From assembly GCA_016932385.1 (NCBI GenBank), contig JAFGCY010000005.1:1-64000 (forward strand): a stretch of 64,000 nucleotides of DNA, in the 5' to 3' direction. This document shows, one piece after another, positions 1 to 64,000 of this stretch. Source of the DNA: a bacterium. GTDB lineage: Bacteria; 4484-113; JAFGCY01. Numbering within the stretch: the stretch's first letter is position 1; every line of letters starts with the position of its first letter. The position numbers and the translations under genes were made by a program. Under the pieces are notes generated by a model. It was given only the letters and a program-made list of their open reading frames with translations. It searched no databases and was not told the DNA's origin.

Positions 1-372
1 AGGCGTCAGGTCGCTGACGCCGACCAGTCCGTCCTGGTTGTAATCGCCGACGCAACGCTCGGCCCATTTCAGCACGACCGCTGTCGGTGCCCCCGAACCC
101 AGGCCATCGGGATCAATCACCCGGGGCGATAAATCAAATGGCTTGTTGAAATAACCCTGCGGCGCCGCGGCAGCCGCCTTGGCCGGATCGACTCCCAGGC
201 GCGCAAGTTCGGCCATCAACAAGGCTTCCAGTGTCGCCTGCGAGGGTGTCGTGTTGTTGGAGGGCATGGCCCAAATGCTGGTACTTCCCGTCTTGGAGGA
301 ACTACAGGCGGGTGCCACAACGATTACTATCCCCGCTAATACAATCAAACCCAAAACCAACAAAAACTTCAT
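1..372 (-). CDS. Dockerin-like lipoprotein, truncated by the left edge
   Basis: An open frame starts with ATG at 372 and runs through base 1 without a stop (124 codons). The N-terminus is a lipoprotein signal: MKF, a hydrophobic stretch, then VAPAC as lipobox with Cys at residue 21. Residues about 112-124 read GDYNQDGLVGVSDLTP, a calcium-loop (dockerin/EF-hand) motif almost identical to motifs in the proteins at 18639-22823 and 43880-45496. A GGAG site lies 8-9 nt before the ATG. It is probably an outer-membrane-anchored surface protein with most of its length outside the window. The function is not recognisable from this part. Confidence 0.8.
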   Translation of the reverse strand, partial: MKFLLVLGLIVLAGIVIVVAPACSSSKTGSTSIWAMPSNNTTPSQATLEALLMAELARLGVDPAKAAAAAPQGYFNKPFDLSPRVIDPDGLGSGAPTAVVLKWAERCVGDYNQDGLVGVSDLTP

Positions 373-414
373 TGCAGGCTCCGAGCGCGATATAAGTGAA
401 TTCTACTGCCAATT

Positions 415-429
415 TGACCTTACAGGTCA
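415..429. promoter_or_regulatory. Inverted repeat, possible operator
   Basis: TGACC-TTACA-GGTCA is a perfect 5-bp inverted repeat in the intergenic space between the divergent genes starting at 372 (minus) and 614 (plus). Position and symmetry suit a repressor site, but no regulator is identifiable and chance cannot be excluded. Confidence 0.3.
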
Positions 430-613
430 CTGTGCCGGCAAATTTAACCATTCCGGCCAACATTCGGCTTGCCATAGGCATTCGCCGGCTATCGCTGGTA
501 TCTCTAAAAACCTCGGGATCTGGTTACCTGCGCGCGGCCCGAAGTTGGGGATAATTTCGTGGGATTCACCGATTTGAGACTAAACTTACTTCGGAACACC
601 TTGGGAGCTGAAA

Positions 614-3052
614 ATGGGAATAGGGTTGCTGCGATGTTATACCAACCCGGCTGCGCGGTTGGCGGTTTGTTACCTGCTGCTGCTGACCTGCGGCCTGTTG
701 GCCTCCTGCGGCGGCCACGCTCTGGCACCGGAGCCCGCCGACAGCCTCGCTCCGGAGCATGCCGATGGATTCAGCCTGCCGGATCCGGCGTCGCTGAAAC
801 TGGCCAGCCTGGCGCCGGGAGATCTGGTCCGCGACGGTTCGCAGTTCGTCACCGACAGCGGTTATCCGGTACAACACGCCGGTGCCAGCGACCAGGCCTG
901 CCAGTTTGACCCGGACTGGACCGCAACCACCCCGGTCAATTCGGACCTGGCGGTGGCCTGCTATGCCTTCGGGCTGGCGGACTTCGACAAGCCACCCACC
1001 GTCAGCTTCGAGTGGGAAGCGACGGGTAATGCCGGCGGTGTCTGGATCGGCCTGTCGGATTTCACCGACCATTGCTGGGAATGGCACGCCCTGCCGGAGA
1101 CGCAGGCACTGCGCACTTCCCTGGAGCACTGCATTGACGGCGAGACCAGCACACTGCTGGTCGCGGTCGTCATCGCCGATGACGCGGACTGGCAACTGCG
1201 TCGGGTCCGGATCGGCGCGCTGGGCAGCCTCTATGGCCACGTGCTGACCGCTGGTGAACTGGAGCCGATTCCGGATGTGGTTGTCAAGGTCGAGGGCAAC
1301 GAGACCTATACGGCGATAACTGATTACGATGGCTACTGGCAGGCATTCGACGTCCTGCCCGGCGATTACAGCGTATCCGCGCACCGGATCGGCTGGGAAT
1401 TCGACCCCGCCACGCGCGCCGCCAGCGTCGGCTGCACGGAGCAGTTCGTCGATAACTTCAGCGGCAGCCAGCTGGCCACGAACGTGGTCGACGGCTACAT
1501 CTACGAGAACTTCGACGGCGGCCCACCCATGCCCTGGACGGAAGTGCAGATCCGCTGGCAATCGACCGCGGACGGCGGTTTCTCGGTGTGGTCTGACGAG
1601 GCAGGCTACTGGACGGCCGACCTGCCCAACGGCGATTACTACATCACGCCGCATTGCATCGGTTACCAGTTCACGCCGAGCCAGGCCGCGGTAACCGTTG
1701 CCGATGCCCCGCAGACGGTACCCCCGTTCATCGCCACGCAGAAAACGCTGTACAACATCGGGGGGTATATCTATGGCACGGACGGAACGACACCGCTGAG
1801 TAACATCCAGGTCAACACCTATTCGGACGAGGATTCCTTCTGGGCGCAGACCGACGCCAGCGGCCACTGGAGTACTCAGGCTTACGATGGAGATTACACG
1901 GTCGAGCCGTATGAATACGGCTGGGGCTTCACACCACCCACGCGCGAGGTCACGGTGGCGGGCAGCGACCTCGTTGTGGACCCGTTCATCGGGGCTGAGC
2001 TGGGTGAATTCGACATCGAAGGCTATGTCTACCTGGCGGACGGCGCGACCCCGCTCGGCGATCTCAGCGTTTTCCTGTCGGGCGATACCGGCTGGTATTA
2101 CGCCACGACCAACTCGTCGGGTTACTACCACTTCAGCGACGTTTTCGCCGGCGATTACGAGGTCTGCCCGAACGACCCGCGCTACACCTACGTACCGGAA
2201 ATCCAGCAGTTCACGCTCAGCGAGAACATTATGCTGACACCATTTCTGGCCACCGCGCTGCCCACGTATACGGTTGACGGCTACATTTACAAGCCCGACG
2301 AGGTAACGCCGGTGGAAGGCGCCACCGTCGCGATCTGGAGTTACATCTCCGATATGAATCTGCAAGGGCAGACCGACGCCAACGGGCATTGGGCAATCCC
2401 CGGTGTGCCCAGCGGCTTCTTCAACGTCACGCCGGACAAGATTGGCTATACATTCGAGCCCTATATGCAGTCTATTGAGGTGGCTGACTCGAACGTTACC
2501 TGCGACGACTTCATCGGAGACTGCCCCGAAGCATATCAGCTCTACGGGTACGTTTATGAGCTGGACGGCACCACGCCGGTGCCGGGCGTCAAGATGATGA
2601 TCTACGGTGATTACAATGAGTTCATCGCCTACACGGATGCCGGTGGCCAATGGAGCGTGGACGAGGCGTTCGAGGACAGCTACATGATCATCCCCACGTT
2701 GGCGCCCTGGCAGTTTACGCCGGAGTACCGCGACGTCGATGTCCACGGCGCGGATGTGCAGGTTGACGACTTCCTCGGCGAAAAGCTGCTGGCCTTTACC
2801 GTGGACGGGTATGTCTACGAGTTGGACAGCACGATCGGCGTACCGGATATCGAAATCCAGTTCAGCGACGGCGACCTTGTGTACTTCGCCACCACGGACG
2901 AGAACGGCTATTACAGCCTGCCGATCCCCAACGGCAGCTGGCAGGCGATCCCGATCGCCGGTTGCTGGGACTTCACGCCGGTCTATCAAGACTTTGTGGT
3001 CAGCGGAGGACCCCAGACGCTGGAGATTTTCTATGCCGAGCCCGGCGGTTGA
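614..3052 (+). CDS. Lipoprotein with seven carboxypeptidase-regulatory-like repeats
   Basis: 812 residues. A GGGAG site 6 nt upstream supports the ATG at 614. The N-terminus carries a hydrophobic signal ending LLASC, a lipobox. After a spacer of about 200 residues come seven repeats of about 85 residues, each with a GY(V/I)Y start, a T(T/P)..V.G block, T(D/N)..G.(W/Y), a GDY or similar turn, and a Y.F.P..... V end. This pattern is typical of CarboxypepD_reg or Cna-B-like beta-sandwich modules, which serve as stalks or adhesive spacers on the cell surface. No catalytic domain is visible. Two hairpins suited to termination follow the stop. The function is inferred to be structural or adhesive only. 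Confidence 0.8.
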   Translation: MGIGLLRCYTNPAARLAVCYLLLLTCGLLASCGGHALAPEPADSLAPEHADGFSLPDPASLKLASLAPGDLVRDGSQFVTDSGYPVQHAGASDQACQFDPDWTATTPVNSDLAVACYAFGLADFDKPPTVSFEWEATGNAGGVWIGLSDFTDHCWEWHALPETQALRTSLEHCIDGETSTLLVAVVIADDADWQLRRVRIGALGSLYGHVLTAGELEPIPDVVVKVEGNETYTAITDYDGYWQAFDVLPGDYSVSAHRIGWEFDPATRAASVGCTEQFVDNFSGSQLATNVVDGYIYENFDGGPPMPWTEVQIRWQSTADGGFSVWSDEAGYWTADLPNGDYYITPHCIGYQFTPSQAAVTVADAPQTVPPFIATQKTLYNIGGYIYGTDGTTPLSNIQVNTYSDEDSFWAQTDASGHWSTQAYDGDYTVEPYEYGWGFTPPTREVTVAGSDLVVDPFIGAELGEFDIEGYVYLADGATPLGDLSVFLSGDTGWYYATTNSSGYYHFSDVFAGDYEVCPNDPRYTYVPEIQQFTLSENIMLTPFLATALPTYTVDGYIYKPDEVTPVEGATVAIWSYISDMNLQGQTDANGHWAIPGVPSGFFNVTPDKIGYTFEPYMQSIEVADSNVTCDDFIGDCPEAYQLYGYVYELDGTTPVPGVKMMIYGDYNEFIAYTDAGGQWSVDEAFEDSYMIIPTLAPWQFTPEYRDVDVHGADVQVDDFLGEKLLAFTVDGYVYELDSTIGVPDIEIQFSDGDLVYFATTDENGYYSLPIPNGSWQAIPIAGCWDFTPVYQDFVVSGGPQTLEIFYAEPGG

Positions 3053-3060
3053 GGTTAGTC

Positions 3061-3086
3061 CGCCCCAGTTGGGGCGAATGTGTTTT
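3061..3086 (+). terminator. Rho-independent terminator after the repeat lipoprotein
   Basis: CGCCCC-AGTT-GGGGCG is a perfect 6-bp stem, followed by AATGTGTTTT. It lies 9 nt after the stop at 3052. Confidence 0.6.
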
Positions 3087-3114
3087 AGTTGCGCAAGCAA
3101 TCCTTGAAATGTGC

Positions 3115-3147
3115 GGCCGGGGGCGTCAAGCCCCTGGCCGGCTTTCA
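3115..3147 (+). terminator. Second hairpin terminator
   Basis: A 10-bp stem (3115-3124 with 3130-3139, one G-T pair) with loop GTCAA is followed by GGCTTTCATT. It forms a tandem with the hairpin at 3061. It also argues against translation of the next gene starting as far upstream as 3111. Confidence 0.5.
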
Positions 3148-3290
3148 TTAATAACACACGACTTGTCGAACGGACCTGTGACGAGACCCGATGCATGAAG
3201 GAGGAACGATCGCCTGATGCAGCACCAGGTATAGCCAGCTCAGTAGAATTACCCGGGAACCGCGGTTACATCCGCGTAGTCTCCAACAGC

Positions 3291-4118
3291 ATGACGCCGC
3301 GCATTAAGTCAATTTACTGGTCGCTGGCCACCGTCGTGATTATTGCCGTCACCGTGGCCATAGCCGTGCGTGTAACCTATCCGGCATATCAAGATTACAT
3401 TGGCACGAAAAAGCTGCTGGCTGTGAATTCAACCGGACACTTCTTGCAGCTTAAAGCACTCCGTTACGGTTGGGACGACGAGAGCTCGCAATTCCCAGCC
3501 GATCTGCGGGAGGTTGTCTCTCCAGCTGATTGGCCGGTCAATGCCTACACAGGCGCGCCGATGAAAAACGTCGAGTTCGGCGCCGCCGATCGCTTCGGCA
3601 ATTTCACCTATTATCCGGCAGCAACGTTGCGTTTTACGTGGTTCGATCCCGACCGCAGCGTAAGCGCCGGCGAGCCGTTTGTCACCGCGGACGGGCACCT
3701 CTGGCCTCGCGAGATTGAGCGCAGACCGCGCGGCGCATTCTATCTAATCCTGTACGGCCCCCCGGATTACCCGGGAGCGGACCTGGATTTCGACGGACAG
3801 CCGGATAACGTGCTCAAGGTGCTGGACTGCGGGACAGACACCAAGTTTCCAACCCAGAGCCAAAATCAGTCCCTGGCGATGGTGATGCAGGAGCGGGGTA
3901 TCGAGCTGGGACCGCTGCCGGAAAAAGAAGCCGCGTGCTTCAGCGATTGGGCGAAAATGCAGGCCTGGGCCGACGAGCTTGGCCGGGACAACCCGCGCGA
4001 CGCGAACACCTGGCTGGCGGACTATCAAGAGCAGGACTACGCCGAGTTCGAGCTGGAACTTGAACTGAATTCAGGTGAAGGCTCTTTTGTCCCCGCCGGC
4101 GCCGCGATCCAGCCGTAG
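3291..4118 (+). CDS. Pilin-like single-pass membrane protein
   Basis: From ATG 3291 the protein has 275 residues. It opens MTPRIKSIYWSL followed by about 20 hydrophobic residues and then TYPAYQDY, which resembles the end of a type IV pilin or GspG-type N-helix but lacks the GFTLIE prepilin cleavage motif. The rest is a globular domain with FTYYPA, YLILYGPPDYPGADLD and DFDGQPDN segments, acidic loops of the kind that bind calcium in pseudopilins. An alternative ATG at 3195 would add 32 residues; neither start has a good ribosome site. The assignment to the pseudopilin fold is an inference. There is no partner secretion gene nearby. Confidence 0.6.
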   Translation: MTPRIKSIYWSLATVVIIAVTVAIAVRVTYPAYQDYIGTKKLLAVNSTGHFLQLKALRYGWDDESSQFPADLREVVSPADWPVNAYTGAPMKNVEFGAADRFGNFTYYPAATLRFTWFDPDRSVSAGEPFVTADGHLWPREIERRPRGAFYLILYGPPDYPGADLDFDGQPDNVLKVLDCGTDTKFPTQSQNQSLAMVMQERGIELGPLPEKEAACFSDWAKMQAWADELGRDNPRDANTWLADYQEQDYAEFELELELNSGEGSFVPAGAAIQP

Positions 4119-4180
4119 GAGTATCCAAGCAAGATTGAGGCTTGCCTGCGGTCGATGCGTCACCCTCCAAAAAGAAAAAT

Positions 4181-4207
4181 GGGCCGCCCCGGGTTAGAAG
4201 GCGGCCC
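4181..4207 (-). terminator. Terminator of the flagellar operon (distal)
   Basis: Read on the minus strand, GGGCCGCC pairs with GGCGGCCC across an 11-nt loop and is followed by ATTTTTCTTTTT. It stands downstream of flgI. Confidence 0.7.
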
Positions 4208-4223
4208 CGCTTGGAAAGTGGGT

Positions 4224-4427
4224 TTAGGTGGATAGCTGGGTTGGGGTAAAAAAGTGGGCGCACCCTCCTTGGCGCGCCCTAGCCACAATTGCTTCCGACG
4301 ATGAGCCGAAAGAGGATTTAGCAACGTTGGTCGAGCCTTCCGCTGGCCTCTCCGCCTCAAGATAGTCCCTAATGTGTTTTTCGGCAGTTTTCACGGTTTC
4401 TCCAGTTATCTGAGAGACTTTTTTCAT
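4224..4427 (-). CDS. Small open frame after flgI (doubtful)
   Basis: 67 codons begin 7 nt after the flgI stop, MKKVSQITGETVKTAEKHI, charged at first and then low in character. It has no good ribosome site. Its last third runs through the terminator hairpin at 4256-4279, so a transcript would end before the stop codon. It does not resemble FlgJ or FlgM. The rest of 4119-4433 holds only the two terminators. Probably not a functional gene. Confidence 0.2.
   Translation of the reverse strand: MKKVSQITGETVKTAEKHIRDYLEAERPAEGSTNVAKSSFGSSSEAIVARARQGGCAHFFTPTQLST
4256..4279 (-). terminator. Terminator of the flagellar operon (proximal)
   Basis: On the minus strand GGGCGC pairs with GCGCCC across a 12-nt loop and is followed by ACTTTTTTACC. 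It is the first of two terminators in series after flgI, and it overlaps the 3' end of the small frame at 4224-4427. Confidence 0.65.
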
Positions 4428-4433
4428 TTTGCT

Positions 4434-5612
4434 TTAAAGAATCTCCAGTTCGCCCAATAGCGCCCCGGCGGCGTCGATCGCTTCGAAGATCGCCACCACG
4501 TCCGCCGGCGCCAGATTCATCTTGTTCAAGCCCACGGCCACTTCCTCCGCCGTCGTCGCCTGGCGCAAGTACTGCCCGCCGCTGAGCGGCTCGGCATAGG
4601 CCATCTCCGTGCCCGCGCCTTCCTCGGGTATGGTCAGCGCGCCCGGCTCAGCCGGCGCAATCGTTTCCGGCTGGGCCGGCGTCGCGGCCGGCGCACCCTC
4701 CGGTTCTTCCTCCGTGCCCGGCGCCTCGATCTGCTCGCCGAAGGTCAGCGTCATCGTACCGTGGGTCACCACGACGGGCAGGATCGTCACGTTGTGCCCG
4801 AAAACGATCGTACCGGTGCGCTCGTTGATCACCACGCGCGCCTTGAGGCCCGGCTGGACCTCGATGTTCTCCAACTCGGCAACGAAGGGCACCAGGTTCA
4901 GCGCGAATTCCGGCGGAACATGCACGACGATCGTCCCCGCGTCCTGGGCATAGGCCAGGTTGGCGGCCAACTGGCCGTTTACGGCATCGACAATCGCGCT
5001 GGCGGTGGTGAAATCGGGCTGGGCCAGGTTGAGCCGCAGGCCGCCGTCGGGCTTGAGGATCGTCGAAGGCACCGTGGCCTCTATCAACGCGCCTTCCGGA
5101 ATCCGGCCGACGGTGGTGTGGCCGGCGCGCCCGCCCGTGCCGCCGCCGACGGTCGAGCCGAGGCTGACCGCGCCCTGCGCCACGGCGTAGACCTCGTCGT
5201 CGGCGCCGCGCAGGAGCGTCTGGTAGAGCTGGCCACCCTCCAGGCTTTTGGCGGTGCCAGCGGAGCTGACCGTCACGTCCAGCCGGTCGCCGCCCTTGGC
5301 GAACGCCGGCAGGTCGGCCGTGACCAGCACCGCGGCGAAGTTCTTGACCTTGATCTGGGCGGGCTCCAGCGTGAAGCCGAAGGTCGCCATCATGTTGGCG
5401 ATCGCTTCGGCGGTGTAGGGCGCGCTCTTCGGGTCGTCGCCCGTGCCCGCCAGGCCGCCGACCAGCCCGAAGCCGATCAGCTGGTTGTCGCGCACGCCGT
5501 CGACGCTGGCCAGGTCCTTGATCCGCGCCGCCTGCGCCGGCAGGGCCAGCGCTAAAAGCGCTAGCACCACCGCCGCCACCGCGGCGATCCTGTTTATCAG
5601 CCTTGCCTGCAT
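4434..5612 (-). CDS. flgI: Flagellar P-ring protein FlgI
   Basis: 392 residues. FlgI forms the periplasmic P ring around the flagellar rod at the peptidoglycan. The start at 5612 is chosen because GGAGGAA lies just upstream and the product then begins with a clean signal peptide, MQARLINRIAAVAAVV through LPAQA, cut before ARIKDLASV. The family hallmark GVRDNQLIGFGLVGGLAGTG follows at once. A Pro/Glu/Ala-rich insert (TEEEPEGAPAATPAQPE) sits before the conserved C-terminal LNKMNLAPADVVAIFEAI. It is the last clear gene of the flgF-G-A-H-I operon. An upstream extension to 5729 in the same frame looks untranslated. Confidence 0.95.
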   Translation of the reverse strand: MQARLINRIAAVAAVVLALLALALPAQAARIKDLASVDGVRDNQLIGFGLVGGLAGTGDDPKSAPYTAEAIANMMATFGFTLEPAQIKVKNFAAVLVTADLPAFAKGGDRLDVTVSSAGTAKSLEGGQLYQTLLRGADDEVYAVAQGAVSLGSTVGGGTGGRAGHTTVGRIPEGALIEATVPSTILKPDGGLRLNLAQPDFTTASAIVDAVNGQLAANLAYAQDAGTIVVHVPPEFALNLVPFVAELENIEVQPGLKARVVINERTGTIVFGHNVTILPVVVTHGTMTLTFGEQIEAPGTEEEPEGAPAATPAQPETIAPAEPGALTIPEEGAGTEMAYAEPLSGGQYLRQATTAEEVAVGLNKMNLAPADVVAIFEAIDAAGALLGELEIL

Positions 5613-5779
5613 TTCTTCCTCCACCAGATGTCCATGTTCCAAGCGATCTTCCGGCGGCTCCGCCGCCTGAGTGGTCCTGTATCGGACCTCCATCCACTTA
5701 TCAATCCGGCCGCTGCCGGACCCCGCCAACCCGGGGAATCAGCGCCCGGCGGATCTCCCCAGACCGCCGGGCCTCGTTA

Positions 5780-6418
5780 TCAGAATATGAAGTCGATCAC
5801 GCGGCTCAGGAAGCCCGGCTTGGTCTGCTTGCTGAGCTGGCCTTCGCCGACGTACTCGATCTCGACGTCCGCGATCATGTCGCTTTCGATCACACGGTCG
5901 GTGTCCAGGTCCGCCGGATCGATCACGCCGCGCACGAGCATCGTCTGGCTTTCCTTGTTCACCAACACTTGCTTGCGGCCCTCGATCACCAAGTTGCCGG
6001 ACTCCAGCTTGTCCACGACGAGTGCGGTGACCAGCGCCTCCAGGCGCACCGTGCGGTCGGTCTCGCCGTCGTCCTTGAATTGCGAGGAGGCATCGTGGCT
6101 GAACTCGCCCGTGCCCAGCAGGTCGAAGACCGGCTCGAGCACGCGGCCCAGAAGCTTCTCCGCGCCCCTGGTGACCTTGGCCGAACTTGTGTAGCTGTCC
6201 TTGGTGTCCACCGACAGCTCGACGTCGGCCGTCGTGCGCTCCTTGATCTTCACCTTGACGATATCACCGATCTCGAGGATCGGATCGTGCTCGCCGTAGA
6301 GACCGACCTGGTAGGTATCCTCCACGTCCTGCTGATACAGGCTGTCGGCCCGGGCCGGCGCGGCCACCAGACCGGCCAGCGCCAGCACGAGCGTCAATGT
6401 GTAGGTTACGTATCTCAT
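5780..6418 (-). CDS. flgH: Flagellar L-ring protein FlgH
   Basis: 212 residues. FlgH builds the outer-membrane L ring. The family features are GDIVKVKIKERTTAD near the N-terminus and the C-terminal LVIEGRKQVLVNKESQ and GVIDPADLD segments. The ATG overlaps the flgA stop (ATGA), so the two are translationally coupled. Oddly, there is no lipobox cysteine: the signal ends AAPARA before DSLYQQD, so it looks like a signal peptidase I substrate, whereas textbook FlgH is a lipoprotein. Confidence 0.92.
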   Translation of the reverse strand: MRYVTYTLTLVLALAGLVAAPARADSLYQQDVEDTYQVGLYGEHDPILEIGDIVKVKIKERTTADVELSVDTKDSYTSSAKVTRGAEKLLGRVLEPVFDLLGTGEFSHDASSQFKDDGETDRTVRLEALVTALVVDKLESGNLVIEGRKQVLVNKESQTMLVRGVIDPADLDTDRVIESDMIADVEIEYVGEGQLSKQTKPGFLSRVIDFIF

Positions 6419-7398
6419 TCCACCACCACCCGCGGGCCCGCTTCCACGCGGCCCGTGAATTTCATGCCGTCGTCCAGGCGCTTGACCGTCAGCCGCTGGC
6501 CGATGTAGGCGTTGTTCAGCGCCACGGCCAGGGCAGTCAACTCGACCACCCCGCCCCGGATCACCAGGGCCACTTCGCTGCCACGCTCGACGTCGTAGGG
6601 CACCATGAGCCGCGAGAACAGCACCGGCGCACCCGCCGCAATCTGCCCGCGCGTCGTCAGGCCGATCACCTGGCCCGGCTGGGTGACCACCTCGTGGCCC
6701 GGCCGGACCGTGCTCAGCTCCGTGCCCAGGTGTGCGCCGTTGATCACCGTGCGCCCGGCGATACCGGCTGGCGCTACCACTACGGGCAGCTCGAACTCGC
6801 CGTGCTGAGCCAGCAGGATTCGCTGGACCTGCAGGCCGTTCACGCTGATCTCCACCGCATCCGGCAACCACCAACCCGGCTTGTCCGGAAAACGCACCTC
6901 GATATCCAACTCGCCGGCGGCGGCCGTCACCACGGGCAGCGGTCGCGTGACATTGAACTGGGCCGATACGCCCAGCTCGTCTTCGACCGCCTGCATAAGC
7001 GCCGCCAGCAGCGGTTCGCTTTCGATCAGCTGGGTCGTACCGCAGATCGTCAGCACCGCCGGGCCGCTCAGCGCGATCGCCCGCCAGTCGTAGCCGCGCT
7101 CGGCCAGCCGGCCGAGGATCGTATCGGCGGCCAGCGTTACGTTCTCGCCCGGCGCCGGCGCATAGCCCAGCGGTTCGGCCGCCAGTTGCCGCCACAATTC
7201 GCCATCGCCGGATGCCAGGCGCGCGATATCGCCCAAGGTAAAGACGTTGCCCGCTACGGCCGCTCCGTCGATCAGCTCGATGGATACCGCCGGTGCCGCC
7301 AGCGCCGGAGTGCTGAAAACCACGGCCAGCAGCAGCGCCAGCAGGCTCCTCAGCCCCGGTCGCTTGTCTCTGCCCTGCTGTCCGTTGTTCCTGTTCAT
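6415..7398 (-). CDS. flgA: Flagellar P-ring assembly chaperone FlgA
   Basis: 327 residues. It is a periplasmic chaperone needed for FlgI polymerisation. A signal peptide ends STPALA. The C-terminal half has the SAF-domain pattern: AGRTVINGAHLGTEL, GQVIGLTTRGQIAAGAPV and ALNNAYIGQRLTVKR. The N-terminal half is longer than in short FlgA proteins, as in many non-enteric bacteria. It lies between flgG and flgH and overlaps flgH by 4 bp. Confidence 0.9.
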   Translation of the reverse strand: MNRNNGQQGRDKRPGLRSLLALLLAVVFSTPALAAPAVSIELIDGAAVAGNVFTLGDIARLASGDGELWRQLAAEPLGYAPAPGENVTLAADTILGRLAERGYDWRAIALSGPAVLTICGTTQLIESEPLLAALMQAVEDELGVSAQFNVTRPLPVVTAAAGELDIEVRFPDKPGWWLPDAVEISVNGLQVQRILLAQHGEFELPVVVAPAGIAGRTVINGAHLGTELSTVRPGHEVVTQPGQVIGLTTRGQIAAGAPVLFSRLMVPYDVERGSEVALVIRGGVVELTALAVALNNAYIGQRLTVKRLDDGMKFTGRVEAGPRVVVE

Positions 7399-7435
7399 TG
7401 CTTACTCGTTATGTCGTTCCAGCCGTAATCCCCGC

Positions 7436-8224
7436 TTAGCGTTTCAGGTTGACCGCCGTCTGCAGCATCTCATCGCTGGTCTGCACGCTGCGGCTGTTGG
7501 CCTCATAGGCGCGCTGGCCGACGATCAGGCTGACCAACTCGTCGACCACGCTGACATTGCTGTTTTCCAGGTAGCCCTGGCGCAGGATGCCCAGACCGTT
7601 CTGGCCGGCGATGTCCTCCTGGGGCGCCCCGCTGGCGCCGGTCTCTTTGCAGCGGTTGTCGCCCAGCCCCTCCAGACCTTGCGGATTGATGAAGCGCACC
7701 AGCGTGATCTGCCCCAGCTCGGTGGCCTCGGTCTGACCGGGCAGCATCGCCGTGACCGTGCCGTCGTAGGAGATTGTTATATCTTCGGCGTTCTCGGGAA
7801 TGTTGATGCCGGGATCGAGGTAGTAGCCGTCGTTGGTGACCACGTCGCCGTTGGCGTCGCGCTTGAAGGAGCCGTCGCGCGTATAGATGATATTGCCGTC
7901 GACGTCCTGGATGCGGAAGAAGCCGTCACCGGCGATCGCGATATCCAGCGGCTGGTCGGTGGCGATCAAGTTGCCCTGGGTGTAAAGCTTGGCCGTCGCG
8001 ATCGGGATCGAGCCCAGGCCGACGTCGAGGCCGGTCGGCCAGCCGACGCCGGTCGCGGACGTGCCGCCCGGCAGCCGCAGCTGCTGGTAAAGCAGGTCGT
8101 GGAACTCGGCGCGATCCGCCTTGAACCCCGTCGTGTTCACGTTGGCCAGGTTGTTGGCCGTCACGTCGATTTTAAATTGCTGGCTCCGCATCCCACTGGA
8201 ACCGGTAAACAGCGCGCGCATCAT
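7436..8224 (-). CDS. flgG: Flagellar distal rod protein FlgG
   Basis: 262 residues, the usual length. The N-terminal LFTGSSGMRSQQFKIDVTAN and NLANVNTTGFK, and the C-terminal GYLENSNVSVVDELVSLI and YEANSRSVQTSDEMLQ, form the coiled coil typical of rod and hook proteins. The distal rod runs through the P and L rings encoded downstream. GGAGGAAG lies 7-8 nt before the ATG. Confidence 0.96.
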   Translation of the reverse strand: MMRALFTGSSGMRSQQFKIDVTANNLANVNTTGFKADRAEFHDLLYQQLRLPGGTSATGVGWPTGLDVGLGSIPIATAKLYTQGNLIATDQPLDIAIAGDGFFRIQDVDGNIIYTRDGSFKRDANGDVVTNDGYYLDPGINIPENAEDITISYDGTVTAMLPGQTEATELGQITLVRFINPQGLEGLGDNRCKETGASGAPQEDIAGQNGLGILRQGYLENSNVSVVDELVSLIVGQRAYEANSRSVQTSDEMLQTAVNLKR

Positions 8225-8392
8225 AAGGCGCTTCCTCCATGCGCGGGCCGGGATGGGAATCGGGTCGGATCGCAGTCGGTTGATCCGATGAAGCTTCCTT
8301 GGTCCGCTGACGCAGACCGCGGTCCAGCCTTGGTTATTCCCATGCAGGCCCAGTTTTCAAACTGCCGGCCGGGCATCCTGCCCAGCCCCTGG

Positions 8393-9172
8393 TTATGTCG
8401 GCATCTTGCCGATCTGATTGGCGGCGATGTTGAGCGTGGCGTCCTCGGTGATGATCGCCTTCTCCGCCGCCTGGTAATGCCTGAGCTGGACGATCAGCTC
8501 AGTAATGCAGCGGATCGCGTCGACGTTGGAACGCTCGATGAACCCGCCCTTGATCTCGCTGTCGCCGACCCCGTCGGGGGCCGCATCCGCCGTCCAGGCG
8601 TTGTAGCCGTGCTTCTCCAGCTGCTGCTGGGGATCGGTGAAATAGGCCAGGTCGATCACGCCGACGATACCGTCCTCGGTCGCGACCTCGCCGGAACGAT
8701 TGATTGTGACGTCAACGGCGTCGCCGAGGAAAATGTCGCCACCCTGCCCTTGGATGCGCCGGCCGGCGTTGTCCGTCAGGTAACCGTCGGCGGTGTGGCG
8801 GAATTGGCCGTCGCGCGTGTAATACTCGGTGCCGGCGGCATCGACCACGCGGAAGAATCCCGGCCCGACGATCGCCGCATCCAGCGCCTGGCCCGTGTAC
8901 ACCAGCTGGCCTTGCTCGAAGTCACGCCAGATCTCGGTGTCCCACGTACCGACGTTGGTCAGGCCGATATACTCCGGCCGCGGCTCGCCGGCCTTGTTGG
9001 TGAAAGTCGGATCGTCCAGGCGCCAGGTATGGATCGCCGGGGCGGATACGAAGCGCAGCAGATCGGCCTTGAAGCCGACGGTGTCGACATTGGCCAGATT
9101 ATTGGACGTCGTGGCGGTCTGCTCCTGTATGGTCAGCATTCCACCCGCTGCTGCATATAACCCGCGAATCAT
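8393..9172 (-). CDS. flgF: Flagellar rod protein FlgF
   Basis: 259 residues. It starts MIRGLYAAAGGMLTIQEQ, then NNLANVDTVGFKADLL, and has the GFFRVVDAAGTEYYTRDGQF core and a C-terminal GGFIERSNVDAIRCITELI. The end reads HYQAAEKAIITEDATLN instead of the FEAN..... of FlgG. It is the first gene of the operon, 168 nt before flgG, with GGAG upstream of the ATG and a sigma-28 promoter beyond it. FlgF against a second FlgG paralogue is the only real alternative; order and the shorter C-terminus favour FlgF. Confidence 0.88.
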   Translation of the reverse strand: MIRGLYAAAGGMLTIQEQTATTSNNLANVDTVGFKADLLRFVSAPAIHTWRLDDPTFTNKAGEPRPEYIGLTNVGTWDTEIWRDFEQGQLVYTGQALDAAIVGPGFFRVVDAAGTEYYTRDGQFRHTADGYLTDNAGRRIQGQGGDIFLGDAVDVTINRSGEVATEDGIVGVIDLAYFTDPQQQLEKHGYNAWTADAAPDGVGDSEIKGGFIERSNVDAIRCITELIVQLRHYQAAEKAIITEDATLNIAANQIGKMPT

Positions 9173-9194
9173 GGTCCACTTTCTCCCAGTGGTG

Positions 9195-9221
9195 TTATCG
9201 GCAGCCGGGCGCCGGTCTTTA
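9195..9221 (-). promoter_or_regulatory. Sigma-28 (FliA) flagellar promoter of flgF-G-A-H-I
   Basis: On the minus strand TAAAGACC (9221-9214), 11 nt, then GCCGATAA (9202-9195). The enteric FliA consensus is TAAAG(TTT)-N11-GCCGATAA: the -10 box matches 8 of 8 and the -35 core TAAAG 5 of 5. Transcription would begin about 15 nt before the flgF ATG. Confidence 0.85.
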
Positions 9222-9306
9222 GCCCCGAACGCGCGATTTGATTAAATCTACTTTAGACCGGGAGAATGCCAGGAAACTCACCATATACTTAATAAGCAAT
9301 TCAGTT

Positions 9307-10194
9307 ATGGAGCAGGATTTGCCCAGACAGCCACTGGATAAAAACGAGCGGATCTCGCCGGAGGCGGAGTTTATCTCGAACGAAGCCGATTACCTGAAGT
9401 TCCTCGACCGCCTGTACAACGAGGAAGGCATTGACCTGGCCCAGTACAAGCAGAACCAGATGCGCCGCCGGATCAACATGACGATCAAGCAGACCGGCCA
9501 CAACACCTATTGCAGCTTCCTGGACTACGCCAAGGCCAATGAGAACGTCTACCGCAAGTTCATCGACCGAATCACGATCAACGTCAGCGAATTCATCCGC
9601 AATCCGGAGAAATTCACGATTCTGGAAACGAACTACCTCAGGCCGATGTTGAAGGGAAATCCCAACCTGACGATCTGGTCCGCCGGTTGCTCGACCGGCG
9701 AGGAACCCTATTCCCTGGCACTGCTGTTGAAGCTGAACAAGGCCGGCGCAGGCGCCAAGATCCTGGGCTGGGATTTCGACCGCAAAGCGCTGGCCAAGGC
9801 TGCCGAGGGCATCTACAACGTCGAAGCGCTCAAGAATGTCTCCAAGGACCTGCTGGACAAGTATTTCAAGCGCCTCGACAGCGAGCGCTACCAGGTTACC
9901 GACGAGCTGAAGCGATTGGTCCGGTTTGAAAACCATAATCTGCTGGAAGACCGGTTTCCCACCGGCGTGGACATCATTCTCTGCCGCAATGTGGTGATCT
10001 ATTTCAACGAGCAGAGCAAGCGCCAGCTGTTTATCCGCTTCGGCCAAGCGCTGGCGAAAAACGGGCTCTTGATGATCGGCGCCAGCGAGCGGATCGCCAA
10101 TTCCGCCGAGTCCGGCCTGCGGGCGCTGCAGCCGTTCTTCTATGTGCGCAATGAGTCGGACTGGCCCGAAACCAAGCGCACCTATCCGCGTTGA
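9307..10194 (+). CDS. cheR: Chemoreceptor glutamate methyltransferase CheR
   Basis: 295 residues from ATG 9307. It transfers methyl groups from SAM to glutamates of chemoreceptors. Motifs: the N-terminal helical part with KQNQMRRRINMTIKQTG, NVSEFIRNPEKF, the SAM loop GCSTGEEPYS (residues 127-136), and DIILCRNVVIYF near the C-terminus. It lacks the C-terminal receptor-docking extension. A TTG at 9238 in the same frame is possible, but the ATG with a TAATAA box about 12 nt upstream fits better. It is divergent from the flagellar operon. Confidence 0.92.
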   Translation: MEQDLPRQPLDKNERISPEAEFISNEADYLKFLDRLYNEEGIDLAQYKQNQMRRRINMTIKQTGHNTYCSFLDYAKANENVYRKFIDRITINVSEFIRNPEKFTILETNYLRPMLKGNPNLTIWSAGCSTGEEPYSLALLLKLNKAGAGAKILGWDFDRKALAKAAEGIYNVEALKNVSKDLLDKYFKRLDSERYQVTDELKRLVRFENHNLLEDRFPTGVDIILCRNVVIYFNEQSKRQLFIRFGQALAKNGLLMIGASERIANSAESGLRALQPFFYVRNESDWPETKRTYPR

Positions 10195-10230
10195 GTCCCG
10201 CGCGCGCTCCGCCAATGGCGCGCCGGCCGG

Positions 10231-10236
10231 TATAAT
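10231..10236 (+). promoter_or_regulatory. -10 box of lysS
   Basis: TATAAT preceded by GCCGG and followed 14 nt later by GTG 10251 and 32 nt later by GTG 10269. No good -35 box is visible. Confidence 0.6.
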
Positions 10237-10268
10237 CCTGCGTTCAATCCGTGAACGAGGATGTTGAC

Positions 10269-11789
10269 GTGGATAACACGAAGGATCTGAATCAGGAACC
10301 GCTGACGGAAGGCAGTACCGAAGGCTACCGCCAGATCAAGCTGGACAAACTCGGCGCACTCCAGACCGCCGGCCACGATCCGTTCAGCCAGGTGCGCTAC
10401 GACCGCACCCACTGCGCGGCGTCGATCGAGGCTTGCTACGACGAGCTGGAGGGCCAGGCGGTCAGCCTGGCCGGGCGCCTGATGGCCAAGCGCCTGCATG
10501 GCAAGGCCGGCTTCGGCGACATCATGGACGAAAGCGGCCGCGTGCAGATCTATTTCAAAAAGGATGTATTGGGCGAGGAAGCCCTGGAACAGGCCAAGGA
10601 ACTGGATCTGGGCGACATTATCGGCCTCAAGGGCCGGGTGTTCAAGACGCGCACCGGCCAGGTCACCGTCGAGGTCGGCGAATTCACGCTGTTGGCCAAA
10701 ATCCTCCAGACGCTGCCGGAGAAGTGGCACGGCCTGCAGGACGTCGACCAGCGCTATCGCCAGCGCTACGTGGACCTGATCGTCAACCGCGACGTGCTGG
10801 AACGCCTGCGGCTGCGCAGCCGCGCGGTCAGCGAGATCCGCCGTTTCCTGGACGGCCGCGGCTTCTTGGAAGTCGAGACGCCGATGCTGCACGCGATCAG
10901 CGGCGGCGCGACGGCCGAGCCGTTCAAGACCTACTGGAACGCGCTGAAGAGCGACTACTACCTGCGTATCGCGATCGAGCTGCACCTGAAGCGGCTGATC
11001 GTCGGCGGCTTCGAGCGGGTCTACGAGATCGGCCGCGTGTTCCGAAACGAGGGCGTGGACACCAGCCACAACCCCGAGTTCACGATGCTCGAACTCTACT
11101 GGGCCTACGTCGACTACACCGATATCATGGCGCTGACCGAGGAGCTGACGCGCCACGTCGCGCGCGAGGTATTCAAATCCGAGCAGGTCACCTACGGCGA
11201 ATACGAACTGGACTTCAGCCAGCCGTTTAGAAAAGTGAAGTTCGACGACGCGATGCGCGAGTATGCCGGTTGCAGCCTGGCGGAACTCAAGACGATGGAC
11301 GACCTCAAGCGCGAGGCAGCGCGGCTTGAGATCAAGCTGCCCGAGGAGCGCGGCTTCGGCCGCTGCCTGGACGAGATCTTCAAGGAAATGGTGGAGCCCC
11401 ACCTGGTCCAGCCAACGTTCATCATCGACTACCCGGTCTCGATCAGCCCATTGGCCAAGCGGATGAGCGCGGCAGACAAGGCGGCGGCGGGCTATCCCGC
11501 CGACCTGGACGTGACCTACCGCTTCGAGCTGTTCGCGGCGACGATGGAACTGGCCAACAGCTTTAGCGAGCTGAACGACCCGGTCGACCAGCGCCAGCGG
11601 CTGGAATACCAGATTGCCGACAAGGCCGAGGGCGCCAGCGAGCTGGACGAGGACTTCCTGACGGCGATGGAGTACGGCATGCCGCCGATGGGCGGCCTGG
11701 GCATCGGCATCGACCGCCTGATCATGATCCTCTCGGGCACCCCGGCGATCCGCGAGGTGATTATCTTCCCGCAGTTGAGGCATAAGTAG
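10269..11789 (+). CDS. lysS: Lysyl-tRNA synthetase, class II
   Basis: 506 residues. It charges tRNA-Lys. Order: N-terminal OB fold (anticodon binding, VSLAGRLMAKRLHGKAGFGD), then the class II core with motif 1 around GFLEVETPMLHAISGGA, motif 2 VYEIGRVFRNEGVDTSHNPEF, and motif 3 GLGIGIDRLIMILSG. Length and motifs are standard. GTG 10269 is preferred because ACGAGG lies 8-9 nt upstream; GTG 10251 would add six residues and cannot be excluded. The stop TAG is followed by REP-like hairpins. Confidence 0.96.
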   Translation: MDNTKDLNQEPLTEGSTEGYRQIKLDKLGALQTAGHDPFSQVRYDRTHCAASIEACYDELEGQAVSLAGRLMAKRLHGKAGFGDIMDESGRVQIYFKKDVLGEEALEQAKELDLGDIIGLKGRVFKTRTGQVTVEVGEFTLLAKILQTLPEKWHGLQDVDQRYRQRYVDLIVNRDVLERLRLRSRAVSEIRRFLDGRGFLEVETPMLHAISGGATAEPFKTYWNALKSDYYLRIAIELHLKRLIVGGFERVYEIGRVFRNEGVDTSHNPEFTMLELYWAYVDYTDIMALTEELTRHVAREVFKSEQVTYGEYELDFSQPFRKVKFDDAMREYAGCSLAELKTMDDLKREAARLEIKLPEERGFGRCLDEIFKEMVEPHLVQPTFIIDYPVSISPLAKRMSAADKAAAGYPADLDVTYRFELFAATMELANSFSELNDPVDQRQRLEYQIADKAEGASELDEDFLTAMEYGMPPMGGLGIGIDRLIMILSGTPAIREVIIFPQLRHK

Positions 11790-11796
11790 GGAGCTT

Positions 11797-11849
11797 GGAG
11801 CGCCGCCATCCTGGCGGCAAAGGAAATGCCGGCTGGAAGCCGGCGCTCC
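11797..11849. repeat. Pair of GGAG-headed REP-like hairpins, head to head
   Basis: Plus strand: GGAG (11797-11800) then GCCGCC-ATCCT-GGCGGC. Minus strand: GGAGC (11849-11845) then GCCGGC-TTCCA-GCCGGC. Two inverted hairpins, each headed by GGAG, are the arrangement called a BIME in enteric genomes. The pair lies directly after lysS. Confidence 0.65.
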
Positions 11850-11877
11850 GCGCGCGGGCGCCTTACTGGCCTGGGCA

Positions 11878-11987
11878 CAAGTAAAAGTTGAACGTAGAAA
11901 GGGCTTACTCCGTAATGTGTGTGTGAAATACTGGCCACTGATCACCGACCACTGGAGCTTTTTACTTTCACTTTCTACTTTGGCTTG
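11878..11987. repeat. Intergenic inverted-repeat element, copy A
   Basis: It opens CAAGTAAAAGTTGAACGTAG and closes TTTCACTTTCTACTTTGGCTTG, an imperfect inverted repeat of about 25 bp around a unique centre of about 55 bp. Two related elements lie at 41359-41491 and 61480-61599. No coding capacity. Confidence 0.55.
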
Positions 11988-11997
11988 CCCCGCTAAT

Positions 11998-12026
11998 CCG
12001 GCGACGGGCCGTCGCCGCTACGCTAC
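11998..12026 (-). repeat. GTAG-headed REP-like hairpin at the end of the membrane protein gene
   Basis: On the minus strand: GTAG-C-GTAG-C, then GGCGACGG-CCCGTCGCC hairpin and GGATT. The first GTAG supplies the TAG stop of the gene at 12023-13111. A close relative, with the same GGATT end, lies at 41520-41547. Confidence 0.6.
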
Positions 12027-13111
12027 CCATCCTCCGGCTCGGGCTGCAACAGTGTTTTGATATCCACCGGACCCGGTTGGCGCGGTTTTAGGATCACGTA
12101 ATACATCAGCGCGGCCATCGCCGGCACCCAGGCGAAGTTCAGCAGCAGCACGAACCACGGCTGGACCAGCGGCCAGAAGCCCAGCACCGACGGCGGCGGC
12201 TCGGCGGGCGGCATCCCGGCCGGCGCCCACCAGGACACCGGCAGCGTTCCCAAAAACGAGATCAGGCCGGACGCGGCGTGGTAGGCATAGGCCACGGCCT
12301 GGTCATAACAACCCAGCCAATATAGCGGCGTTTGCAGCACCTCCGCCGCCAACAGCACCAGCCAGAGTGCGTAAGCAATCCGTTCGCGGCCGTGGCGGAA
12401 ACAGAGGAACATGGCGATCACCAGCGCGGCGCTGACCGGCAGCATCAGCGATCGTGCCGTGATGTTGATCGTCGGATGGGCCAGGTAGGACGACGGCAGG
12501 ATGCTGGTGATGCCGAAGAACAGCGCCGTGCCGATCACCGGCGAAACCAGCAGCAATAGCCAGGCCAGCCAGGTTTTTTTCGGTACCAACACGATCAGCG
12601 CCACCATCCAGACGCAGAAAAGCGCTTCGGACAATACCGGCCGCGAGGCGGCTTCAAGCGTATCGTGCAGCCAATACCCGAGATTCTGACCCGGTAGTAT
12701 CAAGTGCCCGTGATTGAGCATCAAACCGGTCGCCAGGTCCGAGAGCAGCTCCAGCACCCAGGCCAGCGCCAGTGGGACAAGGCCGGCGAGGTACGACAGC
12801 AAAAAGCGCGCGCGCAGCAGACGCGAAGGTTCCGGCACGGCCTGTTCCACCAGCAAGCGGGCGATCAGGGCGCTGGCGACGCCCGCCGCGTGCAAGCCGG
12901 CCGCGGTGGCCAACAGCGCTGCCGGCAACAGCATACCGAGCAGCGGCGTCTGGCCGGCGGACGGCGGCTGAGTTATCGCGAAGTAATGGCTCGCGGCGTT
13001 GACAAGGTAGGCCAGCAGGATCCCCGCCAGCCACCAAATGCCGGCGCGCGACCACCATTGCATCATCGGCCGGCGGATCATACGCCAGAGAAATTTCACT
13101 TCCCCACCCAT
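12023..13111 (-). CDS. Polytopic membrane protein of unknown function
   Basis: 362 residues with about seven or eight hydrophobic segments, for example GIWWLAGILLAYLV, LLPAALLATAAGL, LAWLLLLVSPVIGTALFF and FVLLLNFAWVPAMAALMYYV. The N-terminus (MGGEVKFLWRMIRRPMMQWW) is basic and aromatic, as in YIP1-type or ABC-2 permease-type proteins, but I see no family motif. The ATG lies 6 nt after a TAGAAT box, with no ribosome site, so the transcript is probably leaderless. Its TAG stop falls in a REP-like GTAG. No functional neighbour. Confidence 0.7.
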   Translation of the reverse strand: MGGEVKFLWRMIRRPMMQWWSRAGIWWLAGILLAYLVNAASHYFAITQPPSAGQTPLLGMLLPAALLATAAGLHAAGVASALIARLLVEQAVPEPSRLLRARFLLSYLAGLVPLALAWVLELLSDLATGLMLNHGHLILPGQNLGYWLHDTLEAASRPVLSEALFCVWMVALIVLVPKKTWLAWLLLLVSPVIGTALFFGITSILPSSYLAHPTINITARSLMLPVSAALVIAMFLCFRHGRERIAYALWLVLLAAEVLQTPLYWLGCYDQAVAYAYHAASGLISFLGTLPVSWWAPAGMPPAEPPPSVLGFWPLVQPWFVLLLNFAWVPAMAALMYYVILKPRQPGPVDIKTLLQPEPEDG

Positions 13112-13117
13112 ACGGAT

Positions 13118-13123
13118 ATTCTA
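13118..13123 (-). promoter_or_regulatory. -10 box giving a leaderless transcript (gene at 13111)
   Basis: TAGAAT on the minus strand, 6 nt before the ATG at 13111. Confidence 0.55.
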
Positions 13124-13248
13124 ACAAGTTTCCAGTGAAGCGCATCGAGTACGCACAAGCATCGGCTTCAATTTCCATTCTGGCATTCCAAGCTTAGTTT
13201 GCACGTCAGCCAAAGGCCCTCACAAGCGCGCGATCCAGATAACAAAGA

Positions 13249-13270
13249 GGGGCGGGAAGAACCCCGCCCC
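13249..13270 (-). terminator. Terminator of the propeller-type lipoprotein gene
   Basis: On the minus strand GGGGCGGG pairs with CCCGCCCC across a loop of about 6 nt and is followed by TCTTTGTTATC. It lies 14 nt after the stop at 13285. Confidence 0.7.
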
Positions 13271-13284
13271 CCATGATCTCGACT

Positions 13285-16200
13285 TTAGTAGAAGAGGTTT
13301 ATATGGCCATTGCGATGCAGTAAATACAATGCTGGGACAATGATGTACTCGTTATTAACCTCATTCGGATACGTGGCTAATACTGGTGAAGCAGGACTTG
13401 AAATCAAACCAGTGCTGGTCATCAAGATCTGCGGATCATCATTGGCCGTCTGAGTATCAATCATCAATAGATCGTTATATGTAGCCAGGAATAGCTGGCC
13501 ATTATCAGTAATACAAGGAGAAGTAATACCGGATGATGACTGAACCGGCAGCGGATTCCCGTTCTCATCCACGGCATTGTCAAACGTATCTGATGCATAC
13601 ACCGGCAACCCAGTGGCTAGACTGTAACCCGCTACGTAAGCGCTCGAAGCAGTATACTGTGCCACATATACGATTCCATCTCTAACTGCCGGCGATGAAT
13701 ACTGATATGCCATATAACCATCATTTGACGACGTATACTCCCAGACCGTTGAAGTAATGTTATCTGACGCATAGGTATACAAGCCATCAGTATTACCGAC
13801 AATAACGTATCCGTTGCTATAAATCGGGTTGTTCCCAGATTGCGAGTACATTGGCATTGCTGGCGACATACCGACAAACGCGGGCCAATTTGCACCCATT
13901 GGGTCTACACAGACCAAATACTCGTCCTCGGAATAGTCCGTTACCAGGTAGTAAACCAGCGAATCATCGTAGTGTCCCAGGGCAGGTGTCGAGGCGTAAT
14001 AGCCCGTCATTGCAATAGAACTCGATGCCTGCGCTCGATCGCCTTGCGGAATATAGTGCAAATAGACTTGGCAGGGGTTGTTACCACCGATGTAGTTCAC
14101 ACCTGTTACATACACATTTCCCCAACGATCAACAACAGGAGAAGAGCAAGAAAGGTCTCGACCAATATAAATCGGGATATAATCGTCAACCGGAGTGCCG
14201 TCCATCTTCAGAGCCCATAGAAGCACACCAGCGTGTACGATTCCCTCCTCTTTATCCACGATTTCTCGGGCATACACTTTCGAAGTGTAATAAATGCGGT
14301 TATCGCAGATGCTGATCGCCGGCGAGCTGTCACAAAACTCAGCGTATGCCGGAACGGAAAGCGTCACAACTTGATGCGTATAGATGTCATACCATTGAGT
14401 TATGTTCTCTCCCCGGTGCTGCCACTCAACTGGATCGGTTGGCGCGCGGAAGGGGCTATAGCACCAGAGCGTACCATCATCATCGCCGTGGTCATCATCA
14501 CCGTCGCCGTTGTATGTGAAATATATGTAGCCATTCGTACCAACAATCGGCTCTCCCGCATGCCACAGAATCTGCGTATCCTGCAGGATTGGGAACATAT
14601 CAACAAGGGTGGCCGGTGCATCTGTCATATCGAAACCGGTTCGCCGGCTGTTGTGCAACTCTCTTCCAGACTGGATCCAACCGATATGCTCCTGTAATTC
14701 ATCTTCAGCAATAACCTCCTCATAACACCGAATATATCCATCGTCACACGCCACGAAGACTTCCTTCGGATCATCGCTATCAGTGGGAAGCATATCAGGG
14801 GAGGTTGTAGTCAGAAACCGGCTGTGCGAGGTTGAACCGAGGTTGTCATAGCCGATAAAGTCACTCACGAACGATGGACTCTGACCAGATGGCGCAAATG
14901 TACCTGATCCGCAGACATAGAATCCATAGAGGTTCTTGGCACCATTTACATACAACACCGTTTTGTCTTCTGAAAGGTAAGGCTGTGAATGGCAATCGCC
15001 AGGAATCCAGGCGGAATACCAGGCGCGGTCAGCGCAGCCATCCTGATCCAGGTCATAGTCAAACGTACCACCGTTATAGTCCCCATGATCGACAAAGGCC
15101 ACTACACGCCATTGGTCATCACTATTCTCGATGAAATACACAACATGCATTGTCGCGCTTGTAAAATCATAATAAGCGGAAACAGCAGAAGAAGCGACTT
15201 GACACTCATCTGATGCATAGAAGATGGCAGGAGTTCCATCCAGGCTACGCAACGCGAGAGTGCTAGCATCAAAGCTGTAGACTGCTTCTGGAGAAGGAGC
15301 ATATACAGCGTTACAGACGTTTTGTATTCCATCACAACTCAGCGACGCAAGCGTCTCACACATCATCACGTCCGGCGGTGTGAACCACGGGAAGTCCATG
15401 GACGCACCTTGATATATACCTGTCAGTGAGTCAAATGCTTTAACCTTACCTCGTGGTGTTGGTGTTGCTGTATAGTCAATACCAACGGTCAATACATCAC
15501 CATCAACTAGAATTGGTGTCGTTGTGTTGCTGAAGAATAAATCCATCGGATCATTAGGGTCCTGGATTCCCGCATTCCACAGCAAAGTTACGTCTGGATC
15601 ATCATTCGCATCTGCTCCAACATTCACGCAATACAGGTTGTTTACAGCGCTTGGTGTATAGCCGCCAAACCACACATAGTGATTGTTGTTTGACGTGTTC
15701 TCACTATAGATAGGTGATCCAATTGTGTATTGCCATGTTAAACCAAGATTGAACACATAATCGGTGAAACCGCTGGCATCGTCCACAATTACGTGAAATG
15801 CAGAGTTACTGTCAAGTACGTATAGCCACTTGTTGACGTCTTCTGCCGGCCAGTTAAGGTCGTTTAATCCCATATCCGCAGGATCGGCAACGGCAATACT
15901 GCTTAAGTTAGGAAAGGCACCCGACCCAAGAGCAATGTCATATGCGACAGTGCCGGCATCAAACGCATTATTCGGATCATCAGTGGTGCACACCGCCACC
16001 AGTGTTGACATCTGGTCCATACAATACAGGCGCGGGTGATATGTGTGCTCCCACTCTTGTTCATCAAATGTAGTAGGCGTTCCCAGGCCAGGCGTACCGT
16101 GGAAATGGGAATAGCATGAGCCGCATTCCCACTTCAGATGAGTTGACAAGGGATCTGATACGGTCCGACCCTGCCGGTTTCCACTAGAATACTCACCAAA

Positions 16201-16407
16201 CATATGCCAGTCGTATTCTCGCTGGTTGATCGCGCTCACTGAGCGACTTAAATCAGTTGATGGAGTTTCGTTATAATCGATAAACGGATCAGCAAACGCA
16301 GAAGTTGTTGATTCATGTTGACTTATGACGGTACTACCACCGCATGAAATACAACACAAATATGCAAATAGCACACATAATACAGCTACTACTATTCTAG
16401 TATACAA
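13285..16407 (-). CDS. Large propeller-type surface lipoprotein, AT-richer than its surroundings
   Basis: 1040 residues. TTG 16407 is the start: GGAGG lies about 7 nt upstream and the product begins MYTRIVVAVLCVLFAYLCCISC, a lipoprotein signal. The body repeats short strands such as SPAVRDGIVYVAQYT, YGNVYVTGVNYIGG-like and SPCITDNGQLFLATYN, as in PQQ-like or YncE-like beta-propellers. The protein at 55816-59268 has the same plan and a matching C-terminal block (SPCVTPDGWVYLATN). No enzyme motif. Codon and base use are visibly AT-richer than the genes on both sides, which suggests separate ancestry. The ligand is unknown. Confidence 0.75.
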   Translation of the reverse strand: MYTRIVVAVLCVLFAYLCCISCGGSTVISQHESTTSAFADPFIDYNETPSTDLSRSVSAINQREYDWHMFGEYSSGNRQGRTVSDPLSTHLKWECGSCYSHFHGTPGLGTPTTFDEQEWEHTYHPRLYCMDQMSTLVAVCTTDDPNNAFDAGTVAYDIALGSGAFPNLSSIAVADPADMGLNDLNWPAEDVNKWLYVLDSNSAFHVIVDDASGFTDYVFNLGLTWQYTIGSPIYSENTSNNNHYVWFGGYTPSAVNNLYCVNVGADANDDPDVTLLWNAGIQDPNDPMDLFFSNTTTPILVDGDVLTVGIDYTATPTPRGKVKAFDSLTGIYQGASMDFPWFTPPDVMMCETLASLSCDGIQNVCNAVYAPSPEAVYSFDASTLALRSLDGTPAIFYASDECQVASSAVSAYYDFTSATMHVVYFIENSDDQWRVVAFVDHGDYNGGTFDYDLDQDGCADRAWYSAWIPGDCHSQPYLSEDKTVLYVNGAKNLYGFYVCGSGTFAPSGQSPSFVSDFIGYDNLGSTSHSRFLTTTSPDMLPTDSDDPKEVFVACDDGYIRCYEEVIAEDELQEHIGWIQSGRELHNSRRTGFDMTDAPATLVDMFPILQDTQILWHAGEPIVGTNGYIYFTYNGDGDDDHGDDDGTLWCYSPFRAPTDPVEWQHRGENITQWYDIYTHQVVTLSVPAYAEFCDSSPAISICDNRIYYTSKVYAREIVDKEEGIVHAGVLLWALKMDGTPVDDYIPIYIGRDLSCSSPVVDRWGNVYVTGVNYIGGNNPCQVYLHYIPQGDRAQASSSIAMTGYYASTPALGHYDDSLVYYLVTDYSEDEYLVCVDPMGANWPAFVGMSPAMPMYSQSGNNPIYSNGYVIVGNTDGLYTYASDNITSTVWEYTSSNDGYMAYQYSSPAVRDGIVYVAQYTASSAYVAGYSLATGLPVYASDTFDNAVDENGNPLPVQSSSGITSPCITDNGQLFLATYNDLLMIDTQTANDDPQILMTSTGLISSPASPVLATYPNEVNNEYIIVPALYLLHRNGHINLFY

Positions 16408-16551
16408 GTGAAACCTCCATGTAAAATAGTACTAACAGTCTACTGAATAATGTGTCGGAGTGCAATTGTATTAACTGAGATTATTCAAATTCAAACGCGC
16501 TGAATTTGCCGCTTTCTACCACGCTATTTCTTCAGCTAGAGATGTTTGCAG

Positions 16552-18492
16552 TTACATCCCGGCGGCGAGTTCGCTCATCGTCACGAATTCGTAGCCCTGG
16601 CCGCGTAAGTATTCGATCAGCTCGGGCAGCATGTCCACCGTCGCCTGGATGCCGTCGTGGGCCAGCACGACGCTGCCGGAGCGGATCTTGCGCTTGGCCA
16701 TATCGAGCATCTGCTGCTTGGTCTTGCCGTCGCGCGTGTCGTTCAAGCCCACGTCCCACAGCCCCAGCACCATCCCGCGCTCGGCCACCAACTCCTCGGT
16801 CTCGGGATCGACCTGTCCGCCGGGCGGGCGCAGGAAACGCGGCGTTACGCCGATCAAACCCTCGATCAGCCGCTGGTACTCGTCGATCTGGTAGATCTTC
16901 TCCTCGCGCGGCAGCTTGGGCAAGCGGAAGTGGTCATAGGTCTGGCTGGCGATCTCGTGGCCGGCCTGGTGCGTCATCTTCACCCAATGCGGGTACTTCT
17001 GCGCCTGCACGCCGACATAGAAGAACGTCGCCGGCACATCGTAGTATTCCAGCACCGCCAGCAACTGGCTGGTGAACTCGGGGTGTGGACCGTCGTCGAA
17101 GGTCAGGGCGACCTGCTTCTTGCGGCTGTTGCCCCGGCTCACGCTGGTAATGCGGCTGGATACATCGTAGTTGGGCATTCCCGCCTTGGCGGTGTTCAGC
17201 ACGGGATCGACCGGCGGCTGGTCCGCAATGCCGGACGGCGCCAGCATCAGCCCGTCGGCCATCAGCGCCGCGGTACCTAGCTGCATCGTCGGCGGGGTAT
17301 CCAGACTGAATTCCGGCAGCTCGGTCACGGCCGGTGGCGGAACCGTTTCGTCGGCCGGCGCTTGCCCCTCATCCTCATCCGGTAAGGGCTCGGTCCGGTC
17401 GCTGGGCAGTTCAAACCGCGGGCGCCGCCAGCTGCGCGGTGCCTCCTCGGGTTTGGCCCGACCGGCCGGCGCGGTTCGCACGGCATTCGACTGGGCGACG
17501 GCTGAGGCTTCCGCTTCGCCGGTATTGGTCGCGGCGGCATCCGGGCCGCCGGCATCGTCCGTCGCGGCTGGTTGCGCATCCGTCGGCTCGGGTGCTTGTT
17601 CTGCCTCGGTTTCGCTGTCTTCGGCGCCGCGCCGCGGCTTCATCAACTGCGGCCGGCGCGAATCGGGCTCGGGCTGCGCGGCTGCGGCCTCGTCCGCCGC
17701 ATCCGGTTCGGGGCGGTCCAGGCCGTAGCTGTAATTGTGCAGCAGCTCCGGCGTCTCGCGTTCAGTGGGTTCTTCCTCGCCGGCGGTCGGGCGTGCTTCC
17801 GCAGGCGGATCGCCCTGGCGCCGCTCGCTGAGCGCAGCCGCCAAGTCGTCCAGGGTGGCGATCGCATCCACCGGCGCGCCGACCGGTTCCTCCACCGGCT
17901 CCTCTTCCACCACGGGGGCCGCCGGCTCGTCGGCGTTAAGCAGTTCCTCGGTCAGCACAACCGGCTCATTGGGATCAGTGTCCGCGACGGGCGTTGCTTC
18001 CGGCTCCGGCAGCGAGCTGGCGGCGGGCTCCGGCTTGACTTCCTCCACCGGCAACTCCGGCGCGGGTTCCGGTTCGGACTCGGCAGCGGGGGGCTCCACC
18101 TCCGGCGGGGCCACCGGTTCGGGCTCCGCCGCGGCGGTGATCGCCGGCCGCGCCGCTTCCGCCTCGACTTCAGGCTCCGTGGAAAGCGCGATGCTCATGG
18201 CATCCAGCGGGGCTCCGGTGTCCGCCGGCGACTGCGCCGCCGGTACTCCCAGAACATAATCCGCGTTTTGGCTGACCGCGGCCACCAGCCGCTGGGCCAG
18301 CAGCACACGCATCATCGTGGAGATCGCGGCCGGGTCGCCTTCCGCGGGCGCGACCGGCAGTTCCAGTTCGGGAAGAAGCTCCTCTTCCTCGCCGGATCCG
18401 GCGCGCGAATACGGATTACGCTCGATTTGGGCCCAGACGCTGCCGCCGGTAACCAGCAGCAACAGGGCGATGATTAAGCCGATACGCCACAT
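16552..18492 (-). CDS. Secreted polysaccharide deacetylase-like protein (NodB fold)
   Basis: 646 residues from ATG 18492, chosen because TATAAT ends 9 nt upstream and the product then begins with a clean signal peptide (MWRIGLIIALLLLVTGGSVWA). Residues about 100-400 are Pro/Glu/Ala-rich and probably a disordered wall-spanning region. The NodB domain (about 455-646) has motif 1 TFDDGPH (Asp pair at 466-467), motif 3 RPPGG, GLWDVGLND, and motif 5 VVLAHDG. In motif 2 the usual H-T-x-x-H reads SQTYDH: Gln517 replaces the first metal-binding His and His521 remains. Activity is therefore doubtful; it may bind glycan without cutting acetyl groups. Confidence 0.85.
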   Translation of the reverse strand: MWRIGLIIALLLLVTGGSVWAQIERNPYSRAGSGEEEELLPELELPVAPAEGDPAAISTMMRVLLAQRLVAAVSQNADYVLGVPAAQSPADTGAPLDAMSIALSTEPEVEAEAARPAITAAAEPEPVAPPEVEPPAAESEPEPAPELPVEEVKPEPAASSLPEPEATPVADTDPNEPVVLTEELLNADEPAAPVVEEEPVEEPVGAPVDAIATLDDLAAALSERRQGDPPAEARPTAGEEEPTERETPELLHNYSYGLDRPEPDAADEAAAAQPEPDSRRPQLMKPRRGAEDSETEAEQAPEPTDAQPAATDDAGGPDAAATNTGEAEASAVAQSNAVRTAPAGRAKPEEAPRSWRRPRFELPSDRTEPLPDEDEGQAPADETVPPPAVTELPEFSLDTPPTMQLGTAALMADGLMLAPSGIADQPPVDPVLNTAKAGMPNYDVSSRITSVSRGNSRKKQVALTFDDGPHPEFTSQLLAVLEYYDVPATFFYVGVQAQKYPHWVKMTHQAGHEIASQTYDHFRLPKLPREEKIYQIDEYQRLIEGLIGVTPRFLRPPGGQVDPETEELVAERGMVLGLWDVGLNDTRDGKTKQQMLDMAKRKIRSGSVVLAHDGIQATVDMLPELIEYLRGQGYEFVTMSELAAGM

Positions 18493-18501
18493 CGATAGCG
18501 G

Positions 18502-18507
18502 ATTATA
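18502..18507 (-). promoter_or_regulatory. -10 box of the deacetylase gene
   Basis: TATAAT on the minus strand, 9 nt before ATG 18492. A GTG at 18513 lies upstream of the box and would not be transcribed from it. Confidence 0.55.
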
Positions 18508-18638
18508 TAGCACTACGGCCCTCCGGTTAAGTGTGCCCGGTCAACTGCGATATATAAGGTGGACACCGCGGCTTCCGCCACACTGGGGAATTGGTATCCA
18601 CCGCCCGCAGATGTTAGTCTAATGGTGGAGAGAAGGTT

Positions 18639-21600
18639 ATGAGATCAGGTTGTATTTTTGCCACATTGGCGATCGGCTTGTTACTGCTGATCGACGGATT
18701 GACCAGCTGCGGCGGAGGCAAAGCGCCATTATCCACCGCGGCCCCCGGCATGACGGAGGCGCGGTTGGCCGCGCCCGAGCGGCCCGTCGACGTGGCCCCC
18801 GAGCTCTGGAAACAATTGACCGATGAGCTGGCGCGCGTATTGGCGGAATACGACGCCGCGCACGCGGCGGCCCAGGCCCCGGTGGGCGAGTACAACCGGA
18901 TCGAGGACCTGACGGTGGTAACCAATACCGACGGCACGGCCACCTTCAGCTGGCATTACAAAAACGTCGGCGACTACAACCAGGACAAGGCCGTCACCGT
19001 CAACGACCTGACGCCGGTCGGCCAGGAGTTCAATTCGCCGACCGACGACGGCGACGACGATCCGCGCCAGCAGGTGGTCGACGGCAACCAGGACGGCTGG
19101 GTCACGATCCACGACATCACGGCGATCGGCCAGAACTTCGCCCACCAGGTGGACGGCTACGTGCTGGAGGTCAGCCCGGAGAACAATCCCGACGGTGAAT
19201 GGACCCAGGAAGTGCTGATCCCCTTCGAGGACAGCGTGCTGCCGGAGGACCGCGGCTGGCGCCGCTTCAGCTACCGGCTGGAGCAGCCCGAGCACGGCTA
19301 TTACTACCGCATTGCCGCCTACTACGACGAGCCCACGCGGCGCGGACCGGCTTCGGCCACGGTGATGTTCGACCTCAGCGCGGTCGGCCAGCCGCAGAAC
19401 CTGACCGCCAGCCAGGGCACGCTGGCCGGCCAGGTCGAGTTGAATTGGACCGCCGTGTCCGGTACGACGATTTATTACATCCTGCGCGCCGACAGCGAGG
19501 ATGGCGCTTACAGCCAGATCGACCAGACCGGCTCCGGCCCGACTTACACGGATGAGAACGTGGCGATGGGCCAGGTGTACTGGTACCGGGTCCGCTCGCT
19601 CTTGACCGGCGGGCCCAGCCAGCCGTCGGCGGCGGCTGCGGGCTGGAGTATGGTGCCGCCGGTGGCGCCGACGGCACTGACCGCCAGCGACGGCGACTAC
19701 ACCGACCGCATCGAGCTCAGCTGGACGGCGCCCGCCGCGGCGGACGGCTACCGCGTACTGCGCAGCGACACCTCGGGGAGTGGCTACAGCGAGCTGGACA
19801 CCACCACCGACACCGCATACAGCGATACAACGGCGACCGCCGGCGAGGTGTATTACTACACCGTCATCGCCTCCAACGCCGCAGGCGACTCGCCGCCCAG
19901 CAACGAGGACGCCGGCCGCCGCGAAATCGCGGGCACCGCGCCCACGGTGATCGAGGTCAGCCCGTTGAGCGGCGAGAGCGCGACATTCGTGGCATTCAGC
20001 GCCGTGATTTACGGCGGCACGCCGGACACTTACGACTGGTATTTCGCCGGCGGGGCCACACCCAATACACCCGCGACGGCCGAACCGACGGTCCAGCTGC
20101 TCGGACCCGGCGAGTTCGAATGCCGGCTGACGGTCGCCAACGCCTTCGGCGGCGACACGTTCAACTTCACGCTGGACGTCACCGACCCGTCGCAAGCCCC
20201 GGTCATCACCGGCGTCAACCCGACAGGCGGCAACAGCGGAGACGTGGTCACCTTCGGGGCGACGGTGACGCAGGGCGCGCCGCAGACCTATGCCTGGAAC
20301 TTCGGTGGCGGGGCTAACCCGAACACCTCCACGGTTACCGAACCGACCGTGATGCTCTTGACCGAGGGCTCCTATGACGCCTGGGTCACCGTGGGCAACG
20401 GTGTCGGCGAGGACACCTATCCCTTCACGCTGACCGTCGGCGCGCTGCCGCAACTGGCCGCGCCGGAGAACGTCAGCGCCAGCGACGGAACATATACCGA
20501 CCAGGTCAGCATCAGCTGGGACAGCGTGACCGACGCGACCGGCTACCGCCTCTACCGCGACACCACGGCGGCCCCGCTGGTCGTTCTCGGCGATGTGGAC
20601 AGCTATGACGACGACACCGGCGACTGGGCTGAACACGAGTACTGGATCAAGGCCACCGGCGCGCTGGCCGACAGCCCGTTCAGCGCCAGCGACACGGGCT
20701 ATGCCCAGCTGCTGCCACCGGCCAATCTGACCGCCAGCGACGCTGGATACGTCGACCGCATCCGCCTGAACTGGAACGCCAGCACCGGCGCCACGGGCTA
20801 TCAGATCTACCGCGACAGCGAGCTGCTGCAGACGGTCGGGATCGTTACGACCTTCGATGACTTGTCCTTGTTGGATTACGACGCGCACACATATGAACTC
20901 AAGGCATTTAACGACCTGTCGACCAGTGATCTGAGCAACAGCGACGACGGTTGGCTGCGCCTGCCGACGCCGGTCAACCTGAGCGCCAGCGACGGCACGT
21001 CGACCACGCTGATCAGCCTGAGTTGGTCCAACGTGAGTCCGGCAACGGGATATGAAATCTACCGTGACAGCCAGACCGCGCCGATCCAGACCGTCGGCAG
21101 CGTGACCGGCTGGGACGACGCGACCGTGACCGACCATGCCAGCCACGAGTACTGGCTGAAGGCCACCAACAGCCTGGGCGCCAGCGGGTTCAGCGCCAGC
21201 GATACCGGCTTCCGCGGCCTGGCGGCGCCGGCCACGCTATCTGCCAGCGATAATGCCTACACCGACCGCATCCGCCTGACCTGGACCAAGTCCAACGGCG
21301 CGACGGGCTACAAGATCTACCGCGACAGCCAGACCGCGCCGATCCAGACCGTCGGCGACGTGGCGACCTGGGACGACACGGGCCTGAGCGACTACACGGC
21401 GCACGAATACTGGCTCAAGGCGGTCAACGCGCTGACCGAAAGCGGTTTCAGCGCCAGCGACACCGGCAACTGCAAAGTGCCGGCGCCGACCAACCTGGCC
21501 GCCAGCGACGGGGACTACACCACGAAGATCCACCTGACCTGGACCGCTAGCGACGGCGCCACCGGCTATCGCATCTACCGTGATTCGACCGCCACGCCGA

Positions 21601-22823
21601 TCGACAACGTCGGCACGGTCACCCAATACGATGACACCGGCGTCAGCGACACCGATCCGCATACCTACTGGCTGCGCGCGATCGGCCCGCTGGGCGACAG
21701 CGACCTGAGCACCAGTGACACGGGCTATCTGGCGGCAACCAACTGGGACGACTACGTGGTCGATTCCGGTACCGACGTCGGCGAGTGGCCCTGCCTGCGC
21801 GTGGTGGCGGGCTACCCGATGATCAGCTACTTCGACGACACCAACAACCAGGTTAAGTTCGCCCGCGCGACGGTGGCCGAGCCGGCGGCCGGCACCGACT
21901 GGACGGTCTACACGCTCGACTCCAGCACCAACGTCGGCGAATACGGCACGGCGCTGACTGACCTCAACGGCAAGCCGGCGGTGGCCTATTACGACGGCGC
22001 CAACCTGCACCTGAAGGCCGCGCTGGCGACCAGCGCGACCCCGGGCAGCGCGGACTGGAACAAACACCTGGTCGATGAGGACCTGGCCAACGGCCGCCAC
22101 CCAAGCATGGTCACCCAGGACGGCAAGCTGGCGATCGCCTACCAGCACTTCACCTCCAAGGACCTCAAGTTCGCCCGCGCCAGCGTGGCGGTGCCGTCTT
22201 CCGGCAGCGACTGGGCGGTGCACATCGTCGAGAACACCGGCAACCTGGGCGGTGACGGCATCTCGCTGATCGTCGACGACAACCGCTTCACGATCGCCTA
22301 CTACAAGGCGCCCAGCGGTCCGCAGGTGCGCGTGGCGCGCGCGACCGTGGCCGAGCCCACCGCCGACACAGACTGGAGCATTCACACGGTCGAGGACACG
22401 CTCGAGACCGGGCACTGGCCCTGCCTGTACACCTGGAGCGGCAACCTCGTGCTGAGCTACGTCGACCTGACCAACGGGCGGTTGCGCTTCGCCCGCGCCA
22501 CGGCCGACCCGCCGACTTCCGCCACGGACTGGGTGCGGATGAACGTCGACGAGACCCACACCGCCGGCAACTACGGCACGGCGCTGGTGATCGACGCGGC
22601 CGGCACGGCGCACGTGGCGTATTTCGATGGGCTGAACGAAGACCTGCTGCACGCCTCGACCACGGACACTTCCTGCGACGCCGCGGCGGACTGGACGCTC
22701 GACGCGCCCGACACCGGCACGGCGGCGGGGTATTATCCGTCGATGACGCTGGTCGACGGCTATCCGGCGGTGGCGTATCAGTCCAACGGGCAGCTTAAAT
22801 ACGCGTATTTCGTGCCGGAGTAG
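18639..22823 (+). CDS. Giant dockerin-like / Fn3 / PKD surface lipoprotein
   Basis: 1394 residues. GGAGAG precedes the ATG. Lipoprotein signal to LTSC (residue 24). Two dockerin-like calcium loops follow at about 110-165 (DYNQDKAVTVNDLTPVGQ and DGNQDGWVTIHDITAIGQ). Then two Fn3-like modules (about 247, 340), two PKD-like modules (about 432, 519) with YDWYFAGGA and YAWNFGGGA, five further Fn3-like modules of about 85 residues (607-1030) with repeated TGY(R/K)IYRDS, and a C-terminal block of about 360 residues with YFDDTN, FARATVAEP and AYYDGANL repeats. The same C-terminal repeat type occurs at 43880-45496. A surface-exposed adhesin or display scaffold is likely. No catalytic residues are seen. 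Confidence 0.82.
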   Translation: MRSGCIFATLAIGLLLLIDGLTSCGGGKAPLSTAAPGMTEARLAAPERPVDVAPELWKQLTDELARVLAEYDAAHAAAQAPVGEYNRIEDLTVVTNTDGTATFSWHYKNVGDYNQDKAVTVNDLTPVGQEFNSPTDDGDDDPRQQVVDGNQDGWVTIHDITAIGQNFAHQVDGYVLEVSPENNPDGEWTQEVLIPFEDSVLPEDRGWRRFSYRLEQPEHGYYYRIAAYYDEPTRRGPASATVMFDLSAVGQPQNLTASQGTLAGQVELNWTAVSGTTIYYILRADSEDGAYSQIDQTGSGPTYTDENVAMGQVYWYRVRSLLTGGPSQPSAAAAGWSMVPPVAPTALTASDGDYTDRIELSWTAPAAADGYRVLRSDTSGSGYSELDTTTDTAYSDTTATAGEVYYYTVIASNAAGDSPPSNEDAGRREIAGTAPTVIEVSPLSGESATFVAFSAVIYGGTPDTYDWYFAGGATPNTPATAEPTVQLLGPGEFECRLTVANAFGGDTFNFTLDVTDPSQAPVITGVNPTGGNSGDVVTFGATVTQGAPQTYAWNFGGGANPNTSTVTEPTVMLLTEGSYDAWVTVGNGVGEDTYPFTLTVGALPQLAAPENVSASDGTYTDQVSISWDSVTDATGYRLYRDTTAAPLVVLGDVDSYDDDTGDWAEHEYWIKATGALADSPFSASDTGYAQLLPPANLTASDAGYVDRIRLNWNASTGATGYQIYRDSELLQTVGIVTTFDDLSLLDYDAHTYELKAFNDLSTSDLSNSDDGWLRLPTPVNLSASDGTSTTLISLSWSNVSPATGYEIYRDSQTAPIQTVGSVTGWDDATVTDHASHEYWLKATNSLGASGFSASDTGFRGLAAPATLSASDNAYTDRIRLTWTKSNGATGYKIYRDSQTAPIQTVGDVATWDDTGLSDYTAHEYWLKAVNALTESGFSASDTGNCKVPAPTNLAASDGDYTTKIHLTWTASDGATGYRIYRDSTATPIDNVGTVTQYDDTGVSDTDPHTYWLRAIGPLGDSDLSTSDTGYLAATNWDDYVVDSGTDVGEWPCLRVVAGYPMISYFDDTNNQVKFARATVAEPAAGTDWTVYTLDSSTNVGEYGTALTDLNGKPAVAYYDGANLHLKAALATSATPGSADWNKHLVDEDLANGRHPSMVTQDGKLAIAYQHFTSKDLKFARASVAVPSSGSDWAVHIVENTGNLGGDGISLIVDDNRFTIAYYKAPSGPQVRVARATVAEPTADTDWSIHTVEDTLETGHWPCLYTWSGNLVLSYVDLTNGRLRFARATADPPTSATDWVRMNVDETHTAGNYGTALVIDAAGTAHVAYFDGLNEDLLHASTTDTSCDAAADWTLDAPDTGTAAGYYPSMTLVDGYPAVAYQSNGQLKYAYFVPE

Positions 22824-22877
22824 CAGAAGTAGTGGCATTGAATCTAACTCGATAGGCGACAAAGCCAGTTTACTCAC

Positions 22878-23005
22878 GTGGGGCAGCCGGCCCGGCTGCC
22901 AACATCGATCGCAGGCGAGCCGCCTGCGCCACGCGTATGACAATCCGGCTCTGCCGAATGAATGGAAGGAATCCAACGTACGGGCGAAGCCTGGCTTCGC
23001 CCCAC
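22878..23005. repeat. Three GTGG-headed REP-like hairpins
   Basis: Plus: GTGG (22878-22881) with GGCAGCC-GGCCC-GGCTGCC. Minus: GTGGC (22932-22928) with GCAGGCG-GCT-CGCCTGC. Minus: GTGG (23005-23002) with GGGCGAAGCC paired to GGCTTCGCCC (22982-23002). All three share a GTGG head at the 5' foot of a GC-rich hairpin. The rest of 22824-23043 holds nothing else I can name. Confidence 0.55.
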
Positions 23006-23010
23006 AATAT

Positions 23011-23047
23011 GGCGGCATCCCGCCATCGGCGGGACCGCCGCCGCTAC
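23011..23047 (-). repeat. GTAG-headed REP-like hairpin at the end of the CCA-enzyme gene
   Basis: On the minus strand GTAGCGGCGGCGGTCCCGCC, a 3-nt turn, GGCGGGATGCCGCC. Nearly identical to 41600-41633. Its GTAG provides the TAG stop of the gene at 23044. Confidence 0.65.
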
Positions 23048-24483
23048 AGCTCCGCAAAGCGGGCGCGGATGTATTCCTCGGCCGCGGCGACGTCTGCCAC
23101 TTCACCGGCGGCGGTGGCCTCCAGCAGGTCGTTTTTCAGCTCGCCGACGACCGGGCCGGGCTTGATCCCGAGCAGTTGCATGATCGCGTGCCCGTCGAGC
23201 AGCGCGGGCGGCGCGGCGGCCGTGCTCTGTTCATAGTAGTTTTCAAGCAGCTCCGCGGCGGCGCGGACGTGACGCGCCCAGCCGTCGGCGTTGGCCGCAC
23301 CCCGGGTCGCGGCGCAGTCGGCCAGCGCGTGCAGCACGGCCAGCGGCACCCCCGTCCCCAGGTGGCGCATGTAGCGATAGATCAGCCGCGGCGGGATCGG
23401 GTCGTGGTCGCTGTAGAAACCCAACCGCAAATGCTGGCGGATCTGCGTCAGCACGAAGTCGGTCTCCGCGCCGGCGAATTTCAGTTTGGCCAGCTGCTCG
23501 CCGGCCAACTCGGCGCCGACGCTCTGGTGCGCGTAGAACGAGACGTGCCCGTCGGGCTGCACCTCGCGCGTGGACGGCTTGCCGATGTCGTGCAGCAACA
23601 GCGCCAGCCGCGTCAGCGCACCCGCCGTAGCCGCCCCGCTGACCGGCTCTTCCCCGGCCGCCGCCAGTTCAGCCCGCCAGGCGGCCAGTTCCGGCGGCGG
23701 TTCGCGGCGCAACTGCTCCAGCGCTCTGAGCGCCAGCAGCGTGTGCTCCCAAACATCGAGATGATGGAAGTCGTTCTGTCCGCAGCCAACGGCTGCCCGT
23801 AATTCCGGAAACAGCTGCCAGAGCAATCCCGTGTCGGCAGCCGTTTCGATCACCGGCACGATGTCACCGTCCGCGCCGAACCAGCGCAGCAACTCTTCGT
23901 GCAGCCGCTCGGGCGCTGATTCCCAGAGCTGTCCCGACAACTCCGCCAGCGCCTGCTCGGTAGCCGGATCGAGCCGCAGCGCGCGCGTCGCCAGCAACCG
24001 TAACCCGCGCAGCAAGCGCACCGGATCGTCGGCCAGGTTGTCTGCACTGACCATGCGCAGCAGGCGCGCATCGAGATCGGCCAAGGCCTGTTCATCGGCC
24101 AGCAAGGCCGAAGCGTCCGCCCGCGGCCCCAGCGCGGCGACGGGATACACGAGCGCGTTGACCGTATAGTCGCGGCGCGCCAGGTCCGCCGCCAGCCCGT
24201 CGGGATGCAGCGGCGAGAGGTCCAGCTCGAAGTCCGGCAGCACCAGCCGGTAACTGCCAAAGCGGTTGTTCAGCTCGAAGGCCGCCCCGCCCAGCCGCCG
24301 GTCCAACTCGGCGACGACGGGCTCCAGCGGCGCCGCGGCCGCCAGGTCGATATCGCGCGTCGGCAAGCCCCAGCAAGCGTCGCGCAGATAGCCGCCCACC
24401 AGGTACAGGCCGTCAACGCCGGCCAGGCGCTGTAGCACCACGGGCGGATTACGCAACACCGCACTGAGCTGATCGATTACCAC
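23044..24483 (-). CDS. cca: tRNA nucleotidyltransferase (CCA-adding enzyme) with HD domain
   Basis: 479 residues. It adds or repairs the tRNA 3' CCA end; the tRNA-Ser gene in this window does not encode CCA, so the enzyme is needed. The polymerase head has LVGGYLRD (28-35), the metal pair DID (44-46), ARRDYTVNALVYP and DDPVRLLRGLRL. A phosphohydrolase-type HD site follows (LLLHDIGKPSTR, then FYAHQSVGAELA). CCA-adding, A-adding or poly(A) polymerase activity cannot be told apart by eye. GTG 24483 lies 7 nt after a TATAAC box. Divergent from recX across 53 bp. Confidence 0.9.
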   Translation of the reverse strand: MVIDQLSAVLRNPPVVLQRLAGVDGLYLVGGYLRDACWGLPTRDIDLAAAAPLEPVVAELDRRLGGAAFELNNRFGSYRLVLPDFELDLSPLHPDGLAADLARRDYTVNALVYPVAALGPRADASALLADEQALADLDARLLRMVSADNLADDPVRLLRGLRLLATRALRLDPATEQALAELSGQLWESAPERLHEELLRWFGADGDIVPVIETAADTGLLWQLFPELRAAVGCGQNDFHHLDVWEHTLLALRALEQLRREPPPELAAWRAELAAAGEEPVSGAATAGALTRLALLLHDIGKPSTREVQPDGHVSFYAHQSVGAELAGEQLAKLKFAGAETDFVLTQIRQHLRLGFYSDHDPIPPRLIYRYMRHLGTGVPLAVLHALADCAATRGAANADGWARHVRAAAELLENYYEQSTAAAPPALLDGHAIMQLLGIKPGPVVGELKNDLLEATAAGEVADVAAAEEYIRARFAEL

Positions 24484-24490
24484 AAGGGCA

Positions 24491-24496
24491 GTTATA
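24491..24496 (-). promoter_or_regulatory. -10 box of cca, leaderless
   Basis: TATAAC on the minus strand, 7 nt before GTG 24483. Confidence 0.5.
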
Positions 24497-24524
24497 ACAC
24501 GGGCGGCCCGGCCCCGCCAGCGCG

Positions 24525-24530
24525 TACAAT
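24525..24530 (+). promoter_or_regulatory. -10 box of recX, leaderless
   Basis: TACAAT, 6 nt before GTG 24537. The 5' end of the mRNA would coincide with the start codon. Confidence 0.55.
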
Positions 24531-24536
24531 GGTGTT

Positions 24537-25253
24537 GTGCCCGTAATCATCAAGCTGATCCCCCGCCGCAAGAATGCCTGGGTGGAATTAGTGCCCGACG
24601 ACGGCCCCAGCCTGCGCCTGCCGCGCGAGGTTCTGCCCGCCTTTGTCAGGGCCGACCAGACCGTGGACGGGACGGACTGGGCCAAGCTGATCGAGCTGGC
24701 GGCTTACCACGAGCTGCTGGATAAGGCGCTGCGGATTCTGGGCCGGCGCGAGCATTTCCACGCCGAACTCAAGCGCAAACTGGGCCAGCGTACAATCGAT
24801 CGCGAGCTGATCGCCCGCGTCCTGACCGAATGCCGGCGCCGCGATTACCTCAACGACGAGCGCGCGGCGGAATTCACCGTGCGCCAACTGCTCACCCGCG
24901 GGGGCGTCGGCCGCACGCGGCTGCGCCAGGAGCTGTTAAAGCGCGGCTGCCCGCCGGATCTGGCGCGCCAGTCCGTGCTTACGCACGCCGCCGACCTGGA
25001 CGAAACGGACGAGCTGATGCGCCTGCTCAATTCACGGCGGCGCTCCCTGGCGGCCCGGACCGAACGGTTGCGGGCCAAGCTGTTCAAGCAGGGCGTTGCG
25101 CCCCACCGGCAGGCGGTCGAGTTGCGGCGGCAACTGGGGCTGTCGGTACGCAATTACCTGGCCGGCCGCGGCTTCACGGGCGATTCCGCCCGTAACGCGG
25201 TGGACCGGTTTTTAGACGAGTTAATCGGCGCGGACGAGGCGGAATTCGATTAA
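24537..25253 (+). CDS. recX: RecX-family regulator of RecA
   Basis: 238 residues. RecX binds RecA filaments and damps recombination and SOS activity. The middle shows the three-helix RecX repeat: LDKALRILGRREHFHAELKR, then RVLTECRRRDYLNDERAAEF, VRQLLTRGGVGRTRLRQEL and KRGCPPDLA. An N-terminal extension of about 70 residues precedes it. Its stop TAA overlaps the stop of the convergent CinA-type gene by 2 bp. recA is not in the window. Confidence 0.82.
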   Translation: MPVIIKLIPRRKNAWVELVPDDGPSLRLPREVLPAFVRADQTVDGTDWAKLIELAAYHELLDKALRILGRREHFHAELKRKLGQRTIDRELIARVLTECRRRDYLNDERAAEFTVRQLLTRGGVGRTRLRQELLKRGCPPDLARQSVLTHAADLDETDELMRLLNSRRRSLAARTERLRAKLFKQGVAPHRQAVELRRQLGLSVRNYLAGRGFTGDSARNAVDRFLDELIGADEAEFD

Positions 25254-25978
25254 CCGACGGCTGAAGCTTCTTCGATCGCCTGCTTGAACTCCACGGCGAT
25301 CCGCTCGACCAGGTCGGCATCCACGCCGCGGATCGAGATCATGACCGTCCAGCCGTCCTTGAGGCGCGGATAACTGCCGAACTCCAGTTCGGGATAACGC
25401 GCGATGTACTCGGCCATCACCGCCGCGTACAGCGATTCCCGCGCCCGTGATTCGAATTTCGCCACGTGCCGCGGCAGGCCCTGGAAGCGATCGGCTACCC
25501 AGCGCCACATCGCCTGCATCACCGTCGGCACGCCGGGAAAGACGTAGACGTTCTCCACGCGGCAGCCGGGCATGCGCACGTTCTCCCCCCACAGCAGCTC
25601 GCAGCCGGCGGGGAGCCGCCACATCTCGCGCTGGCCCGCGTTCAGCGTGATGCCATGCTCCCGCTCGAACCGGGCCAGCCCTTCCTCGTAAACCTCCAAC
25701 TCCAAGCCGAAAGCGGCGGCGATTGCCGGCCGGGTCTTGTCGTCGGGCGTGGGGCCGATCCCGCCGCAGCAAAACACGTAGTCGTAGTCGGCGGACAGCC
25801 GCCGAACCCAGTCGCTGATGGTGGTTTCGTCGTCGGGAATCGTCACCGCCAGGCAAACCTGAACACCGCGCGCCGTCAGTTCCGTCCCCAGAAAGGCCTT
25901 GTTCGTGTCGACGGTGTCGCCGCGCAACACCTCGTCACCGATGGTCAAAAGCGCGGCGCGGGGAACATTTTTAACCAT
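25250..25978 (-). CDS. CinA/MoaB-type molybdopterin-binding-like domain protein
   Basis: 242 residues. The motifs LLTIGDEVLRGDTVDTNKAF, IPDDETTISDWVRR and VFCCGGIGPTPDDKTRPAIA are those of the N-terminal COG1058 domain of CinA, linked to NMN deamidase or ADP-ribose pyrophosphatase chemistry. The separate C-terminal deamidase domain of full-length CinA is absent; this is the short form. The start ATG 25978 is chosen over one 23 codons upstream because a TATTGT box ends 7 nt before it and the domain begins immediately. Confidence 0.85.
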   Translation of the reverse strand: MVKNVPRAALLTIGDEVLRGDTVDTNKAFLGTELTARGVQVCLAVTIPDDETTISDWVRRLSADYDYVFCCGGIGPTPDDKTRPAIAAAFGLELEVYEEGLARFEREHGITLNAGQREMWRLPAGCELLWGENVRMPGCRVENVYVFPGVPTVMQAMWRWVADRFQGLPRHVAKFESRARESLYAAVMAEYIARYPELEFGSYPRLKDGWTVMISIRGVDADLVERIAVEFKQAIEEASAVG

Positions 25979-25984
25979 GGCCGG

Positions 25985-25991
25985 TACAATA
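25985..25991. promoter_or_regulatory. Overlapping divergent -10 boxes
   Basis: TACAATA. Plus strand TACAAT (25985-25990) lies 7 nt before GTG 25998; minus strand TATTGT (25991-25986) lies 7 nt before ATG 25978. One 7-bp core would serve two leaderless transcripts in opposite directions, with start codons only 19 bp apart. Confidence 0.55.
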
Positions 25992-25997
25992 ACACAG

Positions 25998-26765
25998 GTG
26001 CGGGCGTTGCGAGTAAGTATTGTGCTGATCTGGCTGGCTATCCCCATCGCCAGCTATTTCCTGGTGCAAGACGACTACGCGCACTATCACACGCAAAGCC
26101 GCGCGCAGCGCAAGGACTGCGAAAACCGCGCCGCCTTGTTAGGCCGCTACTGCCGGCTGTTCGCCAGCCGCGGTTCGCAGGTTCCGGCAATCACCGAGGG
26201 GGATTCGCGCCAGACCTGGCAAAGCCGCTGGAGTCAGATCTGCCGCGACTACCGCGATGAAAACAGCGGCTTGCGCCGTACCAAACCGGTCTATTACCCG
26301 ACGACCGACGCCAAGCTGTACGAGCTGGAGCAGCTGCTCGAAGACCAGCAGCAGGCGATTGAGCAGGCTGTCCGCGAGCGCAACGCCTTCAACCGCGCCG
26401 GCGGCGGCCTGGAACTGCTGTTCCAGGAAATCCACCGGGCCGCCGGGATCGCCGATTACTACCGCTCGATCGGCGCCTACGGAATTGCCGACTTGATCGA
26501 TGACGACGTCCGCGAAATGGAAAAGCAGTACCGCGAGCGTACGCGGGAGCGCAACCGGCGGCAGAACGCCATGGAGGACGCCTTGGCCGAGGCCAACGAC
26601 CTGCGCGAGCGTATTCTCGACGGGCTGGTGCAACTGAAGTTACTGATGGCAACCGATGCCAGTACCACCTATCCAGCCGAGCTTAGGCAGCGCTACCATG
26701 AGTTCAATCTGCGCCGCGAACTGCACGCGCTGTTAGGCCTGCCTTACAAGGAAGCCGCGCAATAA
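25998..26765 (+). CDS. Membrane-anchored coiled-coil protein, unknown
   Basis: 255 residues from GTG 25998. A single N-terminal hydrophobic segment (VSIVLIWLAIPIASYFLV) is followed by a hydrophilic region with long charged helices, including ELEQLLEDQQQAIEQAV and REMEKQYRERTRERNRRQNA, which look like coiled coil. Likely an inner-membrane protein with a periplasmic coiled-coil domain. No family recognised. Frames opening upstream (25899, 25977) would begin before the promoter box. Convergent with the SIR2-TPR gene, sharing a terminator region. Confidence 0.65.
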   Translation: MRALRVSIVLIWLAIPIASYFLVQDDYAHYHTQSRAQRKDCENRAALLGRYCRLFASRGSQVPAITEGDSRQTWQSRWSQICRDYRDENSGLRRTKPVYYPTTDAKLYELEQLLEDQQQAIEQAVRERNAFNRAGGGLELLFQEIHRAAGIADYYRSIGAYGIADLIDDDVREMEKQYRERTRERNRRQNAMEDALAEANDLRERILDGLVQLKLLMATDASTTYPAELRQRYHEFNLRRELHALLGLPYKEAAQ

Positions 26766-26794
26766 AAAAGCCGGCGGCCTTGGCGGCCACCGGC
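26764..26794 (-). terminator. Terminator of the SIR2-TPR gene
   Basis: Minus strand: GCCGG-x-GGCC stem, 5-nt loop, GGCC-x-CCGGC, followed by TTTTTTATT. It lies 22 nt after the stop at 26817. Confidence 0.75.
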
Positions 26795-26816
26795 TGGTTG
26801 GTTGCTTGGTTTGCGG

Positions 26817-29690
26817 TTAGAGTACCAGGCCGGCGAACTCCGGCGTACTGACGATTTCGTCCTTGAGCGTGGCGTCGATGGCGATCGCCCCGCGCAGCTT
26901 CTCCCGCGCCGACTCGATCTCACGCATCATGACGTAGGCCAGCGCTTGATCAACCATGAACCGCGGATTGCCGCGGAACTTGGTCAGCGCCAGATCGAAG
27001 ATCTCCAGCGCCTTGGTGTACTCCTTCTGCTTGACGACGCACAAGCCCTTGAAGTGCCAGGCCTGCCAGCGGTCCTCGTCCAAGCGGATCACGTTGTCGA
27101 AGTGGTCCACCGCCTTGGCGTACTGCTCCAGCTCGGCCAGCAACAGGCCGCGCAGGTAGAAGGCATCGGCATGGTTGGCATCCAGCTTCAGGCACTCGGC
27201 CAGCGCGTCGGAGGAGCCCAGCTGGTCGCCCAGCCCGTCCAGCGCGACGCCCTTCTGGTAATGAACCTCGGCGTTCTCCTTGTCGTAGCGCATCAGGTAC
27301 TTGATGCACTCCAGGGCTTCTTCGTAACGGTGCAGCTTGTTGAGGCACTTGGTCTTGTACAGCCAAGTCCGCAGATCGGTCCGCTGAACATCGAGCGCGT
27401 GGTCGTAGGCCGTCACCGCCGCCGTGAAATAGCGCTGCTGGGCGGGGATGTCCGTCGCGTCTTCACCGAGTCTGCGGTTCGCTTCACCCAGCTCGAACCA
27501 GCCGCGCAGGTCCTGCTCGTTGCGGTTCAGGAAGCGCGTCAGGAATTCGATCTCGCCCTCGTACATTTCCATCTCGCCCATCAGCAGGGCCTTCTTGTAC
27601 CAGACCATGTCGTAGTCGTCGTTCAGCGACAGCGACTTGTCGAAGGCGGCCATGGCGCCCTGCTTGTCACCCTGCTGGTAGAGAATGAGGGCTTTGTTGT
27701 ACCAGATCCGCGCATCTTCAGGGTTGCGCTCCAGGTACTTTTCGGTATAGGCCATTCCATCATCGAGCTGTTCAATACCGTAGAGAGCCAGGCCGTAGTT
27801 GGCCCAGGCCTCCTCGTCCTCGGGATTGGCGCTGAGGTATTCCTCGTAGCTTTCCACCGCGGCTTCGTACTGGCCGGTCATGACCTCGGAGATACCGCGC
27901 GACTTGAAGGACTCGTCGTCTTCCTGATTCAGGCTGATGCACATATCGAAGCTCAACAGCGCCTGGGTGTCCTGACCCATCTTGCCCATCAGGACGCCTT
28001 CGTTGTAAAACGACTCGAAGAGGCGCGGGTTGATCTCACGCGCGCGGTTGAAGGCGCGGATCGCGATCAGCGACCGGCCGTCGCGCTGGTGGCACAGGCC
28101 CAGGTTGTACCAGGCCAGGTGGTTGCCCGGGTTGATCTGTACGGCCTGCTGATAGGAGTCCCGCTCGACGGTATGCTCGCCCAGCTTGGCCGCGGCCAGG
28201 CCGCGGTTGTACCAGATGTAGTCCAGGTCGCCCTTGATTTCCAGCACCTGGTCGTACATCTTCATTTCCTGGGCGGGCTGGCCCTGGAAGTGATAACACA
28301 GCGCCTTGGCGATGTAGATCCCGACATCCTTGGGCGTGAAGCTGAGGGCGCGATCGAAGCTGGCCAGCGATTCCTCGTAGCGGCCGGTCTTATACTGCGC
28401 CCAGCCCAGGCCCCAGTCAACCATCGGGTTGTCGGGGAAGCGGCTGTGGACGTCTTTCAGCTTGACCTCGGCGTCCGCGTAATTTTCACTCTTGAGATCG
28501 TTGAAACAGTGATTGATCAGTTTGCGCTCGGCATCCTTGGCGGCGCGTTCCTTTTCTTCCTTCTTGCGGAACATCCCGCTGGAGTCCTGCTTCCAGGTTT
28601 CCAGGATCGTGTTGTAGTCCCTGACTAAAAAGCCCTCGTCGAGCAGATCGCGCTGCGCCAGATTGGCCAGGCCCGGAATGATCGCCTCGCGCGGCTTGCG
28701 CAGGTTACCGTAGCTCATCTTGTTAAAGCGCACGAAGGCCACCGACAGCTCTTCCTCGATGCTGGTGAAGTCCAACTGGCTGGCGATTTTCTCGAACAGG
28801 AAATCGGCATCCTCGGATTCGAAGATCCGGAAGTCCTTGCCCTTGTCCAGGCCGATCGCCATCAGGTCCGTGATCACCTCGGGAATATGCTTGGTATTGC
28901 CCTGGTAAGCCCAGTACAATCCGCCGTTGAGCACGTCCTCGTAGTCATGAACCAACTCCATCAGCATGTTCATGACCGAGTACTCGGTGCCGGAGTAGCC
29001 GATCACCATCAGGCCGGCGTTGGACATCGACTTGGCCAGGAAGTCCTTGAGATCGTCGTTGTGTTTGGCCATACCCTCGCGGAGGTAACGCACGTCGTAG
29101 CGGTCCAGGTCGCCGTGCAGCTTGACCACGTAGTTGTGGTCGAAGTCCTTGACCTCGCGCAACTGGTCCGGTCCCTTGATGGTAACGCAGTTCACTCCGC
29201 GCAGCCAGTAGAAAGCGTCCTCGGCCAAGGTGTCCCAGTTGGTCGTGTAACTCCGGTTGGCGAGCTTCTCTTCCTTGACGCCGATCGCGTACATCAACTG
29301 CGCCGGGCTGGGGAAGCGGCCGCGCATGTAGCGCTTGAACAGCTCCGTTCGCAGGTAGACGGAGGGATACTCCTTCTCCAACGCGGAGATGTAACCGAAG
29401 TTCGGATTGAACCACTTCTCGCGGGAGACCCATTCCTTCAGGTCATCGGCGCTCATCTGGCCCCGCTTGGCGGGGTTGGTCTTTTCGAAGACCTTGACGA
29501 TGATCTCGTCGATGATCAGCTGGGACAACGGCACCCCCGCAGAAGCCGACATTCCCGCGCCGAACAAAAACTGGAATTTCTTCGGCTGTGCGAAGAATTT
29601 TTCCAGGATTTCGTCCTGGGTCACAATTGCTTCGTTCAGCACGTCCTTGCGGTCGCGCGTCTCCACCTTGATTCGACGACGAATCGACAT
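26817..29690 (-). CDS. SIR2-domain protein with about 15 TPR repeats
   Basis: 957 residues. Residues about 35-310 form a SIR2-like Rossmann domain: FLFGAGMSASAGVPLSQLI (42-60; GAG.S...G.P), TTNWD (149-153, Asn151), KLHGD (190-194, His192) and GYSGTE (231-236). Asn and His are the NAD-cleaving residues in bacterial SIR2 effectors, so the site looks intact. No deacetylase zinc finger. From about 395 to 945 some fifteen tandem TPR units follow (for example WYNRGLAAAKLGEHTVERDS, SFDRALSFTPKD). No P-loop NTPase lies between, unlike SIR2-STAND proteins. Base composition is host-like. A NAD-consuming sensor-effector is plausible; a housekeeping role is the alternative. Confidence 0.85.
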   Translation of the reverse strand: MSIRRRIKVETRDRKDVLNEAIVTQDEILEKFFAQPKKFQFLFGAGMSASAGVPLSQLIIDEIIVKVFEKTNPAKRGQMSADDLKEWVSREKWFNPNFGYISALEKEYPSVYLRTELFKRYMRGRFPSPAQLMYAIGVKEEKLANRSYTTNWDTLAEDAFYWLRGVNCVTIKGPDQLREVKDFDHNYVVKLHGDLDRYDVRYLREGMAKHNDDLKDFLAKSMSNAGLMVIGYSGTEYSVMNMLMELVHDYEDVLNGGLYWAYQGNTKHIPEVITDLMAIGLDKGKDFRIFESEDADFLFEKIASQLDFTSIEEELSVAFVRFNKMSYGNLRKPREAIIPGLANLAQRDLLDEGFLVRDYNTILETWKQDSSGMFRKKEEKERAAKDAERKLINHCFNDLKSENYADAEVKLKDVHSRFPDNPMVDWGLGWAQYKTGRYEESLASFDRALSFTPKDVGIYIAKALCYHFQGQPAQEMKMYDQVLEIKGDLDYIWYNRGLAAAKLGEHTVERDSYQQAVQINPGNHLAWYNLGLCHQRDGRSLIAIRAFNRAREINPRLFESFYNEGVLMGKMGQDTQALLSFDMCISLNQEDDESFKSRGISEVMTGQYEAAVESYEEYLSANPEDEEAWANYGLALYGIEQLDDGMAYTEKYLERNPEDARIWYNKALILYQQGDKQGAMAAFDKSLSLNDDYDMVWYKKALLMGEMEMYEGEIEFLTRFLNRNEQDLRGWFELGEANRRLGEDATDIPAQQRYFTAAVTAYDHALDVQRTDLRTWLYKTKCLNKLHRYEEALECIKYLMRYDKENAEVHYQKGVALDGLGDQLGSSDALAECLKLDANHADAFYLRGLLLAELEQYAKAVDHFDNVIRLDEDRWQAWHFKGLCVVKQKEYTKALEIFDLALTKFRGNPRFMVDQALAYVMMREIESAREKLRGAIAIDATLKDEIVSTPEFAGLVL

Positions 29691-29772
29691 CGAGGAACCC
29701 CTTGTATGACCTTATATTAATGGCTTTGCGAAAAGCTCGGTGATTATAACAAACACCCGCCCGATGACGCTT

Positions 29773-29778
29773 TATAAT
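29773..29778 (+). promoter_or_regulatory. -10 box of rsmD, leaderless
   Basis: TATAAT, perfect consensus, exactly 6 nt before GTG 29785. Confidence 0.65.
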
Positions 29779-29784
29779 CTTAAG

Positions 29785-30375
29785 GTGCGCATTATCGCAG
29801 GCGAGTTGAAGGGCCGGGAAGTCTCGCCGCCGCGCGGCAGCAAAAGCCGCCCGGCCACCGGGCTGGTCCGCGAAACCGTCATGAGCATCTTCACGACGGC
29901 CCGCCTGCAAGCGGGACCGTTTCTGGACCTCTGCGCCGGCAGCGGGCTGGTCGGGCTGGAAGCTTTGAGCCGCGGCGCCCCACACGTCGTGTTCGTCGAA
30001 ACCGACGCACGGACGGCCGGCCACCTGAAAAAGACGATCCACGACTGGGATTTACTTCAGCGGGCCACCATCCTGAAACTGGATGCCCGCCGGTGTTACA
30101 AAGCCGTGACCAGAAGCCTGGCAGGCCGACCGGCGGCCTGCGCTTTTCTCGATCCGCCGTTCATCCGCGGTATGGCCGGCGATCTATTGGAGCATTTCGG
30201 TCGTAATAGTGAAATCCTCAGTCCCGACGGGCGCTTGCTGGTGCGGGCTGTCGAACCACTCAGCCCGCATGTCATGGGGCTGACGCAGCTGTCGCAACGC
30301 CAGCTGAATCGAGCTTGGCTAGCCGAGTATCAATGCAATCCCGCTGATCAGGAGGCGAATGATGCCGACCAATGA
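29785..30375 (+). CDS. rsmD: 16S rRNA (guanine966-N2)-methyltransferase RsmD
   Basis: 196 residues. Starting at GTG 29785 gives VRIIAGELKGRE, the conserved N-terminus of the family. Next come GSKSRPATGLVRETVMSI, the SAM loop FLDLCAGSGLVGLEALSRGA, VFVETDA, and the N6/N2 methyltransferase signature AFLDPPF. Its end overlaps the next gene by 17 bp, so the two are probably cotranscribed. Confidence 0.92.
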   Translation: MRIIAGELKGREVSPPRGSKSRPATGLVRETVMSIFTTARLQAGPFLDLCAGSGLVGLEALSRGAPHVVFVETDARTAGHLKKTIHDWDLLQRATILKLDARRCYKAVTRSLAGRPAACAFLDPPFIRGMAGDLLEHFGRNSEILSPDGRLLVRAVEPLSPHVMGLTQLSQRQLNRAWLAEYQCNPADQEANDADQ

Positions 30376-31048
30376 GCTGACGATTCCGGAGCAAATCGTG
30401 GTTTGGGAGCGGGTCATGTCCAATGCCAAGTACCAGCGGGAACTGGCCGATCCGCAGCTGACGGCCCGCGTGAATCCTCCGGCGAATCGGATGCTCAAGG
30501 CCCTGGACATCGGCTGCGGCTGGGGCCGCCACCTGGTCTGGCTGGCCCAGCAGGGGTGGCGGGCGACCGGTGTGGACTGGACGCACGCAGCGGTCCGCCA
30601 GACGCGCCAGCGGCTCGAGCAATTGCATCTGACCGCCCAGGTGATCAAGGCCGATTTGCGGCGGTTACCGTTCCAGGACGCCGAATACCAGGTCATCGTC
30701 GCCGTCGACGTGCTGCAGCACGGGCGGTTGGCGGAATTCAAACGGGCGCTGACCGAGATCAAGCGCGTACTGCGCGTCGGCGGCCAGGCTATCTTCAACA
30801 TTCCATCGGAACGCAATGCCCCCAGCGAATACGCCGGCACCTGGCCCGAGGAGCGCACGGTGATCATCGGCAACGGAGCCGAGGCTGGCTTGCCGCATCA
30901 CTTCTTCACGGAAGTGGAAATCCGCACGGTGGCTCGGATGTTCCGCCACGTTGATGTCAACGCCGTGGTCGAGCCCTTGCCGGCCGGATTCGCGCCCCTG
31001 CATAAAACCCACGTCAATGAGTGGTTCTGGGTTACGCTGACAGGTTAA
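30359..31048 (+). CDS. Class I SAM-dependent methyltransferase
   Basis: 229 residues. AGGAGG lies 4-9 nt before ATG 30359. The Rossmann SAM site is LKALDIGCGWGRHLVWLAQQG, followed by ATGVDWT, VIKADLRRLPFQDAEYQVIV and a RVLRVGGQAIFNIP strand, the type-11 (ubiE-like) pattern. The substrate is not identifiable. It overlaps rsmD by 17 bp and is translationally coupled to it. Confidence 0.8.
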   Translation: MMPTNELTIPEQIVVWERVMSNAKYQRELADPQLTARVNPPANRMLKALDIGCGWGRHLVWLAQQGWRATGVDWTHAAVRQTRQRLEQLHLTAQVIKADLRRLPFQDAEYQVIVAVDVLQHGRLAEFKRALTEIKRVLRVGGQAIFNIPSERNAPSEYAGTWPEERTVIIGNGAEAGLPHHFFTEVEIRTVARMFRHVDVNAVVEPLPAGFAPLHKTHVNEWFWVTLTG

Positions 31049-31193
31049 GCCCAACTGAAATCCTGCCCAACCGAGTAAAGTCGTTCTTAAATCACAGGCC
31101 CGGGCAGGCCTAAGGCTACCAAGACCTTTTTTTTCTGATACGATTCAATTAAGCCATCGAAATCCTGTGGCAGCACCAGCGGTGACCCACGCA

Positions 31194-34100
31194 ATGAATC
31201 AAGCGACCCGACGCGGCAGCTCTCTGGCAACCAGGACCGTGATAATCATCCTGGCCGTGCTGCTCGGTTATATCCTGATCTGTTTCCTGACGCTACGCTA
31301 CGTTTTGTTCTCCAATATCGCCGAAATGGAGCAGCGCGTCGCGCAACGCGAGGCACTGCAATGCCAGCGTGCACTGGCCAATGAAACGGACCGGATCAGG
31401 ATCAACTGCAAGGACTGGGCGTTTTGGGACGACTCATTTGCCTACCTGGGCGGCACCTATCCGGATTTTGCCGAGAAAAACCTGCCGATCACTACGTTTG
31501 AAATCCTGCAACTCAACCTGATTGCCTATGTTGATCTGGATCAGAGAATCGCCTGGGCCCAAACCGTCAAGCTGACCGAAGTGGACGGCGAGTTGGTCGC
31601 CAAGGAAACCCATTGTCCGGTGGTTACTGCCGAAGCATGGCCGTATCCGGACCTTGCTTTTGACTTCACTGACCCATCCGCCAGCATTCTGGGGATTACC
31701 GAAACCGAACACGGACCAATGATTGTCGCCGGCCTGCCAATCCTGACCTCCGACCAAACAGGCCCCAGCCGCGGCGCGCTGTACATGGGCCGCCTGCTGG
31801 ACTCCGGCACGCTGGGCAAGCTGAGTATGCTCGCCGGCGATGAGTTCACGATTCTCGAAGCACCGCCGGACTTCATAACGGTGGAACAGGATGGCGCGGT
31901 ACACAGGTTGGCCTCGGGGCAGCGTTACTGGATAACGCATACTGATTCGCGCATGATGCGGGCAATAGTCGAATTGCCGGTGATCGGCGCTAGCCATGAG
32001 TACTACATCGATGCCAGCATGCCCAGGCTGGGGCAGGCGGAGGGAAACCGCGCCCTGGGCTACGCCATCCTGGCCGTCACGCTGGGAGGATTGCTGCTGT
32101 CGGCGGTGGCGGTGCTCATGTTGCGGATCATGGTCACGGGACCGGTGTCCATGCTGGCCTACGACATACACAAGCTTGAGCAGATCGAACAGCCCACGGC
32201 CGTGATCAAATATGGCCCGGGCGAAATCGGGTTCCTGGCCGGCGAGTTCAGCCGCGTGTTTCACAGCCTGGCGGAAACCCGCCGGCAGCTGGAAGAGAAG
32301 TCCAAGGAGTATTCACACATTCTGCAGAACATCGGCGAGGGTATCATTGTCACCGCCCACTCGCCTAACGATGACGATATGCTGATCATCTTCGCCAATC
32401 CGACGGCCGAGAAGCTGTTCGGAGTTACCAGTGGAGAGCTGGTCGGGCAGAGCCTGCGACGGTTTGTGCCGGCAGACCAGCAAGAAGTATTCCAAGGCGA
32501 ACTGGCCAAGCGCCAGCAGCACGAAAGCAACACCTACGAAATGGAGATCGTGCGGCGCAATGGTGAACGCCGGTCCGTCGTGATCTCCGCCTCCCCCCGC
32601 CTGAGTGACGCCGGTGATTACATCGGTTCGTTCAGCATCCTCTTCGACATCACCGACCGCGTCGCGCAAGAAAAGCAGATGCGGCTGACCCAGTTCAGCG
32701 TCGACCGCGCGCCCGACAGCGCGTTCTGGTTGAATGCCGACGGCGACATCATTTACGTCAACGACGCCGCCTGCAAGTCCACCGGCTACACCCGGGAGGA
32801 GCTGCTGGCGATGAGCATCCTGGACATCGATCGGAACTTCTCGCCAGCAGACTGGCGCGAGCTCTGGGCCCGTTCGGTGGTCAGCACGAAACCGATTATC
32901 GAAACCACCCACACCGGCAAGGACGGCACACAGATCCCCGTCGAAATCACGGCCAACCACGTCGAATTCGGCGGCCAGATTTACAACTGCACGTTCGCCC
33001 GCGATATCACACAGCGCAAGCAGGCTGAGGAGGAACTGAAAGCCAGCGAGGAGCGCTTCCGGCTGGCCCTGGTCGACTCGCCGCTGCCGATCATGATCCA
33101 CGCCGAGGACGGTGAAGTCGTCCAACTGAGCCGGCGCTGGACCGAGTTGTCCGGCTATGACGACTCGGCGCTGGCGACATTGGCGGACTGGGTCCACCGG
33201 GCCTTCGGCGCCCAGGCTGGCCTGGAATTGGCCGAATACGCCAAGCTGTTCGCGACCGGGCAGCGCTACGAGGGCGTGCGCGAAATCATCACCGCCGGCG
33301 GAGAAGTCCTGCGCTGGGAGTTCAGCTCGGCGCTGATCGGCCGGCTGCCAGACGGCCGGCGCCTGGCGATCAGTACGGCGATGGACGTCACCGCGCGCGA
33401 GCGCCTGGAGCAGCAGCTGCGCCAGTCGCAGAAGATGGAGGCGCTGGGCGTCCTGGCCGGCGGCATCGCCCACGACTTCAACAACATGTTGTTCGCGATC
33501 CTCGGCAACGCCGACCTGGCCGCCGACGCCATCCCCAGCGGCGATCCGGCCCATGTCAGCCTGCGCGAGATCATCACCGCCACCCAGCGCGCCACCGAGT
33601 TGGTGCGCCAGATCCTGGCCTTCGCCCGCCAGTCCGAGCGCACGCGCCAGCAGGTCGACGTCGTACCGCTGGCCCAGGAGGCCGTGCGCCTGGTCCGCGC
33701 CACGCTGCCGGCCAACATCGAGATCGAGCAGCATTACCACCTGGAATCGGCGCCGGTCCTGGCCGACCCGTCGGAGATCCACCAGGTGCTGATGAACCTC
33801 TGCACCAACAGCGGCCAGGAAATGCTGGAGCACGGCGGGCGGCTGTCGATCGACGTCGGCGCCTACGCGGTCACAGCGGATACCGAAGCCCCGCCGGCCA
33901 GCCTGGCCCCCGGCGATTACGTGCTGATCACCGTCAGCGACACCGGTCGCGGCATCCCCGCGGAGATGCGCGACCGGATCTTCGAGCCGTTCTTCACCAC
34001 CAAGGGCGTCGGCCAGGGCACCGGCATGGGGCTGGCCGTGGTGCACGGCATCATCGCCGACCTCCAGGGCGCGATCACCGTCGAAAGCCCGCCGGGCCTG

Positions 34101-34571
34101 GGCGCGCGGTTTTCGATCTACATCCCGCGGAGCTCCGCCGCCACCGCCGTCGAGCCGCCGCACGTCGAACACCTGCCCACCGGCACCGAGCGTGTGCTGA
34201 TGATCGACGACGAGGAGGCGATCGGCCGCGTCGTCAATCACGTGCTGACCGGCCTGGGCTACACCGTCGAGACCCACGACAATCCCGCCGAGGCGCTGGC
34301 CTGCTACCGCTCCAGCGAAGAGGGCTACGACTTGGTGATCACCGACCAGTCGATGCCGCACCTGACCGGCGCCGAACTGGCGCGCCAGATCCTGGCCGAG
34401 CGGCCCGAGCAGAAGATCATGCTCTGCACGGGCTACAGCCAGGTGATGCCCGAGGAGCGCGCGCTGGCCCAGGGCATCAGCGCCTACCTGCTCAAGCCGC
34501 TGGACCGCGCCACGCTGGCCACCAAGGTGCGCGAGGTGCTGGACCGCGGCCAAACCCCCGCCGGCGTTTAA
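31194..34571 (+). CDS. Hybrid sensor histidine kinase (CHASE4, HAMP, PAS x3, HisKA, HATPase, REC)
   Basis: 1125 residues. Order: first membrane helix (VIIILAVLLGYILICFLTL), a periplasmic CHASE4-like domain of about 250 residues with NCKDWAFWDDSFAY, a second membrane helix (AILAVTLGGLLLSAVAVLML), HAMP, three PAS units (for example GDYIGSFSILFDITDRV, and FARDITQRKQAEEEL), HisKA with GGIAHDFNNML (His760), HATPase with DTGRGIPAEMRDRIFEPFFT and GTGMGLAVVHGI, then a receiver with acidic DDEE, Asp1051 in DLVITDQSMP and LLKPLD. Phosphorelay from His to the attached Asp is likely; no output regulator is adjacent. GTG 31167 is an alternative start. Confidence 0.92.
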   Translation: MNQATRRGSSLATRTVIIILAVLLGYILICFLTLRYVLFSNIAEMEQRVAQREALQCQRALANETDRIRINCKDWAFWDDSFAYLGGTYPDFAEKNLPITTFEILQLNLIAYVDLDQRIAWAQTVKLTEVDGELVAKETHCPVVTAEAWPYPDLAFDFTDPSASILGITETEHGPMIVAGLPILTSDQTGPSRGALYMGRLLDSGTLGKLSMLAGDEFTILEAPPDFITVEQDGAVHRLASGQRYWITHTDSRMMRAIVELPVIGASHEYYIDASMPRLGQAEGNRALGYAILAVTLGGLLLSAVAVLMLRIMVTGPVSMLAYDIHKLEQIEQPTAVIKYGPGEIGFLAGEFSRVFHSLAETRRQLEEKSKEYSHILQNIGEGIIVTAHSPNDDDMLIIFANPTAEKLFGVTSGELVGQSLRRFVPADQQEVFQGELAKRQQHESNTYEMEIVRRNGERRSVVISASPRLSDAGDYIGSFSILFDITDRVAQEKQMRLTQFSVDRAPDSAFWLNADGDIIYVNDAACKSTGYTREELLAMSILDIDRNFSPADWRELWARSVVSTKPIIETTHTGKDGTQIPVEITANHVEFGGQIYNCTFARDITQRKQAEEELKASEERFRLALVDSPLPIMIHAEDGEVVQLSRRWTELSGYDDSALATLADWVHRAFGAQAGLELAEYAKLFATGQRYEGVREIITAGGEVLRWEFSSALIGRLPDGRRLAISTAMDVTARERLEQQLRQSQKMEALGVLAGGIAHDFNNMLFAILGNADLAADAIPSGDPAHVSLREIITATQRATELVRQILAFARQSERTRQQVDVVPLAQEAVRLVRATLPANIEIEQHYHLESAPVLADPSEIHQVLMNLCTNSGQEMLEHGGRLSIDVGAYAVTADTEAPPASLAPGDYVLITVSDTGRGIPAEMRDRIFEPFFTTKGVGQGTGMGLAVVHGIIADLQGAITVESPPGLGARFSIYIPRSSAATAVEPPHVEHLPTGTERVLMIDDEEAIGRVVNHVLTGLGYTVETHDNPAEALACYRSSEEGYDLVITDQSMPHLTGAELARQILAERPEQKIMLCTGYSQVMPEERALAQGISAYLLKPLDRATLATKVREVLDRGQTPAGV

Positions 34572-34601
34572 CTGCCGGCCCGCGTCGGCGGATTATTAAG
34601 C

Positions 34602-35738
34602 ATGGGACAAGTCAAGGGCGTGATCGTTGTCGTAATCCTGCTGGCGATCCTGGGGACGGTGGGGCAATCCGCCCGCGCGGAACCAGCGGGCGATGCCGCC
34701 GAGGCGGGCTATGTGCTGGCCTACCTGAACGGATTCACCATCGGGCCGGTCGATCCACCCGACTCCTACGATCCTGCCAAACTCCCCGTGTTCGAATACT
34801 CCAGCCAGCCGCAGTACATGCCGGACTGGTTCGGCTTCTACACGCGCGGCCTGGTTTCCGCCGGCGGGGCGGTCGAGCTGGTCTTCGCCACCGGCGCGCC
34901 GCATGTGCCCCGCGGAATACCGGAGCAGTGCAGCTGCCGGCTGGAGCTGATCGATCCGTATTGCTCGGGCGAACCGCTGGCGATCGAACGCGCGGCGGAT
35001 TCCGAGCTGCGGCTGGATTGCGCGCTGGTGGTGAGTTATACCAACGTGCTTGATTCGTGGCCAAACCGTGTTGACACGACGGACCGGCTGCTGTTCATCC
35101 CCGCCGGCAACCTGCCGGACACCAAGCCGCTGATCGCCGCGCTCGATCCGGTCTACCTGGCGGAGCTGCCGGCAATGCTCTATCCGGAGCTGTTCCTCGA
35201 CTTCGCCGACGATAGTGCCGGCGTGACGCTTCTCGCGGAGTATTACGGTATGCGCTGGGCGGAGCGCGAACGGGATCTGCGCTACGTTACGGACCGCGGC
35301 AGCATGTTCTTCAGCGAGTGGCCGTACGTCGGTGAGCCGCATATCGCCGTCATGCAGGCGAGCGGCGACGACGGGCGCGCGGCGATTACTACGCTCCTTA
35401 CCGCGCTGTTCGCCGCCGCCAAGCGCTCGCCCAACGTAGCGCCCTGGTACGCCGCGCTGCCGGACTATGTCGAGCTGGATTGCACGCCGGCCCAGCTCCT
35501 CGGCCTCCGGCGCGTCACGCGGCGCGGCGGCGATGGCGCGGAGGATCCGGCGGCCCAGGACCCGAAGTTGTCCGTGTACGCTGATTTGTTCCCGCCCGCG
35601 CCCGGCACGTCCGTGGAATTGCTGGCGCCGGGAGACTTCCTCGCCGGGCTGACGGCGCTCAGCAACTGGGTGGTCATCGCGCTCTCTGACGCCGACGGCC
35701 GCGTCCACCTGCAGTTCTACCCGGGCCTCGCGAAGTAG
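34602..35738 (+). CDS. Secreted protein of unknown function
   Basis: 378 residues. A signal peptide (VKGVIVVVILLAILGTVGQSARA) is followed by a soluble domain rich in acidic residues and Pro, with paired cysteines in EQCSCRLELIDPYC. No family recognised. It starts 30 nt after the histidine kinase stop in the same direction, so it could be cotranscribed with it. Confidence 0.65.
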   Translation: MGQVKGVIVVVILLAILGTVGQSARAEPAGDAAEAGYVLAYLNGFTIGPVDPPDSYDPAKLPVFEYSSQPQYMPDWFGFYTRGLVSAGGAVELVFATGAPHVPRGIPEQCSCRLELIDPYCSGEPLAIERAADSELRLDCALVVSYTNVLDSWPNRVDTTDRLLFIPAGNLPDTKPLIAALDPVYLAELPAMLYPELFLDFADDSAGVTLLAEYYGMRWAERERDLRYVTDRGSMFFSEWPYVGEPHIAVMQASGDDGRAAITTLLTALFAAAKRSPNVAPWYAALPDYVELDCTPAQLLGLRRVTRRGGDGAEDPAAQDPKLSVYADLFPPAPGTSVELLAPGDFLAGLTALSNWVVIALSDADGRVHLQFYPGLAK

Positions 35739-35772
35739 CCACGCCCTGGCGCGGCGGATCACGAGCGCCGGA

Positions 35773-35868
35773 GATTGGCGCGCGACGCGCTGAGCAGTGG
35801 GGGGCGCGGCGGATGGGTGTACGCGCAAGTTGGCGCGGGACGCACTCAGTAGTGGGGCGCGGTCATCC
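35773..35868 (+). repeat. Imperfect direct repeat, period about 57 bp
   Basis: TTGGCGCGCGACGCGCTGAG at 35775 and TTGGCGCGGGACGCACTCAG at 35832, each continued by (C/T)AGTGGGG(G)GCGCGG. Two tandem copies in the non-coding space between the secreted protein and tRNA-Ser. The rest of 35739-36014 holds only GC-rich palindromic text and the tRNA promoter. Confidence 0.5.
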
Positions 35869-35995
35869 GCACCGCGCCGGTTGCGCAATCCAGCTTCTCG
35901 GTTCTTGCCCTGCACAATGCCTGCCGCTAGAAAGCCGGGCGTCCCGCCCTGGGCCGGGTCCCGGCAGCGCTACGGCATGTCGCGGGTCGAACTGA

Positions 35996-36001
35996 TATAA
36001 T
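35996..36001 (+). promoter_or_regulatory. -10 box of tRNA-Ser
   Basis: TATAAT ending 13 nt before the mature tRNA 5' end. Confidence 0.6.
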
Positions 36002-36014
36002 CTCTGTCCGATCC

Positions 36015-36101
36015 GGAGAGGTGACCGAGCGGCTTAAGGTGCACGCCTGGAAAGCGTGTGTGCGGTAACACGTACCGAGGGTTCGAATCCCTCCCTCTCC
36101 G
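36015..36101 (+). tRNA. tRNA-Ser (anticodon GGA)
   Basis: A 7-bp acceptor stem, GGAGAGG (36015-36021) with CCTCTCC (36094-36100), and discriminator G. Anticodon stem CACGC/GCGTG (42-46 and 54-58) with loop CTGGAAA, anticodon GGA at 36049-36051. A long variable arm (class II), then the T arm GAGGG-TTCGAAT-CCCTC. CCA is not encoded. Confidence 0.96.
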
Positions 36102-36665
36102 TTTCGACAGACGCACCCCACTGCCCTCATGCCCCGCCTGAATAATCATGCACCTGCGCGCACCATTAAGAAATGTTCGGCTCCTGACTTTCTTAACGCC
36201 GAAGTTCTTAGGCCATTTGGCCGTTTTTAGCATTTTGCCCACCATGGCCAGCCCGGTTTTGCCAGCCCGGGCTCTCTTTCGCCGATTTTCTGCCATAAAG
36301 GGTTGTATATTCGCGCTTCCTGGCTGTATGATACAAAGCGCTAGGTTACTGTTTTCGTGACATTGTACGGATGGACGGGAAAAGTGAATTCAGCATATGC
36401 AGCATGTCTGCATAGGGGACGTTATGAATAGCCAGGCTGCATTAGGCCAGCTGACAGGCCGGGCCTATGGATCAGCCGTTGATCCGCTGGGAGTCCGGAG
36501 ATGTGAATGCGGGTATACGAGTCCTGGCAATTACTTCGGAAGGTGTCCTGGATCCATGAGATATACAGGAGTATTAACTGTCCTGCTTGTCGGTTAACTA
36601 TAGATGCAATGTAAACAGTCTCTTAGACTATAGATCAGTGGATTGCTTCAAATTGGGGAAAAACT
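36102..36665. other. AT-rich transition next to tRNA-Ser, no clear gene
   Basis: GGCC-ATTT-GGCC followed by GTTTTTA (36211-36228) could terminate the tRNA transcript. An imperfect AGCCCGG/CCGGGCT inverted repeat lies near 36253-36276. Base composition falls from GC-rich at 36100 to clearly AT-richer by 36300. A 66-codon frame (36397-36597) has no support. I see no integrase remnant and no copy of the tRNA 3' end. Confidence 0.5.
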
Positions 36666-39600
36666 ATGGATACATCAGCATTTTTAGTAAATGGAACAGA
36701 TATAGATAGGTGGGCAGCGGATAGTATAATTGCGGAGTCACACCTTCCAGTGTTGGTTCGGAAGCTCATTAGAGCCTCTTGCCCTTCAGCAATAATTCAG
36801 CAGTTCAGAGATGAGAAAGGGATTTACTTACCCGGATGGGACGGAATTGTAGAGACACCAACGGGCGGTGCACAAATCCCGGCAGGGAAGTCAGTGTGGG
36901 AACTCAGTGTTAGAGGAGACTGCCAGCAAAAGGCAGAAGAGGACTACCAAACACGAACCACCAAGCCTCTCGATGAAGACCCAAGCCAGTGTTGCTTGAT
37001 TCTAGTTACAGCTAGAAAATGGCCTAAGAAGGATGCTTGGCAGAAATCCAAAATGGCCGAAGGTAAATGGCGCGACATAAAGGTCTACGATGCAGATGAT
37101 CTTGCTCAATGGCTCGAATCTTTTAGGGCAGTTCACCTGGAGTTTTCAACGATGTTGGGCAAAGCTCCATACGGAGTTAGAGTTTTAAAAGACTACTGGC
37201 ATGATTGGTCACATGCCACAACCCTGCCGATTACTCCGCAGCTATTACTTGCAGGTAGACAAGACGCAGCCAAGAAAGTAATTAATTGGCTCGCTGGTAA
37301 CTACACAAATCTCAACTTACAAGCTGATACACCAAGTGAAGCAATAGCCTTTCTAGCCGCAGTCATTATGACTTTGCCATCTGACGATAGAGAGCTGGCC
37401 TTTAGCAAAGCACTGGTTGTTGAGGACAACGCATCTTGGCGACAACTAATTGTACGGGATGAGCAGCTCATCCTAGTTGCACATCAGCCAGATCGCAACA
37501 GCATCAATATAAACCTTGATGGTAGCAAGCACTTGGTTTTCATACCGCTAGGACCTGCTGAAAGGGCAGGCGAAGATGACATCATATTGCCACGAGTTAG
37601 CTATCTAGGTGTAAGGGAGATTCTGGAAAGCGTCGGAGTGAAAGGAAATGTCGATGAGCTAGCACAGACCATGAGACACAGCCTTGGAGCATTTCGCCGG
37701 TTGCTTGCCAAGAATAAAGTGATATTGATCCCAGAATGGGCCAAGACACCTAATGCAGCTCTGATCCCAGCCATACTACTAACGCAATGGGAGGACAGCA
37801 ACGAGCATGACAAAGGTGCTATCGAAAGACTTAGTGGCAATAAGTATTCACAAACGTTGGAAGTACTTAAAACCTTGTCACGAATCTCAGATCCACCTGT
37901 ACGCGTGCACGGGAACATCTGGAGAATCGTCTCACCCCAGGATTCATGGGAGCTTATTGCATCTCAGCTAGTTGACAGGAGTCTTCTGAAAGCCTTTGAA
38001 GAGCTAGCTCTTGAAATTCTTAACGAAATCGATCCGAAATGGGAACTGACCGGAAATGATAGGATGATGGCAAGCGTTTCCGGGGCAATCCCCCAGTACT
38101 CGCACACATTACGCTACGGAATGGCAAGAGCACTTGCTTTGATGGGCTCCAACCAAGAACTAAGCTCTATAGATGGCGAGGTTTATTCTGCTTGGGCAGC
38201 AGCAATCATTAGGAAGCTTTTTAAGGAATCGAAATCGTGGCAGTTTTGGGCATCTCACTATCACACTCTATCTCTCTTAGCTGAAGCTGCCCCAGACGAG
38301 TTCTTAGATGCAATAACCAGAGACTTGAGAGATGATAGCCCTTCCACAGCGGAGCTATTTAGAGAAGAAGAGGATGACTTCTTGACTGCTTCGCCGCACT
38401 GTGGGTTGCTGTGGGCATTAGAAGTACTCGCCTGGAGTCCGGACTACCTATCTTCTGCCGCCTTAGCGTTGGCAAAACTGGTAGCCCTCGATCCAGGTGG
38501 CAGTTTAGCTAATCGCCCACTTAACAGTCTGCAACGAATCTTCTGCAACTGGCATCCTTACACGAGCGCCAGCTTGGAAGAGAGATTGCAGGTACTTGAA
38601 TTACTGTATATAAAAGAACCGGCAGTTGTTTGGGAGCTGCTGTTAAGTCTGCTACCTAGTGTCTCCTCGATGGTTCACAACGCACAAATGCCCCACTATA
38701 GGGATTGGGTACCAGAAAGCCTGGGAACTATTACGTACGGAGAAATTTGGGAAACGACCTCAAAAGCAGTTTCTTGGCTTTTAAAGTTGGTTGATACAGA
38801 TGTAGATCGATGGTGTCAGCTCCTAAGCTACGTTGTGAGACTATCAGATGAAGACTCTGTAACAATAGTGGACAAACTACTGTTGAGAGATAATGAAATC
38901 TCTGATTCTGAGAAGCGTTGGCAAATCTGGAGTACCGCTAATAAGCAACTTGCCCTTCTTGATAAGCGGGAAGCAGGCGCAGCTAGCAAGGGCAAACATC
39001 AAACCACATTACTAGAGTCAGTCCGTGATACGTTTAACCCTTCGGAGGATGCTGATTCTGCTAGGTGGTTATTCTGCAATCAGGCATGGTTAGAGTTAAA
39101 GGACACGGAGTATCCTGAATACAAAGACAAAGATACTCGCATTCAGGAGCTACGTCTTGAAGCAGTGAAAAAGCTTTGGCAGAAACTGAGTTGGGAAGGT
39201 GTCCTTGAACTCGCGGGAAAGGTGAACAGCCCAAATGCTCTTGGCTGGACAGCTGGTGTTGGCTTGAAGTCAGTTGAAGACGAAGCTAAGACGTTAGAAT
39301 CCTGGATAAGCTCTGAAATCAAACACCTCCGCGAATTTGGATTAGGATACATTGGAGGTAGGATCAATCAAGTTGGCCAAGCCTGGGTGATCGATCTGCT
39401 AACTTCACGCTCATCGGGCGATAGGAGTTGTCAGTTTAAAGTTGAACTGATTAAGTTCCTGCCATTTAATGCAGCAACTTGGGACTTGCTTGAGAAAGAT
39501 CAACAAGAGGTTGGAACGCTCTATTGGCAAAGTGTTTGGCCATTTGGTAAGTCTGCTTCACAGGAGGAGTACGAAAGAGCAATAGATGAACTAGAGAAAT

Positions 39601-40478
39601 GCGAAAGGTATCTGTCGGCTTTAGAGTATATCCGAGACCAGCAAAGATACGATCATTTGGAATTTCCGGCAGACAAGGCAATTTATCTCCTGTTTGCTTT
39701 GGCAAATAACCCACCGAGTATTGAGAGCTCGAATGAAAAGGTAATGCTGGACTACACAGTAGGAGAGATAATTCGCGCCCTGTGCGAGTCAAATCTTGTT
39801 GATTCCTCGGTTATCGCAAAATTGCAGTATGCGTATCTTCCAATCTATGCACATGGTCGTCAAAAACCAATGGAGCTATTCAGACTTCTTGGTGATAAGC
39901 CAGCGGTTTTCATGGAAGTCCTCCGTGGTGCTTACAAACGGAAAGACGATGGACGTAAGGAGCAAAAGGCGGATAGTACATCAAAAGCTAACGCACGACA
40001 CAACTGGAATGTGTTACATGAATGGTCGCTGCCGCCTGGATGCGCTGGTGATGGCAGCGTAGATTCATCAAAGCTGCAGTCTTGGGTGCGCGAGGTTAGA
40101 GAGCTAGCTGAAAAGGAAGATCTAAAAGTTCCCTGCGACGCAGCAATTGGACGTGTGTTAGCGCACATGCCTATCGGTGCAGATGGTGTTTGGCCCCATG
40201 AAGCTCTCAGAGACCTTATTCAGGAAATGTCTTGTGAATCACTTGAGAACGAACTTTACTGCGGGATATTGAACACCAGAGGTATGGTTTCAAAGAGCTT
40301 GGGTGAAGGTGGAAAGCAGGAACGGGTTTTATCTGATAAATACACCCAGTATGCTGACAAACTAAGGAGCCGGTGGCCTAGAATCTCAGCAGTACTTCGA
40401 GGTGTTGCCAAAAGCTACAAGCTTCAGGCTAAGAGAGAGGATGAACGTAGTACTTTGGAAGAAGACGGTATTTTTTAG
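36666..40478 (+). CDS. Large putative nuclease-helical defence-type protein in an AT-rich island
   Basis: 1270 residues. GGGGA lies about 8 nt before the ATG. Residues 57-150 carry GWDG, then AGKSVWELS (E79), QKAEEDYQTRT (K89), LVTARKWPKKDAW and a WRDIKVYDADDLAQWLES end. This block looks like a PD-(D/E)XK restriction-type fold with Asp59, Glu79 and possibly Lys89 as the site, the lysine being displaced from its usual place. The middle (190-310) has an NTPase-like layout (QADTPSEAIAFLAAVI) without a Walker A GxGKT. The rest is helical and leucine-rich. The gene is AT-rich beside GC-rich neighbours and lies next to a tRNA. I recognise the N-terminal pattern as recurring in large uncharacterised proteins; a defence role is an inference. 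Confidence 0.7.
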   Translation: MDTSAFLVNGTDIDRWAADSIIAESHLPVLVRKLIRASCPSAIIQQFRDEKGIYLPGWDGIVETPTGGAQIPAGKSVWELSVRGDCQQKAEEDYQTRTTKPLDEDPSQCCLILVTARKWPKKDAWQKSKMAEGKWRDIKVYDADDLAQWLESFRAVHLEFSTMLGKAPYGVRVLKDYWHDWSHATTLPITPQLLLAGRQDAAKKVINWLAGNYTNLNLQADTPSEAIAFLAAVIMTLPSDDRELAFSKALVVEDNASWRQLIVRDEQLILVAHQPDRNSININLDGSKHLVFIPLGPAERAGEDDIILPRVSYLGVREILESVGVKGNVDELAQTMRHSLGAFRRLLAKNKVILIPEWAKTPNAALIPAILLTQWEDSNEHDKGAIERLSGNKYSQTLEVLKTLSRISDPPVRVHGNIWRIVSPQDSWELIASQLVDRSLLKAFEELALEILNEIDPKWELTGNDRMMASVSGAIPQYSHTLRYGMARALALMGSNQELSSIDGEVYSAWAAAIIRKLFKESKSWQFWASHYHTLSLLAEAAPDEFLDAITRDLRDDSPSTAELFREEEDDFLTASPHCGLLWALEVLAWSPDYLSSAALALAKLVALDPGGSLANRPLNSLQRIFCNWHPYTSASLEERLQVLELLYIKEPAVVWELLLSLLPSVSSMVHNAQMPHYRDWVPESLGTITYGEIWETTSKAVSWLLKLVDTDVDRWCQLLSYVVRLSDEDSVTIVDKLLLRDNEISDSEKRWQIWSTANKQLALLDKREAGAASKGKHQTTLLESVRDTFNPSEDADSARWLFCNQAWLELKDTEYPEYKDKDTRIQELRLEAVKKLWQKLSWEGVLELAGKVNSPNALGWTAGVGLKSVEDEAKTLESWISSEIKHLREFGLGYIGGRINQVGQAWVIDLLTSRSSGDRSCQFKVELIKFLPFNAATWDLLEKDQQEVGTLYWQSVWPFGKSASQEEYERAIDELEKCERYLSALEYIRDQQRYDHLEFPADKAIYLLFALANNPPSIESSNEKVMLDYTVGEIIRALCESNLVDSSVIAKLQYAYLPIYAHGRQKPMELFRLLGDKPAVFMEVLRGAYKRKDDGRKEQKADSTSKANARHNWNVLHEWSLPPGCAGDGSVDSSKLQSWVREVRELAEKEDLKVPCDAAIGRVLAHMPIGADGVWPHEALRDLIQEMSCESLENELYCGILNTRGMVSKSLGEGGKQERVLSDKYTQYADKLRSRWPRISAVLRGVAKSYKLQAKREDERSTLEEDGIF

Positions 40479-40761
40479 TCTCCCCTTGAACTGCTATCTT
40501 AGTGAAGTACTTGTCTAGGCTGTTTGCTTTGAAGTATTCCAATCCGCGGGTCCAGAAGGATAATGATATCCAATTTAACCGGTTTGACGGCTGGTGGCGT
40601 AACCCATGCTGATTCAAATACGCAGCCGAATTCATATCCAAGACGCACTCATTCGCCGACAAGCCCCAGGCATGTATGGACTCACAGCTTAGCTCCCCCC
40701 CTGCTACAATCCCCCTCACATCACATCGCGCGGGGATCGCCAAGCTTTACAGGAGGCTTAC
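40479..40761. other. Right border of the AT-rich island and promoter of the DinB-like gene
   Basis: Composition returns to GC-rich around 40600-40700. TACAAT (40704-40709) is a likely -10 box for the next gene, with a leader of about 50 nt. No gene, terminator or repeat of the tRNA end is seen. A minus-strand frame (40429-40743) crosses the composition boundary and looks random. Confidence 0.45.
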
Positions 40762-41268
40762 ATGTTCCACACGGCTGACGAGTTCATCGATTTCTACGGC
40801 TGGGAGAGCGCCTGCACCGGGCGCGTGCTGGCGGCCCTGACGCCCGCGGCGCTGACGCTGGCCAAGGCCGAGGGGCATCCGACGCTCGGCGAGATCGCCT
40901 GGCACATCGCCGCCGCGCCGCTGTACATCATGTCCCAGGCCGGCTACGACCTGCCCACGCCGCAAAGCTTCTTCGCCGACGGCGCCGGGCCCGACGGCCG
41001 CACGCCCGCCAGCCTGACGCCCGCGCTGATCGCCGCGACGCAGAAGGACATCGCCGCTCGCGTGCTGGCGCAGTCCAAGGCCAAGTCCGCGGACGATCTG
41101 AAGCAGGTCTTCCACGTGTTCGGGGCCTACGACTGGGCGCTGAGCCAGATGATGCAGGCGCTGATCGCGCACGAGATCCACCACCGCGGGCAGCTGAGCG
41201 TGCTGATGCGCCAGGCCGGCCTGGTGGTGCCGCCGATCTACGGCCCGAGTTACGAGCAAACTAAGTAG
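40762..41268 (+). CDS. DinB-family four-helix protein
   Basis: 168 residues. AGGAGG stands 8 nt before the ATG. DinB/YfiT-type metal ligands are present: GEIAWHIA (first His) and HEIHHRGQLSVLMRQAG (the HxxxH pattern and the conserved RGQL). The family covers thiol transferases and metal-dependent enzymes of unknown substrate, often tied to bacillithiol or stress. The TAG stop is supplied by the GTAG of a REP-like hairpin. Confidence 0.82.
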   Translation: MFHTADEFIDFYGWESACTGRVLAALTPAALTLAKAEGHPTLGEIAWHIAAAPLYIMSQAGYDLPTPQSFFADGAGPDGRTPASLTPALIAATQKDIAARVLAQSKAKSADDLKQVFHVFGAYDWALSQMMQALIAHEIHHRGQLSVLMRQAGLVVPPIYGPSYEQTK

Positions 41269-41355
41269 AGCAAGCCCCCGTGCTTGCGTCGACCAACTCG
41301 CGCAACCAGGGGCGATTGCGCTACTAGTCTGGTAGAGCAAGCCCCCGTGCTTGCG
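41265..41355. repeat. Cluster of three GTAG-headed REP-like hairpins
   Basis: GTAG (41265-41268) + A + GCAAGC-CCCCGT-GCTTGC; on the minus strand GTAG (41324-41321) + CGCAA...TTGCG; GTAG (41332-41335) + A + the same GCAAGC hairpin. The two outer units are identical over 22 bp, with the inner unit inverted between them. The same units recur at 61457 and 62506-62583. Confidence 0.7.
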
Positions 41356-41358
41356 TGA

Positions 41359-41491
41359 ATTAGTGAAAGTAGAAAGTTAAAGTAGAAAGTGTCGGTGGAA
41401 AGTCTCGCGCTGGTTAGGCATCGAAGCGTGGGATAGTGCAGGTGGCGCTGCAAGACCCCCGCTTTCACTTTCCACTTTCCACTTTTACTTG
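41359..41491. repeat. Intergenic inverted-repeat element, copy B
   Basis: The left arm has AGTGAAAGTAGAAAGTTAAA and the right arm CTTTCACTTTCCACTTTCCA...TTACTTG, inverted copies about 30 bp long around a unique centre of about 70 bp. Same family as 11878-11987 and 61480-61599. No coding capacity. Confidence 0.55.
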
Positions 41492-41519
41492 TTGAACGCG
41501 GCCCACGCGGGCGCAAATA

Positions 41520-41633
41520 AATCCGGCGCCGGGGACGGCGCCGCTACGGGCGGTCCACGCGGGCGTGGACCCTACCGGGGAATTGCCAGGGCCGCTACTG
41601 GCGGCATCCCGCCAGCAGCGGGACCGCCGCTAC
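41520..41633 (-). repeat. Array of GTAG-headed REP-like hairpins
   Basis: On the minus strand: GTAGCGGCGGTCCCGC.. hairpin (41633-41600), a short GTAGCGGCCCTGG unit, GTAGGGTCCACG...CGTGGACC (41575-41552), and GTAGCGGCGCCG...CGGCGCCGGATT (41547-41520). Four hairpins of different sequence share the GTAG head and orientation. The first GTAG gives the TAG stop of the gene at 41630. Confidence 0.65.
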
Positions 41634-42151
41634 TCTTCTAATGCGTAGATCAGGGCGGCGGTGAGTTTGATCACGTCGCCGTCGGCGCCCTCCAGGCGCG
41701 CGTAGAGCATCTCCGCCAGGCGTTGGAAGATGTGGTAGCCGATCACCTGGTCGCGCTGCATTAGGTCCCGCAGCGCCGCCGAGTCGATCCGGTAGAGCGC
41801 GCAGTCCGAGGCGCAGCGCACCGTCGCGTTGCGCTCGGTCTGGCCGACCAGCGCCGCCTCGCCCAGCGGCGGATGGTGCTCGGCGGTGATCGTCGTCAGG
41901 ATGCGCTCCTCGGTGTCGACGTGCTCCAGGTGCGGCAGCTCCAGCTTCTTGGAGATGCTCACCTCGCCCTTGAGCAGGATGTAGAACCCGCGGGCCTCGG
42001 CCCCCTCGCGGATCACGTAATCGCGCTTCTCCATCCACATAAGCTCGCAGAGCCGCGCGACCTCGGTCAGCTGTGCCTCGTCCAGGTCGCAGAACAGCCG
42101 GACGTCCTTCAGGTTGCGCACGCATTTCTCAATGTTGAGTTCTTCAGTCAC
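41630..42151 (-). CDS. Cyclic-nucleotide-binding domain protein
   Basis: 173 residues, essentially a single cNMP-binding jelly roll: FCDLDEAQLTEVARLC, DYVIREGAEARGFYILLKGEVSI, then PLGEAALVGQTERNATVRC, which matches the phosphate-binding cassette (xFGExALL....RxATVxA), and a C-helix QRLAEML. No DNA-binding domain. Its start overlaps the stop of the potassium channel gene by 8 bp, so the two polypeptides are likely made together. It looks like the detached ligand sensor of that channel. Confidence 0.88.
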   Translation of the reverse strand: MTEELNIEKCVRNLKDVRLFCDLDEAQLTEVARLCELMWMEKRDYVIREGAEARGFYILLKGEVSISKKLELPHLEHVDTEERILTTITAEHHPPLGEAALVGQTERNATVRCASDCALYRIDSAALRDLMQRDQVIGYHIFQRLAEMLYARLEGADGDVIKLTAALIYALEE

Positions 42152-43397
42152 CGCCTTCCTCCACGGGGAAGATCACGATCGCGCTGTCCTCCGCCGCGAT
42201 CAGGTGGTGGGGCCCGGGGTTGAGGTAATGCAGGTGCTGGCTGGATCCCTGGCCGCGGCCGGCGCTTTCGAAGGTCTTGATGATGAAGTCGTCGATGCCG
42301 CGCGACTCGCCGGAGAGCACGTCTTGGATGCTCAGCTGGCGCCGCTCCTGGATCAGTCCCAAGAGGATCCAGTGCTTTTCGGTCAGCCAGTGGATCGCCA
42401 GGTCCTTGAAGGTTTTGCCGACGAACTCGCGCGGGATCGGCGCTGTCCAGATCTCGTTGCCCGAGCCGAAGGTCAGGGCGTCCTTCAACGACGAGTCCAG
42501 GCCCGGCGTCAGCGCCGCCGCCGTGATCATGAAGCTGTCCAGCTCGCCGGAGACGATCACGCGGTTGGCGCCCGCGCGCCGCAGGTGGCCGCGATAGGAG
42601 GTGGCGAAGCATTCGGCGACGATGCGCAGGTTCGGCCCCAACTCGCGCAGGGCCAGCACCGCCAGCACCGCCTTCTCGTCGCTGCGCATCAGGCTGTCCA
42701 GGCTGTAGCTGATCAGCACCAGCGCCACCCGCGCATAACGGGCGTTGGCGCGCGACAGCACCGGCACGCTGGTGTAGGGCCCGCGCACGAAGTGCAGGTC
42801 GAGCTGCGGGAACTGCTGGCCCAGGTTCTCGAAGTGGTCCTGCTCCAGGTCGCCGGCGATCACCACCGGCTGCCGTTCGCCCAGGTCCTGCAAACCGGCC
42901 AGGATATTGAGGCCGTTGTTGTTCCAGCCGCAGATGACAATGTGGTTTCTGAAGTTGAGCTGCTCCAAACCGCGTTCCCCCTTGATCTTTTTCGACACGT
43001 AGATCGACGTGATCGTCGCGCCGACCAGGGGCATCAATGCCATAAAGGATAGCAGCATCACCACGGATGCCGCGCGCGCGGCGGGCGTCACCGGCGCCAG
43101 ATCGCCGTAGCCCACCGTCGTGATGCTGACGATGCTCCAGTACAGCGCATCGAAATAGCCGTGCACCTGGGGATTGCGCCCCACCTCGCTTAAGAAAAAC
43201 ACCAGGCTGCCCGCCAGCATCAGGACCAGCAGCCAGGCCACCAGCACGGTCAGCTTTTCCTCGCGGGCCAGCTTGACGACCTCGATCAGATCCCGGCCCA
43301 GCCGGCCGATCCGCAGCCGGAGCAGCATCAGCGGCGAGTGATTGCCGTTGTTGACCGGCTTGACTCCCAACCGTGCCGCCATCCGCTGTTGGGCCAT
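42144..43397 (-). CDS. Two-TM potassium channel with RCK (TrkA-N) domains
   Basis: 417 residues. First membrane helix TVLVAWLLVLMLAGSLVFFL, pore loop with selectivity filter TTVGYGD (93-99), second helix RAASVVMLLSFMALMPLVGA, then NHIVICGWNNNGLNILAGL, a Rossmann RCK nucleotide site, and a further C-terminal RCK-C-like region (PREFVGKTFKDLAIHWL). Potassium efflux gated by cytosolic ligand is the family role. The ATG lies 6 nt after a perfect TATAAT, so the mRNA is probably leaderless. Confidence 0.92.
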   Translation of the reverse strand: MAQQRMAARLGVKPVNNGNHSPLMLLRLRIGRLGRDLIEVVKLAREEKLTVLVAWLLVLMLAGSLVFFLSEVGRNPQVHGYFDALYWSIVSITTVGYGDLAPVTPAARAASVVMLLSFMALMPLVGATITSIYVSKKIKGERGLEQLNFRNHIVICGWNNNGLNILAGLQDLGERQPVVIAGDLEQDHFENLGQQFPQLDLHFVRGPYTSVPVLSRANARYARVALVLISYSLDSLMRSDEKAVLAVLALRELGPNLRIVAECFATSYRGHLRRAGANRVIVSGELDSFMITAAALTPGLDSSLKDALTFGSGNEIWTAPIPREFVGKTFKDLAIHWLTEKHWILLGLIQERRQLSIQDVLSGESRGIDDFIIKTFESAGRGQGSSQHLHYLNPGPHHLIAAEDSAIVIFPVEEGGD

Positions 43398-43403
43398 AAA
43401 GCC

Positions 43404-43409
43404 ATTATA
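43404..43409 (-). promoter_or_regulatory. -10 box of the channel operon, leaderless
   Basis: TATAAT on the minus strand, 6 nt before ATG 43397. Confidence 0.6.
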
Positions 43410-43487
43410 TTTGAATCCGTTACCGTTTCACAGCAACATTCGCGGATGTAAGTCAGTTTTAAACATTTCATCACCGCCTGCCAGAAA

Positions 43488-43516
43488 TTGCCGCATTGTG
43501 GATAGTGTGTTATTAT
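43488..43516 (+). promoter_or_regulatory. Promoter of the candidate small RNA
   Basis: TTGCCG (43488-43493), 17-nt spacer, TATTAT (43511-43516). It has the best -35/-10 spacing I found in the window, and transcription would start near 43523. Confidence 0.5.
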
Positions 43517-43521
43517 CTCTA

Positions 43522-43660
43522 ACGCGGCCAGGGGCAAAACGGCCGGATAAGGCGGAAGTTATGCACGTCTTTATCCAAAACGCCCCACCAAAACAGAGAC
43601 TACACCGCTCAAGGCGGAAAAATGAGGGGCAAAGTCCCACCTTAGGGTGGGGCTTTTTTA
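43522..43660 (+). ncRNA. Candidate structured small RNA or riboswitch-like leader
   Basis: About 140 nt between a promoter and a strong terminator, with no open frame. A nested stem is visible: GGGGC-AAAAC...GGATAA pairs with TTATCC-AAAAC-GCCCC, leaving a 20-nt apical region; then CCGC-TCAAG-GCGG; then the terminator. The terminator ends 220 nt before the next gene (ATG 43880), so it could be a free RNA or an attenuated leader. It does not show the SRP, tmRNA, RNase P or GEMM signatures I know. Confidence 0.4.
43634..43660 (+). terminator. Strong rho-independent terminator
   Basis: GTCCCACC (43634-43641), TTAG loop, GGTGGGGC (43646-43653), then TTTTTTA. No gene on this strand precedes it within the preceding 235 nt. 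Confidence 0.8.
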
Positions 43661-43879
43661 TTCCTGCAACCGTCTCGGCCAGCCACCGCGCATTCTCCGC
43701 GCCTTACTCCTCCATCCGCGGTTCCTCGGCGTGTTAACGGATCCGGTGGATACTTTGCCCATTGCACGTGGAAACCCGCGCATACGAATGCACGCGATAT
43801 CCACGCCAATCCACAGGTTGTTTATCCGCCAATTCTGCTATCATTACTCAGGGAATCGTTGATCCTATTGGGGTGCTCT

Positions 43880-45496
43880 ATGCAACGCACGCGCTTCGCG
43901 CCAGTGATCATCGTCCTGCTTATCGTGGCCATTGCGGCGGGCTCAGCGGTCCCAATCACCGCGATCGCCCGCCAGTCCAGCGCCGTGCCGCACAACGAGG
44001 GCGCGGCGATCACGATCAGCTGGGACGCCGGTACCGAGATCCTGTCTTGGCGCTACTACAGCCAGGGCGATTACAACCAGGACGGATTCGTGACCGTCAA
44101 TGACCTGACCCCCTTGGGACAGCGCTTCGGCGCCGTGGGCCCGTTCGACGAGAACAGCGCGGCGGCCTGTGTCGACGGCAACAGCGACGGTATGATCACG
44201 GTCAACGACATCACCTACATCGGCGTCAACTTCGACAACGCCATCACCGGCTACAACGTCTATCGCAGTACCAGCCTGGATGACTACCCGACCGATCCGA
44301 CGGAGCCCAACGGCGAGACGGCCGAGCTGGTGGCCAACGTGCCATTCAGCGCCGCGGAGCATCCTCCGGCCGAGCGCGCCGTGTTCAGCTACGCGCTGGC
44401 GGATCCCCAGGCGGATTTTTACTACTGGGTCCGGCCCACGGACGGCGTCGCTGACGGTACGCCCAGCAATTACCTGACCTTCTACGATACAGGCAACTGG
44501 CGGATCGAGATCGTTGACGACACGGCTGATTGCGGCCGCTATGCCTCGCTGGAACTGGACGACGACGGCCGGCCGCACATCAGCTACTTCGACTGGGACA
44601 ACCAAGATCTGAAATACGCCGTGCGCGACCACGGTAGCTGGAACGTGGCTACCATCGCTTCCGCAGCCAGCACCGGCTGGTTCACCTCGCTGGCGCTCGA
44701 CCAGAGTAACACTCCCTATATCAGCTATTACAACGACTCCGCCAACCAGTTGGAAGTCACCTATTGGACGGGCACGACCTGGGCCGTGGACGTCGTCGAC
44801 ACCGACAGCGGGATCAACACCTCTACCTCACTGGTGATCGACGCCGCAGGCTATCCGCGCTTGGCGTACTTCGACAGCATCGCCTATCAATTGAAGTACG
44901 CCGTCAAGGGCATGAGCGGCTGGACGATCGAAACCGTCGACCAGACCGGTTACCAGGATTGCTGGCATGCCTCGCTGGCCCTAGACAGCCTGCAGACGCC
45001 GCACATCAGTTATTTCAACAACGGGCGCGTGGGCTATGCCACCTTCGACGGCAGCGAATGGCAGACCCGCTCGATGGGTGGCTTTGAATCAGGTAAATTC
45101 AACTCGATCGCGATCGGCCCCGATGACAATCCACGGATCAGCTACCACAACTTCTTCGCTTGGGACCTGCGCTACCTGGCCTACGACGGCGCGGAGTGGC
45201 ACAACTACATTCTCGATAACATCAGTGGCGGCGAGGTGCTTGGTGGAGTCGGGCTGTACAGTTCACTGGTCTTCGATGCCAACGGCCATCCGCACATCGC
45301 GCACTGCCGGTGGATCACCAGCCCGCAGGAACTGCGCCATACCTATTACAACGGCGAGGAATGGGTGACCGAGGTCGTCGACGACAACGGCGAAGTCGGC
45401 ACCTTCTGCACGCTGGATGTCGATGCTGGCGGCAAGCCGCATTTCGCCTATTACGATGAGACACTCGGCGCGCTGAAGTACGCCACGCCGAAGTAA
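43880..45496 (+). CDS. Exported dockerin-like protein with repeated YFD-type modules
   Basis: 538 residues from ATG 43880; a TTG 21 nt upstream is possible. The signal peptide is MQRTRFAPVIIVLLIVAIAAGSAVP. Two calcium-loop dockerin-like repeats follow (GDYNQDGFVTVNDLTPLGQR and DGNSDGMITVNDITYIGVNF), then a linker with YNVYRST, then about seven repeats of 45-50 residues with SLALD....P(H/Y)ISY(F/Y)N and LKYA, the same kind as the C-terminus of 18639-22823. It lacks a lipobox. Possibly a secreted propeller bound to the surface through the dockerin-like part. Confidence 0.78.
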   Translation: MQRTRFAPVIIVLLIVAIAAGSAVPITAIARQSSAVPHNEGAAITISWDAGTEILSWRYYSQGDYNQDGFVTVNDLTPLGQRFGAVGPFDENSAAACVDGNSDGMITVNDITYIGVNFDNAITGYNVYRSTSLDDYPTDPTEPNGETAELVANVPFSAAEHPPAERAVFSYALADPQADFYYWVRPTDGVADGTPSNYLTFYDTGNWRIEIVDDTADCGRYASLELDDDGRPHISYFDWDNQDLKYAVRDHGSWNVATIASAASTGWFTSLALDQSNTPYISYYNDSANQLEVTYWTGTTWAVDVVDTDSGINTSTSLVIDAAGYPRLAYFDSIAYQLKYAVKGMSGWTIETVDQTGYQDCWHASLALDSLQTPHISYFNNGRVGYATFDGSEWQTRSMGGFESGKFNSIAIGPDDNPRISYHNFFAWDLRYLAYDGAEWHNYILDNISGGEVLGGVGLYSSLVFDANGHPHIAHCRWITSPQELRHTYYNGEEWVTEVVDDNGEVGTFCTLDVDAGGKPHFAYYDETLGALKYATPK

Positions 45497-45509
45497 CGAG
45501 CCGACCGCG

Positions 45510-46568
45510 CTATACGCCTGCGCAGTCCAGGACCAGTTCCGCGGTCCGCTGCAGGCCGCGGCCGTCGAACAATCCGCGCCCGGCTGTGCTTAGCTTCGCG
45601 CGCGCCGCCGGTTCTTTCGCCAGTGCGGCAAACTGCTCCGCCACTGCGGTCGGGCTCAGCTCATGCGCCCAGCCCAGCGACTGACAGCAGCCAGCCGTGG
45701 CCAGCTTCGTTATCGTGCCCAGCTGGTGGTCTTCCAGCCCCGGAGTGGTGGAGCGCACCGCCGCGGCCAAGGCCGGAATCCCGAGAAACGCCGCTTCGTA
45801 CAGCGTCAGGCCGCCGCCGCAGACCACCACGTCGCAGGCCGAGAGCAGGTCGTGGAATTCCGCGCCGGCGGGCTTGGACTCCACATCCAGCCCGGCCGGC
45901 ACCGCCACCGGTTCGGCTGCCGGCATCACCAGCACGCGGCCGCCGTAGCCCGCCTGCCGCAGGCCGTCCAATACCGCGCGATACAGCCCCGGCTGCGGCC
46001 GGCCGCCGAAGCTGACCATCACCGCGTGGACCTCGCCGGGCTCGGGCAACCCGCCGCTCAGTTCCGTGGCCATCGCGCGCGTGGTGGCGTCGGCTACCCC
46101 GCGCAGCCGCGTCACTTCCGGCGGCAGCTGCACGTAGTCCGCACCGCTGTAGATCTCGGCGTGGCCTTGCCGGCGCTGCTCGTTGGCCAGCTCGGACAGC
46201 AGCGCGTTGACAACGATATCCGCCTCGACCCGCGCCGGCCCGTAATCATCCAGCAGGACCACCTTGCAGCCGGCGGCGCGCAGGCTGGACACCAGTTCCG
46301 CCGGCGAGTTGAGCCAATCGATCACGACGGTCTGATGCTGAGCGAGGCGCGCGGCGAGATACTTCCCTCCGGTAACGGCTTCCAGCCAGTTGACGCGATA
46401 GCCTCGCGCCGGCCAGAACTCCCGCGCGACCGGCGATTCCAGGCAAAATACTTCAGCGCGTTTGATACCCGGCTGCGCCGCCAGGATCGGCGCCAGCCAG
46501 CTTGTCCGGTACAGGTGGCCGGTGCCCCAGGTTTCGTCGCCGCGGGTCAGAAGCGCGATTGTCGACAT
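45510..46568 (-). CDS. PseG-like nucleotide-sugar hydrolase / GT-B glycosyltransferase
   Basis: 352 residues. N-terminal LLTRGDETWGTGHLYRTSWL (G.GH..R), VVIDW, VVLLDDYGPARVEADIVVNA, and C-terminal HDLLSACDVVVCGGGLTLYEAAFLGIPALA, the pattern of PseG (UDP-sugar hydrolase in pseudaminic acid synthesis) and SpsG-like proteins. Pseudaminic acid decorates flagellin in many bacteria, but no pse neighbours are here, so the exact substrate is open. The ATG lies 6 nt after TACAAT. Convergent with the gene before it. Confidence 0.75.
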   Translation of the reverse strand: MSTIALLTRGDETWGTGHLYRTSWLAPILAAQPGIKRAEVFCLESPVAREFWPARGYRVNWLEAVTGGKYLAARLAQHQTVVIDWLNSPAELVSSLRAAGCKVVLLDDYGPARVEADIVVNALLSELANEQRRQGHAEIYSGADYVQLPPEVTRLRGVADATTRAMATELSGGLPEPGEVHAVMVSFGGRPQPGLYRAVLDGLRQAGYGGRVLVMPAAEPVAVPAGLDVESKPAGAEFHDLLSACDVVVCGGGLTLYEAAFLGIPALAAAVRSTTPGLEDHQLGTITKLATAGCCQSLGWAHELSPTAVAEQFAALAKEPAARAKLSTAGRGLFDGRGLQRTAELVLDCAGV

Positions 46569-46574
46569 GCCAGC

Positions 46575-46580
46575 ATTGTA
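46575..46580 (-). promoter_or_regulatory. -10 box of the PseG-like gene, leaderless
   Basis: TACAAT on the minus strand, 6 nt before ATG 46568. Confidence 0.55.
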
Positions 46581-46626
46581 ACCAGCGGCACGGACGCAAT
46601 GGGCCGAAGTATGCGAAAATCATCAG

Positions 46627-47265
46627 GTGGATCCCAGCCGCGGTTATAACCGAACCGCTCGAAAACTGCTGCACATTGCCGGAAGCGCTGGCGCACTGCT
46701 GTTGCCCTTTATACCCTACTGGGTAGTACTAGCCGCGGTGCTGGTGATGACCGTCCTGGCGCTGGTGCTCAAGCCCAGCCACAACCGGTTGCTGCGCGCG
46801 TTGTCCAAGCCCGCCGACCGCATCCGCGGAGTGATCACCGGCCTGCGCGGCTATTGCTTTGCGGTGTTGTTGCTGATGCTGGTCTGGCCGCTGTCTACCT
46901 ATGTGATCCCCGACATGGAAAGGTACGTGATGCTCGGTTGGCTGGCGCTGGCCTGGGGCGACGGGCTGGCCGGGCTGATCGGCCCCAGTCCGGCCGAGGC
47001 GGCCACCGTGCCCTGGAACCGCTATAAAACCTGGTGGGGTTATCTGGCTTGCCTGGTCGGCATCCTGGCCGCCTATCTGGTAGCCTTCGCCGTCCCCTGG
47101 CCCGGCCTGGTCGCCGGCGACTGGCATTGCGGCCTGGTCTGCGGCGGGATTACCGCGCTGATCATCAGCTTCCTGGAAAGCTGCAACCTGCGCGTCGACG
47201 ACAACTATATTGTCGGCCTGGGCACGCCGCTCCTGGCCCTCGGGTTGGGCGGGTGGCTGTCCTGA
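46627..47265 (+). CDS. Dolichol/phytol kinase-like membrane protein
   Basis: 212 residues with about six or seven membrane helices. RTARKLLHIAGSAGALLLPF and LAWGDGLAGLIGPSP match the RK..HI and GD..A...G signatures of the CTP-dependent polyprenol/phytol kinase and CDP-diglyceride family. Near the C-terminus SFLESCNLRVDDN fills the place of the family SF.E...... DN segment. The lipid substrate is unknown. The start is GTG 46627. Divergent from the PseG-like gene. Confidence 0.72.
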   Translation: MDPSRGYNRTARKLLHIAGSAGALLLPFIPYWVVLAAVLVMTVLALVLKPSHNRLLRALSKPADRIRGVITGLRGYCFAVLLLMLVWPLSTYVIPDMERYVMLGWLALAWGDGLAGLIGPSPAEAATVPWNRYKTWWGYLACLVGILAAYLVAFAVPWPGLVAGDWHCGLVCGGITALIISFLESCNLRVDDNYIVGLGTPLLALGLGGWLS

Positions 47266-47300
47266 ATTGCGATATTTCTTTGCCCTGCCTTGGTATTCTG

Positions 47301-47317
47301 TATACCCGTAGGGGTAT
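47301..47317. promoter_or_regulatory. CsoR/CstR-type operator-like palindrome
   Basis: TATACCCGTAGGGGTAT: inverted ATACCC/GGGGTAT halves around GTA, resembling the ATACCC-N-GGGTAT operators of the CsoR family of copper or persulfide sensors. It lies 50 nt upstream of the trxA -10 box. No csoR gene is in the window. Confidence 0.35.
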
Positions 47318-47367
47318 GGCAACAAATTCCCGCAACACGGTAGCAGGCCGGCTCGGCCCACGAATGA

Positions 47368-47373
47368 TATAAT
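47368..47373 (+). promoter_or_regulatory. -10 box of the trxA operon
   Basis: TATAAT, 27 nt before the ATG. Unlike many genes here this one has a true leader with GGAGG at 47391-47395. Confidence 0.6.
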
Positions 47374-47400
47374 CCGTGTTCGCGACGATCGGAGGAAGCT

Positions 47401-47715
47401 ATGCAGGATATTACTGATGCCCAGTTCGCCGAATTGGTCGAGCAGGCTGACAACCCAGTACTGGTGGACTTCTCGGCGGTCTGGTGCCCGCCGTGCAAAA
47501 TGTTGGCGCCCGTGATTGAACGGCTGAGCCTGGAATTTGCCGAAGATCTCGACGTCTATAGCGTCAATATCGACGAGCAACCCGCTCTGGCGCAACGGTT
47601 TGGCATTTCCGGCGTACCAACGATGATCTTCTTCAAGGATGGCCACGAGGTAAAGAAACTGGTGGGCTTCCGCGATTACGACGCGCTCAAGGGAGAAATC
47701 GAGTCAATCATCTAA
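47401..47715 (+). CDS. trxA: Thioredoxin
   Basis: 104 residues, normal length. Active site WCPPC (28-32) instead of the common WCGPC, followed by KM. The cis-proline loop is GVPTMIFF and the C-terminal G-F-R replaces GA. Cytoplasmic dithiol reductant. GGAGG stands 5-6 nt before the ATG. First gene of an apparent operon with the phosphohexomutase and the esterase. Confidence 0.92.
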   Translation: MQDITDAQFAELVEQADNPVLVDFSAVWCPPCKMLAPVIERLSLEFAEDLDVYSVNIDEQPALAQRFGISGVPTMIFFKDGHEVKKLVGFRDYDALKGEIESII

Positions 47716-47750
47716 CGCCAGGGCACCCCTAGGCTCCGCAGGAAGGGCGA

Positions 47751-49190
47751 TTGCAGATAGCATTTGGCAGCGACGGATACCGCGGCATCATCGGGCACCG
47801 GTTGACGCGCGAAGCGATCGCCCGCATTATCCTGTCCGTCCGCAGCACGCTCAACGAACTGAATGCGGCCGACAGCGGAGCGCCAATCCCCATTGGATTC
47901 GACACGCGCTTTCTGGCGCGTGAACAGGCCGGTTACGCCGCCCGGTTGCTGATCGAGCTAGGCTTCACCCCGCAGGTCAGCCCGTTGCCGTGCCCTAGCC
48001 CGTATCTGGCTTTTGCCGTCAAGCACCTGGGCGCGCCAATCGGGCTGCAGTTCACGGCGTCGCACAACCCGCCGTGTTACGGCGGTATCAAGCTCAAAGG
48101 GGCGCACGGCGGTAGCCTCTATCCGGAGCAGGCCGACCTGGTGGAGTCCCTGGCCAACTACGTCGACCTCGCCGAGGTCGAGGATGTGCCGTTCATCGCC
48201 ACGGAGACCAGCCTCAAGGCGCTGGATATCGATGCTGCATACAAGAAAGCGCTGTGGCAGGCGGCCGGTTGGAACGGCGATCGGGACACCGAGATCCTCG
48301 TCGACTTTATGCATGGCGCCACTTACCGGCTGTATGGCGGGATCCTGGCCGAAGCGTTCAACCTGAATACGGAACTGCACACCGATCCCGATCCGCTGTT
48401 CGGTGGCGACAAGCCGGAACCCAAAGCCGACCGGCTCAACGAGTTGGTTCAGCGCGTGACCTATAGCAGCGGCAAAGCCATCGGACTGGCCTTCGACGGC
48501 GATGGCGACCGGCTGGCCGTGGTCGATGAACAGGGCCGCTTGCTGGCCCCGCATGAGATCTTCTGCCTGTTGCTGGAGCACTTGGCTCATCATCATCGGA
48601 AACGCGGGGTGGTCGTGACCACGGTCAGCTTTTCCGGGCTGGTCGAGCGTGTCGCCCGCGCTCACGACTGTCTGGTGCTCGATGTTCCCGTCGGCTTCAA
48701 GCACGTCAGCCGCGCCATGCAGGAAGAACAGGCGATCATGGGCGGCGAGGAAAGCGGCGGGACGGGCTTCGGCCATTACCTGCCCGAGCGCGACGCGCTG
48801 CTGATGGCGTTAATGCTGCTGCATGCCCGTCAACTGGCCGGCACGCCACTCAGCGAAATGGTCGAGCAGCTGTACCGTACCTATGGCCGACCCGTGTTCA
48901 TCCGCCGCGACCTCAGGTTGGCGGCTGACTACAACCCCGAAGAACTGAAACGCAATATTCGCGACTTGGCCTCGCTCACACAGCTGGCCTGCGACGATGT
49001 GGTCAGCCTCAATCACCGCGACGGCATGAAACTGCGGACCAATGCAGGTTGGGTGCTGGTACGGTCCAGCGGTACCGAACCGCTGGTGCGCGTCTATGCC
49101 GAAGGCGACAGCGCCGAGCAGGCCAACGCCTACGCCGACGCCGCAGTGGCAAACCTGACGGTGAACCTGGCGGAAAACCAGCGGGTCTAA
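47751..49190 (+). CDS. Phosphoglucomutase/phosphomannomutase
   Basis: 479 residues. TTG start at 47751 with AGGAAGG 4-10 nt upstream. Alpha-D-phosphohexomutase landmarks in order: GSDGYRGIIG, the phosphoserine loop TASHNPP (Ser104), the metal loop DGDGDR, the sugar-binding GGEESGG, and the phosphate-binding RSSGTEPLVRVY. Interconverts hexose-1- and 6-phosphates; glucose or mannose specificity is not decided. It follows trxA by 35 nt. Confidence 0.93.
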   Translation: MQIAFGSDGYRGIIGHRLTREAIARIILSVRSTLNELNAADSGAPIPIGFDTRFLAREQAGYAARLLIELGFTPQVSPLPCPSPYLAFAVKHLGAPIGLQFTASHNPPCYGGIKLKGAHGGSLYPEQADLVESLANYVDLAEVEDVPFIATETSLKALDIDAAYKKALWQAAGWNGDRDTEILVDFMHGATYRLYGGILAEAFNLNTELHTDPDPLFGGDKPEPKADRLNELVQRVTYSSGKAIGLAFDGDGDRLAVVDEQGRLLAPHEIFCLLLEHLAHHHRKRGVVVTTVSFSGLVERVARAHDCLVLDVPVGFKHVSRAMQEEQAIMGGEESGGTGFGHYLPERDALLMALMLLHARQLAGTPLSEMVEQLYRTYGRPVFIRRDLRLAADYNPEELKRNIRDLASLTQLACDDVVSLNHRDGMKLRTNAGWVLVRSSGTEPLVRVYAEGDSAEQANAYADAAVANLTVNLAENQRV

Positions 49191-49237
49191 ATGCCGGCGG
49201 CGGACTGCCGCCGAAATGACGCGGAGGGAGTAACGGC

Positions 49238-50071
49238 ATGAGCACACGAGCAATAACAGGAGTAATGAGCTGGGCGGTTTTGGCGGTATTACTCTGTCTG
49301 ATCCTGGCTCCCGCGCTGGGGCTGGCCCAGGAGTCCGCCGCCACGGAGTCAATCCTGCCGAGCCCGCCGGAGATCACCTATTTCGAAGCCACCGCCAGCT
49401 TCCTGTGCCCGGTGCACCTGCCGCGCGACTACGACCCGGAACGTGCTTATCCACTTATTGTAGGCTTGCATGGCTATGCCAGTTCGCCGCAACGGTTCCA
49501 TTCGTTGTATTACGCCTTTGCGCACCCCGACTTCATCTACGCCGCGCCGCAAGCGCCCTACGCCCTGCCGATGGGCACGGAGCTGGGCTATGGCTGGCTG
49601 CCCGATATCCAGAGTGACGACCTGTACGAGCACTTCTCGCAGGTAACCCAAGAATACGTATTGACGCTGATCGACCAGCTCAAGGCGCGCTACAACGTCA
49701 GCGAGGTCTACCTGCTGGGCTTCTCCCAGGGTTGTGCGCTGTCCTACCTGGTCGGTATCAACAACCCCGAACTGGTCTCCGGGCTGATTTGCTACGGCGG
49801 CTGGCTGGAGACGGGTTGGTTCACCGACGAGCAATTCGCGGCCGCGCGGGATATCCCGGTCTTCATCGGCTACGGCCGCGACGACCAGATCATGGGCTAC
49901 GACAAGGCGGCGGCGGCGATGGATGAGCTGACGCGCCGCGGCTTCACGGTTGAGCTGTACGGCTATGACGAAGGCCACAGCATCACCGCGGATGCGCTGC
50001 AAGCCGCGCAACGCTGGATGTTCGGCGATCCCGAGCCGCCCGGTCAGCCCAATGCTGAAGCCGGCGTTTAA
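49238..50071 (+). CDS. Secreted alpha/beta-hydrolase (carboxylesterase/phospholipase type)
   Basis: 277 residues. A signal peptide runs to ALGLA. YPLIVGLHGYASSP forms the oxyanion strand, GFSQG (161-165, Ser163) the nucleophile elbow, GYGRDDQIM supplies the Asp and YDEGHSIT the His. This is the order of the PF02230-like esterases and of dienelactone-type hydrolases. GGAGGGA precedes the ATG. It is 47 nt after the mutase and probably in one operon with it. Substrate unknown. Confidence 0.85.
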   Translation: MSTRAITGVMSWAVLAVLLCLILAPALGLAQESAATESILPSPPEITYFEATASFLCPVHLPRDYDPERAYPLIVGLHGYASSPQRFHSLYYAFAHPDFIYAAPQAPYALPMGTELGYGWLPDIQSDDLYEHFSQVTQEYVLTLIDQLKARYNVSEVYLLGFSQGCALSYLVGINNPELVSGLICYGGWLETGWFTDEQFAAARDIPVFIGYGRDDQIMGYDKAAAAMDELTRRGFTVELYGYDEGHSITADALQAAQRWMFGDPEPPGQPNAEAGV

Positions 50072-50143
50072 TAACGCCGGGGGCCGCTGCTGATCCGGCT
50101 GAATAGCCCGAATGGCTTACTCAAAATTCGGCGGTTTATACGC

Positions 50144-50149
50144 TACAAT
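50144..50149 (+). promoter_or_regulatory. -10 box of the symporter gene
   Basis: TACAAT, 10 nt before ATG 50160; a near-leaderless start. Confidence 0.45.
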
Positions 50150-50159
50150 CTGCCGCGCA

Positions 50160-51791
50160 ATGTTTACCAAACTGGGTGTGTTAGCGGGTTATTTTCTGAT
50201 TGTGCTCGCCATTGGTTTTGCGGCGCGGCGCGTCAAGGCGACCTCGGCCAGCGAGTTCTTCCTGGCCGGCCGCACGCTGGGCACGTTCATCCTGATCTGC
50301 ACACTGGCGGCGACCAACTTCAGCGCGTTCACGGTCTTCGGCTGCTCCGGCGCCGGCTATCGCGACGGCCTGGCCTTCTTTCCGGTGATGGCCTTCGGCA
50401 CAGGCTTCATGGCGCTGACCTTCTGGCTGATCGGCCGCAAGGTCTGGCAGCTGGGCCGCGAACACGGGCTGGTCACCCCCGCCGAGTTGATTGGCCACCT
50501 TTACCGCCACCGCGGATTGAGCCTGTTGTTCGCCGTGGTCATGATCGTCTGGACCGTGCCTTATCTGGCGCTGCAGCCGCTGGCGGGCGGGCTGGTTTTA
50601 AACGGCTTGTTCAACCTGCCGCAAATGTGGGGCGCATTGATCATCACCGCGGTGATCGTGCTCTATACGCTGCACGGCGGCCTCAAGGCGGTAGCCTGGA
50701 CCGATGCGTTCCAGGGCTTGCTGATGCTGGTCATGCTGTTCGTCGCGCTGGGCCTGGTCATCGCGCACCACGGCGGACTGGCCGGCGCGTTAAGCCAGGT
50801 AATGGCGGAGAGCCCGGCGCATTTTTCGCGCCCCGGCGGTACCGGCTATTACCTGCCGGGCGTCTGGTTCTCGATGATCCTGTTGTGGTTCTTCTGCGAT
50901 CCGATGTTCCCGCAGCTGTTCCAGCGCTTCTACGCCGCTAAAAATGAACGGGCCCTCAGTCGCGCGATGCTGGTCTACCCGGTGGTCACCACGCTGGCCT
51001 TCGCCCCGCCGATCCTGCTGGGCGTGCTGGGCACGCTGAGCTTTCCCGGTCTGGAAGGCAAGGCCGCCGACAACATCGTGCCGCTGTTGATGACCAGCCT
51101 GGGCGGCGACCTGATGGGCACGCTGATCCTGACAGCCGGACTGGCGGCGCTGATGAGCACGATGGACAGCCAGCTGCTCACCCTCAGCTCGATCTTCACA
51201 CGCGACGTGCTGCCCTGGACGGGCTTGAAGACTGAAGGCTCGCCCTGGCCGGGCCGCGCCTTCATCGTGGTCCTGGCGGCGGCGGGCCTGCTGATCGCCG
51301 TCAACCCGCCGGCGAGTATCGTCAAGATCGGCTTCACGGCGTTCACCGGCCTCGCCGCGCTGTTCCCGACGGTGCTGTTCGGGCTGTACCTGAAGCGCCC
51401 CAGTGCGCCGGCGGCGATCGTGTCGATCCTCGCCGGCCAGGGAGTGCTGCTGGCTTACGTCAACGGCTGGTTGACCGCGGTAGGCTTCCTGCCCGCCCTG
51501 CCGGTGATGATTGTCTCAACGGTGCTGTATCTCGCCGTCCAACTAGCGGCCAGCCGCCAATTCGCGCTGGTTCCCGTCTCCCAGCGCAGTCTGGCGTTCG
51601 GCCTGGCCTTCACTGGGTTATTCATCCTGGCGATGGACTTCTGGAACTGGCATCAGAGCGGTCCGCTGTTGCTGGGCCTGCCGTACTGGCTGTGGTACAG
51701 CATCGGCTTGAGCGCATTGCAGGTAGCGCTAGCCATGTGGATGCTCCGCACGAAGAGCAGCGCCGTGTTGGCTGCGCCAGGTAAAACGTAA
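50160..51791 (+). CDS. Sodium:solute symporter (SSS family)
   Basis: 543 residues with about 13 membrane helices. N-terminal YFLIVLAIGFAARR, then ATSASEFFLAGRTLG and the AATNFSAFTVFGCSGAGYRD segment, PAELI, ALQPLAGGLVLNG, and GLKAVAWTDAFQGLLML, all marks of the SSS/PanF/PutP fold. Helix 8 sodium-site text is AALMSTMDSQLLTLSSIFTRD. The solute cannot be named. ATG 50160 is preferred to one 48 nt upstream because the promoter box lies between them. Confidence 0.88.
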   Translation: MFTKLGVLAGYFLIVLAIGFAARRVKATSASEFFLAGRTLGTFILICTLAATNFSAFTVFGCSGAGYRDGLAFFPVMAFGTGFMALTFWLIGRKVWQLGREHGLVTPAELIGHLYRHRGLSLLFAVVMIVWTVPYLALQPLAGGLVLNGLFNLPQMWGALIITAVIVLYTLHGGLKAVAWTDAFQGLLMLVMLFVALGLVIAHHGGLAGALSQVMAESPAHFSRPGGTGYYLPGVWFSMILLWFFCDPMFPQLFQRFYAAKNERALSRAMLVYPVVTTLAFAPPILLGVLGTLSFPGLEGKAADNIVPLLMTSLGGDLMGTLILTAGLAALMSTMDSQLLTLSSIFTRDVLPWTGLKTEGSPWPGRAFIVVLAAAGLLIAVNPPASIVKIGFTAFTGLAALFPTVLFGLYLKRPSAPAAIVSILAGQGVLLAYVNGWLTAVGFLPALPVMIVSTVLYLAVQLAASRQFALVPVSQRSLAFGLAFTGLFILAMDFWNWHQSGPLLLGLPYWLWYSIGLSALQVALAMWMLRTKSSAVLAAPGKT

Positions 51792-51865
51792 GAGCGGTCG
51801 CCCACGGCCGGATGTGCCCGGTTATGTCGGGCACTAGGCTGATGGGAACTACCAGTGCTGCTCGC

Positions 51866-52600
51866 CTACTGCTCCGCGGACTCGGTCTCGGCCGGGCCGA
51901 CGGTCTTCTCGGCCACCGGCGACGCGGTATCCTGGCTCTCCAGGCCCCACTCGACCTTGAACTGCTTCAACAGCTCCTGGGCCTCCATCCGCTCGGCACG
52001 CTTCTCCAGTTCGATCTCGCGCATGTCGACGCTTTCGACGGCCATCTCCAGCTTGCCCTCGGCCATCGCCGTCTTCTCGCGCAGCTTCTGCATCATCTCG
52101 TCGACGGTCTGGTCCACATCGCCGATCTCGAAGGTCTCGAACACCTCGGCCACCTCGGCCTTCCACTTGCTGGCCTGGTGCTCGCGCATCGCCTGCTGCG
52201 CTTCCTGGACCTTCTTGTTCATCTCGCGCATGTAGTCCTGCTTGAACTCAACGGCCTTGTCGTAGGCTTCCTTGGCCTTCTCCATCTGCTCGAAGGAGCG
52301 TTCCTTGGCGCCTTGCGTCTGCTTCAAGCGAATCGCATAGTCCGCGGCCAGACTTTCATCGCCGCCCTCCAGCGCCGCCTTGACCCGTGCGATCAGCTTG
52401 CGCTCGTTCAGCGCGTAGTCCTCGTATTCTTTCTGCAGCAAAGTCAGGCCGCCGCGCATCTTGGCGAGATTCTGGTTGATTTTGGGGATCTTGTCCCGCA
52501 TGTCGCGGATCGCTTGCTTAAGAATCAGCTCCGGGTTCTCCACCGCTTCGAGCGCGCCACCGAAAACAGAACGGACCCAGCGCATAAACCGTTGCCACAT
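51866..52600 (-). CDS. pspA: PspA/IM30 phage-shock protein
   Basis: 244 residues. It starts MWQRFMRWVRSVFGGALEAV, an amphipathic membrane-binding helix, then ENPELILKQAIRDMRDKI and long coiled coil through LEKRAERMEAQELL, the ESCRT-III-like PspA fold that stabilises stressed membranes. GGAGGA is 6-7 nt before ATG 52600. A frame extending to 52681 lacks such a site. It is divergent from a DUF4126-like gene; no pspF-type activator is present. Confidence 0.92.
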   Translation of the reverse strand: MWQRFMRWVRSVFGGALEAVENPELILKQAIRDMRDKIPKINQNLAKMRGGLTLLQKEYEDYALNERKLIARVKAALEGGDESLAADYAIRLKQTQGAKERSFEQMEKAKEAYDKAVEFKQDYMREMNKKVQEAQQAMREHQASKWKAEVAEVFETFEIGDVDQTVDEMMQKLREKTAMAEGKLEMAVESVDMREIELEKRAERMEAQELLKQFKVEWGLESQDTASPVAEKTVGPAETESAEQ

Positions 52601-52718
52601 TTTATTCCTCCAAAGGCGCGCCGACTGCCCCGACACGCTTGAAAAACCTGATTTCTGTATTATACTATATGCGGAAACCAAAGTACGGTTTCATAATATC
52701 AATATCGAGGTTGATAAA

Positions 52719-53309
52719 TTGATAGATGTGGGACAGTTGATCTTTGTTATATTAATGGCGGTATCACTTTCCGCGTGCGCAGGTATCCGCGCCTTCGTTC
52801 CGCCGCTGGCGCTGTCCCTGTTCGCGTTGACCGGGCACATCACGCTCAGCCCGCAATTCCAGTGGCTGGCGCGCTGGGATGTGGCGGCGATTTTCGGTGC
52901 CGCGGTGATCCTGGAGATCCTCGCCGACAAGTACCCGGGAGTCGATCATGTGCTCGACAGCATCGGGCTCGTGGTCAAGCCGGCGATGGGCGCCTTGTTG
53001 GCCAGCAGCCTGATCACGACCATCGACCCGTTGCTGGGATTGATCATCGGCATCATCGTCGGCGGCACGACGGCGGGTGTGGTTCATGCAGGCCGGGCCA
53101 AGCTGCGACTCGCCTCGACGGCATTCACCGGCGGCCTGGGCAATCCGGTGATCTCTTTCATCGAGGACGCGCTCTCGATCACCTGGGCGGCGGTCATGCC
53201 CTGGGTGGCGATTGTGACGGGCATACTCGTGATCGTGCTGATGTGGATCCTGATCGCCTGGTTGCTCAAGCACCGGAAAAGGCAACCGGCTGTCGGGACC
53301 GAATCCTGA
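52719..53309 (+). CDS. DUF4126-like membrane protein
   Basis: 196 residues. SLSACAGIRAFVPPLALSLFALTG, VILEILADKYPGVDHVLDSIG, VVKPAMGALLA and LIIGIIVGGTTAGVVHAGRA fit the DUF4126 pattern. About five membrane helices. The role is unknown. TTG 52719 is preceded 8 nt by GAGG; GTG 52728 is an alternative. The intergenic space with pspA (52601-52718) is AT-rich with a TATTATACTATAT stretch, suited to divergent promoters. Confidence 0.7.
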   Translation: MIDVGQLIFVILMAVSLSACAGIRAFVPPLALSLFALTGHITLSPQFQWLARWDVAAIFGAAVILEILADKYPGVDHVLDSIGLVVKPAMGALLASSLITTIDPLLGLIIGIIVGGTTAGVVHAGRAKLRLASTAFTGGLGNPVISFIEDALSITWAAVMPWVAIVTGILVIVLMWILIAWLLKHRKRQPAVGTES

Positions 53310-53386
53310 CAGCCGGCTGTTGGCAATTCCACAAGCTACGTCCAACTGCGAAAGGGCGGAGTAACCTGGTGGAAAAGAGAAGTTAG

Positions 53387-53962
53387 CTAGTTGTTGAGCC
53401 CCTGATCCAAACTCGCCAGGTAACGTATGACCTTGCGTTGGTAGGCTGTGTTCCGGATCCGCTGGCCGGTATTGTAGTAACTCAGCATCACATCGACGTC
53501 CGAGCCACCACGCTTGAGAATGTAAGTCGATGCCAGAATGTTGTCTTCCAGGTTGTAAAGGTCAACCTCGACTCCGTACTCGCGCTGCAAGGCACGCTGC
53601 CAGAACGGCTTGATCTGCATCAGGCCAATCTCGCCGGCGCTGCCGCGCTTGACATGGTTATGGTCGTCTTGATGGCGGCCGCGGGTTTCGGTATGGGCGA
53701 TACTCCAAAGCACGGCGGGGTCCAGCCCACTGATTTCAGCAGCATCATGGATCGCATTCACGACGCGCTCCGCATACTGCGGATCGTCGCTGAGTTGTTC
53801 ACGGGCGTCAGCGGCCCAAGCCGGCTCGTACTCCGCGGCGAAAGCCACCGCAGCGGCGATCCGCGCATTGGCATCGCTGCAGGCACTATAAACACTGGCG
53901 GGCACTACCTGCTCCACCTGCATCAACGGCGCCAGCAGCAGCATGACAAAAACGATATTCAT
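53387..53962 (-). CDS. Lytic transglycosylase, SLT type
   Basis: 191 residues. A signal peptide is followed by the goose-lysozyme-like SLT domain: LWSIAHTETRGR (catalytic Glu92), GEIGLMQIKPFW, NLEDNILASTYIL, LSYYNTGQR. It cleaves peptidoglycan between MurNAc and GlcNAc. AGGAG lies about 10 nt before the ATG. Convergent with the DUF4126-like gene; a GC hairpin (53286-53316) separates them without a T-run. Confidence 0.9.
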   Translation of the reverse strand: MNIVFVMLLLAPLMQVEQVVPASVYSACSDANARIAAAVAFAAEYEPAWAADAREQLSDDPQYAERVVNAIHDAAEISGLDPAVLWSIAHTETRGRHQDDHNHVKRGSAGEIGLMQIKPFWQRALQREYGVEVDLYNLEDNILASTYILKRGGSDVDVMLSYYNTGQRIRNTAYQRKVIRYLASLDQGLNN

Positions 53963-54198
53963 TAAACGCTTGCTCCTGGATTAAAAGCCAGCGGCGAAGA
54001 TTGGCCTGCCGGCGATGTTTTACTACTGTTTGAGAGGCGGAGGTTTATACCACATATTTGCGAATTTGTATCTAACCGGGGGTTTAAATTTTGATAAAGG
54101 AATTATGCTAAGCCAATAATCTGAAATCGCCGTTTGGCTGCGGCAGTCCCACCCGCCTTGCAACTGAACATGCGGCTCGCGGGTATCATCCTATTAGT

Positions 54199-55134
54199 AT
54201 GAGGACACGGAATACGTACAGCATGCTGGCGGCGGTAATGTTGCTGGCAATGGCGGTGGCCCTGCCGGGCCTGGCCCAGGCCGGCGGGCTCAAACTCGGC
54301 AACCTGTTCAAGATGAGCCTGTCGCAGGAACAGGACATCGCCCAGGACATGCACGACGAGCTGGCCAAAGATCCCGGGCTGATTACCGAGGGCGAGCGCT
54401 ACGATCTCGTCCAGGAAGTCGGCACGCGGCTGGTCGAGAAGAACAATCTCGACGAGTACGAGTACCAGTTCTTCCTGGTCAAGGACGAGGAGGTCAACGC
54501 CTTCGCCACGCCGGCGGGCTATATCTACGTCACCGAGGGCCTGCTCAACTACATGGCTTACGACAAGTCCATGCTGGCCGGCGTGATGGCGCACGAGCTG
54601 GGCCACGCCAAGGACCGCCATGTCGCCAAGGGTTACGAGAAGGCGATGACCGGCATGCTGGGCCTGACCGTGCTCGACATCGCGCTGGGGAAGCAGAACG
54701 AGGACATCACCACCGCGCTGGCCTACGGCGGCCAGGTGGTCTACCTGAAATACAACCGCGACCAGGAGGAATGGGCCGATCGCCACGGCGTCGACCTGGC
54801 CTACAACGCGGGCTATGACGCCTACGGCCTGGTGCGCAGCCTGGAATGCCTGGAGTCGCTCCACGGCAGCGCCGACGACGTCACGGTCTGGCTGCAGAAC
54901 CACCCCGCCACCGACGAGCGCGTGGCGCGCACGCTGAAGATCGCCGCCGAGACCAGCGGCCAGCCGCACGGCTACATGAAGATCCCCACGCCGCCCAAGG
55001 ACCACCCGCTGTATGCGAAGTACGGCCCCGAGGGCAGCGGCCCGGACCAGGCCGTCACCGGCGCCATCGGCGAAGCGGAAGTGCGCACGCGCTCCAGAAA
55101 CAGCACCAGCAGAAGCACGCCCCAGGTGCGGTAA
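54199..55134 (+). CDS. Secreted M48-family metalloprotease
   Basis: 311 residues. A signal peptide ends LAQA. AHELGH (131-136) is the zinc site, AFATPAGYIYVTEGLL precedes it, and EEWADRHGVDLAYNAG supplies the third ligand (E..AD). BepA/YfgC-like periplasmic quality-control proteases share this plan, but the TPR tail of BepA is absent and the last 20 residues (RTRSRNSTSRSTPQVR) are low-complexity. Composition changes sharply from GC-rich to AT-rich right after the stop, where an HNH fragment begins, so the 3' end may be a recombination junction. Confidence 0.85.
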   Translation: MRTRNTYSMLAAVMLLAMAVALPGLAQAGGLKLGNLFKMSLSQEQDIAQDMHDELAKDPGLITEGERYDLVQEVGTRLVEKNNLDEYEYQFFLVKDEEVNAFATPAGYIYVTEGLLNYMAYDKSMLAGVMAHELGHAKDRHVAKGYEKAMTGMLGLTVLDIALGKQNEDITTALAYGGQVVYLKYNRDQEEWADRHGVDLAYNAGYDAYGLVRSLECLESLHGSADDVTVWLQNHPATDERVARTLKIAAETSGQPHGYMKIPTPPKDHPLYAKYGPEGSGPDQAVTGAIGEAEVRTRSRNSTSRSTPQVR

Positions 55135-55352
55135 CAATCAGCACAGAAGCTATTGATCAAGTTCGTCTGAAGGCTGTTCAGTTGTTAGTTTGGAAGTGTG
55201 ACGGTGGAAGATGTGTTGAATGTGGAAGTAAAGAAAACCTTGAATATGACCATATTATTCCTGTATCAAAAGGCGGTGCTAATACTGCCCGAAACATACA
55301 ACTACTTTGTCAATCATGCAATCGGAAAAAATCTAATAAGATTGGCGGATAG
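55134..55352 (+). pseudogene. HNH endonuclease, 5'-truncated
   Basis: The frame 55134-55352 reads VRLKAVQLLVWKCDGGRCVE, CGSKENLEYDHIIPVSKGG and ANTARNIQLLCQSCNRKKSN before TAG: a complete HNH finger with paired CxxC motifs and the DH catalytic core. No plausible start codon precedes it; only TTG 55182 lies inside. The fragment is AT-rich and begins immediately after the GC-rich M48 gene. It is probably the tail of a larger foreign nuclease gene. Confidence 0.75.
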
Positions 55353-55547
55353 AACGTTATTACCTGCCTTAATGAGCTAATAGATACTCTTAATGGTACA
55401 TTTAGGATTTAGACTACTCCGACTATCTATGTTCATTAATCTAAGCAGTAATACACAATCCATTTACGCAAATCGATTTGTGTATTAGCCACATACTCGC
55501 AAGATTAACGCACTAAATTGTTTACCCGCGCCGGACCGGTGCCGCGC
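55353..55547. other. AT-rich non-coding stretch
   Basis: AT-rich, with no credible frame. AATCGATTTG and similar short repeats occur, but no hairpin with a T-run. It separates the HNH fragment from the AAA+ remnant. Confidence 0.4.
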
Positions 55548-55625
55548 CTAAATAAACAGCTTCAGTTCCTCGATGCGGCGGGTCAGTTCGCGCGGGTCGA
55601 TCCGCCATTTCTCGGGGATCAGCAC
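55548..55625 (-). pseudogene. 3' remnant of a second AAA+ ATPase gene
   Basis: On the minus strand it encodes LIPEKWRIDPRELTRRIEEL and then KLFI-stop, matching the last 25 codons of the intact AAA+ gene (59589-59666; LIPEKWRLDPRELARRIEEL) with only a few base differences. Homology ends abruptly at about 55625. Nothing of the other 560 codons remains. Confidence 0.8.
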
Positions 55626-55742
55626 GCCGCATGTGCGGTGAATCGATAGCCATCACAAGTGAGAATCAGCCGCCGCAATACAGCACGTCCTGGGCAGGCC
55701 TATTCCGGGCAGGATGGTTCCCGCCCAACATCCAACTTAAGG

Positions 55743-55776
55743 AAAAAGGCCTGCACTCCTTTGTGGAATGCAGGCC
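55743..55776 (-). terminator. Terminator of the second propeller lipoprotein gene
   Basis: Minus strand: GGCCTGCA pairs with TGCAGGCC, 13-nt loop, then TTTTTCC. It lies 40 nt after the stop at 55816. Confidence 0.75.
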
Positions 55777-55815
55777 CGGTGGTTTTACCTACAGCTTAAT
55801 CCGTCACTGGCCGGT

Positions 55816-58800
55816 TTACGGTGTCGGAATTGATACCAGGCGCGTCAGGCTGGAGTTGCTCCCATCAAAGAAGTACATATACGAGCTGGTGCCTGGGCCT
55901 TTGCCGATCACGGGCGGCGAGTTGTTTGCGTTGCCGGAGTAAAGCGACATCAGCGTCTGGTCATTCCGCTCCAACGGATAGAGCATAAACTGGTCATACA
56001 TAATCGCGTCGTTGGTTGCCAGGTAGACCCAGCCATCTGGCGTTACACAGGGTGACTTATACCCGAACTTATACGACGACAACAGATCTGAACTGCTCCA
56101 CACCTCATCGCCGGTCAGCGGATCGAGCGCCACGACACGGATCTGTTGCTGCAAGCCCAACTGCTCCATCACGATCACGGTGCCATACGGCCCAACTGCC
56201 GGCGAGCAATGCGGCCAGTACATGTAGGTTGCAGGCTTCGCCCAAACCTGTGCCAGTGTTTCCTGGCTGAAAGCGTAGGTACAGGCTGGCGTGCAGTAGA
56301 AAACCAAACCATCGGTCAAGCTGATCGCCGGAGCCGAGTAGGGAGGATATGGATAGAGCACACTCAGCGACGGGCTTGATACCTCATATTGCTGTGGGGG
56401 GCTGCTCGTGAGATTTTCCACGTCGTCGAAGCGCAGGACGCGCGCATTGAAGTAATCCGCAATCCCGAGGTACGCGTTCAACTGCCCGTTATCATCGACA
56501 ATCGTTGGCGTGGAAGCAATCTCGCCTGCGTAGGCGGCGCTCTTGACGAAGCTCATGCTGCCGCCCGGGAAGCGACAAAGATAGGCCTCGCAGGTACCCT
56601 GGCCGTATAGGTATTCCACCCCGCCGACATACACATCGTGTGTGCCTGAGCTGTTGGGCGCGATCACCGGCGACGACTCGCTGGGATCATGACCAAAGCG
56701 CGTCATTTGGTAACTCAACAACCCGTTTGCATAGGGTAACCAGTTGGGACCGACCGGCACGACTGAATCCGCGCAATCGACGCGGATCAAGTAAACATTG
56801 CCGATGCCGCCGTCAGTATCATGGGCCGTGTAGTAGACAGTAAGTGGCGAAGGGGTCTCCGGCGAGTAGACAGCGATCGCGGGCGTCGTGTCGCTGTAGC
56901 TAAAGCAATCCTTGAAAAAGATGTCCACAGCCGAGGTGGTTTGGTTGACCCGGACCAGCGCTCCGTCGCTTCGCGTCAGGAAAACATAGCCATTCACGGA
57001 GACGGACACTTCGTTGAGCGTCAGCGAAGATGAATAGGTTGACGGATCGAGAACGGGAAACGTTGTCGAGAACTGCATTTCCCCGCCGGTGGCATGGGGC
57101 GTAAAGCGCTGGTGCTGCATGTTGTTGCCGAACTGCGGCCAGCTGCTTTCCGCCGTCTCCAGAACCGGCGGGAACGTGCCATCTTCATTGTGGTAGATAA
57201 ACGGCTCGACGTATTCAGGTTGGCTGACACCAACAATGCGAATCGATTCGGGAACGACATACGCAAACGACGACTCCGCCAACTCACCCGGCAACAGGAG
57301 CGATTCGGGCGACTGCGGGAATATCTCGATCGTAGCGCCCTCCGGGACTTGGAATGAGTAGCTGATAAGAGCGGTCACGGGGTCCACGCCCGTTCGCTGG
57401 CTGATAACCTGGACTTCTTGGTTTTCATCGGTGATGAAGGCGGTAACTGCGACATCGGCCAAGGGAGTAACCATGCCGTATCCGTCCAAGGGAACACGGT
57501 AGCCAAGCGTCGTGCCGGTTACCGGATAATGCTGGCGCTGGTCGGGAGATATGGCGCGCAAGCTGCCGCCGCCCGATGCCAGGAACAGGTAGTGGTATTT
57601 GTCGCTGAGAACATAATCCCACGGGCGCAGGCTCAGCGAACCCCGCACGTCCTGGCCCGTGGCCGTAAGTGTCATTACCGGACCGGCTCCACTGCTATTC
57701 CAGGTATCACTGGCCTCATCGTACGGATCGAACGCGTACAAGCCCGATTCGCTGGCGATCCATAATCCTTCGCTGCTTGGATCGATTGAGTTGGCCGGCG
57801 CGTAATACGGATTAGACCGACACCACCCATCCGATTGGACAAACCCCGATTCCCAGACCCTGGTAACCAGCAATGGGGTATATCGATAGGCAATCACACG
57901 CCATTGATTGACAGGTGGCAAGGGAGGGTTGGACTGGAATGTGAAGTTCTCAACCAGGAAGAGAATTCTGTCATCGGAAATCGTAGCGCTCGCTGGCATG
58001 GACAAAATTTCGCTACGGATGCAGGATAACGGAGAAATCAAGATCGTGTTTTGAAGCAACAATTCCGTAAGACTGGTCAATGGATCAATCACCAGTGTCC
58101 TTGCCGGCATCGAAATCAGCAGGTTATGTCCTGTGCTCACCGGCGATGCCAGGGTTTCGGCCAATCCTGTCGTAGGTTCGGCATACCAGGCATACGGCAA
58201 CAATAGTGACCGGCCAATTTGCATCGACCCGGCTTGCAGGATTATCTCCTGACAGTATGTCGGAATTACCGGCGGCGAACCGACCGGGGTGCCGTACTTG
58301 TCTGTGTAGACCACAAACGCGTGGTCGCTATGCCCATCCTGCAACATACACGGTGAAGCCGAGATGAAGCCGCCCAGATCGCCGCTGTAATCGTAAGAAC
58401 ATGCCACGGCCAGAAAATCGCTTTTGAAGTCTGTTAGGTCGATTGTCAGCCGCGCAAGTTCGCCTGAATTATCCGTCCGGTAACCGGCATAAACGACTTC
58501 CAAATAGCTGCAAAGCATCTGATCGGCGACAATTGGCGATCCGATAACGTGATCCCAGGAATGCGCAGAGCTCCAATCCTGTCCGCCATTATCGGTTTCG
58601 TTGTCGATGACCTTGAAGTGGTCCGGAATCTCAAGGCTGAGGTCAGCAAACTTGGTTGGCATTCCCCAATCGATGAAGCCTTTGACATGCCCATTATCAC
58701 CAAGGGCAATGATCAACTTGGGCTGTACCCAGATCGAAGTCTGCTCGGCGTAAGGAAGCCAGTCGGGAGGGGTCAACACCAAGGGACTCGACATGTTGCT

Positions 58801-59268
58801 TCCAATGCCCTCGCCAATCTGCTCGCACCAGATCTCCTCGCCGGTATGTCCGTCCAATGCGTGCAGGTTAGAATTGTCGTCCACAACGTAAACCCGGTCG
58901 TAGCGGGTCTCCGGGCCGTTGGGATTGAGGTGCAATCGAATGGTGCCCAAGGCGGGCGTGCTATAGCACGGCACTAGTGCCTGCGTCACCGGATCGCGGA
59001 TGTCCTGGAGCCAACCAGGTACGTTGCTCAAGCTGTAATGCGAAGGTGTTGCCGCACAATCACCGCTACGCTCGTTCCTGCTGTTCTGCGTGAAACCTTC
59101 CCAAACCCAGTTGTTTGTAAAGACTTCGGAAACAGCCCGTGGCAGCGAATTTACGTCGGCCGCGTCTTCATGCGCGGAAGGAAGATTCACTATTCCACTT
59201 CTACCGCATGAGCATATAAATGAAATCAGACAAAGAATCAAAATAGCAGCAATCGTAATGCGATACAT
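55816..59268 (-). CDS. Large propeller-type surface lipoprotein, paralogue of 13285-16407
   Basis: 1150 residues. Lipoprotein signal MYRITIAAILILCLISFICSC. Repeated beta strands such as YDRVYVVDDNSNLHALDGHT (a classic PQQ-type blade), GLWIASESGLYAFDPYDEA, SVSVNGYVFLTRSDGALVRV and SPCVTPDGWVYLATNDAIM. Same plan, similar signal and matching C-terminal block as 13285-16407. It may be a receptor or cell-surface binding protein. AGAGG stands about 10 nt before the ATG. It is flanked by the AAA+ remnant and the intact AAA+ gene. Confidence 0.78.
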   Translation of the reverse strand: MYRITIAAILILCLISFICSCGRSGIVNLPSAHEDAADVNSLPRAVSEVFTNNWVWEGFTQNSRNERSGDCAATPSHYSLSNVPGWLQDIRDPVTQALVPCYSTPALGTIRLHLNPNGPETRYDRVYVVDDNSNLHALDGHTGEEIWCEQIGEGIGSNMSSPLVLTPPDWLPYAEQTSIWVQPKLIIALGDNGHVKGFIDWGMPTKFADLSLEIPDHFKVIDNETDNGGQDWSSAHSWDHVIGSPIVADQMLCSYLEVVYAGYRTDNSGELARLTIDLTDFKSDFLAVACSYDYSGDLGGFISASPCMLQDGHSDHAFVVYTDKYGTPVGSPPVIPTYCQEIILQAGSMQIGRSLLLPYAWYAEPTTGLAETLASPVSTGHNLLISMPARTLVIDPLTSLTELLLQNTILISPLSCIRSEILSMPASATISDDRILFLVENFTFQSNPPLPPVNQWRVIAYRYTPLLVTRVWESGFVQSDGWCRSNPYYAPANSIDPSSEGLWIASESGLYAFDPYDEASDTWNSSGAGPVMTLTATGQDVRGSLSLRPWDYVLSDKYHYLFLASGGGSLRAISPDQRQHYPVTGTTLGYRVPLDGYGMVTPLADVAVTAFITDENQEVQVISQRTGVDPVTALISYSFQVPEGATIEIFPQSPESLLLPGELAESSFAYVVPESIRIVGVSQPEYVEPFIYHNEDGTFPPVLETAESSWPQFGNNMQHQRFTPHATGGEMQFSTTFPVLDPSTYSSSLTLNEVSVSVNGYVFLTRSDGALVRVNQTTSAVDIFFKDCFSYSDTTPAIAVYSPETPSPLTVYYTAHDTDGGIGNVYLIRVDCADSVVPVGPNWLPYANGLLSYQMTRFGHDPSESSPVIAPNSSGTHDVYVGGVEYLYGQGTCEAYLCRFPGGSMSFVKSAAYAGEIASTPTIVDDNGQLNAYLGIADYFNARVLRFDDVENLTSSPPQQYEVSSPSLSVLYPYPPYSAPAISLTDGLVFYCTPACTYAFSQETLAQVWAKPATYMYWPHCSPAVGPYGTVIVMEQLGLQQQIRVVALDPLTGDEVWSSSDLLSSYKFGYKSPCVTPDGWVYLATNDAIMYDQFMLYPLERNDQTLMSLYSGNANNSPPVIGKGPGTSSYMYFFDGSNSSLTRLVSIPTP

Positions 59269-59588
59269 ATGCCTTACCTCTGATTAAGTAGTGAGCTTAG
59301 GCTGGCTATTCTGTCAAATCGGTTGGTGCACCTCCCATCGATAGCCACCGTCAGAATATTACCAGCTTACCAAATATTCGCAATGAATATTTATCATTAA
59401 TTATTTATTATAAATAATACACTTTTACAGTATGTTCTGAATTCACAAATAAGGATATATGGCCCAAACTCAACGCTGCCGGAAATGTGCACGCCTAAGG
59501 CAACAGAATTTCACCGAAGGTACAATTACTTAAGCTAAGTAGGTCGAAACGACCGGACCCAGTTCGCGTTTCGCGGTGCTTCTTTCCA
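59269..59588. other. AT-rich spacer between lipoprotein and AAA+ gene
   Basis: Very AT-rich from 59350 to 59460 (runs such as TTATTTATTATAAATAATAC), no frame, no clear terminator. It presumably holds the promoter of the lipoprotein gene. ATCGATAGCCA near 59336 also occurs at 55640, beside the AAA+ remnant. Confidence 0.4.
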
Positions 59589-61355
59589 CTAAATAAACAG
59601 CTTCAGTTCCTCGATGCGGCGGGCCAGTTCGCGCGGGTCGAGGCGCCATTTCTCGGGGATCAGCGCGCGGCTGGTGCTCTCGGCGATCGCCTGCAGGATC
59701 TGGTATTCCATCTGCTGCGGGTAGACCGGCGAGATGTAGTCCGCCAGGCAGCCGACCAGATCGTCGATGGCCATCTTGTCGCGCTCGGCGATCAGCGACA
59801 GGCCCTTGGCACGCACCAATAGCGCCTCCAGGTCGGCGCCGCTGTGCTGCTGCACGTCGTCGAGCTTCAGCGCCGCGCCCTCCGGCGGCGGGGCGAACAG
59901 CTTGTCAAACTCCGTCTTCAGGCCGAGCTTGCGCTGGAACACGTCGAACAGGTCCTCGTAGTCCTTTTCCGTCTCGGGCAGGAACAGCGGGATGTGCTTC
60001 TCGGCGCGGCCCTGGCGCTTCATGTCCATACTGAGCAGGTCGGGCCGGTTGGTGATCAAAAACCAGAGGATCAGCCCGCGGTTGGCGGTGTCGCCCATGA
60101 AGCTGGTCAGCCGGCTGAACACGCGGCTGGAGACGCCGCTGTCGCCGCTGGCCTCGCGCGTGCCCAGATAGGCGTCGGCCTCGTCGATGATGCAGGCGAC
60201 GGGCGCCAGGCCGCTCAGCACGGTGATGATCTTCTCCAGGTTCTGCTCGGTGGCGCCGACCCATTTCTCGCGGAAGTTCTTCAGCTCGACGCAGGGGATG
60301 CCGACCTCGCCGGCGAAGGCCTTGATCAGAAAGCTCTTGCCGCTGCCCGCCGGCCCGGCGATCAGATAGCCCATCGGCACCGCGTCGAGATGCCCGGCCA
60401 CCACGAGGCGCGCGTCGCGCTTCAGTTCCTCGACGGCGCGCGTGTGCACCGCCACCATGTCCAGCTTGTACTTAGGCTCGATGAACTCCAGCAGGCCGCG
60501 GCACTCGGCCTCGATCATCTCGCGCTTGCGGCGGTAGATGTAGTCGGGGTGGCCGAAGTCCTCGCCCGCCTGGCGCGCCTCCTGGAGAAGCCCGCGGATC
60601 TGCACCAGCGTCAGCCCGGCGGTGTGCTTCTTCAGCGCGGCGATCACGTCGCTGTCCAGGTCCAGCTCCGCCGTGGCGTTGACGCGCTTGATATAGCCGT
60701 TTCTCGTCCGCTCGTCGGGCAGCGGCAGCTTGATCTGCGCGAGATACGGGATCGTCTGCACGCGCTTGCTCATCGCCGCCACGCTCTCGGCCAACAGCAC
60801 GATCGTCACGTCGTTGTCCAGCACGTCGGGGTCGCTGGCCAGTTCGGAGAGCGCGATCGCCACGGCGCGGTCGGCGATATTGGCGTAGCCGTCGCCTTCG
60901 ACGAAAACAGTCTCGGCGTACTTGACGATCACGGCGATGCGCTTGTCGTCGGCGTTCTTCGAGACCAGCTTGCCGCGCACGATGCGGCCGATCAGCTCGA
61001 TCGCCTTCAGGGGATCCTTGGGCAGGCCCTTGTCGGCGTAGTCCGTGCCGCGGATCGTGTCGATCGCGCGCACGACATTCATGATCTCGCCGCGCATTTC
61101 CTTCGTGGGGCACTGGATGCCGTTGGACAGGTCGTAGGTAATCACCAGCTTGCGGCGGGCGAAGAAGATCTCGGTCAGGAAGTCGACCAACGGCCGGAAC
61201 TCGCGCTTGCCCTGCTTCTTGAAGGGGACCAGGTCCAGCACGTTGCCGTGCAGGATGAAGGTGGAGAGCGCGCTGGCGGAATATTTACGCGCCATCGTCT
61301 CGGCCCAGTCCGGCAGGGACACACCTGCCATCGTCAGCGGCGTCTTGTCAGTCAT
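59589..61355 (-). CDS. AAA+ ATPase with degenerate N-terminal AAA module
   Basis: 588 residues from ATG 61355. The N-terminal half has AAA-like secondary structure (LSTFILHGNVLDLVPF, NDVTIVLLAESVAAMSKRV, KLPLPDERTRNGYIKRV) but no Walker A. The C-terminal half is a full module: GYLIAGPAGSGKSFLIKAFA (Walker A about 335-342), VACIIDEADAYLG (Walker B), SRVFSRLTSFMGD, FLITNRPDLL (sensor 1), RAEKHIPLF. The class resembles Cdc48/FtsH-type remodelling ATPases, yet without protease. The ATG is 6 nt after TACAAT. The last 25 codons recur as the remnant at 55548. Confidence 0.85.
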   Translation of the reverse strand: MTDKTPLTMAGVSLPDWAETMARKYSASALSTFILHGNVLDLVPFKKQGKREFRPLVDFLTEIFFARRKLVITYDLSNGIQCPTKEMRGEIMNVVRAIDTIRGTDYADKGLPKDPLKAIELIGRIVRGKLVSKNADDKRIAVIVKYAETVFVEGDGYANIADRAVAIALSELASDPDVLDNDVTIVLLAESVAAMSKRVQTIPYLAQIKLPLPDERTRNGYIKRVNATAELDLDSDVIAALKKHTAGLTLVQIRGLLQEARQAGEDFGHPDYIYRRKREMIEAECRGLLEFIEPKYKLDMVAVHTRAVEELKRDARLVVAGHLDAVPMGYLIAGPAGSGKSFLIKAFAGEVGIPCVELKNFREKWVGATEQNLEKIITVLSGLAPVACIIDEADAYLGTREASGDSGVSSRVFSRLTSFMGDTANRGLILWFLITNRPDLLSMDMKRQGRAEKHIPLFLPETEKDYEDLFDVFQRKLGLKTEFDKLFAPPPEGAALKLDDVQQHSGADLEALLVRAKGLSLIAERDKMAIDDLVGCLADYISPVYPQQMEYQILQAIAESTSRALIPEKWRLDPRELARRIEELKLFI

Positions 61356-61361
61356 GCGGAT

Positions 61362-61367
61362 ATTGTA
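61362..61367 (-). promoter_or_regulatory. -10 box of the AAA+ gene, leaderless
   Basis: TACAAT on the minus strand, 6 nt before ATG 61355. Confidence 0.55.
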
Positions 61368-61456
61368 CACGGCACGGGAGAGGTTCAAGGTTCAAGGCAG
61401 CAGGTTCAAGGGGAGCACGAGCGCCTCGCCCGCATCCAGTGGCGCTCCGGCAACCA

Positions 61457-61480
61457 GTAGAGCAAGCCCCCGTGCTTGCA
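61457..61480 (+). repeat. GTAG-headed REP-like hairpin
   Basis: GTAG + A + GCAAGC-CCCCGT-GCTTGC, the same unit as at 41265, 41332 and 62506. Confidence 0.65.
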
Positions 61481-61599
61481 ACAAGACGAGTGAAAGTAGA
61501 GCGCGAAAGTAGAAACATCTAAGCCGGTTAAACCTCGATTGTTCGGGGAAGGTTACGGCTGAAGCTGCTGCTTCACTTGAACTTTCCACTTTGACTTGA
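61480..61599. repeat. Intergenic inverted-repeat element, copy C
   Basis: Left: ACAAGACGAGTGAAAGTAGA and GCGAAAGTAGAAAC. Right: TTCACTTGAACTTTCCACTT then TGACTTG. Inverted relation as in copies A and B, and, as in copy B, a GCAAGC REP-like hairpin adjoins its left end. Confidence 0.5.
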
Positions 61600-61659
61600 T
61601 GCTTACGGGCAAGGCAGTCGCGTTACTGAGCTTGCGCTCATTCCGCCTGCCTCCGATGC

Positions 61660-61665
61660 TAGAAT
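61660..61665 (+). promoter_or_regulatory. -10 box of the membrane protein gene
   Basis: TAGAAT, 9 nt before ATG 61675. Confidence 0.4.
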
Positions 61666-61674
61666 TCGGCTTAT

Positions 61675-62466
61675 ATGCGGGATCACGGTGCATTCGCGGA
61701 GAGGATCAAGCAGCGCTACAGCAGCAAGCTCCGGAGAGGTTTATACGGCACGATCACCACCAACACAATCTCCTTGTTGAGCATCTTGTTCTGCTGTGGC
61801 ATTGCGCTCCTCCAGATAAGCAACTTCTCCTTTCGCGAGTTGATTATTACCTGGCTGCCCGTGATCCTGGCAGGCTTCTTATTACTGGGAACACTATTGG
61901 GGCTGGCTTTATCACGTGTGGCCGAAGCAAGGCTGGTACCGGCACTTGTCCCGCAGATCGCTCACAAGCTAACCAAGTATGGGTTGCTGGTTCAGCTGGC
62001 GGATAGCGAACAGCTGATCAAACCTTACATAGCATCGCCCGGTTATGCCAAGCTGAGCCTGGGAGTGAACAAGTCCGCCGAACGGCGGCAATTGATCGAC
62101 CGATTGGAAATCCTGATCGATCACTATCCATCGCTCTGCCAGCGGCTTAACATCAAGCCGTGGAATCGGCAAACCGAGACTATCCGCGAACGGTCCGGCA
62201 TCGTCATGTCCGTCTCGGTACTGCTGCTCCTGGTGATCATAATCATCGGGTATGGCGAGTTGAACTCACCGTGCAACGGTGGCCAACCCTCCCCGGCGTT
62301 GATGACCGTATTGATCACCGCCGGGCTGCTCTGCCTGTTGACCTGGACTGCGCTGATCCTGGCCAGCGTAGCGTTCAATGCGGCGCAGAAACTCGCGGTC
62401 AGCCTGGCGATCGTGGAGTGTCTGGAGCTGGATGAAGGAGCAGCCTGGGCCAACCAGGCTCCGTAG
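61675..62466 (+). CDS. Four-helix membrane protein, unknown
   Basis: 263 residues. Two hydrophobic helices near the N-terminus (NTISLLSILFCCGIALLQIS and VILAGFLLLGTLLGLALS), a soluble middle of about 110 residues with SPGYAKLSLGVNKSAERRQL, and two more helices (VLLLLVIIIIGYG, LLCLLTWTALILASVA). No recognisable family. It sits alone between repeat clusters, and its TAG stop lies in CCGTAGTAAA, not clearly a repeat. Confidence 0.6.
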   Translation: MRDHGAFAERIKQRYSSKLRRGLYGTITTNTISLLSILFCCGIALLQISNFSFRELIITWLPVILAGFLLLGTLLGLALSRVAEARLVPALVPQIAHKLTKYGLLVQLADSEQLIKPYIASPGYAKLSLGVNKSAERRQLIDRLEILIDHYPSLCQRLNIKPWNRQTETIRERSGIVMSVSVLLLLVIIIIGYGELNSPCNGGQPSPALMTVLITAGLLCLLTWTALILASVAFNAAQKLAVSLAIVECLELDEGAAWANQAP

Positions 62467-62505
62467 TAAAGTCTGCGGCCAGTACGGCGGTGCTACTTGC
62501 GCATA

Positions 62506-62583
62506 GTAGAGCAAGCCCCCGTGCTTGCGTTTTCCTTTCGCACAACCAGGGGCGGTCGTGCTACTAGTCTAGTAGCGCTACTA
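62506..62583. repeat. GTAG-headed REP-like hairpin cluster before the fhs stop
   Basis: GTAG (62506-62509) + A + GCAAGC-CCCCGT-GCTTGC; then an inverted unit reading on the minus strand GTAGCACGACCGCCCCTGG, and CTAGTAGCGCTACTAG, a perfect palindrome that supplies the TAG stop of fhs. Confidence 0.6.
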
Positions 62584-64000
62584 GTCCAAATTCTTCACCA
62601 CGAATCCGCCGAAGGCGTCGTCGTCGCGGGCCAGCGCCAGTTCGCGCGCGCCGGCGGTGGTCCAGCTCATGCCCGGCATCTCGAAGACGTTGCCGCACAG
62701 CGCGACGATCCAGCCCGGGCCGCCGGCGTAGCGCACGTCGGTCACCGTCAGCGGCCGGCCGGCCGGATCGGCGCGGTGCTTGGGATCATCGGTGATCGAG
62801 AACTGCGTCTTGCTCATGCAAACGTTGAGGTTCACCCCGCCCAATTCCTCCATCCGCGCGATCCGGCCCAGCACGCCGCGGGAAAAGCGCACCTCGCCGG
62901 CGCGGTAGATCTCGCGCGCCACCGTCTCGATGATCTCCGTGGCGTGCATGCCCACGCTGTAGAGCGGCGCGCAGTCCGGCGCGTTGCTCTGCACGTCCGC
63001 GTCGATCGCCTTGACGATCTTCTCGGCCAGCGCTACCGCGCCGTCCGCGCCGTGCTTGTAGCCGGTATGCGCCTCGCAGGGCGCGCCCAGCTTGTCCTCG
63101 ACGTAGCTCTTGATCGCCGCGATCTCCTCGTCGGTGTCGTGGTCGAAGCGGTTGATCGCCACCACCACCGGCACCTGGTACTTCCGCATGTTCTCGACGT
63201 GGATCTTCAGGTTCCACATGCCCTTGAGGCAATCCTGGGGGTTCGGCGCGAAGCGCATCTGGCGCTGTTCCGCGGCGCTCTTGCCCAGCGGCTCCACCCC
63301 GCCCTGGTGCTTCAGGTCGCGCGTCGAGCAGACGATCACCACGCAGCCCGGCGTCACGCCGGCGGCGCGGCAGACCAGGTCCATGAACTTCTGCGCGCCG
63401 AGGTCCGCGCCGAAGCCGCCCTCGGTCAGCACGTAGTCGCAGGCCTTGACCGCCAGCCTGAGCGCGGCGACCGAGGCGTTGCCGTGGGCGATGTTGGCGA
63501 ACGGCCCGGTGTGGATAAACAGCCCGTTGCCGTAAAGGGTCTGCACCAGGTTCGGGTTGATCGCGCGCAGGAGGATCGCCAGCATCGGATTGACGGCGTC
63601 CAGGTCGCGCGGGGTCAGCGGCCGGCCGTCTCGGTAGTAGCCGACCAGGATGCGGTTCAAGCGCAGGCGCAGGTCGTCGAGGTCGCGGCTGATGCCCAGG
63701 GTCGCCATGATCTCGCTGGCGGCGGTGATCACGTAGCGCGCGTTGAAGCGCATCGCATCGTCCTTCAGCTTGCCGGAGGCCGACAGCTCCAGCTCACGCA
63801 TGCTGCGGTCGACCATATCCACCGCGCGCGGCCAGGCGAAGCGCCTGAGGTCGACGCCGTGCTTGTTGTCCTTGTAGTAGGTATAGGCCATCGCCATCGC
63901 GAACAGCAGGTTGTGCGCCGCGGTGATCGCGTGGATGTCGCCGGTGAAGTGCAGGTTGATGTCCTCCATCGGGATCACCTGGGAATAGCCGCCGCCGGCC
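62581..64000 (-). CDS. fhs: Formate-tetrahydrofolate ligase, N-terminus beyond the right edge
   Basis: 473 codons are present. It makes 10-formyl-THF from formate, THF and ATP in one-carbon metabolism. The family stretch GGGYSQVIPMEDINLHFTGD opens the visible part, followed by DIHAITAAHNLL, VVAINRFDHDTDEEI, YKHGADGA, SKTQFSITDDP and GPGWIVALCGNVFEMPG (PROSITE-like C-terminal region). The P-loop, which precedes these, lies outside the window. The stop TAG falls in a REP-like palindrome. Confidence 0.95.
   Translation of the reverse strand, partial: AGGGYSQVIPMEDINLHFTGDIHAITAAHNLLFAMAMAYTYYKDNKHGVDLRRFAWPRAVDMVDRSMRELELSASGKLKDDAMRFNARYVITAASEIMATLGISRDLDDLRLRLNRILVGYYRDGRPLTPRDLDAVNPMLAILLRAINPNLVQTLYGNGLFIHTGPFANIAHGNASVAALRLAVKACDYVLTEGGFGADLGAQKFMDLVCRAAGVTPGCVVIVCSTRDLKHQGGVEPLGKSAAEQRQMRFAPNPQDCLKGMWNLKIHVENMRKYQVPVVVAINRFDHDTDEEIAAIKSYVEDKLGAPCEAHTGYKHGADGAVALAEKIVKAIDADVQSNAPDCAPLYSVGMHATEIIETVAREIYRAGEVRFSRGVLGRIARMEELGGVNLNVCMSKTQFSITDDPKHRADPAGRPLTVTDVRYAGGPGWIVALCGNVFEMPGMSWTTAGARELALARDDDAFGGFVVKNLD

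Follow-up and report, generated by a model that had tools for sequence, protein, structure and literature searches.

The locus and its gene

What could be the role of a 1270-residue protein that seems to join a nuclease head to an NTPase-like domain devoid of a Walker A motif, encoded by a lone gene of foreign appearance? The question is raised by one gene of the window analysed here (the whole stretch of 64,000 nucleotides from contig JAFGCY010000005.1), whose reading frame is intact, uninterrupted and opened by an ATG. The features of the locus are:

36014-36102, plus strand: tRNA-Ser(GGA) upstream of the gene, at a gap of 563 bp (tRNA call; no second copy of the 3' end found)
36655-36659, plus strand: putative Shine-Dalgarno-like GGGGA, 6 nt before the ATG
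36666-40478, plus strand: the gene, for a PD-(D/E)XK / pseudo-NTPase / alpha-solenoid protein of 1270 aa (open reading frame and family)

The composition of the reading frame (GC 0.466, GC3 0.433) departs from that of the other open reading frames of the window (GC 0.633 +/- 0.046, GC3 0.748 +/- 0.131), and the gene lies in a low-GC block of approximately 36.1-40.7 kb with a GC of about 0.47. A preliminary description of this DNA had reported a single large AT-rich gene near a tRNA gene, as is indeed found (GC 0.466 versus 0.633, with tRNA-Ser 563 bp away), and had called it the clearest foreign insertion in the window. The low GC stands, but it is shared by a second AT-rich gene (13285-16407, minus strand; 1040 aa, GC 0.476, GC3 0.47), the product of which has a lipoprotein-like N-terminus. 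Nine genomes sampled from the same family, order or class all lack the gene, which one genome among the other sampled relatives has; this distribution fits horizontal acquisition. Foreign acquisition is thus likely, on GC and patchy presence, but integration at the tRNA gene is less certain, as neither an integrase-like reading frame nor a duplicate of the tRNA-Ser 3' end was found beside the gene. Scanning the locus for promoters and terminators gave no more sites than shuffled sequence, and no recognised defence gene is a neighbour in the window. A 108-aa reading frame antisense to the tRNA-Ser gene (35970-36296, minus strand) looks spurious.

An unnamed and widely distributed family

In direct profile searches the window protein has no sequence match in Pfam, PADLOC, NCBIfam or the PDB, a family profile run against PDB sequences gave weak chance matches only, and a pattern scan built on the single sequence recovered no relatives. 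An alignment-based scan of the genome contigs of one collection returned 549 relatives by one pattern, 80 of which were retained, from Methanosaeta, Bacteroidota, Pseudomonadota, Actinomycetota, Bacillota, Planctomycetota and others. Searches with tblastn matched 22 plasmids (18 at 80% of the length or more, with 26-30% identity), ten viral contigs carry a family member, and a form fused to a helix-turn-helix (HTH) domain is present in 82 of 5,426 complete E. coli genomes. The HTH-fused homologue of E. coli has the accession WP_022645558. The family, which is unnamed, is distributed across bacteria of many phyla and archaea. No publication on it was found in the open-access journal literature, and the accessions of its relatives are named in no open paper that was found. 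The proposal of an undescribed effector therefore holds insofar as no paper on the family was found, but the protein has hundreds of relatives and a described distant one, PD-lambda-4 A.

Domain architecture

The predicted domains and residues of the protein are:

36666-37160, plus strand: PD-(D/E)XK-type nuclease domain, residues 1-165 (AlphaFold topology, conservation, alignment to the PD-lambda-4 A site)
36840-36842, plus strand: D59 of the nuclease domain
36900-36902, plus strand: E79 of the nuclease domain
36930-36932, plus strand: K89 of the nuclease domain
37233-37730, plus strand: Rossmann-like pseudo-NTPase domain, residues 190-355 (AlphaFold, Foldseek, conservation, profile alignment)
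37338-37340, plus strand: acidic residue 225 at the P-loop position
37731-38075, plus strand: winged-helix-like linker, residues 356-470, approximately where the shared C-terminal module begins (secondary structure; start of the match in head-swapped members)
37863-40475, plus strand: alpha-solenoid (HEAT/karyopherin-like), residues 400-1270, presumed phage sensor (AlphaFold, Foldseek, hhalign)

The AlphaFold model of residues 1-470 (pLDDT 93.9, pTM 0.91) places in the head a helix (20-38), three strands (43-47, 60-64 and 74-81), a further helix (86-99) and a strand (109-115), which is the alpha-beta-beta-beta-alpha-beta order of a PD-(D/E)XK core whose acidic positions fall on strands 2 and 3; D59 and E79 lie on adjacent strands and K89 in a helix. 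Across 90 full-length sequences D59, G60, E79 and W149 are invariant (each 90/90), K89 and D93 are each kept in 86, and R97 is near-invariant. The short N-terminal motifs that the preliminary description had quoted are present in the window protein and, being conserved in the full-length family alignments, are not a product of chance; its assignment of a PD-(D/E)XK head is borne out by the agreement between the model of residues 1-470 and the conservation of D59 and E79. The usual lysine of the E-x-K motif is absent, position 81 being G or S in 87 of the 90 sequences (G, S or T in 89). Judging from the alignment, K89, in the helix after the E79 strand, may substitute for the missing catalytic residue, and because the lysine is lacking from the E-x-K position the predicted nuclease activity would depend on it.

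At the P-loop position of the central domain the window protein reads QADTPSEAIAF and the family A-x-S/T-x-x-E-A-x-A-F, with residue 225 E or D in 90/90. A Walker A motif occurs in 0/90 members, and the Walker B acid (D/E at 271-273) is mostly missing as well, with only 5/90 having one. The best PDB fold matches of residues 1-470 are to Avs5 (9nc9, E 6e-4), Avs4 (8dgf) and Avs3 (8dgc), matches that are significant yet modest (Foldseek E ~1e-3, TM ~0.3), followed by AAA+ clamp loaders and NB-ARC proteins. An NTPase-like region without Walker A, as had been described, is thus supported by the Rossmann-like secondary structure, by these fold matches and by the count across the family. By all appearances of sequence, the central NTPase domain is dead and its P-loop lost family-wide.

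The C-terminal part, described earlier as long, helical and sensor-like, is predicted to be an alpha-solenoid of ~870 aa (pLDDT 91.0), for which the role of sensor is presumed. Foldseek likens it to karyopherin/HEAT proteins, a generic fold for protein binding. A fold search against viral models gave no match at E <= 0.001.

Exchange of the N-terminal head

Some members, among them prophage and plasmid copies, have a different N-terminus, and in these the match to the family starts only at about residue 353-369. The C-terminal module alone is common to two such groups, L019, L101-L106, L109 and L141 on the one hand (all but L019 being viral-contig and E. coli loci) and L007, L107 and L140 on the other; the nuclease and the NTPase-like block are missing from members such as L019 and L007. 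The head of the first group, ~300 aa long, resembles a nuclease by its DD...GQ[VI]K motif alone, and Pfam gives no convincing match for it. The second has a head of only ~40 aa, and the gene upstream is assigned by NCBIfam to GapS6a (NF047935 'antiphage_GapS6a', E 4.7e-41 and 7.6e-38), which is found next to the family C-module in these three loci only. Since both groups are nested within the PD-(D/E)XK-headed family in a tree of the C-module (support 98), the head was replaced within the family.

An N-terminal HTH (HTH_3, HTH_17) is carried by approximately half of the full-length members and is lacking in the window protein. The C-module tree, obtained by a quick method and with some long branches, requires the HTH to have been gained or lost seven times or more, the HTH label being the length of the N-terminal extension (Pfam HTH matches were checked in four members).

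Some loci have further peculiarities. In L007 the GapS6a protein (8561-8878) terminates with SGTGDNVGGNKI, and TGTGHNVAGDLTI opens the protein encoded after it (8887-11652); the two partners thus carry similar glycine-rich motifs, which may be a pairing signal. Directly upstream of the full-length gene, L078 has a separate gene (9989-11071) that reads like the nuclease domain alone, and L076 has a separate gene in the same place (9944-11155) that clusters with it.

Genomic neighbourhoods of relatives

The GapS6a-linked form of E. coli O39 belongs to a P2-like prophage, where an Ogr/Delta-like gene and a late-control-D gene flank it, and P2-like prophages carry defence hotspots (PMC9519451). 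The HTH-fused E. coli form occupies an integrase-bearing island, where its neighbours are a PbeA-like helicase and a gene of 1727 aa. The latter (L139:9425-14608, minus strand), which is divergent from the family member, has weak profile similarity to PDC-M54A and Avs4 and is itself a candidate defence gene. On plasmids, AbiE/Abi, type I restriction-modification, Shedu-domain, SIR2 or PD-lambda-4 genes lie within 9 kb of the family gene in 6/8 loci and in 0/8 control stretches of equal size from the same plasmids, in a small comparison by annotation names in which several DNA methyltransferases are present in one control and toxin-antitoxin genes in three. These defence, plasmid and prophage contexts, together with homology to PD-lambda-4 A, support the reading as an Avs-like immune effector suggested at the outset.

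Divergent AbiEi/AbiEii genes stand 27-143 bp upstream in 15/51 HTH-fused members (L010, L012, L028, L030, L035, L037, L041, L046, L048, L061, L062, L069, L070, L079 and L086; L041, close to a contig end, has AbiEi alone), and this divergent arrangement leaves room for shared regulation. Apart from AbiE, no partner gene recurs often among the neighbours of relatives, so the gene probably acts alone.

Proposed mechanism and alternative explanations

From homology, fold and genomic context we infer a protective function, and the reading that we prefer, with a probability of roughly 0.7, is that of an anti-phage receptor and effector encoded by a single gene, nuclease-headed, of the Avs/PD-lambda-4 type and with a dead NTPase. 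The C-terminal alpha-solenoid would bind a phage component, and a change of conformation, or oligomerisation, would carry the signal across the winged-helix and pseudo-NTPase block with no nucleotide binding, a relay suggested because both Walker motifs have been lost. The predicted PD-(D/E)XK head (D59, E79 and probably K89) would thereby be activated to cut DNA and halt the infection, perhaps via cell death. In STAND receptors, nucleotide binding is regarded as the switch. That the family as a whole is of STAND type without such a switch, its P-loop lost, its core retained as a scaffold or dropped, and one solenoid sensor combined with exchangeable effectors (the PD-(D/E)XK head, the QxK nuclease-like head, or GapS6a in trans), is a more tentative proposal, to which we give slightly less than even odds.

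It might be objected that the core still binds a nucleotide or another ligand non-canonically and so retains a STAND-type switch: the fold is kept and all 90 members have an acidic residue at 225, and the pocket may therefore have been repurposed. We regard this as unlikely, given that the Walker B acid has gone too (present in 5/90) and that the head-swapped L019 and L007 do without the block. A second alternative is a restriction-like surveillance of DNA, in which foreign DNA would be recognised directly and cut, with the pseudo-NTPase as a DNA-binding scaffold and no sensing of phage proteins. The PD-(D/E)XK head and the HTH_3/HTH_17 fusions of about half of the full-length members would suit such a reader of DNA, but the other half, with the window protein, lacks an HTH, the neighbours include no recurrent methyltransferase partner, the solenoid resembles folds that bind protein, and retention of the C-module when the head is exchanged fits a receptor better; the explanation is accordingly rather improbable.

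Least credible is an addiction-like role, that of a toxic nuclease autoregulated by its HTH that stabilises mobile elements, with or beside AbiE. Numerous copies are in fact plasmid-borne, and AbiEi/AbiEii are divergently encoded upstream of the 15 HTH-fused members listed above; most members, however, have no adjacent AbiE, and both the homology to PD-lambda-4 A and the prophage site of the GapS6a-linked form favour defence.

If the anti-phage reading is correct, a family without a P-loop beside a sister, PD-lambda-4 A, that has one makes ATP-free coupling of sensing to effector directly testable. The exchangeable heads would help to delimit the sensor, and the 82 E. coli copies ease experimental work on the family.

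Comparison with known systems

One candidate, the Gifsy protein of PMC12724215, was dismissed, being a ParA-like ATPase with a Walker A motif. Like AVAST (Avs1-Avs5), the window family is tripartite by its AlphaFold models, with an effector, a STAND-type core and a C-terminal repeat sensor, and Avs5, Avs4 and Avs3 are the top PDB fold matches of the window protein. It differs in having no sequence match to them and neither Walker A nor Walker B; in Avs5 the P-loop is essential, and immunity is lost when its Gly or Lys is altered (PMC12931631). GAPS6 is approached through GapS6a, whose gene stands directly upstream of a family C-module in E. coli, in Buttiauxella and on a viral contig. The second gene there is the family C-module, to which no NCBIfam model was matched, and the window protein, in contrast, comes with a nuclease of its own and without a GapS6a gene directly upstream. 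No mention of GapS6a was found in openly accessible papers.

The closest likeness is to PD-lambda-4 A (PADLOC PDLC03991), which came to light in E. coli through a functional selection for phage defence (Vassallo et al., 2022; PMC9519451); PD-lambda-4 is listed as having a P-loop NTPase (PMC10952713). Against a profile built from an alignment of 11 PD-lambda-4 A proteins, the family gives an hhalign probability of 99.8 (E 4.5e-29) over 978 columns, with the N-terminal part alone at E 3.8e-9 (profile-profile) and the C-terminal part alone at E 9.4e-17 (hhalign). The PADLOC PD-lambda-4_A profile itself matches one 1260-aa family member weakly and over part of its length (E 9.3e-4), and its models match the window protein nowhere at E <= 1. 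Lengths are comparable (~1270-1290 aa), as is the order of domains: a PD-(D/E)XK-type head, a linker of the form 'YD..xlaxW...hPsv.lW....G', an NTPase-type fold and a helical C-terminus. Some members of both families have an N-terminal HTH-like extension; on the PD-lambda-4 A side, the protein at L147:538-5256 parallels the HTH fusions described above. The two even occur side by side, in L096, where a PD-lambda-4_A gene (E 8.7e-253) adjoins the family member, and in L011, where a comparable neighbour has 22% identity over 982 aa to the L096 PD-lambda-4_A protein.

The differences lie in the active sites. The nuclease site of PD-lambda-4 A is D53...Q76-x-K78 (QxK), that of the window family E79-x-G/S, with a Lys placed in the helix that follows; and Walker A (GLSGVGKT) is retained in PD-lambda-4 A, GxxGxGK[ST] being kept in 11/11 proteins, whereas the window family has lost both Walker motifs. 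The absent P-loop, which had been held to set the window protein apart, does so with respect to PD-lambda-4 A but not within its own family, all of which shares the loss (0/90). As their sequences align over 978 columns but the P-loop has been lost, the window family is best described as a P-loop-less cousin of PD-lambda-4 A and not as a member.
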